46,667 bases of DNA, from the NCBI GenBank assembly GCA_017432345.1, contig JAFRJI010000050.1, positions 1 to 46,667 of the forward strand, written 5' to 3'. The number at the start of each line of letters is the position of its first letter. Positions within the stretch are counted from its first letter, which is position 1. Positions 1-46,667 of this stretch are shown one piece after another. The notes beneath the pieces were generated by a model that saw only the letters and a list, made by a program, of their open reading frames with translations, was not told where the DNA came from and searched no databases. Source of the stretch: Bacillota bacterium. GTDB lineage: Bacteria > Bacillota > Clostridia > Peptostreptococcales > Anaerovoracaceae. The position numbers were made by a program, and so were the translations under genes.

Positions 1-138
1 AAAGATGATGGTCAGGTTGTCGAATCCGACGCCATCCAGGATACGGATAAAAATGCCGGCGATGCACCAGCAGGTCCCGGCCAGGATCGGCAGTAGGATC
101 GCCATGCGTCGGATGGTAGTGTTTCGGGTGTCGTTCAT
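1..138 (-). CDS. EamA/DMT-family transporter, N-terminal fragment
   Basis: Reading leftward from an ATG at 138, 46 codons stay open to the window edge. The peptide has a short polar start (MNDTRNTTIRR) followed by a hydrophobic helix containing GTCWCIAGIFIRIL and then GFDNLTIIF. This matches the start of EamA-type drug/metabolite exporters, where a GT.WG..G.F.R helix is typical. Such proteins have ten membrane helices and move small metabolites across the cytoplasmic membrane; the substrate cannot be told. Only the first helix is present, so the family call rests on little sequence. The gene is divergent from the secreted protein at 245. Confidence 0.55.
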   Translation of the reverse strand, partial: MNDTRNTTIRRMAILLPILAGTCWCIAGIFIRILDGVGFDNLTIIF

Positions 139-171
139 GATACGGGTAGTATAGCATAATCGGTCTATCAC

Positions 172-200
172 TTGCCACCCAAGGCCGGAACGTATAAAAT
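172..200 (+). promoter_or_regulatory. Promoter for the secreted transglutaminase-like gene
   Basis: TTGCCA at 172-177 and TAAAAT at 195-200 are separated by 17 bp, a good sigma-A layout. The gene starts at 245 with an AAAGGAG ribosome site at 231-237. Confidence 0.5.
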
Positions 201-244
201 AATAACGAACAGGGAAAGCACAACGGCAACAAAGGAGACAGACC

Positions 245-1078
245 ATGAAACGGACCATTATTTGGATACTGTCGCTGGTCATGATGATCACGTTCGTGAC
301 CCCGGCTTTTGCATTGGATGAGGGGACTGGCGAACCGGAGCAGCCGCAGACGGGCTGGGTAGTCATCGACGACCAGACGTACTATATCGATCCGGACACG
401 GAGGAACCGGTCATCGGAGTCACGAAGGTCGACGGAACGTACTACTGCTTCGACCTGAACGGCGTATTGACAGCCGGCTGGATGGAGATCGAGGGCTTCA
501 AGTGGTACGCGGATGAGAACGGCGTCGTACAGACCGGCCTGAAGAAGATCGACGGAGCGAAATACCTTTTTGATAAAGCAGTGTATTACTATACGCTGGA
601 CAGCGGCGAGGACATCTGCCTGTACGGCGTCATGAACGATGTCGGGATCTATAAAAGATACGTGATCTCGTACACCGGCAAGCTCTACAAAATGCCGAGC
701 AAAAAGAAGGACAAGAAGTGCAAAAAGATCGCCAAGATCATCGCCAAGTGCAGCGGCAAGAAGTGCAAGGACATGAAGGATCTGGAGAAGGTCTCCCGCG
801 CGGCCATCACGGTCGGGGAATTCTACGGCCGCTGCGAGTATTCCATGACGGCGAAATACTATAACCAACCGTACGGCGTGTTCTACGCGAAGAAATGCTC
901 CTGTGCGGGGACGACCCGGGCCATGGGCCTGGTCCTGCACTACATGGGCTTCAAGTGGACGCACGTCAATGAGAACAAATACAAACACCAGTGGTGCAAG
1001 CTCAAGATGGACGGCAAGAAGGGCTGGGCCGACGGCATGATCGGCATGGCCGGATACGGCAAGCACCCTGCCCAGTAA
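245..1078 (+). CDS. Secreted cell-wall-repeat protein with transglutaminase-like domain
   Basis: The 277-residue product starts with a Sec signal peptide (about 1-23, cleavage after AFA). Residues 36-110 hold about four degenerate 20-residue aromatic/glycine repeats (TGWVVIDDQTYYID, GVTKVDGTYYCFD, AGWMEIEGFKWYAD, TGLKKIDGAKYLFD) of the choline-/cell-wall-binding type. A lysine-rich linker (about 150-180) follows. The C-terminal region resembles a transglutaminase/protease-like fold, with a candidate triad of Cys218 or Cys220 (CSCAGTTRAMG), His248 (KHQW) and Asp263 (GWADG). This suggests a surface enzyme attached non-covalently to the wall, perhaps a cysteine protease or cross-linker. The substrate is unknown and the catalytic assignment is inferred from motif spacing. 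The spacing of AAAGGAG to the ATG supports the start. Confidence 0.7.
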   Translation: MKRTIIWILSLVMMITFVTPAFALDEGTGEPEQPQTGWVVIDDQTYYIDPDTEEPVIGVTKVDGTYYCFDLNGVLTAGWMEIEGFKWYADENGVVQTGLKKIDGAKYLFDKAVYYYTLDSGEDICLYGVMNDVGIYKRYVISYTGKLYKMPSKKKDKKCKKIAKIIAKCSGKKCKDMKDLEKVSRAAITVGEFYGRCEYSMTAKYYNQPYGVFYAKKCSCAGTTRAMGLVLHYMGFKWTHVNENKYKHQWCKLKMDGKKGWADGMIGMAGYGKHPAQ

Positions 1079-1112
1079 TTAAAGAAAAGCAACGATTCAA
1101 GGAGGAAATACG

Positions 1113-2531
1113 ATGGCGATAGTTGCTGCATTCATGGTGCCGCACCCGCCGATGATCGTTCCGGACATCGGCCGGGGAAGCGAAGCACAGGTCGAGGAAA
1201 CGACCCGCGCCTACGAACAGGTCGCGGAGGAAATCGCCGCGCTTGCGCCGGATACCATCATCATCACCAGTCCGCATTCGGTCATGTACGCGGACTACTT
1301 TCACATTTCGCCGGGCCGCCATGCGAAAGGCTCCTTCGCCGGTTTTGGCGCCCCGCAGGTGAAATTCGAGGAGAACTACGATACGGAACTGGTCCGTGAG
1401 ATCTGCCGTCTGGCGGACGAACGGGACTTCCCGGCGGGAACGCTGGGGGAACGGGACAAGGCGCTGGATCACGGCACGATGGTCCCGCTCTGGTTCATCG
1501 AAAAAGCGTATCGTGAAACAGGAAAAGAAAGAAACTATCAGCTGGTGCGGATGGGCCTTTCCGCGCTGCCGCTGACGGATCACTACCGAATGGGGCAGCT
1601 GATCGCCAAGGCTATTGACGATCTGGACCTGAGCGGGGACAGCCGCCGCGTGGTCCTCGTGGCCAGTGGGGATCTGTCCCATAAGCTGCAGGAATACGGC
1701 CCGTATGGGTTCGCCAAGGAGGGTCCGCAGTACGATGTGCGCATCATGGATGTGTGCGGCAGCGGCGCCTTCGGTGAACTGTTCGATTTCAGCGAAAGCT
1801 TTTGTGAGAACGCGGCGGAGTGCGGCCACCGGTCCTTCGTGGTCATGGCGGGTGCCTTCGACGGAGTGGACGTGGAGGCCAAAGCCCTGTCGCACCAGGA
1901 TGTGACGGGAGTCGGCTACGGCGTCTGCACGTTCTATCCAAAAGGCTTCGACACCGCGAGGCGGTTCCTGGATCAGTATCTGGCGGATCTGGAAGCGGAG
2001 ATCGACGAGAAGCGCAGCCAGTCGGACGAATACGTGCAGCTGGCGAGAAAGTCGCTGGAAAGCTATATCCTGAAGCGGGAGCGCATCGACGTGCCGGCAG
2101 ACCTGCCGGAGGAAATGCTGACGACCAGGGCAGGGGCCTTTGTATCGATCCATAAGAACGGCGCCCTGCGCGGATGCATCGGGACCATCGGTCCGACGAC
2201 GTCCTGCGTGGCGCAGGAGATCATCGACAACGCCATCAGCGCCTCGACAAGAGATCCGCGGTTCCCGCCGATCGAACCGGACGAGCTGCAGTGGCTGGAT
2301 ATCAATGTGGATGTATTGGGAGAACCGGAAGAAATCGAATCCAAAGAGGAACTGGACGTGAAGCGGTACGGCGTCATCGTCAGCAGCGTCGGGAAACGGG
2401 GGCTTTTGCTTCCGGATCTGGAAGGCGTCGACACCGTGGATCAGCAGATCGAGATCGCCAAGCAAAAGGCCGGCATCCACCGGTTCGAGACGGTCAAGCT
2501 GCAGCGGTTCGAAGTGATAAGGCACGTATAG
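1113..2531 (+). CDS. AmmeMemoRadiSam system protein B-A fusion (MEMO1 + AMMECR1 domains)
   Basis: The 472-residue protein fuses two of the three AmmeMemoRadiSam components. Residues 1 to about 275 are the MEMO1/class III extradiol-dioxygenase-like domain (VPHPPMIVPDIGRG at the start, ITSPHS, LDHGTMVPLWFI, LVASGDLSHKL), with several histidines that bind metal in relatives. Residues about 310-470 are the AMMECR1 domain (GALRGCIGTIGP, TRDPRFPPI, YGVIVSS). The function of the trio is not established; co-occurrence with a radical SAM enzyme suggests one modification pathway. That third partner starts 26 bp downstream, so the two are likely cotranscribed. An AAGGAGG site about 10 bp before the ATG supports the start. 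Confidence 0.88.
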   Translation: MAIVAAFMVPHPPMIVPDIGRGSEAQVEETTRAYEQVAEEIAALAPDTIIITSPHSVMYADYFHISPGRHAKGSFAGFGAPQVKFEENYDTELVREICRLADERDFPAGTLGERDKALDHGTMVPLWFIEKAYRETGKERNYQLVRMGLSALPLTDHYRMGQLIAKAIDDLDLSGDSRRVVLVASGDLSHKLQEYGPYGFAKEGPQYDVRIMDVCGSGAFGELFDFSESFCENAAECGHRSFVVMAGAFDGVDVEAKALSHQDVTGVGYGVCTFYPKGFDTARRFLDQYLADLEAEIDEKRSQSDEYVQLARKSLESYILKRERIDVPADLPEEMLTTRAGAFVSIHKNGALRGCIGTIGPTTSCVAQEIIDNAISASTRDPRFPPIEPDELQWLDINVDVLGEPEEIESKEELDVKRYGVIVSSVGKRGLLLPDLEGVDTVDQQIEIAKQKAGIHRFETVKLQRFEVIRHV

Positions 2532-2557
2532 AAGCGCGGTTGCGCGAGGTTATTGAG

Positions 2558-3394
2558 ATGACGGTATGCAACGTATGTTTCAGACATTGTGATATTCCGG
2601 AAGGCGGCACGGGTTTTTGCGGCGGCCGCGTCTGCAAAGGCGGGCAGGTCATCGCCGGCAATTACGGGCGCGTGACATCGCTGGCGCTGGATCCCATCGA
2701 GAAGAAGCCGCTGAAGCACTTCCATCCCGGCAGCCTGATCCTTTCCGTGGGAAGCTACGGCTGCAATCTGCGCTGTCCGTTCTGTCAGAACTATTCGATC
2801 TCCTGGTCGGAAGAGGCGCAGCGGCAGGCAAAGCGCACGTAACACCTGACGCCGGAGACCATCGCCAGGACGGCACTGGTATACCGCGATAAGGGGAATC
2901 TCGGCGTCGCGTTCACGTACAACGAACCGCTGATCGGGTATGAATTCGTGCGCGATACAGCGCGGCTCGTTCACGAGCAGGGCATGCAAAACGCCATGGT
3001 CACCAACGGCACAGCGGAACTGGCCGTGCTGGAGGAGCTGCTGCCGTACATCGACGCGATGAACATCGACCTGAAAGGGTTCACCGACCGCTACTATACC
3101 GAAGTCCTGGGCGGCAACCGGAAGATGGTCATGGATTTCATCGAGCGGGCGGTCCGCGACTGCCATGTCGAACTGACGACGCTGATCGTGCCGGGCGAGA
3201 ACGACAGCATCGAAGAGATGCAAAATCTTACGAAGTGGGTCGCGGGGCTCGACCGATCGATTCCGCTGCACATCTCGCGGTTCTTCCCGCGTTTTCATAT
3301 GACGGACCGGGATGCGACGGATGTGGCGCGCATCTATGAGCTGGTCGAAACAGCCCGGGCCGAACTGGATCATGTGTATCCGGGGAATTGTTAA
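2558..3394 (+). pseudogene. AmmeMemoRadiSam radical SAM enzyme, interrupted by in-frame TAA
   Basis: This frame encodes a PflA-like radical SAM protein of about 278 residues, but a TAA at 2840-2842 falls after codon 94. Before the stop are a cysteine-rich N-terminus (Cys4, Cys7, Cys11, Cys21, Cys26) and the radical SAM cluster motif Cys69-x3-Cys73-x2-Cys76 (GCNLRCPFCQN). After the stop the same frame continues without a shift: HLTPETIARTALVYRD, FTYNEPLIGYEF, MVTNG, AMNIDLKGFTDRYY, LIVPGEND, then TAA at 3392-3394. Relatives have a residue such as Tyr where the stop lies, so a single base change explains it. It is either a recent nonsense mutation or a sequencing error. The cluster half without the barrel half should be inactive. 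Confidence 0.82.
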
Positions 3395-3398
3395 AAGA

Positions 3399-4670
3399 AT
3401 GGGTAAATTGCGTACAGCACAAAATAATATTACACTTTGGTTTTTTACCGCACTGCTGGGGGCGGCCGTCGGCATCATCGTTTGGTGCTTCGTTCAGGTG
3501 GTGCGGAGTTACACGTCCCTGTTGTGGGAGTTTCTCCCGGACGTGACCGGACTGAAATTCCTGCCGGTCATCATCTGCACGGTCGGAGGGTTTTGCATGG
3601 GCCTGCTCCGGCGGAAATACGGGGACTATCCGGAGGAACTGCCGGTCGTTCTGGGAAAGATCAAGCGCCAGAAACATTACGATTACCATCCGATGCTGGT
3701 GATGATCGTTTGCGCTATGATCCCGCTGGTGTTCGGCGCCAGCGTCGGTCCGGAAGCCGGGCTCACCGCCATCATCGCGGGGCTTTGCTATTGGATCGGC
3801 GACAACGTCAAATACGCCAAGGAACATACGGCGGAATACTCGGAAGTCGGCGCGGCGGTCACGTTGGGCAGCCTGTTCCACATGCCGCTGTTCGGGATCT
3901 TCGCTATGGAAGAAGAACCGGCAGTTGACACGAAAGGGGATAGCACGGGCACTTCGGAGCCGAAGAAGGCGGCCCCGGTGCTGTCAAAAACGACAAAGCT
4001 TCTGTTATACGGACTGTCGGTTGCCTCCGCGTTTCTGGTCATGAAGGGGCTGGGCGTTTTGATCCGGCCGGCCAGCGAAGGATTCCCGTCGTTTGAGGAA
4101 GCGGGGATCAGCGGTGCTGACTACGCGCTGATGCTTCTGTACATCCCGATCGGCCTCATCGTGTATCTTCTCTACGTGGGCACGATCAAAGGGGCCGGTA
4201 TGACAGCCAAGCACATTCCGGTCGTCTTGAAAGAGACGATCTGCGGGCTTTGCGTTGGTCTGGTGGCGCTGGCGGCGCCGATGGTGCTGTTCTCCGGAGA
4301 AGAAGAGCTGGAACGGCTGCCGGATACGTTCACCACATACGCGCCGATGGTTCTGGTCGGCATCGGTCTCCTGAAAGTCATCATGACCGCATTCTGCATT
4401 GAATTCGGATTAAAGGGCGGGCATTTCTTCCCGCTGATTTTTGCATGTTCTTGTGTCGGGTTCGGCATTTCGATGCTCTTTTTCCCGACCTCCTTCGATC
4501 ACGCCGTCTTCGCGGCAGCGATCGTGACCGCAGCGACATTGGGCGCGCAAATGAAAAAGCCGTTCGCCGTATCCATGCTGCTGCTTCTATGTTTCCCGTT
4601 CCGGGTCGTCCTCTGGATCTTCCTGGCCGCGGTCGTCGGCGGCAAAGTCGGCTCACGACTACATTTCTGA
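3399..4670 (+). CDS. ClC-family chloride channel/transporter, divergent
   Basis: A 423-residue polytopic membrane protein. Residues around GASVGPEAGLTAI correspond to the ClC GxxxGxE segment that carries the gating glutamate, GSLFHMPLFGIFAMEE matches the following helix pair, and KGGHFFPLIFACSCVG corresponds to the GxFxP ion-binding loop. The usual early GSGIP motif is not obvious, so ion selectivity is uncertain. ClC proteins carry chloride or other halides, either as channels or as proton-coupled antiporters. The ATG at 3399 is only 4 bp after the radical SAM gene, with a weak ribosome site; the open frame continues further upstream but overlaps that gene. It probably belongs to the same transcript. 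Confidence 0.75.
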   Translation: MGKLRTAQNNITLWFFTALLGAAVGIIVWCFVQVVRSYTSLLWEFLPDVTGLKFLPVIICTVGGFCMGLLRRKYGDYPEELPVVLGKIKRQKHYDYHPMLVMIVCAMIPLVFGASVGPEAGLTAIIAGLCYWIGDNVKYAKEHTAEYSEVGAAVTLGSLFHMPLFGIFAMEEEPAVDTKGDSTGTSEPKKAAPVLSKTTKLLLYGLSVASAFLVMKGLGVLIRPASEGFPSFEEAGISGADYALMLLYIPIGLIVYLLYVGTIKGAGMTAKHIPVVLKETICGLCVGLVALAAPMVLFSGEEELERLPDTFTTYAPMVLVGIGLLKVIMTAFCIEFGLKGGHFFPLIFACSCVGFGISMLFFPTSFDHAVFAAAIVTAATLGAQMKKPFAVSMLLLLCFPFRVVLWIFLAAVVGGKVGSRLHF

Positions 4671-4724
4671 TCTGAATAATCAACCATTTTTTATGCTTTT
4701 TTTGCATAAGAGCAAGAGTAAGTC

Positions 4725-4754
4725 TTGACGTTTTATAATGATTTAAAGTATTAT
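4725..4754 (+). promoter_or_regulatory. Promoter of the PFOR gene
   Basis: TTGACG at 4725-4730 and TATTAT at 4749-4754 are 18 bp apart, within an AT-rich 126-bp gap. The AGGAGG ribosome site lies at 4785-4790. A second TATAAT at 4734-4739 lacks a matching -35. Confidence 0.5.
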
Positions 4755-4796
4755 AGAAGTTGATTTTTGTTACCATTATTTTTTAGGAGGAACACT

Positions 4797-7700
4797 ATGT
4801 CAGAAAGTAAAAAGTACTTTGCGACCATGGACGGAAATGAAGCCGCCGCACATATGGCGTACCCGTTCACAGAGGTTGCAGCGATCTATCCGATCACGCC
4901 ATCATCACCTATGGCGACATTGACTGACAAGTGGGCCGCGCAAGGCAGAAAAAACATTTTCGGTCAGGCAGTAACATTGACCGAAATGCAGTCCGAAGCC
5001 GGAGCCATTGGAGCAGTACATGGGGCCATTCAAACCGGAGCTCTATCCACGAGCTACACTTCTTCACAGGGCCTAATGCTAATGATTCCGGTGCTATATA
5101 GAATCGCAGGGGAAAGACACCCGGTCGTGCTGCACGTAGCGGCAAGAACGGTGGGTACCCACGCCATGAGTATTTTTGGCGACCATTCCGACGTAATGGC
5201 ATGTAGGGACACGGGGTTCGCGCAGTACTGCACGGCTTCCGTCCAGGAGATCGTAGACCTGGCGCCTGTCGCACATCTTGCGGCGATCGAATCCAGCATT
5301 CCGTTCATGCACTTCTTCGACGGATTCCGGACCTCGCATGAGATCAACAAGGTCGAGATTCCGGACATGGATGAGATCACTGAACTGATCGATAAGCCAT
5401 CCCTTGCCGATTTCAAGAACCGGGCGCTCAATCCGGAACATCCGACACTGAGAAATACCGTACAGAACGGCGATATCTATTTCCAGGTCAGAGAGGCCAA
5501 CAACCAGGACTACGAAGACCTGCCGGCGATCGTCGAGAAGTACTTCCATAAGATCAACGAGATCACAGGACGCAATTATGAGCTGTTCAATTACTACGGC
5601 GATCCGGAGGCGACGGACATCGTCATCGCCATGGGATCCGTCACCGGCGCGATCCAGCAGGCGGTCGACGCGCTGCGCAAGGAAGGCCGCAAAGTCGGAT
5701 TCCTGCAGGTGCACCTTTTCCGGCCGTTCTCGGCGGAGCATTTCCTCGCCGGCATTCCTGAAACAGTCAAGAGAATCGCAGTTCTCGACCGGTGCAAAGA
5801 CATGGGCGCTCTCGGAGAGCCTCTGTATCAGGATGTCTGTACTGCCATCTTCAAGGCAAAGAAAGACATTGAGATCGTTGGCGGAAGATATGGACTCAGC
5901 TCCAAGGACACGGATCCGGGCCAAATCGTAGCCACATTCGACAACCTGCTTGCGGAGAAGCCGATCAACGGATTCACCATCGGTATCACCGACGACCTGA
6001 CATTCAAGTCGCTGCCGTGCAAGCCGTTCGTGCTGGACGATAACGACATGATCGAGTGTAAGTTCTGGGGTCTCGGCGGAGATGGAACCGTCGGCGCCAA
6101 TAAGAGTACCGTCGAGATCATCAACTCCACGACAGATATGTTCGGGCAGGCGTATTTCGAATACGACGCCAAGAAGACGCTGGGAACGACGAAGTCCCAC
6201 CTGCGCTTCAGCAAAAATCCGATCCGGAGCTCCTACTATGTAAAGAACGCGGACTTCCTCGCGTGCCATAACCACCACTTCCTGGACGAATACTGGATTC
6301 TGGAAGAGGTCAAGCCGGGCGGGACGGTGCTCATCGACTGTCCTTGGACACCGGAGGAAACACTTAAAGAACTGTGGCCGTCCGACAAGAAGCTGTTGGC
6401 TGAACGGAACATCAATCTGTATATCATCGACGCGACCAAGATCGCCGAAGAACTGGGACTGGGGAACCACAAGAACTCCATCCTCCAGGCGGCGTTCTTC
6501 ACCATCATGAAGATTATCCCGGTGGAGCAGGCCGTCGCGGAAATGACCCGTGCAGTCAAGAACAAGTACCGCGCCAAGGGCAACGCGGTCGTCAAGAAGA
6601 ACATCCAGGCCGTCGAAGCCGGCGTTGAGGGCTTTGTAAAAGTCCCGATCCCGCCGGAATGGGCCGACATCGAAGTGGAAGAAGAGATCGAAGATGAGAG
6701 CAGACCTTGGATGATCCGCAAGATCGTCGATCCGATCAACCGCCAGCAGGGCGACACTTTGCCGACGAGCATCCTGGCCACCATGAAAGACGGCCAGATC
6801 GAGATGGGCGTCACGGCGTACGAGAAGCGCGGCCTGGCCGTGCACGTGCCGCAGTGGAAAGCGGAGATCTGCAACCAGTGCAACCGTTGCTCCTTCGTTT
6901 GCCCGCACGCGGCGATCCGCCCATACATCCTGAATGAAGAAGAAGCGTTGAATGCACCGGAGGGTTTTGTAATCACACCGCTGCGGAGCTATAAGGGCAA
7001 AGACGGCAAAAAGCTGTTCTACAGCCTGCAGATATCACAATACGACTGCACCGGATGCGGAAGCTGCATCCCGGTCTGCCCGGCGAAGGGTAAGGCCATC
7101 GAGATGGTCGACGCCAATCCGACCAGCAAGTCGCAGATGCGCTGGGACTACGCGCTGAACCTGAGCGACAAGGGCGACATCTTCTCGCCGTATTCCGTCA
7201 AGGGCAGCCAGTTCCGTCAGCCTCTGGTCGAATTCTCCGCCGCCTGTGCGGGATGCGGGGAAACGCCGTATGCGAAACTGCTGACGCAGCTCTTTGGAGA
7301 CCGGATCTACTGGGCGAACGGCACCGGCTGTTCACAGGCCTGGGGAAGCGGCATGCCGGGAATCCCGTATTGTCTGAACAAGAAGGGACACGGCGTCGCA
7401 TGGACCAACTCGCTGTTTGAGAACAACGCGGAGCTCGCGCTCGGCATGTATCTGTCCGTCAAGCAGCAGAGAGAGAAGCAGCTCGAACTCGTCAGAGAGT
7501 ATTACGAGGAGACTAGAAGCGAGTATGCGATGGATTGGATCGATACATATAACGATATCGATGCTTCACTGGAAGCCACGGATCTGCTCATCGCAGAGCT
7601 GGAAGAAATGGCCGTGGAAGACGCTTTCCAGGAAGACCTGAAGCCGAGATCCTTTGAGCTCGCCAGAAAGATTCTCAGAAGAAAAGATTATCTCTGCAAG

Positions 7701-8339
7701 AAGAGCTTCTGGATGTACGGCGGCGACGGTTGGGCTTACGATATCGGATATGGCGGCCTCGACCACGTCGTAGCGACCGGCGAGGACATTAACGTCTTCA
7801 TCATCGATAACGAAGTTTACTCCAACACGGGCGGACAGAGCTCCAAGGCAACGCCGCTGGGAGCGGTCGCGGAATTCCAGGCGTCCGGTAAGAAGACCAA
7901 GAAGAAGGACATCGCGCAGATCCTGAAGACCTACGGCAATGTTTATGTCGCATCCGTCGCGATGGGCGCCGACATGAACCAGCTGATCAAGGCCATCCGT
8001 GAAGCGGAAGAACACAAAGGCCCGTCGGTCATCGTCGCTTACACGCCATGTACGGTACACGGCATCAAGAGCGGCATGAACAACGTACAGGAAGAGATGA
8101 AGCGCGCGGTCGATTCCGGATACTGGCCGCTCTACCGGTACAACCCGGATAAGGACGAGCAGAAGATGTGCGTCGACTGCAAAGCCCCATGCATGGCTTA
8201 CGAAGACTTCCTGGATGGCGAGAACCGTTACGCGGCCCTGAAGATCACATTCCCGGAGAATGCGGAGAAACTCTTCAAGGAAGCCAGCGATGACGCCATG
8301 GCAAGATACGAGATGTTCAAGCGTCAGGAGAAACTGTAG
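4797..8339 (+). CDS. nifJ: Pyruvate:ferredoxin (flavodoxin) oxidoreductase, single-chain
   Basis: The 1180-residue homodimeric type oxidises pyruvate with CoA to acetyl-CoA and CO2 and passes electrons to ferredoxin in the cytoplasm. Visible parts in order: domain I with YPITPSSPM (31-39); the gamma region; two 4Fe-4S clusters in a ferredoxin-like domain, CNQCNRCSFVCP from Cys692 and CTGCGSCIPVCP from Cys751; ACAGCGETPY, which supplies proximal-cluster cysteines; and the TPP site GDGWAYDIG (976-984) with NTGGQSS from Asn1010. Length is normal. The ATG at 4797 follows AGGAGG by 6 bp; an upstream in-frame TTG lacks such a site. With pta at 11296 it forms the acetyl-CoA/acetyl phosphate branch of fermentation. 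Also known as por. Confidence 0.97.
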   Translation: MSESKKYFATMDGNEAAAHMAYPFTEVAAIYPITPSSPMATLTDKWAAQGRKNIFGQAVTLTEMQSEAGAIGAVHGAIQTGALSTSYTSSQGLMLMIPVLYRIAGERHPVVLHVAARTVGTHAMSIFGDHSDVMACRDTGFAQYCTASVQEIVDLAPVAHLAAIESSIPFMHFFDGFRTSHEINKVEIPDMDEITELIDKPSLADFKNRALNPEHPTLRNTVQNGDIYFQVREANNQDYEDLPAIVEKYFHKINEITGRNYELFNYYGDPEATDIVIAMGSVTGAIQQAVDALRKEGRKVGFLQVHLFRPFSAEHFLAGIPETVKRIAVLDRCKDMGALGEPLYQDVCTAIFKAKKDIEIVGGRYGLSSKDTDPGQIVATFDNLLAEKPINGFTIGITDDLTFKSLPCKPFVLDDNDMIECKFWGLGGDGTVGANKSTVEIINSTTDMFGQAYFEYDAKKTLGTTKSHLRFSKNPIRSSYYVKNADFLACHNHHFLDEYWILEEVKPGGTVLIDCPWTPEETLKELWPSDKKLLAERNINLYIIDATKIAEELGLGNHKNSILQAAFFTIMKIIPVEQAVAEMTRAVKNKYRAKGNAVVKKNIQAVEAGVEGFVKVPIPPEWADIEVEEEIEDESRPWMIRKIVDPINRQQGDTLPTSILATMKDGQIEMGVTAYEKRGLAVHVPQWKAEICNQCNRCSFVCPHAAIRPYILNEEEALNAPEGFVITPLRSYKGKDGKKLFYSLQISQYDCTGCGSCIPVCPAKGKAIEMVDANPTSKSQMRWDYALNLSDKGDIFSPYSVKGSQFRQPLVEFSAACAGCGETPYAKLLTQLFGDRIYWANGTGCSQAWGSGMPGIPYCLNKKGHGVAWTNSLFENNAELALGMYLSVKQQREKQLELVREYYEETRSEYAMDWIDTYNDIDASLEATDLLIAELEEMAVEDAFQEDLKPRSFELARKILRRKDYLCKKSFWMYGGDGWAYDIGYGGLDHVVATGEDINVFIIDNEVYSNTGGQSSKATPLGAVAEFQASGKKTKKKDIAQILKTYGNVYVASVAMGADMNQLIKAIREAEEHKGPSVIVAYTPCTVHGIKSGMNNVQEEMKRAVDSGYWPLYRYNPDKDEQKMCVDCKAPCMAYEDFLDGENRYAALKITFPENAEKLFKEASDDAMARYEMFKRQEKL

Positions 8340-8351
8340 ATAACGATGCAA

Positions 8352-8378
8352 AACTAAGCAAAAAGTGCTAGCTTAGTT
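8352..8378 (+). repeat. Perfect 8-bp inverted repeat after PFOR
   Basis: AACTAAGC at 8352-8359 and GCTTAGTT at 8371-8378 are exact inverted copies with an 11-nt loop. No T-run follows, so this may be an RNA-stabilising hairpin or an operator rather than a terminator. Confidence 0.5.
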
Positions 8379-8405
8379 GACTATAGTCTTAGTTTATGAG
8401 ATACT
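8377..8405 (+). promoter_or_regulatory. Possible promoter for transporter copy 1
   Basis: TTGACT at 8377-8382 and GATACT at 8400-8405 are 17 bp apart. The predicted transcript would begin inside the hairpin at 8403-8440, so promoter and hairpin may be alternative readings of the same DNA. Confidence 0.3.
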
Positions 8406-8440
8406 GTTGTAAATCTGCGAAACCGCATTTTTACAACAGT
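8403..8440 (+). terminator. Strong hairpin between PFOR and the first transporter
   Basis: ACTGTTGTAAA (8403-8413) pairs perfectly with TTTACAACAGT (8430-8440), and an inner TGCG/CGCA stem (8416-8419, 8424-8427) extends it. An AT-rich tail with TTTTT follows, just before the GGAGGAG of the next gene. It likely ends or attenuates the PFOR transcript. Confidence 0.55.
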
Positions 8441-8463
8441 ATTTACTATTTTTGGAGGAGAAT

Positions 8464-9744
8464 ATGACTGCATCACAAATTATCGCATTAGTAATATTTG
8501 TGGCTGTAATCGGTGTCATTGTATCCGAGAAGCTTCACAGAGCGGCCTGCGCCCTGATCGGCGCCGTGCTCCTGATCCTGATCGGCATACTGGAACCTAA
8601 AGAAGCCCTGGGGTTCATCGACTTCAACACCATCGGCGTTCTCATCGGCATGATGATGTTCGTTGCGGTAGTCAAGAATTCCGGAATATTCGAGTATCTT
8701 GCCGTCAAATCGGCAAGAATTGCCAAAGGGGACCCGTGGAAGATCATGGTCTACTTCATGATCATCACAGCAGTCCTTTCCGCATTCCTGGACAACGTTA
8801 CGACCGTACTGCTGATCGGACCTATGACGTTCAGTATCTGTAAGACATTGGAACTGAATCCGATTCCGTTCCTGATGACCCAGATCATTTCCTCGAACGT
8901 CGGCGGAACCGGCACACTCATCGGCGACCCGCCAAACATCATGATCGGCAGCGCCGCGGACATCCCGTTCGTTTCGTTCATCATTTACGACGGCCCGATC
9001 GTTGTGATCACTATGGTGGCGACGGTCATCGCCTTCAAGTTCATCTACAAGAAGGGACTCTCGGTAACGCCTGAGAAGATGGAACTGATCATGCAGATGG
9101 ATGAAAAAGCCGAGATCCGGGACCAGGTGCTCTTCTACAAGAGCATTATCATGATCTTCCTGGTCGCGCTGGCGTTCATCCTGCATGACACGCTGGAACT
9201 GAAGACAAGCGTCATCGCGCTTTCCTGCGCGGCACTGATGATCCTTATCGGCAAGCAGGATGTGGAAGAGACCGTCCATGACGTCGAATGGCCGACCATC
9301 GTGTTCTTCGCCTTCCTGTTCATCGTGGTAGGCGGACTGGAGAAGGTCGGACTGATTCACATGCTGGCCGTAAGCCTGATGGAAGCGACGGGAACGCACT
9401 ATGTCGTGCTCATGATCGTCCTGCTGTGGGTATCGGCGATCTGCTCCGCCGTTCTGGATAACATCCCGTTCGTAGCGACCCTGATCCCGCTGATCCAGCA
9501 GATGCAGGAAGCAGGACTGGATGTGTGGCCGCTCTGGTGGGCGGTATCCATCGGCGCCTGCTTCGGCGGAAACGGAACGATCATTGGCGCATCCGCCAAC
9601 GTCGTTCTGACCGGTATCGCCAACAGAAGGGGATATCCGATCACCTTTATCGACTTCCTGAAGATCGGCGGACCGATGATGCTGATGTCCATCGTTCTAG
9701 CGACTGTCTATCTGCTGATTCTCTTCGGCCGGTATTGGGCATAA
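8464..9744 (+). CDS. ArsB/NhaD-type ion transporter, copy 1
   Basis: A 426-residue, roughly 11-helix protein of the ion transporter superfamily (SLC13/ArsB/NhaD). The inverted-repeat halves each show the diagnostic Asp-Asn pair: AFLDNVTTVLLIGP (DN 110-111) and SAVLDNIPFVATLIP (DN 332-333). Also visible are SSNVGGTGTLIGDPPNIMIGSA and FGGNGTIIGASANVVLTGIA, the re-entrant loops that bind ion or substrate. Members move sodium/protons, arsenite or di/tricarboxylates; the substrate cannot be settled from sequence alone. GGAGGAG precedes the ATG; an upstream in-frame TTG at 8452 overlaps that site and is unlikely. A near-identical copy follows at 9895. Confidence 0.85.
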   Translation: MTASQIIALVIFVAVIGVIVSEKLHRAACALIGAVLLILIGILEPKEALGFIDFNTIGVLIGMMMFVAVVKNSGIFEYLAVKSARIAKGDPWKIMVYFMIITAVLSAFLDNVTTVLLIGPMTFSICKTLELNPIPFLMTQIISSNVGGTGTLIGDPPNIMIGSAADIPFVSFIIYDGPIVVITMVATVIAFKFIYKKGLSVTPEKMELIMQMDEKAEIRDQVLFYKSIIMIFLVALAFILHDTLELKTSVIALSCAALMILIGKQDVEETVHDVEWPTIVFFAFLFIVVGGLEKVGLIHMLAVSLMEATGTHYVVLMIVLLWVSAICSAVLDNIPFVATLIPLIQQMQEAGLDVWPLWWAVSIGACFGGNGTIIGASANVVLTGIANRRGYPITFIDFLKIGGPMMLMSIVLATVYLLILFGRYWA

Positions 9745-9776
9745 CGCGAGGTCACTATTAAGCAAATAAATACCGT

Positions 9777-9808
9777 AAAAGAGCAAGTTACAGACTTGCT
9801 CTTTTTTT
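9777..9808 (+). terminator. Rho-independent terminator after transporter copy 1
   Basis: GAGCAAGT (9781-9788) and ACTTGCTC (9794-9801) form a perfect 8-bp stem with a 5-nt loop, flanked by AAAA and followed by seven T. This is a textbook intrinsic terminator separating the two paralogues. Confidence 0.92.
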
Positions 9809-9823
9809 ATGGAAGAGTATAAT
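9796..9823 (+). promoter_or_regulatory. Promoter for transporter copy 2, overlapping the terminator
   Basis: TTGCTC (9796-9801), inside the right arm of the terminator, and TATAAT (9818-9823) are 16 bp apart. Copy 2 thus seems to have its own promoter. The inverted repeat ATCTTG/CAAGAT (9842-9847, 9852-9857) in the leader could be an operator or a small hairpin. Confidence 0.45.
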
Positions 9824-9894
9824 TCTGTTGGGGTATATTGTATCTTGTATGCAAGATGCTCTGTCATCACGTAATCATATATGGAGGCATAAAA

Positions 9895-11175
9895 ATGACT
9901 GCACCACAAATTATCGCGTTGGCTATTTTCGTAGCCGTCATCGGAGTCATCGTATCCGAGAAACTGCACAGAGCGGCTTGTGCGTTGATCGGTGCGATGC
10001 TTTTGATTCTGATCGGAATTCTGGAGCCGAAAGAGGCTTTGGGATTCATCGACTTCAACACGATCGGCGTACTGATCGGCATGATGATGTTCGTCGCCGT
10101 CGTAAAGAACTCCGGAATCTTTGAATACCTTGCTGTGAAAGCCGCCCGGATCGCGAAAGGGGACCCTTGGCGGATCATGGTGTACTTCATGATCATCACC
10201 GCCGTTCTATCCGCTTTCCTGGACAACGTCACGACCGTACTGCTGATCGGCCCGATGACATTCAGCATCTGCAAAACCCTCGAACTGAATCCAATCCCGT
10301 TCCTGATGACGCAGATCATCTCATCGAACGTCGGCGGAACGGCGACCCTGATCGGCGACCCTCCGAACATCATGCTCGGCAGCGCGGCGGACATCACGTT
10401 CCTCCAGTTCATTCTGTATGACGGACCGATCGTCGTTATCGTTATGGCTGCGACGATCCTCGGATTCCGCTTCCTCTATCACAAAGGCCTGACGGTCACG
10501 CCGGAAAAGATGGCGCTGATCATGAAGATGGATGAAAAGGAAGAAATCCGGGATCAGGTACTCTTCTACAAGAGCATCGTCATGATCTGCCTTGTAGCGA
10601 CCGCGTTCATCCTGCATGACACATTGGGACTGAGAACCAGCGTCATCGCACTTTCCTGCGCAGCGCTGATGATCCTCATCGGCAAACAGGACGTGGAGGA
10701 GACCGTTCACGATGTCGAATGGCCGACCATCGTATTCTTCGCCTTCCTGTTCATCGTGGTCGGCGGATTGGAGAAGGTCGGTATCATACACATGATGGCA
10801 GAAGCCATGATCAGCGCGACGGGCACGCACTACGTGATCCTGATGCTCGCGATCCTGTGGGTATCGGCACTCTGCTCCGCGGTGCTGGATAACATCCCGT
10901 TCGTAGCAACGCTGATTCCTTTGATCCAGACGATGGCTTCCGAAGGCATCGATGTATGGCCGCTCTGGTGGGCCGTATCCATCGGCGCATGCTTCGGCGG
11001 AAACGGAACGATCATCGGCGCATCGGCCAACGTCGTACTGACTGGTATCGCCAACCGCAAAGGCTATCCGATCACGTTCATCGACTTCCTGAAGATCGGT
11101 GGACCGATGATGCTGATGTCCATCGTATTGGCAAGCTTCTATCTGCTTGTACGATTCGGCGGATATTGGAGCTGA
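9895..11175 (+). CDS. ArsB/NhaD-type ion transporter, copy 2
   Basis: A second 426-residue transporter, colinear with copy 1 and matching it at most positions by eye, including both Asp-Asn motifs, GGTATLIGDPPNIMLGSA and FGGNGTIIGASANVVL. Differences cluster in the loop after the fifth helix (ITFLQFILYDG against IPFVSFIIYDG) and near AEAMISATGTHY. This is a tandem duplication followed by modest divergence. Each copy has its own ribosome site (GGAGG at 9883-9887 here), and a terminator plus a new promoter lies between, so the copies can be regulated separately. They could differ in ion specificity or expression condition. The ATG at 9895 is preferred over the upstream in-frame start at 9838. 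Confidence 0.85.
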   Translation: MTAPQIIALAIFVAVIGVIVSEKLHRAACALIGAMLLILIGILEPKEALGFIDFNTIGVLIGMMMFVAVVKNSGIFEYLAVKAARIAKGDPWRIMVYFMIITAVLSAFLDNVTTVLLIGPMTFSICKTLELNPIPFLMTQIISSNVGGTATLIGDPPNIMLGSAADITFLQFILYDGPIVVIVMAATILGFRFLYHKGLTVTPEKMALIMKMDEKEEIRDQVLFYKSIVMICLVATAFILHDTLGLRTSVIALSCAALMILIGKQDVEETVHDVEWPTIVFFAFLFIVVGGLEKVGIIHMMAEAMISATGTHYVILMLAILWVSALCSAVLDNIPFVATLIPLIQTMASEGIDVWPLWWAVSIGACFGGNGTIIGASANVVLTGIANRKGYPITFIDFLKIGGPMMLMSIVLASFYLLVRFGGYWS

Positions 11176-11225
11176 TGCCGGAAACAGATTGGCATGAAAC
11201 AGACGGACACAAACCGGCGAAAATG

Positions 11226-11234
11226 TGATATAAT
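11226..11234 (+). promoter_or_regulatory. Extended -10 promoter of pta
   Basis: TGATATAAT fits the extended -10 form TGnTATAAT; no convincing -35 is seen 17 bp upstream. The same nonamer recurs before the CDF gene at 14648-14656. The pta ATG is at 11296. Confidence 0.5.
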
Positions 11235-11295
11235 ATTTTGTTGTGGACATAGGAACAACACAACTGATGCTAATAATGAGAAAGGAACGAATACG

Positions 11296-12273
11296 ATGTT
11301 TGAGAATTTGATTGAGATCTTAAAAGAAAACCCAAGAAAAATCGTTTTTACAGAAGGACCGGACGCGAGAATTTTGGAAGCCGCTGACCGCCTGAAGAAG
11401 AGTGGATTCCTGACACCGGTACTGGTCGGTAACGTGGAAGAAGTCAAGGCCGCGGCAGCAGCCGGCAATTTCGATATCGAAGGTCTGGAAATTCTGGATC
11501 CTTTGACATATGATGACATGGACGCTATGGTCGCGAAAATGGTCGAGCTGAGAAAAGGCAAGATGACAGAAGAACAGTGCTCCGATGCTCTGAAGAAGGG
11601 CAACTATTTCGGAACGATGCTGGTCAAGATGGGCGTTGCGGACGCACTGCTGGGCGGTGCCACCTATTCCACAGCGGATACCGTAAGACCGGCACTGCAG
11701 CTGATCAAGACCAAGCCGGGCAACAAGAGTGTATCCTCCGTATTTATCATGGTAAGAGAACATGAAGACGGAAGCGCACCGGAGATCCTGGGCATGGGCG
11801 ACTGCGCCATCAACATCAAGCCGTCACCGGAAGAGATCGCGGAGTGCGCGATTGAATCCGCCAGAACTGCGGCTATCTTCGGCGTAGACCCGAAGGTCGC
11901 GATGCTGTCCTATTCCACCAAAGGCTCCGGCGCCGGCGAAGACGTCGACAAGATGGTCGAAGCCACGAAGCTGGCGAAGGAAGCAGCTCCGGAACTGGAC
12001 ATCGACGGGGAACTGCAGTTTGACGCCGCCGTATCACCGGTTGTAGCGCAGACGAAGTGCAAAGACTCCAAGGTCGCCGGCCAGGCGAACGTATTCATCT
12101 TCCCGGACATCAACGCCGGAAACATCGGATACAAGATCGCGCAGAGACTGGGCGGATTCGATGCGTATGGTCCTGTACTGCAGGGTCTGAACGCGCCGAT
12201 CAACGACCTGTCCAGAGGCTGCAACGCGGATGAAGTCTACACGATGGCGATCATCACAGCGGCGCTGGCATAA
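11296..12273 (+). CDS. pta: Phosphate acetyltransferase
   Basis: A 325-residue short-form phosphotransacetylase, the usual length for Firmicutes. It interconverts acetyl-CoA plus phosphate and acetyl phosphate plus CoA. Visible family features are KIVFTEGPDARILEAA at the start, LGGATYSTADTVRPALQ in the middle, and MLSYSTKGSGAGEDVDK with VFIFPDINAGNIGYKIAQR near the end, all part of the CoA/phosphate site. The GAAAGGA site 9 bp before the ATG fixes the start. No acetate kinase follows; ackA must lie elsewhere. Located after PFOR and the two transporters, it completes the local acetyl-CoA branch. Confidence 0.95.
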   Translation: MFENLIEILKENPRKIVFTEGPDARILEAADRLKKSGFLTPVLVGNVEEVKAAAAAGNFDIEGLEILDPLTYDDMDAMVAKMVELRKGKMTEEQCSDALKKGNYFGTMLVKMGVADALLGGATYSTADTVRPALQLIKTKPGNKSVSSVFIMVREHEDGSAPEILGMGDCAINIKPSPEEIAECAIESARTAAIFGVDPKVAMLSYSTKGSGAGEDVDKMVEATKLAKEAAPELDIDGELQFDAAVSPVVAQTKCKDSKVAGQANVFIFPDINAGNIGYKIAQRLGGFDAYGPVLQGLNAPINDLSRGCNADEVYTMAIITAALA

Positions 12274-12305
12274 GCTCAGTCAGGCAGTAGCATTAATAAA
12301 AGACG

Positions 12306-12340
12306 AAAAAAAGGACTGTTGCGTGAGCAGCAGTCCTTTT
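12306..12340. terminator. Bidirectional terminator between pta and the CoA ligase
   Basis: A 10-bp stem (GGACTGTTGC at 12313-12322, GCAGCAGTCC at 12327-12336, one T-G pair) with a GTGA loop. TTTT follows on the plus strand; seven A at 12306-12312 give a U-run for the leftward gene. It serves both convergent genes. Confidence 0.88.
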
Positions 12341-12352
12341 GTAATGGAATCG

Positions 12353-13990
12353 TTAGTGTTTCTCCACTTCCTTGGCGACGATGCCGTCCGCGTTGTACAT
12401 CTTACGCAGGAGCGGCTTCTCGATCTTGCCGGTCGGGTTACGAGGAACATCCGCGAAGATGATCTTGCGCGGGCGCTTGTACCGCGGCAGCTCCAGGCAA
12501 AATTCTTCGATGGCTTCTTCGTAGGTGTCGCGGCCGTCCTTGAGTTCAATGATGGCTGCGGCGATCTCTCCCAGACGCGGATCCGGCAGCCCGATGACGG
12601 CAACGTCCTTGATGTCGTCGTGCTTGCGCAGGAAGTCTTCGATCTGGACCGGGTATATATTTTCACCGCCGGAGATGATGACGTCCTTCTTACGGTCAAC
12701 AAGATAGATGAATCCGTCTTCGTCTTCCTCGGCCATGTCTCCAGTGTAGAGCCATTCGCCGTCCAGTACTTCCGCGGTCGCTTCCGGATCGTTGTAGTAG
12801 CAGGTCATGACGCCAGGGCCGCGGACGGCCAGCTCGCCAACTTCACCTTGCTTGACATCGTTGTGATCCGGATCGACGATCCGCGTATCCCAGCCGTATC
12901 CGGCCTTACCAATTGCACCGACCTTGTGAATGTTCTCCACGCCGAGGTGGACGCAGCCCGGTCCGATGGATTCGCTGAGACCGTAGTTCGTATCGTATTC
13001 ATGATTCGGGAAATGTTCTTTCCAGCGCTTGATCAAGCTTGGTGGCACCGGCTGCGCGCCGATATGCATCAGCCGCCACTGATCGAGATGGTAATCCCGT
13101 ATATTGACGTCGCCGCTGTCGATGGCGTCCAGGATATCCTGTGCCCATGGAACCAGCAGCCAGACGATGGTGCAGCGCTCTTCCGAAGCGGCCTGCAGAA
13201 TGAATTCCGGCTTGGTGCCTTTGAGAATGACGGCTTTGCTTCCGGAATACAGGCTGCCGAACCAGTGCATCTTCGCGCCGGTATGATAGAGCGGCGGGAT
13301 ACAGAGGAAGACATCGTTCTTTGTCTGGTGATGGTGGTTTTGCTCGCACTTTGCGGAATGGCTCAGGGAGCGGTGCTTGTGCAGAATCGCCTTTGGGAAT
13401 CCGGTCGTGCCGGATGAGAAGTAGATCGCTCCGTCGTCATCGTCGGTCAGATTAATGTCCGGTGCATGGGAAGAACAGTACTCGATGTACTGATCGTAGC
13501 TGTCCGCGAAAGTAGGGCAGTCCTCGCCGACGTACAGCAATGTGGAGATTTGCGGGATCTGGTCGCAGATGCTTTCGATACGGCCGACGAATTCCGCGCC
13601 GAAGACCAGTCCGGTGCAGTCTGCCTTGCGCAGGCAGTACTTGATTTCATCCGCGGTATATCGGAAATTGAGTGGAACGGCCAGTGCTCCGGTCTTCAGG
13701 ATCCCGAAGTAGACCGGCAGCCAGTCCAGACAGTTCATCATGAGAATGGCGATCTTGTCGCCTTTTTTTATGCCGCGCGTCAGCAGCAGGTTCGCGAACC
13801 GGTTCGCCTTGACGTCGAACTCGTGCCAGGTCATTTCCTTCCGGCCGATCTCGTGCGGATTGGATTCGATCAGATCGTATTCTTTCCATGTTCTCCGTGC
13901 GTTCAGTTCGGCTTCCGGATTGATTTCGACCAGGCTGATGTCGAATGGGAATTCCTTGGCGTTGCGCGCAAGTAAGTCAGTGATTGGCAT
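12353..13990 (-). CDS. AMP-forming acyl-/aryl-CoA ligase under T-box control
   Basis: A 545-residue class I adenylate-forming enzyme that activates a carboxylic acid with ATP and CoA. Motifs: phosphate loop SSGTTGFPK (192-200); YGLSESIGPG; the hinge YTGDMAEEDEDGFIYLVDRKKD; GGENIYPVQIE; and the catalytic lysine Lys522 in NPTGKIEK. The acid is not predictable by eye; annotation pipelines would probably say long-chain fatty acid. The start has a strong AGGAGG site just upstream. Expression is controlled by a T-box leader (14010-14326) whose specifier reads UAC, so it should be switched on when tyrosyl-tRNA is uncharged. That points to an aromatic acid, for example 4-hydroxyphenylacetate, as substrate; this is an inference. 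Confidence 0.9.
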   Translation of the reverse strand: MPITDLLARNAKEFPFDISLVEINPEAELNARRTWKEYDLIESNPHEIGRKEMTWHEFDVKANRFANLLLTRGIKKGDKIAILMMNCLDWLPVYFGILKTGALAVPLNFRYTADEIKYCLRKADCTGLVFGAEFVGRIESICDQIPQISTLLYVGEDCPTFADSYDQYIEYCSSHAPDINLTDDDDGAIYFSSGTTGFPKAILHKHRSLSHSAKCEQNHHHQTKNDVFLCIPPLYHTGAKMHWFGSLYSGSKAVILKGTKPEFILQAASEERCTIVWLLVPWAQDILDAIDSGDVNIRDYHLDQWRLMHIGAQPVPPSLIKRWKEHFPNHEYDTNYGLSESIGPGCVHLGVENIHKVGAIGKAGYGWDTRIVDPDHNDVKQGEVGELAVRGPGVMTCYYNDPEATAEVLDGEWLYTGDMAEEDEDGFIYLVDRKKDVIISGGENIYPVQIEDFLRKHDDIKDVAVIGLPDPRLGEIAAAIIELKDGRDTYEEAIEEFCLELPRYKRPRKIIFADVPRNPTGKIEKPLLRKMYNADGIVAKEVEKH

Positions 13991-14009
13991 ATAATTACCT
14001 CCTAGTTAT

Positions 14010-14042
14010 AATAAAAGCCCTCTGTCAGTTCTGACAGAGGGC
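14010..14042 (-). terminator. T-box-controlled terminator hairpin
   Basis: GCCCTCTGTCA and TGACAGAGGGC (14017-14042) form a perfect 11-bp stem with a GAAC loop, followed leftward by TTTTATTAT. It competes with the antiterminator containing the T-box sequence. The AGGAGG of the CoA ligase lies just after it. Confidence 0.93.
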
Positions 14043-14326
14043 GAATGTCTCGCGGTACCACCTCTGGTTCATCGCACCCTCACGGTATGCGACCTCAACA
14101 GGTACGGCAATCCTGAAACACAGTCTTGCTTATACCTTCGTGCTGTGACGGGCACACCCGTTGTAGCCTACTGAGCGCGTCGCGTTATTAATCGATATCG
14201 AACCGCCGTTCGGTACAAAGCTCTCGGAATGTATTCAGCCTGCTTTCGTTTGTTGCCTCGCACCATCCGGCAACTCTCTGGGAAACTACCTGCAGGTCTA
14301 CTTGTTTCCGGTCATCGCATTTAACG
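14010..14326 (-). promoter_or_regulatory. T-box riboswitch leader, tyrosine specifier (UAC)
   Basis: Read leftward, the leader has every T-box element. Stem I: CGGAA (14306-14310) pairs with UUCCG (14225-14229); the specifier loop has AAGUAGA on one side and GAA-UAC-A on the other, with the codon at 14231-14233; above it CCUGC pairs with GCAGG; AGAGAG and GGUGCGA give the apical module. Near the end, GGUGGUACCGCG (about 14051-14062) is the conserved T-box, with UGGU (14057-14060) to pair with an ACCA tRNA end, as expected for tRNA-Tyr. A terminator follows. UAC directly after GAA is the usual specifier position. Confidence 0.92.
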
Positions 14327-14332
14327 TAACAT

Positions 14333-14361
14333 ATTATACACATGCGCCTGTGCTTTTGCAA
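14333..14361 (-). promoter_or_regulatory. Promoter of the T-box transcript
   Basis: Leftward TTGCAA (14356-14361) and TATAAT (14333-14338) have a 17-bp spacer, placing the transcript start near 14326 and giving a leader of about 335 nt before the start codon. Confidence 0.85.
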
Positions 14362-14389
14362 GGTTCAATTTGAACGGATTTTCAGCGCA

Positions 14390-14575
14390 TTATGGCGTTT
14401 CGTGCAGTTTCTTCAGACCGTAGATCATGATGAGCAGGCCGGCAACGATCAGGACGTAGGAACTGTTGCCCTCGTGCCCTGTAAAATAGCCGGTCTTATA
14501 GCAAATACCGGTAATGGCGATGACCATGCCGAAGGCCGACATCATGATGTATAAGAATTTCTTTCCGTAGTTCAT
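14390..14575 (-). CDS. Small two-helix membrane protein
   Basis: A 61-residue product with two predicted membrane helices (about 7-25 and 40-56) joined by a short polar loop (CYKTGYFTGHEGNSSY), ending KKLHETP. I do not recognise the family. The ATG at 14575 has a clear GGAGG site 4-9 bp upstream, so this start is preferred over longer versions of the frame, which would run back through the CDF promoter and gene. It has its own promoter, divergent from the CDF transporter. Its stop lies 29 bp from the -35 of the T-box promoter, so some readthrough into that region is possible. Confidence 0.65.
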   Translation of the reverse strand: MNYGKKFLYIMMSAFGMVIAITGICYKTGYFTGHEGNSSYVLIVAGLLIMIYGLKKLHETP

Positions 14576-14612
14576 TGGATCCTCCGATGTGTCATTGAAA
14601 AGGTTCGCCTTA

Positions 14613-14641
14613 AATGTAACGTATTTCATTTTTTGTGTCAA
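14613..14641 (-). promoter_or_regulatory. Promoter of the small membrane protein
   Basis: Leftward TTGACA (14636-14641), 17-bp spacer, TACATT (14613-14618). Confidence 0.65.
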
Positions 14642-14647
14642 CATCTG

Positions 14648-14656
14648 TGATATAAT
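14648..14656 (+). promoter_or_regulatory. Extended -10 promoter of the CDF gene
   Basis: TGATATAAT, an extended -10 element, 21 bp before the ATG at 14678; its -35 region overlaps the divergent promoter. Confidence 0.5.
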
Positions 14657-14677
14657 ACGAGTTGACGAGGAACGGCC

Positions 14678-15844
14678 ATGAAAGAATTTCTCTGGAAAAA
14701 ATTCGTTAAGGACTACGAAAACTACAAAGACCCGGAAGTCCGGGCCAGATATACGAAACTGACGGGAACACTGGGTATCATCGTGAACAGTGTTCTTTGT
14801 GTTATAAAAATCATCCTCGGGTTCGCCATCAATTCCATCGCGATTGTGGCGGACGGCTTCCACGACTTAGCCGATTCGCTGGCCGCGTGCATCACACTGA
14901 TTGCGTCGCGCATCGCCCGGATGCCGGCGGACAAAAACCATCCGTACGGACACGCCAGGGTGGAGTATCTGGCGAGCCTGCTGGTTTCCGCCATCGTTCT
15001 GATCGTCGGATACCAGCTGCTGCGGACCTCGATCGAAAAGTGCATCCATCCGGAGCCGACGGCGTTTTCCTGGCTTATGGTGGCCTTCATGGTGTTCGCG
15101 ATCCTGCTCAAAGGCTCGCAGGCATTGTTCACCATCGCCACCGGCAAACACATCAACTCGCTGCCGGTCATCGCGGCTGGAACGGATAACCGGAACGATG
15201 TGATCACCAGCATCATCATCGTCATCGGCATGCTGCTGAATAAGTTCGCGGGCCTGGATCTGGACGGCTACCTCGGATGTCTGGTCTCCTTGTTCATTCT
15301 GTTCACCGGGATCAACCTGATCCGGGAGACCATTTCTCCGCTGCTGGGCGAGCCGCCGGACCGCGAGACGGTGGATGAGATGCATGCGATCATCATGGCG
15401 CATCCGGAAGTGATCGGCGTCCACGATCTGGTCATCTACAACTACGGGCCGGGCAGGATCTTTGCTTCCTTCCACGCGGAAGTGGATTCCCGCGGCGACA
15501 TCCTGGAGATCCACAACGTGATCGACCGGATCGAGAACGAGCTGGCGGAAAAGATGAACATCAACGCGGCCTGCCATATGGATCCAATCGTCGTCAACGA
15601 TCCGACGAGGATCCTGATGCAGGATGTGATCGCAAAAGCCATCATGGACATCGATGGCGTCGAGAGCTACCACGATCTGCGGGTCGTCCCGGGCAAGACG
15701 CACACCAACATCATCTTCGATCTGGTATTTACGCCGGGCACGAAGACGACCAAAGACGAGATCTTTTCACGCCTGGAGGAAGCGGTCAAGCGGGAAGGCG
15801 AACACTTCGAAGTAGTCATCAATTACGATCAATCATTCATTTAG
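14678..15844 (+). CDS. Cation diffusion facilitator (CDF) metal exporter
   Basis: A 388-residue inner-membrane antiporter that exports divalent metals (Zn, Fe, Mn or Co) in exchange for protons. Metal-site residues are visible: Asp59 and Asp63 in DGFHDLAD, His88 and His92 in HPYGHARVEYL, and Asp170 and Asp174 in DNRNDVITS. After six helices come two cytoplasmic ferredoxin-like dimerisation segments: GVHDLVIYNYGPGRIFASFHAEVD, and a second around GVESYHDLRVVPGKTHTNIIFDL. Many relatives have one, and this one is longer than the common 290-300 residues. GAGGAA lies before the ATG. The second segment could be a duplicated regulatory metal-sensing module. Confidence 0.92.
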   Translation: MKEFLWKKFVKDYENYKDPEVRARYTKLTGTLGIIVNSVLCVIKIILGFAINSIAIVADGFHDLADSLAACITLIASRIARMPADKNHPYGHARVEYLASLLVSAIVLIVGYQLLRTSIEKCIHPEPTAFSWLMVAFMVFAILLKGSQALFTIATGKHINSLPVIAAGTDNRNDVITSIIIVIGMLLNKFAGLDLDGYLGCLVSLFILFTGINLIRETISPLLGEPPDRETVDEMHAIIMAHPEVIGVHDLVIYNYGPGRIFASFHAEVDSRGDILEIHNVIDRIENELAEKMNINAACHMDPIVVNDPTRILMQDVIAKAIMDIDGVESYHDLRVVPGKTHTNIIFDLVFTPGTKTTKDEIFSRLEEAVKREGEHFEVVINYDQSFI

Positions 15845-15890
15845 CTGGATACATCAAATATCGTCCAAGGAACAGATGAGGTAAATGGCA

Positions 15891-17378
15891 ATGAAACAGA
15901 AAAAAACAAGGAAGGGAGTGCTGCTCGCGGCACTGCTGTTCGGCGTGATGGCCGCCGGGACGCTGGCGTTGACGACGGAACCGGCCCATGCGGAGACAGC
16001 AATCACAAGCGTCGATATCTCAGGCGTCACTATGCCGAAAGAAGGGGATCATCCGAGAATCAGCGGACTCTCTTTGAATACATCGAACGCTTTCTTGCAG
16101 ACATCCGTTACAAGCTGGAGTTTCAAAAGATACGATGAAGTGGAGCAGGGAATCGGCACGGACCAATATTTCGAAGCAGGCGTTCCGTATACATTAACGA
16201 TCGCCGTTTCCCCACATTCGGGCTACACCTTTTCGAACAATGTAAAGATGACGGCAAATGGACAAGAATTGACCAACATTGTTTATCTAAAGAATAACGG
16301 GAACATACTGTATGGGGATCTTAACTGCGGTATGGCCCAGCCTCTTTCGCCGAAGGGCGAAAACAACGCGTATTTTGCAAATACGAATACGACCTTATAT
16401 CAGGACAGAAGCGTTTATACACAGCCTCTTTCGTATCTGAACACCGGTCTCATGATCGAGTCGTATGCGAGTGTGAACGATTGGGTCGGCGTTGCAGTCG
16501 GAGGACAGCAGGGCTGGATCCAGCGGGATGATCTATCCATCATCTACGATCCTATGACGGCGTATGCGTTGTTCGCGAAGGTGAATACCGGGGCAGTAAC
16601 GGTGCGTGACGGTCCGAGCACGTCCGCTGATCGGCTCGGCTCACTTACATCCGGCACCAAAGTCCTGACGACCGGGAAAGTGACCGGTTCGGGCGGAGAC
16701 GACTGGTATACGATCGACTATAAAGACCAAGATGGAGTACACCACATGGGGTTCGTGATGGCGCTATACTTGACCCCATCGTACGATTACTATACCGCCC
16801 TGTTTATCAAGAGTCTGCCGGTATTCATCACGGCCAAGAGCAGTGCGGCTCCGCCGGTTATCGTGAATGGCAATGAGATGGAGCCGGAAGACGACAACAT
16901 CGTTGCGCTGAGCAACGGGACTATACAAATCAAAGCGATCCCGAACCCGGGGGACAGCTACTCGAAATTGACGGAAAACGGTGTACACCTGCCTTCCGCA
17001 GGCCGGTGGATGGTGAAGGAACTGGACTTTGACGCGTCGGATCAGAGCGTCACCGTGACGCTGCAGAGCGAGTGGTCCTACAATACGGGCAATCATATGA
17101 AAATCCTGGCTCCGAAACTCAAAGCCGGGAAAAAGAAAGTTACGGTGACATGGAAGAAGGACCCACAGGCTTCAGGCTACCATGTCCGGTATTCCTATAA
17201 GGCAGACATGAGCAATGCTAAGCTCAAGGTCCTGAAGGGAAAGAAAAAGACGAAGTTCGTCATCAAAAACCGCAAGAAAGGAAAGAGAGTCTACATACAG
17301 GTAAGGCCATACGTGAAATACGGCGGTACGACATACAACGGTTTTTTGAGCAAGGTAAAGTCGGCCAAGGTAAAATAA
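15891..17378 (+). CDS. Secreted SH3-domain protein
   Basis: A 495-residue exported protein. Signal peptide to about residue 33 (cleavage after PAHA). The N-terminal half is unassigned and beta-rich. A bacterial SH3 domain lies at about 225-300 (AKVNTGAVTVRDGPSTSADRLGSL through WYTIDY and GFVMALYL), with a weaker SH3-like stretch just before it (TTLYQDRSVYT through GQQGWIQRDDL). A fibronectin-III-like C-terminal domain (about 405-495, PKLKAGKKKVTVTWKK, ASGYHVRYSY, KRVYIQVRPYV) follows. Such proteins usually bind peptidoglycan or the cell surface. GAGG at 15878-15881 is 9 bp before the ATG at 15891; the ATG at 15885 is too close. The next gene starts 18 bp downstream. Confidence 0.75.
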   Translation: MKQKKTRKGVLLAALLFGVMAAGTLALTTEPAHAETAITSVDISGVTMPKEGDHPRISGLSLNTSNAFLQTSVTSWSFKRYDEVEQGIGTDQYFEAGVPYTLTIAVSPHSGYTFSNNVKMTANGQELTNIVYLKNNGNILYGDLNCGMAQPLSPKGENNAYFANTNTTLYQDRSVYTQPLSYLNTGLMIESYASVNDWVGVAVGGQQGWIQRDDLSIIYDPMTAYALFAKVNTGAVTVRDGPSTSADRLGSLTSGTKVLTTGKVTGSGGDDWYTIDYKDQDGVHHMGFVMALYLTPSYDYYTALFIKSLPVFITAKSSAAPPVIVNGNEMEPEDDNIVALSNGTIQIKAIPNPGDSYSKLTENGVHLPSAGRWMVKELDFDASDQSVTVTLQSEWSYNTGNHMKILAPKLKAGKKKVTVTWKKDPQASGYHVRYSYKADMSNAKLKVLKGKKKTKFVIKNRKKGKRVYIQVRPYVKYGGTTYNGFLSKVKSAKVK

Positions 17379-17396
17379 GGTAAAAGAGGAAACAGC

Positions 17397-18713
17397 ATGA
17401 AGAAGATATTGGTGTTAGGCGTCGGTGCGCAGGGAAGCACCGCAGCGAGAAAACTGGACGCGGAACCGGACGTCGGTGAGATCATCTGTGCGGATTACGA
17501 TCAGAAAGCCGTCGACACGCTAGTCGGGCAGTTGACCAAGGCCAAAGGGGCTTTTGTAGACGCGCACGATCTGGACAGCATCGTGAAAGCGGCGGAGGGG
17601 GTCGATCTGATCCTCAACGGGCTGCCGCTGGAATGCACGCAGAACGTATTGGACGCCGCGCTGATCGTCAAGGCGAATTACCAGGATTATGCCGGAACGA
17701 CGGCGCTGGGCGAGATGTGGGCCGAAAGCGATCTGGGCAAAAAAGCCATCGCGGAAGGGGACGAACCGGATCTGAAAGATCCCGATTCGCTGAACTGGTA
17801 CCGGAGCATCCGCGCCATGTTCGATCTCTACGGACCGAAATTCGATGAGATCGGCAAGCTGGCCATTTTCGGGACCGGCTCCGCGCCGGGACTGATCTGT
17901 GCCGCTTCGAAATACGCGATGCGGTATCTGGATAAATGCGACACGATCTATAACTTCGTCTGGGAAGGCGCCATCGCCAAGCGGTTCCAGCCGTTCTGGT
18001 GGTCGCCGATCACGGCTCTTACGGACATGAGCGATATGGCCCTGGCCTTTGAGAACGGCACTCTGGTCAACACCCCGGCCTTCGGACGGCCGATCACGCG
18101 GCAGTATCCGTATATGGATCGCCGGATCACGTTCCGGGAACACAGCCACGATGAGCCGATGCAGTACAGCTTCAACGCCGACACTCATTTCAAAGGATGC
18201 AGGAACGTGTACTTCAAGTACGCGGGAGCCGGGATGGATTTCGCAGCGCCGCTGTATGAGGCGGGGCTTTTGAGTCATGAAGAAGAAGAGTTCCAGGGAC
18301 ACAAGATCGTTCCGTTCGACTTTGTCCTGAGCCATCTGCCGCACGCGCCGAAATACGAAGATGAGATCCGGTCCTTCGTCGAGGAGGGCATGGCTCTCGA
18401 TTCTGGCTGCATGGTCATCGAAGCGTACGGCCGCAAAGACGACGAGGGCGTCCTCGTGGAAATCCACGTCATGGCGCCGGGATTCGTGGAGTCCTTTGAG
18501 CGCGCCAAGATGACCGGCGAGATGTATCTGACGGGGCAGGGTGGTTATCTGTTCTCGAAGCTGTTCATCAACGATAAATTCAAAGGCACCACGGGCGTCA
18601 TCTCATCTGACATGCTGACGGACGAGCAGGTGGACGAGTACTTCAAGTACGCGGCCGAGCTCGGGATCACGCTGGAGACGAAGATCAAAAAGACGTGGGA
18701 GATCGTCGAATAA
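17397..18713 (+). CDS. Saccharopine-dehydrogenase-like oxidoreductase 1
   Basis: A 438-residue soluble dehydrogenase. It opens with a Rossmann fold (KILVLGVGAQGST, glycines 8, 10, 13; acidic ICADYD at the end of the second strand suggests NAD) and continues with the saccharopine dehydrogenase C-terminal domain. Distinctive stretches: FGTGSAPGLICAA, AKRFQPFWWSPITAL, REHSHDEPMQY and LTGQGGYLFSKLF. Relatives make or split secondary amines from an amino acid and a keto acid or aldehyde; the actual substrate is not identifiable. About half the residues match the paralogue at 19850. AGAGGA precedes the ATG. Compared with copy 2 it carries an insertion at about 118-133 (AIAEGDEPDLKDPDSL). Confidence 0.82.
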   Translation: MKKILVLGVGAQGSTAARKLDAEPDVGEIICADYDQKAVDTLVGQLTKAKGAFVDAHDLDSIVKAAEGVDLILNGLPLECTQNVLDAALIVKANYQDYAGTTALGEMWAESDLGKKAIAEGDEPDLKDPDSLNWYRSIRAMFDLYGPKFDEIGKLAIFGTGSAPGLICAASKYAMRYLDKCDTIYNFVWEGAIAKRFQPFWWSPITALTDMSDMALAFENGTLVNTPAFGRPITRQYPYMDRRITFREHSHDEPMQYSFNADTHFKGCRNVYFKYAGAGMDFAAPLYEAGLLSHEEEEFQGHKIVPFDFVLSHLPHAPKYEDEIRSFVEEGMALDSGCMVIEAYGRKDDEGVLVEIHVMAPGFVESFERAKMTGEMYLTGQGGYLFSKLFINDKFKGTTGVISSDMLTDEQVDEYFKYAAELGITLETKIKKTWEIVE

Positions 18714-18723
18714 GAATCCCGTT

Positions 18724-19683
18724 TTAACGGAACGTTTTCGAAATGTGCCAATTCAATATGAAATCTTTTAGAATCAAAGCGGCGCGCCGGTCAGGCAGCG
18801 TCGTTTCGTTTTTCCGGTTAAACGGATCGCGCAGACATTCCTGATAGTATTCTTCGTACTGCTGGCGGTGCTCCGAAGGAGTGCAGCCCCAGAGATCTTT
18901 GAACGCCGCGTAGAAATACTTCGGATCGCTGAACCCGCACGCATAGGAGATCTCCGCGTTTGGCATATCGGTCGTCAGGAGCAGATCCTCGGAGTGCCAG
19001 CAGCGGATGTAGTTGACCATGTTGCTGAAACTCGAAAAGACCGTCTTGCCGATGAACTGGGAAAAGTAGTTGCGGTTGATGCTTTCCTGGGCGGCCAGCT
19101 GGGATACGGTGATCTTCTTTTCGTAGTTATTGAAGCAGTAGGCGAGGACGCGGTGGAAACGCTCGTACAGATCCACGTTCATGTAATCGTCCTGGTTCTC
19201 GTAGTTGAACCAGTTGAAATACTTGACGAGCATCTCGACCAGCTCCGAAAGGGGCTCACTGAAGCGTTCGCGGTCGTTCAGATCGCCGGTGAAGTACTTG
19301 TAGGAAAGGGAGAGCACGATGTCCTTGATGCGTTCCATGGCCTCGTACTGATATGGATAGAGATGGTTGTCCTCACAGGAAAAGAAGACGTTCTCGAGGT
19401 ACGTCCAGTTCGGCGCCAGCGTCAGATCCAGATGGAAAATCAACGTGGTGTTGTCCTCGTCCGACCACAGGCAGTGGATGTCGCCGAAATCGATGGAGTG
19501 GAGCTGGCCCGCGTGAAGTGTCTCTTTCTGTTCGGCCGCTTCCAGGTGCACGGTGCCCTCGAGGCAGTACACCAGTTCCAGCTCTTTCTCGTGCCGGTGA
19601 GGGATCAGATTTGTGACCTTCGACAGCTCCGCCTGGAAGGGAAGGTCATTTTTGTAGCGCAGTTCATATTCCTTCAATATCAT
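18724..19683 (-). CDS. AraC-family transcriptional regulator, probably leaderless
   Basis: A 319-residue regulator. The N-terminal cupin-type sensing domain (NLIPHRHEKELELVYCLEGTV, HAGQLHSIDFGDIH) is followed by a helical region and the two-helix-turn-helix AraC DNA-binding domain at about 190-285 (ITVSQLAAQESINRNYFSQFIGK, ISYACGFSDPKYFYAAFKDLWGCTPSEHRQQ). It sits between two saccharopine-dehydrogenase-like genes, convergent with the first and divergent from the second, so it probably controls at least the second. No ribosome site precedes the ATG, an in-frame TGA lies 15 bp upstream, and the promoter -10 ends 6 bp before the ATG. Translation therefore probably begins on a leaderless message. 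Confidence 0.9.
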   Translation of the reverse strand: MILKEYELRYKNDLPFQAELSKVTNLIPHRHEKELELVYCLEGTVHLEAAEQKETLHAGQLHSIDFGDIHCLWSDEDNTTLIFHLDLTLAPNWTYLENVFFSCEDNHLYPYQYEAMERIKDIVLSLSYKYFTGDLNDRERFSEPLSELVEMLVKYFNWFNYENQDDYMNVDLYERFHRVLAYCFNNYEKKITVSQLAAQESINRNYFSQFIGKTVFSSFSNMVNYIRCWHSEDLLLTTDMPNAEISYACGFSDPKYFYAAFKDLWGCTPSEHRQQYEEYYQECLRDPFNRKNETTLPDRRAALILKDFILNWHISKTFR

Positions 19684-19689
19684 GGGAAT

Positions 19690-19718
19690 AATGTATCACA
19701 GCCGCTCGGTATAGTCAA
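19690..19718 (-). promoter_or_regulatory. Promoter of the AraC gene
   Basis: Leftward TTGACT (19713-19718), 17-bp spacer, TACATT (19690-19695). The predicted start of transcription coincides with the A of the ATG at 19683. Confidence 0.7.
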
Positions 19719-19781
19719 ATTTTAGTCACAAAGTGCTTGAGTTGATAAAAAACGGCAATAGCCTTTCGGTAGAGAATGGGG

Positions 19782-19787
19782 GATAAT
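19782..19787 (+). promoter_or_regulatory. Candidate -10 of saccharopine-dehydrogenase-like gene 2
   Basis: GATAAT lies in the divergent gap, but no -35-like hexamer stands 16-18 bp upstream. A missing -35 would fit activator-dependent transcription by the adjacent AraC protein. No clear repeat operator could be fixed by eye. Confidence 0.3.
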
Positions 19788-19849
19788 TTTTATAGAAAGC
19801 AGATAACAAAAGAACATTCACCAATCATAAAGAAAAGGAGATGGCTACT

Positions 19850-21154
19850 ATGGGTAAGAAAGTATTAGTACTGGGAACAGGCGCACAGGGCACGACCGTT
19901 GCGAAGAGACTGGATCTGGAGCCGAACGTAGATAAGATCATCTGCGCGGACTATGACGAGGCTGCTGCAAAGGAACTGGCCGGCGAACTGAAGAAGGCCG
20001 AAGGTTTCTTCTGCGATGCTTCCAAGAAAGATCAGATCGTCAAGCTCATCGAAGGATGCGATCTGGTAGTCAACGCGCTGCCGCTGGCATTCGGGATCAA
20101 TGTTATCGAAGCTGCGCTGGAAGCGAAGTGCAACTATCAGGACTTTGCGGCTCCGGAAGGATTCGAGGACACCTGGGAAAAGTGCATGTACAAACTTCTC
20201 ACAGAATACAATGAAAAGTTCAAGGAAGCCGGCATTCTGGGAATCATGGGCACTGGTTCCGCTCCTGGAACGATGTGCGTCGTCGCCAGAGACACGATGA
20301 AGGAACTCGACGAGTGCGATTCCATCTACATGCTGGTCTATGAAGGCGTCGAAGCAAAGCGCTTCCAGCCGTATTGGTGGTCCCCTGTAACAGCGCTGGC
20401 TGACATGGACGACCTTCCGGTTGCCTGGATCGACGGCAAGATGGTCAACACCAAGCCGTTCTCGCTTCCGATCGTAAGAAACATCGATTACGTCGGATAT
20501 CCGGTAAGATTCGTTGAGCACGCCCACGACGAGCCGTTCTATGTAGGAATGAGAGCGGACGATCTGTTCAAGGGCTGCAAGAACGCGTACTTCAAGTATG
20601 GCGGCGTAGGTATCGAATTCGCGGAACCGCTTTCCAGAGCAGGACTGCTGAAGCACGACCCGGTCGAAGTAAACGGCGTAATGGTCGATCCGCATGAAGT
20701 CATTCTGAAGGCACTGCCGCATCCGCCGAGGTTCGCGCGTGAGATCAAAGAGATCATCGACGAAGGTCTGGTTTCCGATACCGGCGCATTCGTATGCGAG
20801 GCAATGGGCAAGAAGGACGGCAAGGACGTCCGTGTTGAATCCCATCTGTTCGCGCCTGGATTTGTGGATTCCTTCGAAAAGTTCGGCGTAACGGGAGAAC
20901 AGTACCTGACCGGACAGGGCGGATTCCTCTTCACAAAGCTCTTCATCAACGATCAGCTGGATCAGACGGGATTCATTTCCTCCGCGGAGATGACCGAAGA
21001 AGCCAACGACAAGTATCTGGAATACGCGGCGGAGCTGGAGATCACCATCGAGAGAAGAATCGTATGGGATGACCCGTATTATGAGAAGCAGGGTCCGGTC
21101 AAGGAATTCAAGCCTTGGTGGGATGGCGAGACGATCACGCCGGTTGAACTGTAA
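19850..21154 (+). CDS. Saccharopine-dehydrogenase-like oxidoreductase 2
   Basis: A 434-residue paralogue of the enzyme at 17397. Rossmann motif VLVLGTGAQGTT (glycines 9, 11, 14) with ICADYDEA; MGTGSAPGTMCVVARDTM; AKRFQPYWWSPVTALADM; VEHAHDEPFYVGM; LTGQGGFLFTKLF; and a longer C-terminus (DPYYEKQGPVKEFKPWWDGE). Codons look biased toward those of the highly expressed genes here. The start is the ATG at 19850, 9 bp after GGAG; the ATG at 19841 abuts that site. It is monocistronic, with the AraC gene divergent upstream and a terminator downstream. Substrate unknown; the pair could act on related amino-acid-derived compounds or form a heteromer. Confidence 0.82.
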   Translation: MGKKVLVLGTGAQGTTVAKRLDLEPNVDKIICADYDEAAAKELAGELKKAEGFFCDASKKDQIVKLIEGCDLVVNALPLAFGINVIEAALEAKCNYQDFAAPEGFEDTWEKCMYKLLTEYNEKFKEAGILGIMGTGSAPGTMCVVARDTMKELDECDSIYMLVYEGVEAKRFQPYWWSPVTALADMDDLPVAWIDGKMVNTKPFSLPIVRNIDYVGYPVRFVEHAHDEPFYVGMRADDLFKGCKNAYFKYGGVGIEFAEPLSRAGLLKHDPVEVNGVMVDPHEVILKALPHPPRFAREIKEIIDEGLVSDTGAFVCEAMGKKDGKDVRVESHLFAPGFVDSFEKFGVTGEQYLTGQGGFLFTKLFINDQLDQTGFISSAEMTEEANDKYLEYAAELEITIERRIVWDDPYYEKQGPVKEFKPWWDGETITPVEL

Positions 21155-21212
21155 AAAAGAAATATAGTAAACCGCAGCATAGAACAAGCGGTTTGTTATG
21201 AGTTGTTGTTTA

Positions 21213-21261
21213 AAAGAGTTGCTGCATCAACGGAGCCGTTGGTGCAGTTGCTCTTTTTTTT
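21213..21261 (+). terminator. Terminator after saccharopine-dehydrogenase-like gene 2
   Basis: A long imperfect stem from AAGAG...CTGCA-CAACG to CGTTG-TGCAG...CTCTT, followed by eight T (21254-21261). An upstream stem AAACCGC/GCGGTTT (21169-21175, 21188-21194) may assist. Confidence 0.85.
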
Positions 21262-21278
21262 GGTTACAATCGCGTGCT

Positions 21279-21371
21279 GTGACCGGCGCGCCGGACCTGG
21301 CGGTCGAGATCTTGTCGCCGTCGAACGACACCGTTCAGAACTACATAAAAAAATGCGGCGGGCAGGAATAG
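21279..21371 (+). pseudogene. Relic of a Uma2-family (DUF820) endonuclease gene
   Basis: From 21279 one frame reads VTGAPDLAVEILSPSNDTVQ, then NYIKKCGGQE and TAG. The string APDL.VEILSPS is the signature of Uma2-family proteins (PD-(D/E)XK-related), which normally reach about 190 residues. Here only about 30 codons survive between two terminators, with no start codon context or ribosome site. It is a decayed fragment, not a functional gene. The core motif match is strong, the extent of the relic uncertain. Confidence 0.6.
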
Positions 21372-21380
21372 CCGCCGCAT
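21347..21380 (-). terminator. Terminator of the purine permease gene
   Basis: Leftward ATGCGGCGG (21372-21380) and CCGCCGCAT (21353-21361) form a perfect 9-bp stem followed by a U-run (A at 21347-21353). The stem overlaps the Uma2 relic. Confidence 0.9.
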
Positions 21381-21401
21381 CGGATAAACGGTCAGGTACG
21401 G

Positions 21402-22763
21402 TTACAGGAAAATGTATTTGCACAGGAATAACGCTGCCAGGATATACATCAGGACGGTGATATCCTCCCGCTTGCCGCAGAAGAACTTGATCAGGACGAA
21501 GGAGATGCAGCCGATGGCGATGCCTTCTGAAATGCTGTAGAACAGCGGCATCGCGATGATGCAGAGGTAGGCTGGCACGGTGTCAGTCATCGTTTCCTTG
21601 GTAAATTTGAGTTCCTTGATTCCTTCGAACATCAGGAAACCGACCATGATGAGGGCCGGGGCCGTCGCAAAGGAAGGAATCGCTGTGAACAGCGGCGAGA
21701 ACAGCATCGACAGGGCGAACAGGCATCCGGTCGTGATGGCAGTCAGCCCGGTCCGTCCGCCGATGGCAACGCCGGCAGAGGATTCCACGAACGTCGTCGT
21801 TGTGGAGGTTCCAAGAATGGCTCCGCAGGTCGTCGCGACAGCGTCGGACATGAGGGCAGGCCGGATGGCCGGAAGATGACCTTCCTCATCGAGCATGCCG
21901 GCTTTATTGCTGACGCCGATCAGCGTTCCGATCGTATCGAACATGTCGACGAACAGGAACGCGAATATGACCGCAACAAAATTGAAGATGCCCACATCAG
22001 CGAGACCGTACTTGAAGCACTGTCCGAACGTCTGGCTCAGGTGGGAAAAATCAAAACTGACGATCGCTTCCGGGAACAGGCTGTAGGCACCATTGTCCGG
22101 ATCCGGGATATAGATCCCAACCAGCTGGCAGGCCATGCCCATGAGCCAGGTGATCACGATCCCGAAGAGGATCGATCCCTTGACTTCCCTGATGTACAGA
22201 ATGGCTGTGATGAAGAGCCCAATGGCGGCCAGTGCCGCGCAGATTCCGACCGTGTGGAAGTCTTCCCGGAATTCGATGATCGTGACCAGTGTGGAAGCAT
22301 CCACGCAAAGGCCGCAGTTCTGCAGCCCGATAAATGCGATGAACAGCCCGATGCCGACGGAAACGCCGTTTTTCAGAGGCAGGGGGATCGCGTTGAAGAT
22401 GGCTTCACGCACATTGGTCAGGGACAGGAGGATAAATATGAGACCCTCCACAAAGACCGCCAGCAGCGCGGTTTGCCATGGGACGCCCATTGTTCCCACG
22501 ACCGTGTAAGCCAGAAACGCGTTCAGGCCCATTCCGGCGGAAAGGGCGAACGGCAGATTCGCCAGAAAGCCCATGCAGAAGCACCCGATGACGGATGCCA
22601 GGCAGGTGGCGATCAGAACCGCTTTGGCATTGATCCCGGCATCGGCCAGGATGCTCGGGTTGATGGCCAGGATGTAAGCCATCGTCATGAATGTTGTCAG
22701 ACCAGCGGAAAGTTCTGTCTTCACGCTGGTATTGTTTTCCTTGAGTTTGAATAGTTTTTCCAT
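21402..22763 (-). CDS. AzgA-type purine (adenine/guanine/hypoxanthine) permease
   Basis: A 453-residue NCS2-superfamily permease of the AzgA/PbuG branch with about 14 membrane segments. Typical stretches: AGLTTFMTMAYILAINPSILADAG near the start; ALSAGMGLNAFLAYTVV, with the conserved GMGxNA; FLFVDMFDTIGTLIGVSNKAGMLDEEG; and GTSTTTTFVESSAGVAIGGRTGLTA. It imports purine bases by proton symport in known members. No Shine-Dalgarno sequence is seen before the ATG at 22763; a TGC-TATCAT extended -10 sits 7 bp upstream, so the message may be leaderless. It is divergent from the radical SAM gene at 22851. No purine riboswitch fits the short leader. Confidence 0.92.
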   Translation of the reverse strand: MEKLFKLKENNTSVKTELSAGLTTFMTMAYILAINPSILADAGINAKAVLIATCLASVIGCFCMGFLANLPFALSAGMGLNAFLAYTVVGTMGVPWQTALLAVFVEGLIFILLSLTNVREAIFNAIPLPLKNGVSVGIGLFIAFIGLQNCGLCVDASTLVTIIEFREDFHTVGICAALAAIGLFITAILYIREVKGSILFGIVITWLMGMACQLVGIYIPDPDNGAYSLFPEAIVSFDFSHLSQTFGQCFKYGLADVGIFNFVAVIFAFLFVDMFDTIGTLIGVSNKAGMLDEEGHLPAIRPALMSDAVATTCGAILGTSTTTTFVESSAGVAIGGRTGLTAITTGCLFALSMLFSPLFTAIPSFATAPALIMVGFLMFEGIKELKFTKETMTDTVPAYLCIIAMPLFYSISEGIAIGCISFVLIKFFCGKREDITVLMYILAALFLCKYIFL

Positions 22764-22770
22764 GCTTGTT

Positions 22771-22779
22771 ATGATAGCA
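22771..22779 (-). promoter_or_regulatory. Extended -10 of the purine permease gene
   Basis: Leftward TGCTATCAT, ending 7 bp before the ATG at 22763. The -35 region (TTTCTT) is weak. Confidence 0.4.
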
Positions 22780-22850
22780 TACTTGTGCCTTGAAAGAAAG
22801 TCGCAAATCGTTCATAATAGAGACTGCTTGAGAAAGGGAGGAATGGGTCG

Positions 22851-23441
22851 ATGTCGATCGTTTACGATTATTTTGGAGGACTATATATCAACCTGACCAA
22901 CCGGTGCACCAACCGCTGTGAATTTTGCATCCGCAATTTCACGGACAGTCTGGGGAACGCAGATTCGCTGGTGCTGGACCGGGATCCGGATATCGAGGAA
23001 GTCAAGGAGGAACTGCGGTCTTGGGACGTCCGCAGATATGAGGAAGTGGTGTTCTGCGGATACGGCGAGCCGACGGAGCGCCTGCCGGAACTTCTGGAGC
23101 TGGCAAAGCACATCAAGGCGGCATACGGAAAGCCGATCCGGATCAACACCAACGGGCTGGCAGATCTGATCTGGGGAGAAGATACGACAGTCTGGCTGGA
23201 CGGCATTATCGATTCCGTGTCGGTCAGCTTGAATGAAGCGGATGCGGAAGGGTATAACCGGCTCTGTCATCCGGAATTCGGCATCAAGTCGTACGATGCC
23301 ATTCTTACCTATATCAAAAATGTGAAGAAGCACGTGCCGGATGTTGCGGTATCGGTCGTCGGAGGCAGCATTACCTATGCTTCCATCGAGGCCTGCCGCA
23401 AGATCGCGGAAGAGCTAGACGTGCGGTTTAAGATTCGTTAG
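22851..23441 (+). CDS. TatD-associated radical SAM protein
   Basis: A 196-residue radical SAM protein. The 4Fe-4S/SAM motif is Cys19-x3-Cys23-x2-Cys26 (NRCTNRCEFCIRNF), followed by VVFCGYGEPTERL, INTNGLADLIWG and SVSLNEADAEGYNRLCHP. This matches the small family usually encoded beside TatD nuclease and named for that link. No tatD gene is adjacent here; the neighbours are the purine permease (divergent) and an NhaC antiporter 4 bp downstream. GGGAGG precedes the ATG by about 9 bp. The reaction is unknown. There is no C-terminal cluster-binding (SPASM-type) extension, so only the SAM cluster is expected. Confidence 0.8.
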   Translation: MSIVYDYFGGLYINLTNRCTNRCEFCIRNFTDSLGNADSLVLDRDPDIEEVKEELRSWDVRRYEEVVFCGYGEPTERLPELLELAKHIKAAYGKPIRINTNGLADLIWGEDTTVWLDGIIDSVSVSLNEADAEGYNRLCHPEFGIKSYDAILTYIKNVKKHVPDVAVSVVGGSITYASIEACRKIAEELDVRFKIR

Positions 23442-23445
23442 AAGT

Positions 23446-24822
23446 ATGAGTTTGATCATTGTGTTCGTCCTGTTCATTGCAGGAATGATCGTGACTTTAA
23501 TATTGGGTTATTCAATGGTCCTGCCATTGCTTTTTGGCTTGTTCCTTTTTACGGGGCTCGGACTGCGGACACTGAAGCAGGGCGGAACCGGCAACGGGGC
23601 CGGCATCCGGGAACTGTCGAAGTGGAGCTGGGGCTCCATTAAGGATTCTTTGATCGTCATCGTCGTTATGCTGATCATCGGTTTCATCACGGCGGCGTGG
23701 CGGATCTCCGGCACGATCACAGTGTTCGTCTATTACGGCATCAAAGTGATCATCCCGCCGGCATTCCTGTTGATCGCGTTTTTGTTGTCATGTCTTCTGA
23801 GCTATGCTCTGGGGACATCTTTTGGCGTGGCTGGAACTCTGGGCGTCATTTTCATGGCGCTCGCCAGAAGCGGCGGGGTAGATCCTCTGATTACAGCCGG
23901 CGTTGTCATGTCCGGCATCTATTTCGGAGACCGCGGGTCTCCGGTCTCTTCCAGCGCCAATATGGTCGCCGGCGTTACAAAGACAGAGATCATGGGGAAC
24001 GTCAAGCTCATGTTCAAAACGGCGATGCTGCCGTTCGGCATATCGACCGTCATCTATGCTGTGCTGTCGTTTCTGAATCCCATCAGCCACGTCGACACGG
24101 AGATCGTGTCCGCGTTTGAAAAGGCGTTCACGCTGTCGCCGTGGGGGTTTGTTCCCGCGATCATCATGCTGCTTTTGCCGTTGCTGAAAGTAGGCGTGAT
24201 CCAGTCGATCACGGCCAGCATCATCAGCAGCGTGATCGTGGCGGTAGTAGTGGAAAAAGTGGCGTTCTGGGAAGTGATCAAGATCCTGTTCCTGGGCTAT
24301 CACACATCCGGGAACGGACTCGGAACGATTCTCAACGGGGGCGGGCTTTGCTCCATGCTGGAGATCGCCGCGATCCTGGTGATTTCCTGCGCCTACTCCG
24401 GTATCTTCAACTGTACCGGCATGCTGAAGAGTCTGCTGGATTTCATCGAACGCGGGTGCACGAAGATGGGCAGGATCGCAGTCACGTTCCTCGTCAGCGT
24501 TGCCACCTGCGTCGTGTTCTGCAACCAGACGATCGCGACATTGATGTGCAACGACCTTTTGACGAAGCCGTACCTCAATACGGGCGGGACCCGTCAGGAA
24601 CTGGCTATCGACATGGAGAACACGGTCATCGTCGTAGTGGGCCTGATCCCTTGGTGCATCGCCTGTTCGGTGCCGCTGACGTTCATGGGCGTCGGCATTG
24701 GCGCGTTGCCGTGGGCATTCTATATGTACCTCATCCCGTTGTGCTACTTCTTCACGAAGAGGCACTGGTTTGCAAATAAAGCTCACGCTTCAGAAGACCG
24801 ACACGACGAACGATCTCAGTGA
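23446..24822 (+). CDS. NhaC-family Na+/H+ antiporter
   Basis: A 458-residue antiporter with about 12 membrane segments. The NhaC signature GDRGSPVSSSANM begins at 161, and GTSFGVAGTLGVIFM precedes it. Such proteins expel sodium in exchange for protons, and some exchange malate and lactate. The start codon lies 4 bp after the radical SAM gene, suggesting one transcript. The last 24 codons, a charged cytoplasmic tail ending HASEDRHDERSQ, overlap the 3' end of the leftward DUF6382 gene by 71 bp on the opposite strand, and no terminator is visible between them. Confidence 0.87.
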   Translation: MSLIIVFVLFIAGMIVTLILGYSMVLPLLFGLFLFTGLGLRTLKQGGTGNGAGIRELSKWSWGSIKDSLIVIVVMLIIGFITAAWRISGTITVFVYYGIKVIIPPAFLLIAFLLSCLLSYALGTSFGVAGTLGVIFMALARSGGVDPLITAGVVMSGIYFGDRGSPVSSSANMVAGVTKTEIMGNVKLMFKTAMLPFGISTVIYAVLSFLNPISHVDTEIVSAFEKAFTLSPWGFVPAIIMLLLPLLKVGVIQSITASIISSVIVAVVVEKVAFWEVIKILFLGYHTSGNGLGTILNGGGLCSMLEIAAILVISCAYSGIFNCTGMLKSLLDFIERGCTKMGRIAVTFLVSVATCVVFCNQTIATLMCNDLLTKPYLNTGGTRQELAIDMENTVIVVVGLIPWCIACSVPLTFMGVGIGALPWAFYMYLIPLCYFFTKRHWFANKAHASEDRHDERSQ

Positions 24823-25294
24823 TCGGATGATTGCCGTAGTGAATGGTGCGCGCGATCTTATCCAGATAGGCGCCGTTCCCATCCTTGATGTCAGCCTTGA
24901 GCTGCGCGATGAATTTGATGAGATTTCGCCTTATGCTCACTGCCTCGCCGGGCAGGGGAACGTAGGCGATTTTTATTTCCCCAGTCTCCTGGTTGTAGAA
25001 GATGGTGTCGCTGGACAAGGTCACCTTCGCCGGTGAGATCAGGTATTCGACGACACGCCCCAGAATCAGGAGGACGGATTCCAGAATGAAAAGGGCATCC
25101 TCCGTCTTCTGTACCGAATAGGTGCTGAGCGCCGCAAAACCGCTGCAGTTGTAGTAGGCGGTCTCTTTACCGTTGTCCCCGATGAAGACCATCGGGAGCA
25201 GATAGTGGCAGTCGCCCGAGGTCAGGATGATCCGTTCGTAATCCTGGATCGCGTTCTCTTTGAATGTGATTTTGTATTCTTCGTTTTCCCACAT
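24752..25294 (-). CDS. DUF6382-like protein at the end of the Tad operon
   Basis: A 180-residue protein without membrane helices. It resembles the N-terminal DUF6382 region that in other Firmicutes precedes an FHA domain (YLISPAKVTLSSDTIFYNQETGEIKIAYVPLPGE is typical); no FHA domain follows, so this is the short form. In relatives it accompanies Tad-like pilus genes, and here it is the last gene of that set, which suggests a cytoplasmic accessory role. AGAGG 8 bp before the ATG at 25294 sets the start; upstream in-frame ATGs lack this. Its 3' end runs 71 bp into the convergent NhaC gene. Confidence 0.65.
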   Translation of the reverse strand: MWENEEYKITFKENAIQDYERIILTSGDCHYLLPMVFIGDNGKETAYYNCSGFAALSTYSVQKTEDALFILESVLLILGRVVEYLISPAKVTLSSDTIFYNQETGEIKIAYVPLPGEAVSIRRNLIKFIAQLKADIKDGNGAYLDKIARTIHYGNHPITEIVRRVGLLKRELYLQTSASS

Positions 25295-25348
25295 AGTTGT
25301 ATCCTCTTTCATTGGTTGTGTCGCGTCGCTGCGCATTGCGATTGGCCG

Positions 25349-26128
25349 CTACGTCCCGCCGCATTTGGTGCAGGGCGTGTATCCTTTTTCTTCCGCTTCC
25401 GACCGGTCGATGACGGCCGTATGCCGCTTGATGCTCCGGCAGGTGCCGCGGTGGTAGGCCGTGTCCTCGCCGCGGAAGCAGAACACGAGACTCCCCAAAG
25501 GCAGTTCGCCGGAATCGCACATCTCACAAGGCTTATATTCCCGTTTCAGCGAGTTGGTCAGCACATAGCTCCGGACCGTTGCCCGCACATACGTGCAGTT
25601 CTCGGTATGGTAGCGCTCGCCGGATTGCGGAAAGATCCAGACCGGGTCCTCTGGCGTATCGTCTTCAAGACCGGCGTCGCCCATACCGTGCGCATCGTAC
25701 TGCTTCCCCTTGAACGGGCGGTATTTTATCCTCCCCGAAAAGTCCACCGACCGGCTGAATCCGGCCGGAAGGGAAAGGTTCATGCCGCCTTTGACCGTGT
25801 AGCTGGTCAGTTCGTCGGAAACGCCGTCCGAATACCGGTCCCTTGGCCAGGTAATGCGAAGCGACACGAGCGCTTCATTTTCGCTCAGAATGCGCTTTTT
25901 TACTTTGGGGAGGGAATCCATCTCCGTCAGGCTTCCGTAGGCTCTGGAGGCCGAATAGGCGCTCTCATCGAGGGCGCAGTACATCATGTTCTCCCATACG
26001 GAGTCCACCTGGATAAAATAGCCGATGGAAAGCACGGCTAAAATGACCAGCGGAAGGGTGAGGACCGCCTCCAGCGTATAGAAACCGCGTTTACCGCGTT
26101 TATTATCAATAGATCTTATCGAAGACAT
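25349..26128 (-). CDS. TadE-like pseudopilin with tandem Cys motifs
   Basis: A 259-residue protein. The N-terminus KRGKRGFYTLEAVLTLPLVILAVLSIGYFIQ is a class III prepilin-like segment (G-F-Y-T-L-E then a hydrophobic helix), typical of TadE proteins. The C-terminal third holds two copies of a unit with the form Y-H-x3-C ... Y-x-P-C-x2-C: YHTENCTYV to YKPCEMC, and YHRGTCRSI to YTPCTKC. Each unit supplies one His and three Cys, suggesting a small metal site outside the cell, as seen appended to other exported clostridial proteins. ATG 26128 is preferred over 26134, which is only 1 bp from the GGGA site. It overlaps the upstream gene. Confidence 0.72.
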   Translation of the reverse strand: MSSIRSIDNKRGKRGFYTLEAVLTLPLVILAVLSIGYFIQVDSVWENMMYCALDESAYSASRAYGSLTEMDSLPKVKKRILSENEALVSLRITWPRDRYSDGVSDELTSYTVKGGMNLSLPAGFSRSVDFSGRIKYRPFKGKQYDAHGMGDAGLEDDTPEDPVWIFPQSGERYHTENCTYVRATVRSYVLTNSLKREYKPCEMCDSGELPLGSLVFCFRGEDTAYHRGTCRSIKRHTAVIDRSEAEEKGYTPCTKCGGT

Positions 26129-27344
26129 GTTCATTCCCGTTCACGACGCTTTGGATCGCGATCCCCAGGGAACATTCCTGTATCAGAAAGTCCGCATCAT
26201 AGTTCCGGCGCATGTTGATCTGTATCAGATCGAGGATCCGTGCCGTTTTGATGTCGTCATCCTGGATAAAAAGCAGGATCCGCAGGTAATCCGGATAAGT
26301 TTTTCCTTTATTGACATCCGGAAGAAAGAGATTGTCCGTAGTTTTGTTAAGTAAACCATCGAGATCGATCGCCCATGAAGTCGCGTCTTTTACCAGCGGC
26401 ACCTTATATCCGGCATGCAAAAGCTTCACATCGTTGAATGATTCGGCTGTTGCCCATGCCGCGGCGATTCCGGCCTGCGTGACCGTTCCCAAAAGCCCCG
26501 GCGTAATGGTTTCGGCCGCTGTGACGACAGCGGACCACTTCTCCGGATCCTCGTAGATGTGCGCCAGATTGGACGGAAAGCGCAGCGCTTTCAGTGCCAG
26601 GTCTGTTTTCTTGATATTTTCTTCGTCGGCCAGCTTCCCGCACAGAAGATATTCCACTTCGTCCCGGAAAAAATGATCGTCCGCGGCAGTTGTTGTATCG
26701 GAATTGAAGTGGGACAGGATATAGCTGTCGATCATGTATTTTCTTGTCCCGCCGTGGAACACCGCCTCCGGATGTTTCAGGCTTTCCGCCGCTGCCTCAG
26801 CCTTTTGGATGATGCTTTTGTCCGGGATCTGCCGGGAGGGCAGGGAGACGATGGTCGGACCGTGCCGCAGCGCGTGCTTCGGCCGCGGATCCGCACTGTC
26901 CGGATCCGTGTCGTTTGCCGTTTTCTGCCTGACCACATCGGCGATCCCGACGGTCTTGACATACGTCACGATCTGATCCCCGATCATGTCCACATTGATG
27001 ACATTGTAGCGGCTTCCGGACGCCGTGCACCGGTCCACCGAGACGCCGTCCAGGACATCCAGGGAATATGACAGGTAATTCCGCAGTTTTCTGGAGATCT
27101 GCCTGTCATTTCCCTGAAGGAGGAGCAATCCGTAATCGCGTTGTACATAATAGTCGAATTCCGATAGGACGGAAGCACTTCCCAGATCCGTTACGCCGTC
27201 CGCAAAGCTGTCCACGGCTTTCCAGCGCGCTGCGTAGACCATAGTCAGAGTCACGGCGATCAGTGTCGAAAGGACGATGCAGAGGAACACGGCCGAACTG
27301 CCTCGTTTACTGTGTTTTATCATCGCTTCGTTCCAAAAACTCAC
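26106..27344 (-). CDS. DUF5702-like Tad-locus protein
   Basis: A 412-residue protein with one N-terminal membrane helix (SKRGSSAVFLCIVLSTLIAVTLTMVYA), which resembles a pseudopilin leader, and a large outside domain starting SVLSEFDYYVQRDYGLLLLQ, typical of DUF5702 proteins in clostridial Tad loci. The role is unknown; it is presumably a minor pilus or assembly component. Two starts are possible: the GTG at 27344, 10 bp after AGGAGG (27355-27360), or the ATG at 27323 with a weak GGAA. The first is listed. The start overlaps the end of the TadE gene and the end overlaps the next gene, so translation is probably coupled. Confidence 0.72.
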   Translation of the reverse strand: MSFWNEAMIKHSKRGSSAVFLCIVLSTLIAVTLTMVYAARWKAVDSFADGVTDLGSASVLSEFDYYVQRDYGLLLLQGNDRQISRKLRNYLSYSLDVLDGVSVDRCTASGSRYNVINVDMIGDQIVTYVKTVGIADVVRQKTANDTDPDSADPRPKHALRHGPTIVSLPSRQIPDKSIIQKAEAAAESLKHPEAVFHGGTRKYMIDSYILSHFNSDTTTAADDHFFRDEVEYLLCGKLADEENIKKTDLALKALRFPSNLAHIYEDPEKWSAVVTAAETITPGLLGTVTQAGIAAAWATAESFNDVKLLHAGYKVPLVKDATSWAIDLDGLLNKTTDNLFLPDVNKGKTYPDYLRILLFIQDDDIKTARILDLIQINMRRNYDADFLIQECSLGIAIQSVVNGNEHVFDKIY

Positions 27345-27714
27345 TGACTTTCTGCCTCCTCAACACGTAGGTCGTTCCATCGCTGACGCGGATCGAGCCT
27401 CGGAGCGTTTTGCTTCCTCTCCGGTACAGCAATCCCCGGTGGATCATGGCGATGTCTCGGCTCGCCGCGATGCTGCGCCGACTGTGCTCGAAGTACGAAT
27501 CCGCTGCAAAATTCTGCGCCTCGCTCTCCGGCGGGTAGAACATTTTTCCGGAAGAGGTCCCGGCTTCATAGCGCAGCGCCTGGTGCAGTTCGCTCTGCGA
27601 GGAGGAACTTTCGTAAAAAAACATAACGATCAGCACGACCGTTATGACCGTGAGAAGGATCACCGGCAGGACCAGGGCCGCTTCCATCAGATACGTACCG
27701 CGTCTGGAACGCAT
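27307..27714 (-). CDS. TadE-like pseudopilin
   Basis: A 135-residue protein beginning MRSRRGTYLMEAALVLPVIL: a basic leader, Gly, then Glu at position +5 of a hydrophobic helix, the processing pattern for prepilin peptidase. The remainder (SSSSQSELHQALRYEAG, SRRSIAASRDIAMIHRGLLYRRG) is the extracellular part. Its ATG shares one base with the TGA of the preceding pilin gene (TGATG), which indicates coupled translation. A minor pilin of the Tad apparatus is the likely role. Confidence 0.8.
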   Translation of the reverse strand: MRSRRGTYLMEAALVLPVILLTVITVVLIVMFFYESSSSQSELHQALRYEAGTSSGKMFYPPESEAQNFAADSYFEHSRRSIAASRDIAMIHRGLLYRRGSKTLRGSIRVSDGTTYVLRRQKVSEFLERSDDKTQ

Positions 27715-27866
27715 CAATTGAAATTGTCCAGACCGCTGAACGTGTCGTTGACAAAATCCGTGATTTGCGTTTTGAAAATCAGGCCGATCGCCACCGCGAT
27801 CGCGACCAGAATGGCGACTTGCACCAGTTCCATACCGTTTCGTTTTCTCCAATACCTCTTTTCCAT
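27714..27866 (-). CDS. Flp-type small pilin
   Basis: A 50-residue product, short enough to be missed by length cutoffs. Leader MEKRYWRKRNG, then MELVQVAILVAIAVAIGLIF: Glu at +2 after the predicted cleavage and a single hydrophobic helix, ending FVNDTFSGLDNFN. This is the form of Flp1-like major pilins of clostridial Tad systems. GAGGT precedes the ATG, and the stop overlaps the next start by one base. It lies directly after the TadC gene and before TadE, the expected place. It is probably the main structural subunit. Confidence 0.82.
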   Translation of the reverse strand: MEKRYWRKRNGMELVQVAILVAIAVAIGLIFKTQITDFVNDTFSGLDNFN

Positions 27867-27898
27867 TGTGACCTCATTTCTGCGGCGGTGCCGCTAAA

Positions 27899-28903
27899 TC
27901 AAAGCTCCAGCAGGGCAGGGCTGACCGTGATGACAACGAGAACTAGAAGGAATAACGTCAAAGGGACAGTGAGCTTGGTCTCCGAGATCCGTCCGCGTTC
28001 TTCGCAGTCCCGCTTCCGGTTGCTCCAGAGGACCTCGCTTTCACGCTGCAGTTTTTCGGTCAGCTCGACACCCTTGCTGATGTTGTCGCTCAAAATATTG
28101 CTGATGCGCATCACCCCATTGTCCCCGGATTCTTTCGCAAAAGCCCGGAATTCGGTCTGCAGGGGGCTGTTCATCTGCTTCATGTTCGTATAGATGCTCT
28201 GCATCTTTCCGGTAAAATAGTTGGTTTCTTTTTCTTGTGAAGCCAGGCTTTCCTCAACCGTGATTTCAAACGCGGTATTGAGGACAAGCCCGGCGTTCAG
28301 CAGGAGTACAAGCTTATTGACGAATTCAGGCAATTCTTGGATTATGGATTGCTTACGAATTTTTTGTATCCGTTTTTGAAGCGAGTATTTGCTTCGGTAA
28401 AGCCAAATGCATGTGAGAACTGTTAAGATAATAATGGGGAACGTATTCGTTTTTTTCTCTGTACTCCAATATATTTTCGCACCAGAGGGAAGTGTGGAAG
28501 GAAGTGTCACTTTTCTGGCGGAAATATCATCGTTGATCTCAGAGACAGCGCTGCGAAGCTCGTACGATACGACTTCGTCGAATTCCATGACCGAAGGTTC
28601 CTGTTCTTCGGCCTTTGAATCCGTTTCTTTTTCCTGATCTTTGGAATATGGATCCACGCTGATCTCAAAATGCTTCTCATACGTATCCTTGCCGTCTTTG
28701 CCGCCCCTGACGTTGGCTTTCAGGTAAACGTGTTCCGCGGAAGCGCCCTCGTCAGGGCGCAGGAGCAGAACGTTTCCTTTCGCGTCCCGGTACACGTTCC
28801 CGCTGCCCGCAGACTGGATCAGAAAGTCGCCCAGAATCAGCACGAAACCGGCAATCAGCACGATACAGATCTTTTTTCGCAAGGAGATGCTGCTCAGGTT
28901 CAT
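27899..28903 (-). CDS. TadC-like pilus platform protein with extracytoplasmic insertion
   Basis: A 334-residue inner-membrane protein. The C-terminal part (about 190-334) has type II secretion F features: KQSIIQELPEFVNKLVLLLNAGL, EFRAFAKESGDNGVMRISNILSDNISKG and a last helix TLFLLVLVVITVSPALLEL. Unusually, the N-terminal part has a helix (about 9-28), then some 120 charged residues (EKETDSKAEEQEPS) likely outside the membrane, then a second helix (FPIIILTVLTCIWLY). Ordinary TadC proteins lack this domain. The ATG overlaps the TadB stop as ATGA. It should pair with TadB to anchor the CpaF motor. Confidence 0.78.
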   Translation of the reverse strand: MNLSSISLRKKICIVLIAGFVLILGDFLIQSAGSGNVYRDAKGNVLLLRPDEGASAEHVYLKANVRGGKDGKDTYEKHFEISVDPYSKDQEKETDSKAEEQEPSVMEFDEVVSYELRSAVSEINDDISARKVTLPSTLPSGAKIYWSTEKKTNTFPIIILTVLTCIWLYRSKYSLQKRIQKIRKQSIIQELPEFVNKLVLLLNAGLVLNTAFEITVEESLASQEKETNYFTGKMQSIYTNMKQMNSPLQTEFRAFAKESGDNGVMRISNILSDNISKGVELTEKLQRESEVLWSNRKRDCEERGRISETKLTVPLTLFLLVLVVITVSPALLEL

Positions 28904-29646
28904 AGCTCTATTGTCGATATCTTTTCCATCAACCAGACGCCATAGACCGAAGCGGCCAGGCATCCGGCCATGATCAATCGCCCGGTGAACGTTGTGTACA
29001 GGGGAGCGATGTATGACTGGGAGAACAGATTCAGAGAAAGCAGCATCGCCAGCGGCATCAGCGCGATCAGGCGCCCCTCCAGTTTCTTCTGCGCGGTGAT
29101 CGCCCGGATCTCCCGTTCGATGTTCATCTTATCCGTAAGGATACCGGACGCCCGTGAAATGATCTTCTCCAGATCACCGCCCATGTTCCGGCAGGTAATA
29201 TACACCTGCACGAAGTTGCGTATGTCCTCGTTTTTCGTTCTTCGTGCAAAATCCTCCAACAGGACCTTGTCACTTTCGTTGTTTTCGAGGATGCTTCTGC
29301 GCATGTGCGTCAGTTCCGCCATGATCGGCGTCTCCGGAGAGTACATGACGGACATGTTCTCCTCGGCTTCGATGATCGCGTCCTGCATCTGTCTGCCGGA
29401 CGCGATCGAAGCGGAAATGCAAGTGAGCATGTCCTTGAACTGGACGGCCAGTTCCGCGTTGCGCCGCCGCACCATGAATTCCTCATAGTACGGGCGGAGA
29501 AACCGGACGAGAACGCCGGCGAGCAGAGAGAGGAGGATACTGTGAAAGAAGAGGAACACGACCACAGCGATCACACCGTATCCTGCTGCGAAAAATACCA
29601 GTTTTTCCATTTCACGCATTTCATATTTGGAGTAATCGTATATCAT
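28900..29646 (-). CDS. TadB-like pilus platform protein
   Basis: A 248-residue inner-membrane protein with helices near 17-50 and 195-240 and a central cytoplasmic type II secretion F domain (LAVQFKDMLTCISASIASGRQMQDAIIEAEE, FVQVYITCRNMGGDLEKIISRASGILTDKMNIEREIRAITAQKK). It forms the assembly platform with TadC. The gene overlaps the CpaF gene by 26 bp upstream and TadC by 4 bp downstream, so the three are translationally linked. Confidence 0.85.
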   Translation of the reverse strand: MIYDYSKYEMREMEKLVFFAAGYGVIAVVVFLFFHSILLSLLAGVLVRFLRPYYEEFMVRRRNAELAVQFKDMLTCISASIASGRQMQDAIIEAEENMSVMYSPETPIMAELTHMRRSILENNESDKVLLEDFARRTKNEDIRNFVQVYITCRNMGGDLEKIISRASGILTDKMNIEREIRAITAQKKLEGRLIALMPLAMLLSLNLFSQSYIAPLYTTFTGRLIMAGCLAASVYGVWLMEKISTIEL

Positions 29647-30874
29647 CTGCGATCTGTTCGGCTTCTGTGCCGCTCCTCCCGTTCATCGTCTCCAGTTTTT
29701 CCCGGTGAATAAACCGGTTTCCCGTCATGCCGCTGTCTTGATGATAGATCGGGTTCATCAGAACGACCCCGTTCTCGACCCGGTCTATCTCAGCGATCTC
29801 AACGACTTTCCGCTCTCCGCTTTTCATGCGGCTCATATGAACGATCACGTCGATTCCTTCGGCGATCTGGCTCCGGATCGCTTCGACCGGAAAGTCGACC
29901 GCCTGCAAAAACATCGACTCCAGGCGCTTAATCATGCCTGCGATGCTGTTCGCGTGTCCGGTACTCAGACTCCCTGAATGGCCGGTGTTCATGGCATTGA
30001 TCATATCGAAGACTTCACCGCCGCGGACTTCGCCGATCACGATCCGGTCGGGCCGCATACGCAGGCTCGCCCGCACCAGTTGTGCCATATCCACGGCGCC
30101 TTTGCCTTGGACATTGGCGTTCCGGCATTCCATCCGGACGATGTTCTCGACCTGACGGATCTGTAGTTCCGCAGAGTCTTCGATGACTACGACACGTTCA
30201 TCACGCGGGATCATCTGTGCCAGCACATTCAGCAGGGTCGTCTTCCCGCTTGATGTCCCGCCGGAGATAAAGATGTTCGTGCCAATGAAAACCATGATGC
30301 GCAGCAACAGCGCCGCCTTCTCTGAAATCGTCCCATTTGCTGTCAGGTCATCGATGGTCAGGACCTGTTCAGGAAATTTACGTATGGTAAGGATCGGACC
30401 GTTCAAGGCGATATTCCCGTAGACGGCGTTCACTCTTGAACCATCGCTGAGACGCGCGTCTACGATCGGATTCAATTCATTGATTTCCCGGTGGACCCGT
30501 GCCGAGATCCGACGGATGAGCTCCTCCAGATCTTCCGTCGAATCGAAGAAGAGGGGGACACGCTCGATGCTGCCTTTGCGTTCGACAAAGATATCGTCTT
30601 TACCGTTGACCATGATCTCTGAGATCGTCCTGTCGTCGACCAAAGGCTGCAGTATGTCCATTTCCTTCCGAAGGGAAAAGAAGATCCTCTGAATGAGCTC
30701 GTACATGCTGCGGTAATCGCAGGAGCCGGAACCGGACCGGGCAAAAATGTAATTTTCGATCTCGGCCAGCGCGACCGCGTCGTTGATATCCTCGGAACGT
30801 GCAGCTAACCGTGACCGTATTTCTGAAATGAAACCTCGGATCTCATCCTTAGAATAAAATGGTATCATTACCAT
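29621..30874 (-). CDS. CpaF/TadA-family pilus assembly ATPase
   Basis: A 417-residue hexameric secretion ATPase. Walker A GGTSSGKT (205-212), Asp box around VVVIEDSAELQI, Walker B RIVIGEVRG (277-285) and the His box TGHSGSLSTGHANS (from 298) are all present, after an N-terminal domain including ISEIMVNGKDDIFVERKG. It powers assembly of the Flp pilus from the cytoplasm. The ATG at 30874 follows AAAGGAA; upstream in-frame codons to 30946 pass through the promoter and are excluded. It is the first gene of the leftward Tad operon. No prepilin peptidase, CpaB or TadZ gene is found nearby. Confidence 0.93.
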   Translation of the reverse strand: MVMIPFYSKDEIRGFISEIRSRLAARSEDINDAVALAEIENYIFARSGSGSCDYRSMYELIQRIFFSLRKEMDILQPLVDDRTISEIMVNGKDDIFVERKGSIERVPLFFDSTEDLEELIRRISARVHREINELNPIVDARLSDGSRVNAVYGNIALNGPILTIRKFPEQVLTIDDLTANGTISEKAALLLRIMVFIGTNIFISGGTSSGKTTLLNVLAQMIPRDERVVVIEDSAELQIRQVENIVRMECRNANVQGKGAVDMAQLVRASLRMRPDRIVIGEVRGGEVFDMINAMNTGHSGSLSTGHANSIAGMIKRLESMFLQAVDFPVEAIRSQIAEGIDVIVHMSRMKSGERKVVEIAEIDRVENGVVLMNPIYHQDSGMTGNRFIHREKLETMNGRSGTEAEQIADDIRLLQI

Positions 30875-30892
30875 AAATTTCCTTTCACAAAG

Positions 30893-30921
30893 ACCATAGC
30901 ACAACTGGAAATATATGGCAA
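30893..30921 (-). promoter_or_regulatory. Promoter of the Tad operon
   Basis: Leftward TTGCCA (30916-30921), 17-bp spacer, TATGGT (30893-30898), followed by the ribosome site and ATG at 30874. Leader only about 12 nt. Confidence 0.6.
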
Positions 30922-30954
30922 TACAATCTTGGAGATTTGTAACCAAAAACCTTC

Positions 30955-30984
30955 ACCGGTAGTAACACCGATGCATTACCGATG
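30955..30984. repeat. Three tandem ACCGRTR repeats between divergent promoters
   Basis: ACCGGTA (30955-30961), ACCGATG (30967-30973) and ACCGATG (30978-30984) recur every 11-12 bp, about one DNA turn, between the Tad promoter and the yitT promoter. This arrangement suits a regulator binding one face of the helix. No protein can be named. Confidence 0.4.
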
Positions 30985-31031
30985 TCGAATTCAATATCGT
31001 TGTTTCGGGTCTTATCGGCCGAGTGTTTTTT

Positions 31032-31040
31032 TGCTATAAT
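31032..31040 (+). promoter_or_regulatory. Extended -10 promoter of yitT-like gene
   Basis: TGCTATAAT, perfect extended -10, with TTATCG (31012-31017) 17 bp upstream. The -10 ends 6 bp before the ATG at 31047, so the transcript probably starts at the start codon. Confidence 0.7.
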
Positions 31041-31046
31041 CCTTCT

Positions 31047-31715
31047 ATGAGCAAAAATGTAGTACGCTATTCATTGATAACTTTGGGAATCGTTCTCGTC
31101 AATATGACCTATGTACTGGTGACCGTTCCGTATGGCATCATCAACGGTGGCGTCACCAGTTTCAGCATGATCTTGAGCCGTCTGCCGCTGACGGAAGCAT
31201 TGCCGGTCAACGCATGGGTCACCATCGTGACCGTGATCCTGGCGATCCTTTGCGCGATCTTTTTGGGGAAGGATGTATTCATCGCCAGCCTGTTCAGTTG
31301 CGTCGCCGGGGTAGGGGCGTTCAACCTGTTTACCTATATCACACCGCAGCCGGTCTTTGACCTGCTGTTTCGTTTTGGCCAGATCGGGAACAACCCGGTT
31401 CTACCGGTAGGCATCGCCATTGAACTGATTCTGGCGGCGGCTGTTGTCGGCGCCGGGTACTATTTCTGCCTGAGCAACAACGCGACGGCGGTGGGGATGG
31501 ATACGATCGCGTTGATCCTGCATAGACGGAACGAAAAGATCCCGGTCGCGTATGCCATGTACGCGATCAACATCATCGTGCTTTTGCTCGGCCTGTACAC
31601 GTATGGGATCCGGTGCGTGATCATGGGAATCGCGTTCGCCGGCATACAGGCGTTTACACTGAATCATCTATTGAAAGATAAACCAGACACAGAAACGGAG
31701 AATATAACATGTTAA
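31047..31715 (+). CDS. YitT-family membrane protein
   Basis: A 222-residue protein with five or six membrane helices, of the N-terminal (membrane) YitT type: ITLGIVLVNMTYVLVTVPYGIINGGVTSFSMIL and GMDTIALILHRRNEKIPVA. The common C-terminal DUF2179 domain is absent, so this is the short form. Function unknown, perhaps transport. No ribosome site precedes the ATG and the promoter sits immediately upstream, so it is likely leaderless; an in-frame GTG at 31023 would lie upstream of the -10. The end overlaps the next gene by 7 bp, linking it to the ureohydrolase. Confidence 0.78.
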   Translation: MSKNVVRYSLITLGIVLVNMTYVLVTVPYGIINGGVTSFSMILSRLPLTEALPVNAWVTIVTVILAILCAIFLGKDVFIASLFSCVAGVGAFNLFTYITPQPVFDLLFRFGQIGNNPVLPVGIAIELILAAAVVGAGYYFCLSNNATAVGMDTIALILHRRNEKIPVAYAMYAINIIVLLLGLYTYGIRCVIMGIAFAGIQAFTLNHLLKDKPDTETENITC

Positions 31716-32737
31716 AGAATTACGTCAGCGCAATGGAAAATTGGCATGGCAGAGTGGATAGCGAGGACGACTATGACGCGTTCCGCTGGCACCAGTGGGT
31801 GGAACCGCTGGACCTGAACAGCGGACCTGAGCCTTTTGCAGGAAAATTGGGATTCGCCATCGTAGGGTTTTGCAGTGAACAGGGCGTGCGGAGAAACAAA
31901 GGGCGCGTTGGGACGGCTCTGGCGCCGGATTTCATACGCCGGCAGATGGCCAATCTGCCGTGCACCTTCGATCAGAGCGTGAAGATCTTTGACGCGGGCG
32001 ACATCCTTTGCCAGGAGATCTCGATGGAAGAAGGGCAGGCGCTCCTGGCAGAAGCGGTGGAGCAGATCCTGCAACTGAATCTCTTTCCGATCGTGCTCGG
32101 CGGCGGTCACGAGACGACTTTCGGCCATTACTGCGGGCATCTGGCCAACGCGGACAACTCAAGCAAAATTCTGGACCTGGGGATCATCAATTTCGATGCG
32201 CATTTCGACATGCGGCCGTACGAGAACGGCAGCTCTTCCGGTTCGATGTTCCGGCAGATCGCGGATATTTGTCAGGAGCGGGGCATGAAGTACGGCTATC
32301 TGCCGATGGGCATCCAAAAGCACAGCAACACGGTCAGCCTGTTCAAGACGGCGGAGGAGCACGGCGTGAAATACGTGCTGGCCAAAGACATGGGCATCGG
32401 CGCATACTCGACGGTGACGGAGAAAGTCGACACCTTCCTGTTCGACCACGACAGCGCTTACATTACCGTCTGCACGGACGTCTTCTCGTCGGCTTTTGCA
32501 CCGGGCGTCAGCGCCACGCAGTCCACGGGTCTGGAACCCGAAGCGGTGCTGCCGATCATCAAGCATATACTCCGGACACGTAAAGTCGTCGGGTTCGACA
32601 TCTGCGAGATCTCGCCGCGGTTCGACCAGGACGACACGACCGCCAGTCTCGGCGCGGTCATCATCTTTTCCGTGGTGAACACGATCTGCAAAATTCACAA
32701 TTTGGCGGTGATCACGGAGACGGATTATTACGTGTAG
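31709..32737 (+). CDS. Formimidoylglutamase-like ureohydrolase
   Basis: A 342-residue arginase-superfamily hydrolase, most like the formimidoylglutamase group (hydrolysis of N-formimidoyl-glutamate to glutamate and formamide in histidine breakdown). Metal-site residues: His134 (GGGHETTFGH), Asp163, His165 and Asp167 (NFDAHFDMRPY). The next motif, normally Asp-x-Asp, reads Cys255-Thr-Asp257 (VCTDVFSSAFAPGVSA), so one usual ligand is a Cys. Substrate-loop features SSSGSMFRQI and DICEISPRFDQDDTTA are kept. CGGAG 8 bp before the ATG supports the start. No hutH, hutU or hutI gene is adjacent, so another amidine or guanidine substrate is possible. Confidence 0.8.
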   Translation: MLKNYVSAMENWHGRVDSEDDYDAFRWHQWVEPLDLNSGPEPFAGKLGFAIVGFCSEQGVRRNKGRVGTALAPDFIRRQMANLPCTFDQSVKIFDAGDILCQEISMEEGQALLAEAVEQILQLNLFPIVLGGGHETTFGHYCGHLANADNSSKILDLGIINFDAHFDMRPYENGSSSGSMFRQIADICQERGMKYGYLPMGIQKHSNTVSLFKTAEEHGVKYVLAKDMGIGAYSTVTEKVDTFLFDHDSAYITVCTDVFSSAFAPGVSATQSTGLEPEAVLPIIKHILRTRKVVGFDICEISPRFDQDDTTASLGAVIIFSVVNTICKIHNLAVITETDYYV

Positions 32738-32769
32738 ACGGCGCACCGACGGCGGTGAAAAATTAGTAT

Positions 32770-32798
32770 TTTACAAAAGCGGAATTATTTGGTAAAAT
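32770..32798 (+). promoter_or_regulatory. Promoter of the alanine/glycine symporter
   Basis: TTTACA (32770-32775), 17-bp spacer, TAAAAT (32793-32798). Confidence 0.7.
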
Positions 32799-32852
32799 AT
32801 ATAGGTTCTAATACATTAATACTTTACTAAGTTATAGGAGGAATTTTCTAAA

Positions 32853-34277
32853 ATGACAGCGATTGACAATTTTGTATTGGCGATCAGCAACATTCTGTAT
32901 CAGCCATTTGTCGTTCCGCTTATTTTGATTGCGGGCGGCATTTACCTGACATTCAGATGTAAGTTCATGCAGTTCGGTATGTTCAAAGAAGCCTGCAAGG
33001 TTATTACCGAAAAGCCGCACGAAGGCGGGATCTCATCCTTCGGTGCATTGATGGTATCAACGGCTTCCCGAGTAGGTACCGGTAACATCATCGGCGTATC
33101 GACGGCCATCGTATGCGGCGGTCCTGGAGCTATTTTCTGGATGTGGGTAACAGCATTCTTTGGAGGCGCTTCCGCGTTTGTGGAGTCTACACTTGCACAG
33201 ATCTACAAGAGAAAAGACGACGACGGCGGATCTAAGGGCGGCCCGGCATTCTACATGAGAGATGCGCTCGGACAGAAGTGGCTCGGCATCGTGTTCTCGA
33301 TCCTGATCATCTTTACATACATGGTCGGATACAATATGCTGGCAGCTTACAACCTGCAGTCCACATTCGCCGTGTTCGGTTTCTATCATGAGGGGAGTAC
33401 GCCGTTCGTCATCGGCCTGATTCTCTGCGTACTGTTCGGAATCATCGTTCTCGGCGGCGCAAAGAGACTGATCCATGTAACGGAAGTTCTGGTTCCGGTC
33501 ATGGGCGTTATGTATGTTATCGTTTCACTGATCGTACTGGCGATCAACATCCCGAATCTGGGACACATGTTCGGAATGATCTTCCAGAGCGCATTCGACT
33601 TCGAGGCGATCTTCGGAGGATTCGCAGGATCCTGCATCATGTACGGTGTCAAGAGAGGCCTGTACTCCAATGAAGCTGGTATGGGTTCTGCTCCAAACGC
33701 GGCAGCCAGAGCGGATGTATCTCACCCGGCCAAGCAGGGTCTGGTCCAGATGCTTTCCGTATTCATCGATACGCTGCTCATCTGTACAGCGACCGCTTTC
33801 ATGTGCCTGTCCACGAAGGTTGACCCAGCTGCTTACAATCTGGAAGATGGCCCGAATGCAGCCGGCTATGTTCAGGATTCCCTGGCGTCGGTATTCGGTG
33901 CATTCGGACCGGCATTCATCGCCATCGCGATGTGTTTCTTCGCATTCACCACGCTGATTGGTAACTATTCATACTGCGAAGGCTGTTATGAATTCATCAT
34001 CGGCAGAGAGGGCAGCAAGACCGAACTGATTATAATGCGTGTCATCGCTTCCATACTGGTACTGCTCGGAGCGGTTGCTTCCGCAGGCTTGGTATGGGAT
34101 ATCGCGGACATGATGCAGGGACTGATGGTCATCACCAACGTACCGTCCATCCTGATCCTCGGCAGCATCGCCTTCAAGTGTCTCGACGACTACAAGAAGC
34201 AAAAGGCTGAAGGTCACAACCCGATCTTCAAGGCAGCCGACATCGGCCTCAAGCAGAAGACCGAATTCTGGAACTAA
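32853..34277 (+). CDS. Sodium:alanine/glycine symporter (AGCS family)
   Basis: A 474-residue, about 10-helix symporter importing alanine or glycine with sodium. Family stretches: ALMVSTASRVGTGNIIGVSTAIVCGGPGAIFWMW near the start, FGGFAGSCIMYGVKRGLYSNEAGMGSAPNAAA in the middle, and FAFTTLIGNYSYCEGCYEFI toward the end. The AGGAGG site at 32836-32841 precedes the ATG. It has its own promoter and terminator. Codon use resembles that of PFOR, suggesting strong expression, and it fits a fermenter of amino acids. Confidence 0.94.
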   Translation: MTAIDNFVLAISNILYQPFVVPLILIAGGIYLTFRCKFMQFGMFKEACKVITEKPHEGGISSFGALMVSTASRVGTGNIIGVSTAIVCGGPGAIFWMWVTAFFGGASAFVESTLAQIYKRKDDDGGSKGGPAFYMRDALGQKWLGIVFSILIIFTYMVGYNMLAAYNLQSTFAVFGFYHEGSTPFVIGLILCVLFGIIVLGGAKRLIHVTEVLVPVMGVMYVIVSLIVLAINIPNLGHMFGMIFQSAFDFEAIFGGFAGSCIMYGVKRGLYSNEAGMGSAPNAAARADVSHPAKQGLVQMLSVFIDTLLICTATAFMCLSTKVDPAAYNLEDGPNAAGYVQDSLASVFGAFGPAFIAIAMCFFAFTTLIGNYSYCEGCYEFIIGREGSKTELIIMRVIASILVLLGAVASAGLVWDIADMMQGLMVITNVPSILILGSIAFKCLDDYKKQKAEGHNPIFKAADIGLKQKTEFWN

Positions 34278-34293
34278 TCGAGAGCCTATTCAT

Positions 34294-34320
34294 AACCGCC
34301 GGCATGACCGGCGGTTTTTT
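34294..34320 (+). terminator. Terminator of the symporter gene
   Basis: AACCGCCGG (34294-34302) and CCGGCGGTT (34308-34316) form a perfect 9-bp stem with a CATGA loop and run into six T. Confidence 0.93.
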
Positions 34321-34334
34321 CGTTTAAGCGTTTT

Positions 34335-35318
34335 TTAAAACCAGAGCGACGGCAAAATCCGTTCCGCAATTATGCGCTCCAACACATCCTGATTGTTGCT
34401 TTCTCGCTCGGTCGTTTCTATCAGTTTTTCAAAACCAATGGAATCAGTTAATCGCATGACGCCGATTCGCTCCATAGCATTGACCCGGTAGGAAAACTTG
34501 ACAAACAGTCCTTCGTGCTCCCAATAGAGGAGGCTGCCGTCGACCAACATGATAGTAAAATCCGGGAAAATCGTAATGCAACCTGTCCGATAATCGTAAG
34601 TGTGCCAAATTGAACCGGATGCATTTATAAACTGAAGGTTCTTTGGAACATTCCAATAGCAAGAACCATGTTGAAGATAGAAAAGATTCCCGTTCAGCTG
34701 ACCGGCTTCTGTTAAATCCGATGCAAGCTCATCCACAAGTCGTTGCACATTGATCCGCAGTTGCTCTTCATAGTGATGAGGTACGCCAAAATCCCATAAT
34801 GTATTCCCGATTTTTTGCTCTGATTTAGAACGAACCGGTATGTCAGGATGAATGAGAAGAGGGTCAGAATCATCATCTATTGGAAATGGCTTTTGTCGAT
34901 AGTGCCCGGTAAACCAGGCATACTGCTTCGCAGTTAGAACTATGCGCGCAACATCCAGGTTGCCTGCAGCGTAATCACGAATGAGCCGGGCCAGCTTCTC
35001 GAAATGATCGTTCCATTTCGGTGAATCGTAACCATGCTTCCTAAGCGCATCGAGTGTATGCAAAAGCTCCCGCAAGTAGCGCTTGCGCGCAAGAAGATAC
35101 AGTCGGTCAGAATCTCTCCGAAGATACCTTCTGTTGAAATCGGTTTGTTCATAAAAACTAATATAACCGTGATCATGAAAGATATACAGTTTTTCAGAAG
35201 GAAGTTGAGAGAGCATTCCTCGGATTCGCTGTAAAGAATGTGTAAGGTTGATGGGGTTTTCAAAAGCAAGCCGCAGTGAACGAATGATTCCTTCGGACTC
35301 CAGAAGTTGTTGTTCCAT
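34335..35318 (-). CDS. Putative PD-(D/E)XK nuclease-like protein
   Basis: A 327-residue soluble protein of a widespread but uncharacterised clostridial type. The first 160 residues are helical and charged. The second half carries RSKSEQKIGNTLWDFGVPHHYEE (163-185), FPDFTIMLVDGSLLYWEHEG (251-270) and a final helical part. Glu167, Asp253 and Glu267 are placed as in PD-(D/E)XK nucleases, although the usual Lys is not obvious. DNA cleavage is therefore an inference. The gene is visibly more AT-rich than its neighbours and lies next to a 480-bp AT-rich non-coding stretch with a MITE-like element, suggesting horizontal arrival. No good ribosome site precedes the ATG. Confidence 0.6.
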   Translation of the reverse strand: MEQQLLESEGIIRSLRLAFENPINLTHSLQRIRGMLSQLPSEKLYIFHDHGYISFYEQTDFNRRYLRRDSDRLYLLARKRYLRELLHTLDALRKHGYDSPKWNDHFEKLARLIRDYAAGNLDVARIVLTAKQYAWFTGHYRQKPFPIDDDSDPLLIHPDIPVRSKSEQKIGNTLWDFGVPHHYEEQLRINVQRLVDELASDLTEAGQLNGNLFYLQHGSCYWNVPKNLQFINASGSIWHTYDYRTGCITIFPDFTIMLVDGSLLYWEHEGLFVKFSYRVNAMERIGVMRLTDSIGFEKLIETTERESNNQDVLERIIAERILPSLWF

Positions 35319-35424
35319 GTTGACGCCTATCTTTGTCAGTGATTGTTAGAAAAAAAGGATCAACGCCTCATACGTTTCCATATATTACCATTTTTGAGTG
35401 AGCAGTGTCAACTGCCGAAAAGCG

Positions 35425-35639
35425 GTTAAGCAAAATCCGATATATTTATTTGTAAATGGGGCTTTTTATCGAAATATTGTCGAATTCTAAACCTGGATAA
35501 TGAACAGTCCGATACTGGAGCCATTTCAACGCTGTGAATTATCGGAACTAAAATGAATAAGGATCTGTTTCAACACGTATATGCGTTTCTTTCGATAATA
35601 AGTTGCTTCTTAGGGAAAAAATATCGGATTTTGCTTAGC
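35425..35639. mobile_element. MITE-like element with 15-bp inverted ends and TA flanks
   Basis: TAAGCAAAATCCGATAT at 35427-35443 is repeated as an exact inverted copy at 35621-35637, 177 bp apart. A second short match, TATCGAAA, lies about 40 bp inside each end in inverted orientation. If the outer TA on each side is a target duplication, the ends are AGCAAAATCCGATAT, as in IS630/mariner-type miniature elements. No transposase or convincing reading frame lies inside. The wider 35319-35804 gap holds nothing else except the promoter at 35711-35739. Confidence 0.42.
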
Positions 35640-35710
35640 AACTTATAATGAGTAAAGCCTACAGACGGTAAAATGCGGCAAAATGGTACTTGTGGACCAT
35701 GGCGTTTTGG

Positions 35711-35739
35711 TTGAAATCCGAGGCGCTCTGTGATAGTAT
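35711..35739 (+). promoter_or_regulatory. Promoter of the APC permease gene
   Basis: TTGAAA (35711-35716), 17-bp spacer, TAGTAT (35734-35739) with TG just upstream (extended form). Confidence 0.6.
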
Positions 35740-35804
35740 GACTACGTACATAATCATAAGAACCGTAAGAAATAAATATAAGAAATAAAGGAGGTTTGTT
35801 ATCT

Positions 35805-37532
35805 ATGAGCGAACCAAATGCTCCTCAGTTACAGGGAGTAGCAGGACTTAAGAAGCATGATATCAAGGTATCCGGTATCGTGTTCATGCTGTATTGTCTG
35901 GTCGCTGCCGGTGCGTTCGGTATCGAAGAGATGATACCGGAAGCAGGACCGGGAATGACGCTGCTGCTGTTATGCGTCTTCCCGTTCATCTGGGCGTATC
36001 CGATCAGTTCACTGGTCGCGGAGTGTTCCTCCGTAATGCCGTCTGAAGGCGGCGTGTACGTCTGGGTCAAAGAAGCCTTCGGCGAGTTCTGGGGATTCCA
36101 GACCGGTTGGTGGGCGACCGTATCGACGTACATCACAAACGGCGTATACGTAGCTCTGGTATCAGGCTATGTGAGCCAGATGATCCCGATGTCCTACGCA
36201 GCATCCCTGGCTCTGAAAATCGGAATGATCGCCATCTTCACCATCGTCAACCTGCTGGGGCTGAGAGAAGTAGGTACAGTCAGCACCGTTCTGTCACTGC
36301 TGATTGTAGCGGCATTCCTGCTGGTTGCCATCGTTGGTCTCCTCAACTGGAACACCAACCCGGTGGAACCGTTCATGCCGGAAGATTACACACTGATCGA
36401 TGGACTGGGCGGCGGCATCTGCATCTGCATCTGGATGTACTGCGGATATGAATGCATCTCCAACATGGCCGGCGAAGTAAAGAACCCGCAGGTAATTCCT
36501 AAGGGACTCAAGATCGCCATGCCGTTGGTAGCACTGACTTACGTACTGCCGACACTCGGCGGACTGGCAACCCTTCCGGAAGGAAGCTGGGAGATGTGGT
36601 CCACCGAAGGCGGATTCTCCGGCGATCACGTTGGATACGCTACCGTTCTTACTGCAAACCTCGGACAGGCCTGGGGTTATGTATTCCTGGTCATCGCGAT
36701 CATTTCACAGTGCGCGATCTTCAATACATACCTGGCATCCGGATCCAGAGGCTTCTTCGTTCTGGCGGACGATCACCTCTGCCCGCAGTTCCTGGTCAAA
36801 GTAAGCAAAAACAGAGGCGTACCTTATGTTGGTATCCTGTCGCTGGCAGTCGTAACGTTCATCCTTTCATTCAATGACTTTACGACGCTCGTTTCCATGG
36901 AAGTCGTGTTCATGCTGGCGCTGTACATCATCCTGCCGATTTCTGTCATCAAGCTGCGGCACAAACTGCCGGTCGCGGAAAGAAAGAAGAGAAATCTCTA
37001 CGTCATCCCGGGCGGCAACAAAGCGCTGATCTTCTACAGCGGATTCCCGATCGTCATCGCGATCATCGCGTTGCTGATTAACGGAACCGATTACCTGACG
37101 ACAGGCCTGATGGCTCTTTGCTCCGGCCCGATCGCCTACATCCTCTTCCGCAAAATCTGCGGCGGTCTTTCGGTCAATGATCCGGAAGGCAACCCGGTCA
37201 ACGGATTCGGGATCCCGAAGGGCGACACCGTCAGAATCGGCGTCTTCTCCATGTGCGCAGGAGCGATGGCCTTCTTCGGTCAGTTCTGGCTGAGATGGTA
37301 TGAAATCGAATGGGGCGAATGGACTCCGGAAGACTACGATGTATTCGGCGAAGTGATTCCGCAGGTTCAGACCGGTCTGGCCATCGGCGGCGTGATCCTC
37401 ATCATATTCGGGCTGATCATGTTCTTCGTCGGCAAGAAGAAAGACCCTCCACTTCCGGAACACGAACTGGACGTCGAGGCGACTCTCAACAAATACCTGA
37501 TGGAAGAGAAGACCGAATCGTTCTTCGATTAA
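35805..37532 (+). CDS. APC-superfamily amino acid permease
   Basis: A 575-residue permease with about 12-14 membrane helices of the amino acid-polyamine-organocation superfamily. The first helix region AAGAFGIEEMIPEAGPGMTLLLL matches the G-(A/S)-G substrate loop, followed by SLVAECSSVMPSEGGVYVWVKEAFGEFWGFQTGWW and YECISNMAGEVKNPQVIPKG. The length and extra C-terminal helices resemble those of glutamate/GABA-type or other long members; the specific amino acid is not known. AAAGGAGG at 35787-35794 fixes the ATG at 35805; an in-frame start 9 bp upstream is unlikely. Monocistronic, with its own promoter and terminator. Confidence 0.88.
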   Translation: MSEPNAPQLQGVAGLKKHDIKVSGIVFMLYCLVAAGAFGIEEMIPEAGPGMTLLLLCVFPFIWAYPISSLVAECSSVMPSEGGVYVWVKEAFGEFWGFQTGWWATVSTYITNGVYVALVSGYVSQMIPMSYAASLALKIGMIAIFTIVNLLGLREVGTVSTVLSLLIVAAFLLVAIVGLLNWNTNPVEPFMPEDYTLIDGLGGGICICIWMYCGYECISNMAGEVKNPQVIPKGLKIAMPLVALTYVLPTLGGLATLPEGSWEMWSTEGGFSGDHVGYATVLTANLGQAWGYVFLVIAIISQCAIFNTYLASGSRGFFVLADDHLCPQFLVKVSKNRGVPYVGILSLAVVTFILSFNDFTTLVSMEVVFMLALYIILPISVIKLRHKLPVAERKKRNLYVIPGGNKALIFYSGFPIVIAIIALLINGTDYLTTGLMALCSGPIAYILFRKICGGLSVNDPEGNPVNGFGIPKGDTVRIGVFSMCAGAMAFFGQFWLRWYEIEWGEWTPEDYDVFGEVIPQVQTGLAIGGVILIIFGLIMFFVGKKKDPPLPEHELDVEATLNKYLMEEKTESFFD

Positions 37533-37569
37533 TGCAAAACCCTTAAGCTTCCAACACGGAATTACACAC

Positions 37570-37602
37570 AAAGGCGGTGTTTGAAAAAGCACCGCCTTTT
37601 TT
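37570..37602 (+). terminator. Terminator of the APC permease gene
   Basis: AAAGGCGGTG (37570-37579) pairs with CACCGCCTTT (37590-37599) around a 10-nt loop, running into six T. Confidence 0.93.
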
Positions 37603-37609
37603 GTATAAT
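37581..37609 (+). promoter_or_regulatory. rarA promoter embedded in the upstream terminator
   Basis: TTGAAA (37581-37586), in the terminator loop, and TATAAT (37604-37609) have an exact 17-bp spacer. The resulting leader to the rarA ATG is about 130 nt. Confidence 0.65.
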
Positions 37610-37615
37610 AACGGC

Positions 37616-37744
37616 GGGCCCTGAGAAGCGGGCAGACAGACCTCACGAAGCAGGGAAGACGGGCCCTGCCGTGCAGGGCAAATGGGAATAACAGACGGTG
37701 GCGGCAGAACGGCAAGCATTTCGCTGCCCCATAAGGAGATTGAT
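37616..37744 (+). other. Structured leader of rarA
   Basis: The leader contains a stable hairpin GCCCTGC/GCAGGGC (37663-37669, 37673-37679) and a possible second pairing of GGCAG with CTGCC just before AAGGAG. I do not recognise a known riboswitch, and 6S RNA was considered but is not supported. It may be a plain stable leader. Confidence 0.3.
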
Positions 37745-39031
37745 ATGATACCTCTTTCAACAAAAATGAGACCTTCCAGGCTCGTCGATTTCGTCGGGCA
37801 GAAACACTTCATGTACGAAGGCTCTCTATTCTATAATTCGATCCTCAACAAAACCTTCGAATCGGCTATTTTCTTTGGTCCGAGCGGCACAGGCAAAACA
37901 ACGCTGGCCAGGATCATCGCCGGGGAACTCGACGGTAATTTTGTAGAGATCAACGCATCGACCACCGGGACCAAGGAACTGAAGGAGATTCTGAAGAACG
38001 CCGCGGACCGGTTCCATGGACTTTTGCAGGAGACGACGGTCCTCTATGTGGATGAGGTGCACCGGTGGAACAAGCTGCAGCAGGATTCGCTGCTGAAAGC
38101 CATCGAAGACGGCGTGATCAAGTTCATCGGCAGCACGACGGAGAACCCGTACTTCTCCATCAACAACGCGATCCTGAGCCGCGTGCGGAATATCTATGAG
38201 TTCAAGCGGCTCGATTATCAGGACATCCTGACGATCCTCAAGCGCACGCTGGAGGACCGCGAAAAGGGCTTCGGCGGCCTGGATGTGCGCTATGACGAAG
38301 AGGCGCTCGTGATCCTGGCGAAGATGGCAGGCGGGGACTGCCGCATCGCGCTGGACGCACTGGGTTTCATCGTGGACAACCTCAGTGAAGGACAGGTCAT
38401 CGACAAGGCGATCGTAGCCGAGGCGATGCAGAAACAAACGACATTTTACGATAAAGAAGAAGATAAATACAACCTGCTTTCCGCACTGCAGAAATCGGTG
38501 CGGGGATCGGATCCGGACGCAGCGATCCACTATCTGGCGAGGCTCATCGACGGCGGCGCCGACGAGATGATGATCGGCCGGAGACTCATGGTCATGGCCA
38601 GCGAGGACATCGGCATGGCGTATCCAAGCGCGATCAGTATCGTGACCTCCTGCGTGCAGGCGGCCCAGATGATCGGCTTTCCGGAGGCGCAGATCCCTTT
38701 GGCACACGCCACGATCCTGATGGCATCCTGTCCGAAATCCAATGCGGCGAACGAAGCACTTGGCGCGGCGCTCTCTGACATCCACTCGCGGAAGATCGAG
38801 GACGTGCCGGCGCACCTGATGGATTCCCACTACAGCGGCGCTTCGAAACTGGGCCGCGGGCAGGGCTACAAATACCCGCACGCCTACGGTGGATACGTCA
38901 CGCAGCAGTACCTGCCGGACGACCTGTACCGGGAGGGCGTGCGTTACTATCAGCCGACTTCCAACGGCAGCGAGGCATCATTCAAAAAGTATCTGGAAGC
39001 ATTGAGGGAGATCGACAAAAATGCGAAATAG
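37745..39031 (+). CDS. rarA: Replication-associated recombination protein A (AAA+ ATPase)
   Basis: A 428-residue MgsA/WRNIP1-type ATPase acting at stalled replication forks. MRPSRLVDFVGQKHF near the start, Walker A GPSGTGKT (45-52), Walker B with DEVH (103-106), sensor IGSTTENPYF, and the C-terminal cluster-forming region RRLMVMASEDIGMAYPSA and MDSHYSGASKLGRGQGYKYPHAYGGYV are all in order. AAGGAG (37733-37738) precedes the ATG at 37745; an in-frame ATG at 37682 would add an unconserved 21-residue start. Its end overlaps the next gene by 11 bp. Confidence 0.95.
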   Translation: MIPLSTKMRPSRLVDFVGQKHFMYEGSLFYNSILNKTFESAIFFGPSGTGKTTLARIIAGELDGNFVEINASTTGTKELKEILKNAADRFHGLLQETTVLYVDEVHRWNKLQQDSLLKAIEDGVIKFIGSTTENPYFSINNAILSRVRNIYEFKRLDYQDILTILKRTLEDREKGFGGLDVRYDEEALVILAKMAGGDCRIALDALGFIVDNLSEGQVIDKAIVAEAMQKQTTFYDKEEDKYNLLSALQKSVRGSDPDAAIHYLARLIDGGADEMMIGRRLMVMASEDIGMAYPSAISIVTSCVQAAQMIGFPEAQIPLAHATILMASCPKSNAANEALGAALSDIHSRKIEDVPAHLMDSHYSGASKLGRGQGYKYPHAYGGYVTQQYLPDDLYREGVRYYQPTSNGSEASFKKYLEALREIDKNAK

Positions 39032-41177
39032 CGTACCGATCAGCGGGAAAACGATATATGTGAACGGGAAGACGATCGTCGTCGCGAAGAACGCAGGATT
39101 TTGCTTTGGCGTCCGGCGTGCGGTCGAGATGACCGACGAGGCTTTTGCAAAGGCTCCGGAGGGGACCCGCGTCTACACGATGGGGCCGTTGATCCACAAC
39201 AAAGCGGTGACCGACGAGCTCCGGCAGCGCGGGATCCGGGCCATCGATTCGCTGGAAGAAGCGGCGCTGGGGAGCACCGTTATCGTCCGTTCCCACGGTG
39301 AAGGAAGGGCGTTTTATGAGGATGCAAAGTCTGCGCACATGAACGTCATCGATGCGACCTGCCCGTTTGTCGAGAAAGTGCACAAGCTGGCGGCGGGGAC
39401 CGACAAACAGGTCGTGATCGTCGGCAGCCGCGAGCACCCGGAAGTCCAGGGAATCGCCGGCTGGTGCAGACGAGAACCGATCATCGCGGACTCCGCGGAG
39501 GGAATCCGGGCGGCGCTGGAAAAGCTGGACAGCGAGGGCCCGCGGGAACTCTTTGTGGTGGCGCAGACGACTATAAGGGAAGCGATGCTCCGGGAAGTCC
39601 TGGACGCCATCGAGGGCTTTGAAATAGAGCTGCATAACACGATCTGCAACGCGACCTCCGAGCGGCAGGAAGAGTGCCGTAAAATGGCGGAATCCTGCGA
39701 TGGAATCGTCGTCATCGGAGACCGGAACAGCTCCAATAGCAGAAAGCTTTTTGAAATCGCGGAAAAACAACGTGCAAAGGCTTTTTTTGTCGAAAAAACA
39801 GAGGATTTACCATTGCATGCGATTATGAAATGTACTAAAATAGGAATAGCGACTGGCGCATCGACGCCGGACAGCACTATTAAGGAGGTTATTGCCAACA
39901 TGAGTGACGCAACACTTGAAAACAAAGAACTGACAATGGATGATCTGATGGAGGATATCGACAAGTCCCTCAGATTGCCGAGAAGCGGAGAAATCGTTAC
40001 CGGTAAGGTACACCAGGTAAACGAGAAGGAAGTTATCGTTAATTTAGGATGCAAAAAAGATGGTATCTTACCGATCACTGAAGTGAGCCTTGAAGAAGGT
40101 CAGACACTGGCCGATGTATTCAAGGCAGAAGATGAGATCCAGGCCAAAGTAATCAAGACGGATGATGTTGACGGCGGCATCTTACTTTCCAAGAAAAAGT
40201 TAGAAATCAGTGCCAACTGGAATGATATCGTAAAGGCACTTGAAGATAAAACGAATCTGGAAGTCAAGGTCACGAGAACCGTAAACGGTGGAGTCATTGC
40301 GGAGTACAAAGAAGTATCCGGATTCATTCCACTTTCACAGCTTTCGGATCACTACGTTGAGAATGCAGAAGAATTCGTCGGACAGACGATGGAAGTCAAA
40401 GTTTCCAGAGTCGACCAGAGAAGAAACCGTGCGGTATTCTCACACAAACTGTTCCTGGTAGAAGAAAAAGAAAAACTGATCGCGGAGATCTGGGAGAAGT
40501 TGAATGAGGGCGATGTAGTAGAAGGTACCGTAATGCGGTTCACAGACTACGGCGCATTCGTAGACATCGGCGGCATCGACGGGCTGCTCCACATTTCTGA
40601 GATTTCCTGGGGCAAGCTGAAACACCCGCAGGAAGTCCTGAGCATCGGACAGAAGATCAATGTCAAAGTCCTCTCCATGAACGCCGAAAAGGGCAAGATC
40701 TCACTGGGTCTGAAGCAGAACACTCCGGAACCTTGGACGGTCATCGACGAGAAGTACGAAGTCGGACAGGTCATCGAAGGAAAGGTCGTTCAGATCAAGG
40801 AATACGGTGCATTTGTTGAACTGGAACCGGGTCTTGACGGACTGGTCCACATTTCCGAAGTTGCTCATAAGAGAGTCGGAAACATCAACGACGAACTGGA
40901 AGTCGGACAGAAGGTCAACGCGAAGATCCTCGAGATCGATAAGGATCGCAGAAGGATCAGCCTGAGCATCCGCGAGACACTGGATGCTCCGGTCGCAGAA
41001 GAAGCACCTGCTAAGGAAGCTCCGGCAGAAGAGGCTCCTGCTGAAGAAGCTCCAGTGGAAGAAGCTCCGGCACCGGCAGAAGAAGCGCCAGTTGAGGAAG
41101 CGCCTGCTGAAGAGGCTTCGGCCGAAGAAGCACCGGCTGAAGAAGCTCCTGCTGAGGAAGCACCGGCGGAAGAATAA
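39021..41177 (+). CDS. ispH-rpsA: Fusion of IspH (HMBPP reductase) and ribosomal protein S1
   Basis: A 718-residue clostridial fusion. Residues 1-290 are IspH, the 4Fe-4S enzyme of the last non-mevalonate isoprenoid step, with Cys28 (NAGFCFG), Cys114 (DATCPFV) and Cys209 (NTICNAT) as cluster ligands and GASTPDS near its end. Residues about 294-655 hold four S1 RNA-binding domains (for example GTVMRFTDYGAFVDIGGIDGLLHISE). The last 60 residues are an Ala-Pro-Glu repeat tail. An internal SD (39882-39888) and ATG (39900, Met294), plus an internal promoter, could also produce free S1. GGGAG lies 9 bp before the ATG at 39021. Confidence 0.95.
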   Translation: MRNSVPISGKTIYVNGKTIVVAKNAGFCFGVRRAVEMTDEAFAKAPEGTRVYTMGPLIHNKAVTDELRQRGIRAIDSLEEAALGSTVIVRSHGEGRAFYEDAKSAHMNVIDATCPFVEKVHKLAAGTDKQVVIVGSREHPEVQGIAGWCRREPIIADSAEGIRAALEKLDSEGPRELFVVAQTTIREAMLREVLDAIEGFEIELHNTICNATSERQEECRKMAESCDGIVVIGDRNSSNSRKLFEIAEKQRAKAFFVEKTEDLPLHAIMKCTKIGIATGASTPDSTIKEVIANMSDATLENKELTMDDLMEDIDKSLRLPRSGEIVTGKVHQVNEKEVIVNLGCKKDGILPITEVSLEEGQTLADVFKAEDEIQAKVIKTDDVDGGILLSKKKLEISANWNDIVKALEDKTNLEVKVTRTVNGGVIAEYKEVSGFIPLSQLSDHYVENAEEFVGQTMEVKVSRVDQRRNRAVFSHKLFLVEEKEKLIAEIWEKLNEGDVVEGTVMRFTDYGAFVDIGGIDGLLHISEISWGKLKHPQEVLSIGQKINVKVLSMNAEKGKISLGLKQNTPEPWTVIDEKYEVGQVIEGKVVQIKEYGAFVELEPGLDGLVHISEVAHKRVGNINDELEVGQKVNAKILEIDKDRRRISLSIRETLDAPVAEEAPAKEAPAEEAPAEEAPVEEAPAPAEEAPVEEAPAEEASAEEAPAEEAPAEEAPAEE
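39813..39902 (+). promoter_or_regulatory. Internal promoter, SD and start codon for free S1
   Basis: Inside the ispH end: TTGCAT (39813-39818), 17-bp spacer, TAAAAT (39836-39841); then AAGGAGG (39882-39888) and in-frame ATG at 39900, where the S1 part begins (MSDATLENKEL). DNA here becomes AT-rich, unlike the preceding ispH part. Confidence 0.55.
40983..41174 (+). repeat. 15-bp tandem repeat coding the S1 acidic tail
   Basis: About a dozen degenerate copies of a 15-bp unit encode the pentapeptide APAEE or variants (APVEE, ASAEE). It is in frame and coding. Repeat number is likely to vary between strains through slippage. Confidence 0.75.
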
Positions 41178-41196
41178 GAAAACCGATAGAAACAAC

Positions 41197-41230
41197 AAAG
41201 GCTGTTGCACCAACGTGCAGCAGCCTTTTT
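41197..41230 (+). terminator. Terminator of the ispH-rpsA gene
   Basis: AAAGGCTGTTGCAC (41197-41210) pairs with GTGCAGCAGCCTTT (41215-41228) around CAAC, then TTTTT. The leftward A-rich side (AACAACAAA) gives a weak terminator for recN. Confidence 0.92.
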
Positions 41231-41260
41231 GCTTGCAATAAATAGAATCAGTGACAGTCT

Positions 41261-42907
41261 TCAACCTCGGTGACACGCCTCGATCAGTTCGCGTGCCGAA
41301 GCCAGCGTCGTTTCCGTCACGTTGTCGCCGCCGAGCAGACGCGCGATCTCGCGGACCTTTTCGTCTTCGCTGAGCGGATCGACGGACGTGTAGGTCATCC
41401 TGTCATCCGACCGCTTGGAGATCCGGAAATGGTGATCCCCGTACGCCGCGATCTGCGGCAGATGCGTGATACATATGATTTGGTGGCTTTGCGCGATCTC
41501 CCGGAGCTTGCGGCCGACGACACTGGCCGCGATGCCGCTGATCCCGCTGTCGATCTCGTCGAAGATCATGGTCGGGATCGCGTCGTAGTCGCCGATGATC
41601 TTCTTGAAAGCCAGCATGATACGGGACATCTCGCCGCCGGAAGCGATCTTGCTCAGAGGCTTCAGCGGCTCGCCGACATTGGTCGTGATGAGGAACTCCA
41701 CGACGTCCGTGCCTTCCGGTGTGAAGACGGGAGCCTTTGCATCCGGACCGGCCGTGGACCGGAAATCGATGGCGAATTCCGCGTTCTGGAAGTTCAGCTG
41801 CGCTAGCTGTTCCGCTATCAGATCCTGCAATTCCGAAGCGGCGGCTTTGCGCGTGTCACTCAGCTTATTGCAGGCGCCGGTCAGCGCAATCTGCATCTTC
41901 CGGATCTCGCCCTGGAGTTTCTCGATGCGTTCGTCGGCATGCTCGATGTTCTGCAGGCCGGCGTCCAGTTCCTCCGCGTATTGCAAAAGCCCCGCAATGT
42001 CGCGGCCGTGTTTCTTTTTCAGGCGGTCAATGAGCTCGTACCGGGCGATGGCCTGATCCAGCTCCTCCGGAGAAAAGACCGTCCGGTCACGCTGCTCTCG
42101 AATGACGGAGCAGGTGTCTTCGAATTCGTAGTAGATGCCGGAAACGCGTTCACTCAGTTCTTTGAGCGGGGCGGAGTATTCCTCCGTTTCCGCCAGCATG
42201 TCGCTGACCTGCTTCAGCGCGGCCAGGAGACTGAACTCGCTCTCGGATGAAATCTGATAAGCGCCCGCCAGGTTCTCGTAGATCTTTTCGCTGTTCTCGA
42301 GAAGGGAAATCGTTTCTTCCAACTGATCGTCTTCACCTTCGAACGGCGCGACCTCACGGATCTCCTGCAATTCAAAGGCCATGAAATCCCGCTGCCGCTG
42401 GTTCTCGGCGATCCGGGAACGCAGGTCGGACAGCTCCTTCTGCAGTGCCGTGTATTCCTCGTAGAGCATCCGGACCGCCGCCTTTGCCGGATCGATCTGC
42501 TCTTTGTGATAGAGGTCGACCAGGCGGATGTGGTTGTCCGGGTCCAGGAGCGACTGGTGGTCGTACTGGCCGTGGATATCCGCGATCTTCGTGCAAAGTC
42601 CATGGAGCGCGTTCAGCGTGACGATCTCGTCATTGATGCGGCAGGTATTCCGGCCGGCCGCGGAGACTTCCCGGGTGATGATATATTCCTCATCGTCATA
42701 GTCGGCGACCATCTGCACGATCGCTTTCTCTTCCCCGGAACGGACAAAAGCAGTGTCTGCCCGGCTCCCCAGAGCCAGGCTCACTGCTTCGATAACGATA
42801 GATTTGCCGGCGCCTGTTTCGCCGGTAATGATAGTAAGGCCATCATCAAAATCGATTTCAGCGTTTTCGATGATGGCGAAGTTTTTGATACTGATGTGTT
42901 TGATCAT
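41261..42907 (-). CDS. recN: DNA repair protein RecN
   Basis: A 548-residue SMC-like ATPase for double-strand-break repair. Walker A GETGAGKS (29-36) in the family-typical ITGETGAGKSI; ADIHGQYDHQSLLD; two coiled-coil arms; the ABC signature KIASGGEMSRIMLAFK; Walker B IFDEIDSGISG; and CITHLPQIAAYGDHHF. The ATG at 42907 follows the argR stop by 4 bp with no clear ribosome site, so it is probably coupled to argR translation. The argR-recN pair is a common Firmicutes arrangement. Upstream in-frame codons overlap argR and are excluded. Confidence 0.96.
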   Translation of the reverse strand: MIKHISIKNFAIIENAEIDFDDGLTIITGETGAGKSIVIEAVSLALGSRADTAFVRSGEEKAIVQMVADYDDEEYIITREVSAAGRNTCRINDEIVTLNALHGLCTKIADIHGQYDHQSLLDPDNHIRLVDLYHKEQIDPAKAAVRMLYEEYTALQKELSDLRSRIAENQRQRDFMAFELQEIREVAPFEGEDDQLEETISLLENSEKIYENLAGAYQISSESEFSLLAALKQVSDMLAETEEYSAPLKELSERVSGIYYEFEDTCSVIREQRDRTVFSPEELDQAIARYELIDRLKKKHGRDIAGLLQYAEELDAGLQNIEHADERIEKLQGEIRKMQIALTGACNKLSDTRKAAASELQDLIAEQLAQLNFQNAEFAIDFRSTAGPDAKAPVFTPEGTDVVEFLITTNVGEPLKPLSKIASGGEMSRIMLAFKKIIGDYDAIPTMIFDEIDSGISGIAASVVGRKLREIAQSHQIICITHLPQIAAYGDHHFRISKRSDDRMTYTSVDPLSEDEKVREIARLLGGDNVTETTLASARELIEACHRG

Positions 42908-42911
42908 TGAA

Positions 42912-43364
42912 TTATTTTTCAAGCATGCCCTGCAATGCTTCGACGACTTCATCGGCGTTTGCCGGATCATCCAGAACGAGCAGGATCGTGTTGTCGCCCG
43001 CGACGGATCCGATGACATGGGTAAGCGCCAGCGAATCCAGCGCTTCCGCAGCGGCATTGGCGCATCCGGACAGCGCTTTGAGCAAAACGATGTTGCCGGA
43101 CTGGGCGATGGAAATGATCGACTTCCGGTAAATATCCCGGAACCGTTCGGAAACCGGCCCGTCGTTGGTGGACAGAGCGGCGTATTTGTATCCTCCCGAA
43201 GAGGAAAGCGTCTTGATCAGCTGCAATTCCTTGATGTCCCTCGATACTGTCGCCTGCGTTACGTCATAGCCGTACTCGCGAAGCATCGAAACCAGTTTGT
43301 CCTGAGTTTCAATTTCGTTCTTTTCGATTAGTTCCAATATTTTATTCTGCCTCGAAATTCTCAT
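42912..43364 (-). CDS. argR: Arginine repressor ArgR
   Basis: A 150-residue repressor. The N-terminal winged helix-turn-helix (RQNKILELIEKNEIETQDKLVSML, VTQATVSRDIKELQL) binds operator DNA; the C-terminal domain (GNIVLLKALSGCANAAAEALDSL, VIGSVAGDNTILLVL) makes hexamers and binds arginine. It controls arginine synthesis and breakdown. The ATG follows GGGGGAGG closely. A possible self-operator lies in its leader at 43394-43407. Confidence 0.96.
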   Translation of the reverse strand: MRISRQNKILELIEKNEIETQDKLVSMLREYGYDVTQATVSRDIKELQLIKTLSSSGGYKYAALSTNDGPVSERFRDIYRKSIISIAQSGNIVLLKALSGCANAAAEALDSLALTHVIGSVAGDNTILLVLDDPANADEVVEALQGMLEK

Positions 43365-43393
43365 ACATACCTCCCCCTAGGTCAGCCCTAATA

Positions 43394-43407
43394 TGTATAA
43401 TTATGAT
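43394..43407. promoter_or_regulatory. Candidate ARG box in the argR leader
   Basis: TGTATAATTATGAT matches the palindromic ARG-box core TGAATAATTATTCA at 10 of 14 positions and lies between the argR -10 and its ATG, suitable for autorepression. A single AT-rich half-match can be chance. Confidence 0.35.
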
Positions 43408-43420
43408 TTGGTTATCTATC

Positions 43421-43448
43421 ATTATAACATAGAACAGGAATTTGTCAT
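43421..43448 (-). promoter_or_regulatory. argR promoter
   Basis: Leftward ATGACA (43443-43448), 16-bp spacer, TATAAT (43421-43426). Confidence 0.6.
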
Positions 43449-43475
43449 GCCTTTCCAAGAAATTGTAAGGGATGG

Positions 43476-43504
43476 TTTACAAACATACGTTCTCATGGTA
43501 TACT
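43476..43504 (+). promoter_or_regulatory. Promoter of the ruvC-ruvA-ruvB-queA operon
   Basis: TTTACA (43476-43481), 17-bp spacer, TATACT (43499-43504) preceded by TGG (extended -10). The ruvC ATG is 31 bp downstream. Confidence 0.75.
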
Positions 43505-43534
43505 TTACGAGTATAGAACAGATAGGTGAAACTG

Positions 43535-44032
43535 ATGAAAATACTTGGAATCGACCCCGGATACGCGATCCTGGGATACGGGGTCATCGAGAAAAACGGA
43601 AATCGTTTCAGAGCCTGCGATTTCGGCGCGATCACCACAGACAAAGACATGCCCATGCCGGAGCGGCTGGAGGCGCTGTACAACGGTCTGCGCGAGATCA
43701 TCGAAGAGCAAAACCCTGACGTGGCGAGCATTGAGCAGCTGTATTTCAACAACAACGCCAAGACGGCCATCAACGTCGGGCAGGCCAGAGGCGTAGCGAT
43801 CCTGGCCTGCGTCAAGGGCGGCCTGGAAGTCGCGGAATATACGCCGCTGCAGATCAAACAGGCGTTGGTCGGCTACGGCAGGGCGGACAAGAAGCAGGTG
43901 CAGTTCATGGTCAAGACCATGCTGAACCTTCCGGCAGTGCCGAAGCCGGACGATACGGCCGATGCGCTGGCAGCCGCCATCTGCCACGGGCACAGCGCGG
44001 ACAGTGCGCGGATCATCGCGAAACTGAAATAA
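43535..44032 (+). CDS. ruvC: Holliday junction resolvase RuvC
   Basis: A 165-residue dimeric endonuclease resolving four-way junctions. Catalytic acids are all visible: Asp7 (LGIDPG), Glu67 (SIEQLYF), Asp140 and Asp143 ([10 protein letters not shown]). The ATG at 43535 lies about 8 bp after AGGTG; a GTG at 43526 overlaps that site. It is the first gene of an operon with ruvA, ruvB and queA. Confidence 0.97.
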
Positions 44033-44073
44033 ACAGGTTAGAAATAAACGGGTTATATGGAGTAAATACACCA

Positions 44074-44679
44074 ATGATTGGATTTTTAAGAGGATTATTA
44101 GCTGAAAAAGGCGACGGATACATCGTGATCGATGTCAACGGCGTCGGGTATCTGGTCAACGTGCCGGCCAACTCCAGGGCATATCTGAGCCCGGAGGGGG
44201 AAGAGGTCATGGTCTATACCGCAATGATCGTGCGGGAAGACGACATGAGCCTGTTCGGCTTTTCCGGCAAGGGCGAGCTGGACGCATTCAAAAAACTGAT
44301 CGGCGTCAGCGGCGTCGGGCCGAAAGCGGCCATCGCCATTCTTTCCGCCTTTACGCTGGATCAGCTGCGGGAGACCATCGTGTTCGAGGATTCCAAATCC
44401 CTGACAAAGGCGAACGGCATTGGTAAGAAGACCGCGGAACGGATCGTCCTGGAACTGAAGGACAAATTCGTCAAAACGGGTCTGAGCACCATGGGAAGCG
44501 GCGGAGAAGGAACCGCCGCGATGGACGCAGCTTTTGCAGGAGGCAGAGGAGAAGCAATCAGCGCGCTGATGGCCCTCGGCTATTCCAGACCGGAAGCGAC
44601 GAGCGCGCTGGCGGGCATCAAGGAGAATGACCTGTCGACGGAGGAATACATCAAACTGGCTCTGAAGAATCTGTTTTAA
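44074..44679 (+). CDS. ruvA: Holliday junction DNA helicase subunit RuvA
   Basis: A 201-residue junction-binding protein. The N-terminal OB domain (MIGFLRGLLAEKGDGYIVIDVNGVGYLV), tandem helix-hairpin-helix motifs (IGVSGVGPKAAIAIL, GIGKKTAERIVLEL) and the C-terminal RuvB-binding domain (AISALMALGYSRPEATSAL) are in order. GGAG about 11 bp before the ATG. It lies between ruvC and ruvB. Confidence 0.97.
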   Translation: MIGFLRGLLAEKGDGYIVIDVNGVGYLVNVPANSRAYLSPEGEEVMVYTAMIVREDDMSLFGFSGKGELDAFKKLIGVSGVGPKAAIAILSAFTLDQLRETIVFEDSKSLTKANGIGKKTAERIVLELKDKFVKTGLSTMGSGGEGTAAMDAAFAGGRGEAISALMALGYSRPEATSALAGIKENDLSTEEYIKLALKNLF

Positions 44680-44691
44680 CGGAGAATAGTC

Positions 44692-45735
44692 ATGGATTAC
44701 ATGGATTACGAAGAAAGAATCACATCAGCAGAACTGGGGCACGGGGAAGAACGCACCGAGTTCACGCTCCGGCCGCAGAAAATGCAGGATTATATAGGGC
44801 AAAGCGCCGTGACCGACAACCTGAAGATTTTTATCGACGCGGCGAAGATGCGGAACGAGCCGCTGGATCACGTTTTGTTCTACGGTCCTCCGGGACTGGG
44901 CAAGACAACGCTGGCCGGCATCATCGCCAATGAGATGGGCGTCGACATCCGGATCACTTCAGGACCGGCCATCGAGCGGGCCGGCGATCTGGCAGCGATC
45001 CTGACCAACCTGACCGACCACGACGTCCTGTTCATCGACGAGATCCACCGCCTCAACCGGTCGGTGGAGGAAGTCCTGTACTCGGCCATGGAGGATTACG
45101 CGCTGGATATCATCATCGGCAAAGGCCCATCGGCCCGGTCCATCCGGCTGGACATCGCACGGTTCACTCTGATCGGCGCGACGACCAGAGCCGGCAGCCT
45201 CAGCGCGCCGCTGCGCGACCGTTTCGGCGTCAGCTGCAAGTTTGAAATGTATACGAAGGATGAGCTGGCGGAGATCATCCGCAGGACGGCCCAGCTGCTT
45301 GATGTCAGCGTGGATGAACAGTCCGTTCAGGAGATGGCGAAACGATCCAGAGGCACGCCGAGAATCGCCAACCGCATCCTGAAGCGCGTCCGCGACTTCT
45401 CGCAGGTCATCGGCGACGGGAACATCAACATGGACATCACGACACGTGCACTGGAAGCGCTGGGCGTGGATTATCTGGGACTGGAGAACCTGGACCGTGA
45501 GATCCTCAAGACGATCATCTACCGCTTTGACGGCGGCCCGGTGGGCATCGACACCATCGCAGCGGCCATCGGCGAGGAACGGGTCACGATTGAAGACGTG
45601 TACGAGCCGTATCTGATACAGGCGGGACTGCTCAACCGGACGAAGAAGGGACGCGTCGTATCAAAGAAGGCCTACGCGCACCTGGGCATCGATTATACTG
45701 GGGATGACGATGATCAGGTCAGCATGGAGATTTAG
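44692..45735 (+). CDS. ruvB: Holliday junction branch-migration ATPase RuvB
   Basis: A 347-residue AAA+ motor. [14 protein letters not shown] near the start, Walker A GPPGLGKT (65-72), Walker B with FIDEIHRL, sensor IGATTRAG, arginine finger region [14 protein letters not shown], and the C-terminal winged helix ([31 protein letters not shown]). GGAG is 8 bp before the ATG; another ATG three codons later is possible. It is 12 bp after ruvA and 17 bp before queA. Confidence 0.97.
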
Positions 45736-45752
45736 CATGAGAGAGATATAGC

Positions 45753-46667
45753 ATGAGAATAGAAGCATTCGATTATCATTTACCGGAAGAATTGATCGCA
45801 CAGAAGCCGGCTGACCGAAGGGACAGTTCCAGGCTTCTTGTCGTACACAGGGAAAAGAACGAAGACGGCAGCTGGGCGGACATCCGCATCGAGCACCGGC
45901 ACTTTTACGATATCCTGGAGTACCTGCAGGCGGGGGACTGCCTTGTTTTGAATGACTCCAAAGTCATCCCGGCGAGGCTCTTTGGAACTAAAGAAGCCAA
46001 GAAGATGCCGGGGGTCAAAGGCGCCCACGTCGAATTCCTGCTGACGAAGCGGCTGGAAGGGGATGACTGGGAGACAATGGTCAAGCCGGGCAAACGACTG
46101 CATCCGGGCGACAGCGTCGTATTCAGCGGCCCTGGCAGTGATCTGCCGGATGGACCGGTGCTGAAGGCCGACATCATCGGTTACGGCAAGGACGGCACGA
46201 GGATCGCGCGTTTTACATACGACGGGATTTTCATGGAGCGCCTGGAGGAAATCGGGAGCATGCCGCTGCCGCCGTACATCGAGCGCCCGTCCGACGAGGA
46301 AGACAAGGACCGCTATCAGACGGTGTACTGCCGGGAAGAGGGATCCGTCGCCGCGCCGACCGCCGGACTGCACTTCACACAGGAGCTTTTGCAAAAGGCT
46401 CAGGAGAAGGGCGTCGAGCTGGCGTATGTCACGCTGCACGTCGGAATCGGGACGTTCCGGCCGGTGAAAGTCGAGAACATCGAAGAACATTCGATGCATT
46501 TTGAAGAATACAGTATCAGCAAAGAAGCCGCAGAGACCATCAACCGGGCGAAGTGCGAAGGCCGGCGCGTCATCAGTGTCGGAACGACCTCCTGCAGGAC
46601 GGTCGAGAGCGCTGCAGAGTGGTCGGAGGAAGCGGAATGCTGGCAGGTTCGGGAAGGGGAGAACAGC
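45753..46667 (+). CDS. queA: S-adenosylmethionine:tRNA ribosyltransferase-isomerase, 3'-truncated by the window
   Basis: The first 305 codons are present, out of about 340 in the family; the frame is open at the window end. QueA transfers the ribosyl part of SAM to preQ1 in tRNA on the way to queuosine. Typical stretches: [25 protein letters not shown] at the start, [38 protein letters not shown] and [11 protein letters not shown], and [14 protein letters not shown] near the end. GAGAG precedes the ATG. A tgt gene would be expected next. Confidence 0.95.

Follow-up and report, generated by a model that had tools for sequence, protein, structure and literature searches.

Why should a leader RNA that senses tyrosine tRNA stand before a gene for a CoA ligase? 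The question is raised by a stretch of 46,667 nucleotides from a Bacillota bacterium (the window, which is contig C35 of a 1.8-Mb assembly that is 81.8% complete), in which an initial annotation made from the letters alone described a complete T-box upstream of an AMP-forming CoA ligase at positions 12353–14361 and proposed that the ligase serves a salvage route from arylacetates to tyrosine. The leader of Bacillus subtilis tyrS is a tyrosine-type T-box; unlike the tyrosine T-boxes on tyrS or shikimate genes, the element described here has a CoA ligase as its target and, in relatives, an operon of symporter, ligase and iorAB. The answer favoured here, with good though not full confidence and from sequence comparison, is that the tyrosine T-box controls by antitermination a ligase for a route from arylacetate to tyrosine, which would run through the indolepyruvate-type oxidoreductase IorAB (IOR) and a transamination.

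The leader scores 101.8 bits against the Rfam T-box family RF00230, whose gathering score is 93 (E 1.9e-21, model positions 1–219), and is the sole Rfam match within the window at gathering scores. It shares with tyrosine T-boxes the full model match, a UAC specifier, UGGU and a terminator, and the initial annotation had both the arrangement and its coordinates right (Table 1). For the terminator hairpin, free folding gives z = -4.18, and none of 200 shuffles is as stable. The Stem I stretch folded by itself reaches z = -1.45 and owes its support to the RF00230 model match, not to free folding; the antiterminator stretch by itself reaches z = -0.56, being visible in the RF00230 model alignment and not favoured by free folding. 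In the specifier strand, CUGAAUACAUUCCG, UAC stands directly after GAA, a reading supported both by the covariance search and by the relatives. The triplets AUA, ACA and CAU were ruled out as specifiers, since the GAA anchor and the loop-end rule of the TBDB, as excerpted from PMC7778990, each point to UAC, and this triplet is conserved in relatives. The genome encodes a tRNA-Tyr with anticodon GUA and an A73-CCA end, so that the UGGU of the T-box sequence fits this tRNA, as had been proposed.

Table 1. Features of the ligase locus and of the second tyrosine leader in the same genome; positions refer to the window unless a contig is named.
Feature	Position	Strand	Basis
Promoter-like TTGCAA-17-TATAAT (sigma-70-like) of the leader	14361-14333	(-)	Read directly from sequence
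T-box leader RNA, tyrosine type	14324-14034	(-)	RF00230 covariance match
Specifier segment GAA-UAC-A (GAATACA), codon UAC (Tyr)	14236-14230	(-)	Sequence and model match
T-box sequence AGGTGGTACCGCG / AGGUGGUACCGCG with UGGU	14063-14051	(-)	Sequence and model match
Intrinsic terminator: stem of 11 pairs plus U run	14042-14014	(-)	Folding and sequence
AMP-forming acyl-CoA ligase, 545 aa	13990-12353	(-)	Pfam PF00501 AMP-binding and PF13193 AMP-binding_C
Second tyrosine T-box, before sodium:solute symporter	C7:20952-20686 (L180)	(-)	100.1 bits, GAAUAC

The product of the gene behind this leader carries both of its Pfam domains above gathering score, which makes its fold hardly doubtful, and none of the best 25 of its 108 NCBIfam matches exceeds the respective cut-off, the long-chain-fatty-acid–CoA ligase subfamily PRK06187 (NF004837) reaching 415 bits against a cut-off of 476. 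Among the matches listed, long-chain fatty-acid ligases are the best-scoring models, below their cut-offs, and among solved relatives fatty-acid ligases are nearest by sequence, followed by feruloyl- and 4-coumarate-CoA ligases. A fatty-acid activity would be compatible with the sequence; the function proposed here is that of a 4-hydroxyphenylacetate-CoA ligase. The enzyme shares AMP-binding Pfam matches with the phenylacetate-type ligase PaaK (TIGR02155), unlike which it is of the longer PF00501/PF13193 type. It stands alone, with no pathway genes alongside. On the opposite strand the window carries a pyruvate:ferredoxin oxidoreductase, two tandem transporters of the CitMHS family and a phosphotransacetylase (4767–12273, +); the oxidoreductase and the phosphotransacetylase were considered as partners and set aside on account of their strand and because the former is a PFOR and not an IOR.

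Candidate partners are found elsewhere in the genome. It contains four T-boxes, which precede the ligase, a symporter of the SSF family, a TrpB-like gene and an isoleucyl-tRNA-synthetase-like gene (named by reading, the symporter by its Pfam match, SSF 176.8 bits). The symporter, encoded on contig C7 behind its own tyrosine T-box, is a candidate arylacetate transporter. The iorAB genes, for which the initial annotation had suggested looking, are present as well, on a separate contig from the ligase: IorA scores 685.7 bits (cut-off 650.9) and lies in an iorA-iorB-paaK-ACT cluster on C51 (L178), on which no T-box was found and in which the proteins adjoining IorA were assigned by their similarity to those of a congeneric genome, G063. 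Chorismate synthase is present, and neither TyrA (PF02153) nor prephenate dehydratase (PF00800) was found by profile match in this 81.8% complete assembly, so that the arylacetate route may be the main source of tyrosine besides uptake. The chorismate synthase itself lies within an 846-aa frame (L201 10959–13499, -) that is probably a fusion, as is probably an 861-aa frame in the relative G008 (L203 12697–15282, +); in G013 the enzyme is separate, with 360 aa.

What is scattered in the window's genome is joined in some relatives. In G063 one strand carries, in this order, a UAC T-box (109.1 bits), the symporter, the ligase (75% identical to the window ligase), IorA (715 bits, cut-off 650.9), IorB (274, cut-off 230), a PaaK-like ligase (539 bits, below the TIGR02155 cut-off of 646.3), an ACT-domain protein and a class I aminotransferase. 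This genome, whose assembly has 8% contamination, also carries TyrA and prephenate dehydratase. The full gene order, from T-box to aminotransferase, is repeated at locus L289 of G375, which belongs to another family. A rapidly built tree with 82 ligases pairs the window ligase with the one from the G063 operon (98, starred) and groups both with the iorAB-linked ligases of L122, L136, L138 and L304 (97, starred); two ligases of Ruminococcus flavefaciens, a species with a T-box-free relative of 73% identity, form a separate group. A further ligase tree omits six of the 60 class loci described below, from which no protein had been extracted. The symporter of the window's genome is 65–76% identical to seven that adjoin ligases (L126, L130, L150, L162, L165, L171 and L174) and only about 40% identical to the ligase-adjacent symporters of G063, L119 and L133, which points to two symporter types accompanying the ligase, one of them shared with the window's genome.

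The wider distribution was surveyed in 391 genomes of the class, of which 147, from 82 of 223 genera, encode the ligase (E <= 1e-150). Sixty of these 147 loci were taken with their flanks for reading of gene context; high-scoring loci were favoured in the choice, and the fractions are therefore not unbiased. In 19 of them a T-box precedes the ligase or a symporter-ligase pair, each above gathering score and each with UAC, and the other 41 show none. Behind the ligase and on its strand, iorA is found in 15 of the 19 T-box loci versus 10 of the 41 T-box-free ones (Fisher p 1.5e-4), the two features not being linked in an independent-pairs test. The remaining four T-box loci comprise one cut by a contig end (L297) and three with no IOR gene behind the ligase (L292, L309, L313). 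The gap between ligase and iorA is below 30 bases in seven of the eight runs inspected and about 260 in L306. Seven loci (L283, L284, L288, L293, L296, L299 and L306) have ligase, iorA and iorB in a row and then no further pathway gene, PaaK included, so that there this ligase would be the activating enzyme that feeds IOR. The gene order of relatives, with iorA recurring behind ligases that have a T-box, supports the proposed route from arylacetate to tyrosine.

A second set of relatives consists of 61 named loci (L115–L177 less L137 and L144; 69–75% identity), taken as lying mostly outside the genus. A symporter of the ligase-associated family occurs in 25 of them, iorA lies downstream of the ligase in nine, and a T-box above gathering score stands on the ligase or its operon in four (L126, L130, L150 and L173), all reading UACA; the other 57 show no T-box. 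In L150, as in L290, one extra base follows GAA, and UAC was assigned from the 3' side only. L173 has a further T-box (12143–12402, +) some 4.5 kb past its ligase, which at 70 bits stays below gathering score. Eleven Ruminococcus-type loci have another context, which differs from the iorAB operons: a thioesterase-like gene (PaaI-like by eye) follows the ligase relative in L139, L140, L142, L143, L154 and L156–L161. Given that the ligase is common in the class and that most loci show no T-box (41 of 60 in the class, 57 of 61 among the named ones), it may have other roles.

Within the genus, the ligase (E <= 1e-60) was found in 41 of 49 genomes and IOR alpha above cut-off in 43, the window's own included. 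A GAAUACA T-box directly precedes the ligase in 16 genomes, again including the window's own; the pairing of T-box and ligase sought in relatives recurs in the genus, the named loci and the class. For 16 genus loci without such a T-box, an Rfam scan loosened to E values of up to 1 showed none either. Among the genus T-boxes whose loci were fetched, a part of those found, leaders reading UAC precede the ligase or the symporter, and the remainder precede tryptophan, isoleucine, threonine and asparagine-synthetase-like genes, named by reading. T-boxes before TrpB-like or TrpD-like genes, apparently of the tryptophan type, lie at C22 41967–42209 of the window's genome and in L216, L222, L229 and L249.

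The genus survey also bears on the missing prephenate branch. TyrA above cut-off is absent from 14 of the 16 genomes with a ligase T-box versus three of the 19 without (35 genomes; Fisher 3e-5), a pattern weakened by relatedness and by many incomplete assemblies. Part of the group without a T-box carries a distant ligase lineage (G019 and G031 in the ligase tree); within the close lineage, leaving out G063, the counts are 14 of 16 versus two of 11 (p 8.5e-4). The 35 genomes are those remaining of the 41 with the ligase after omission of G025 (upstream DNA cut), G035 (a fragment), G062, G066, G068 and G006. The last four show no T-box core in the fetched upstream DNA, the ligase start being unlocated in G062 and G066; TyrA is present in these two and absent from G068 and G006. 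The state of the ligase T-box changes three times on the ligase tree, and the independent-pairs test has no power there. The idea that a ligase T-box means loss of TyrA was rejected outside the genus, where TyrA above cut-off is found in 18 of the 19 T-box class genomes and in 54 of all 60, and independent-pairs tests gave no support for it. Since 18 of 19 keep prephenate dehydrogenase, the route is better read as a salvage option in those carriers, and most other clostridia examined that have the operon would use it for salvage induced by starvation, alongside the shikimate route.

Read together, gene order and regulation in the relatives suggest the following course. Uncharged tRNA-Tyr would pair with the UAC specifier and with the UGGU bulge, the terminator would then fail to form, and the ligase would be made. 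The separately encoded symporter, under its own tyrosine T-box, would perhaps import 4-hydroxyphenylacetate, and the ligase would activate an arylacetate, most likely this one, to its CoA ester. IorAB with reduced ferredoxin would carboxylate the aryl-acetyl-CoA to 4-hydroxyphenylpyruvate, which an aminotransferase would convert to tyrosine. The direction of flux is likewise predicted, the T-box arguing for an anabolic one.

Chemistry of this kind has precedents. Methanococcus maripaludis uses aryl acids via IOR according to excerpts of PMC3462420, a use also stated in part of PMC4162585, and phenylalanine was made from phenylacetate in rumen cultures, as cited in a passage of PMC7356843. The route proposed here resembles that of M. 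maripaludis in being based on IOR and that of the rumen cultures in starting from an arylacetate, and differs from both in its occurrence in Clostridia, its AMP-forming ligase, its SSF symporter and its T-box control. In gut Bacteroides, IOR adjoins an AMP-forming arylacetate-CoA ligase, and the excerpted text of PMC13285125, which also describes enzymes of the IOR and PFOR types with arylacetate ligases and kinases next to them, leaves biosynthesis versus breakdown as a suggestion. The juxtaposition of IOR and AMP-forming ligase is the same as here, a resemblance of gene position; a T-box distinguishes the clostridial loci, none being mentioned in the Discussion of that paper as excerpted. 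A search of titles and abstract beginnings in the open-licence PMC literature found no report of a T-box before an arylacetate ligase, an IOR or such a symporter, and passages of PMC6167468, PMC5897657 and PMC2700814 did not bear decisively on the matter. Both T-boxes and the arylacetate route are known, and it is their coupling for which that literature yielded no report.

The choice of substrate is where the proposed route is most open to another reading. The ligase might prefer phenylacetate or accept several arylacetates, the operon serving phenylalanine as well as tyrosine, and perhaps tryptophan, with the tyrosine tRNA as common starvation signal. This appears possible, if on the doubtful side. 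The breadth would agree with the enzymes beside IOR- and PFOR-type oxidoreductases in the excerpted parts of PMC13285125, where ligase and kinases act on phenylacetate and 4-hydroxyphenylacetate and some on indoleacetate, and a service to both amino acids with the lack of prephenate dehydratase in 15 of the 16 genus genomes that have a ligase T-box and with the PaaK located downstream in 14 of the 25 loci of the class that have iorA behind the ligase. Against a role in phenylalanine or tryptophan supply, every T-box before ligase, symporter or ligase-iorAB among the fetched loci reads UAC, none being of the phenylalanine or tryptophan type.

T-boxes frequently regulate amino acid uptake, and the symporter might import tyrosine or a peptide, the ligase being an unrelated acyl-CoA ligase that gained its T-box by chance or transfer. 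The prominence of long-chain fatty-acid models among the listed matches, all under their cut-offs, would suit such an enzyme, as would the many relatives in which no iorAB adjoins it; the recurrent ligase-iorA-iorB runs with short gaps, the occurrence of one T-box type across several families and the adjacency of symporter and ligase make this explanation unlikely. That the genes run oxidatively in a Stickland fashion, from tyrosine to arylacetate for energy, is very improbable, for even if amino acid fermentation employs oxidoreductases from this superfamily and every step of the Clostridium scatologenes pathway is termed reversible, a T-box that induces when charged tRNA-Tyr is scarce is ill-suited to tyrosine breakdown, AMP-forming ligases are argued to favour acyl-CoA synthesis, and a biosynthetic role is suggested for the Bacteroides IOR-ligase pair (all but the T-box argument as excerpted from PMC13285125).

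The tyrosine T-box on an IOR-ligase operon is a genetic sign of an anabolic role there, and a testable substrate is offered for a ligase present in 147 of the 391 sampled class genomes. If the tyrosine route is real, 4-hydroxyphenylacetate, the precursor of p-cresol, would also be a source of tyrosine passed between gut bacteria. The records of many relatives name gut or rumen samples as source. The broader proposition is that a dedicated, tRNA-Tyr-regulated recycling of tyrosine operates in many of the gut Clostridia that metagenomes have revealed, with symporter, a new family of 4-hydroxyphenylacetate-CoA ligases and IorAB, on the arylacetate of their neighbours, the prephenate branch having been replaced in the lineage of the window, which would hence depend on its neighbours' waste; this is advanced tentatively, as a picture that falls somewhat short of probable.

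Some minor features of the ligase loci may be added. The ligase of G002 (L021 / G002:C137) contains one in-frame TGA. In two genus genomes the T-box-free ligase has a pan motif RNA (RF01749) immediately downstream, at L028 1378–1269 (-) and L030 3241–3350 (+). Several ligase leaders share at their -35 region a stretch like TTGCAAAAGCA, which in the window lies at 14351–14361 and is a possible operator, and repeats resembling TTAAAG or GCGTTA, likewise possible operators, occur at some T-box-free ligase promoters.
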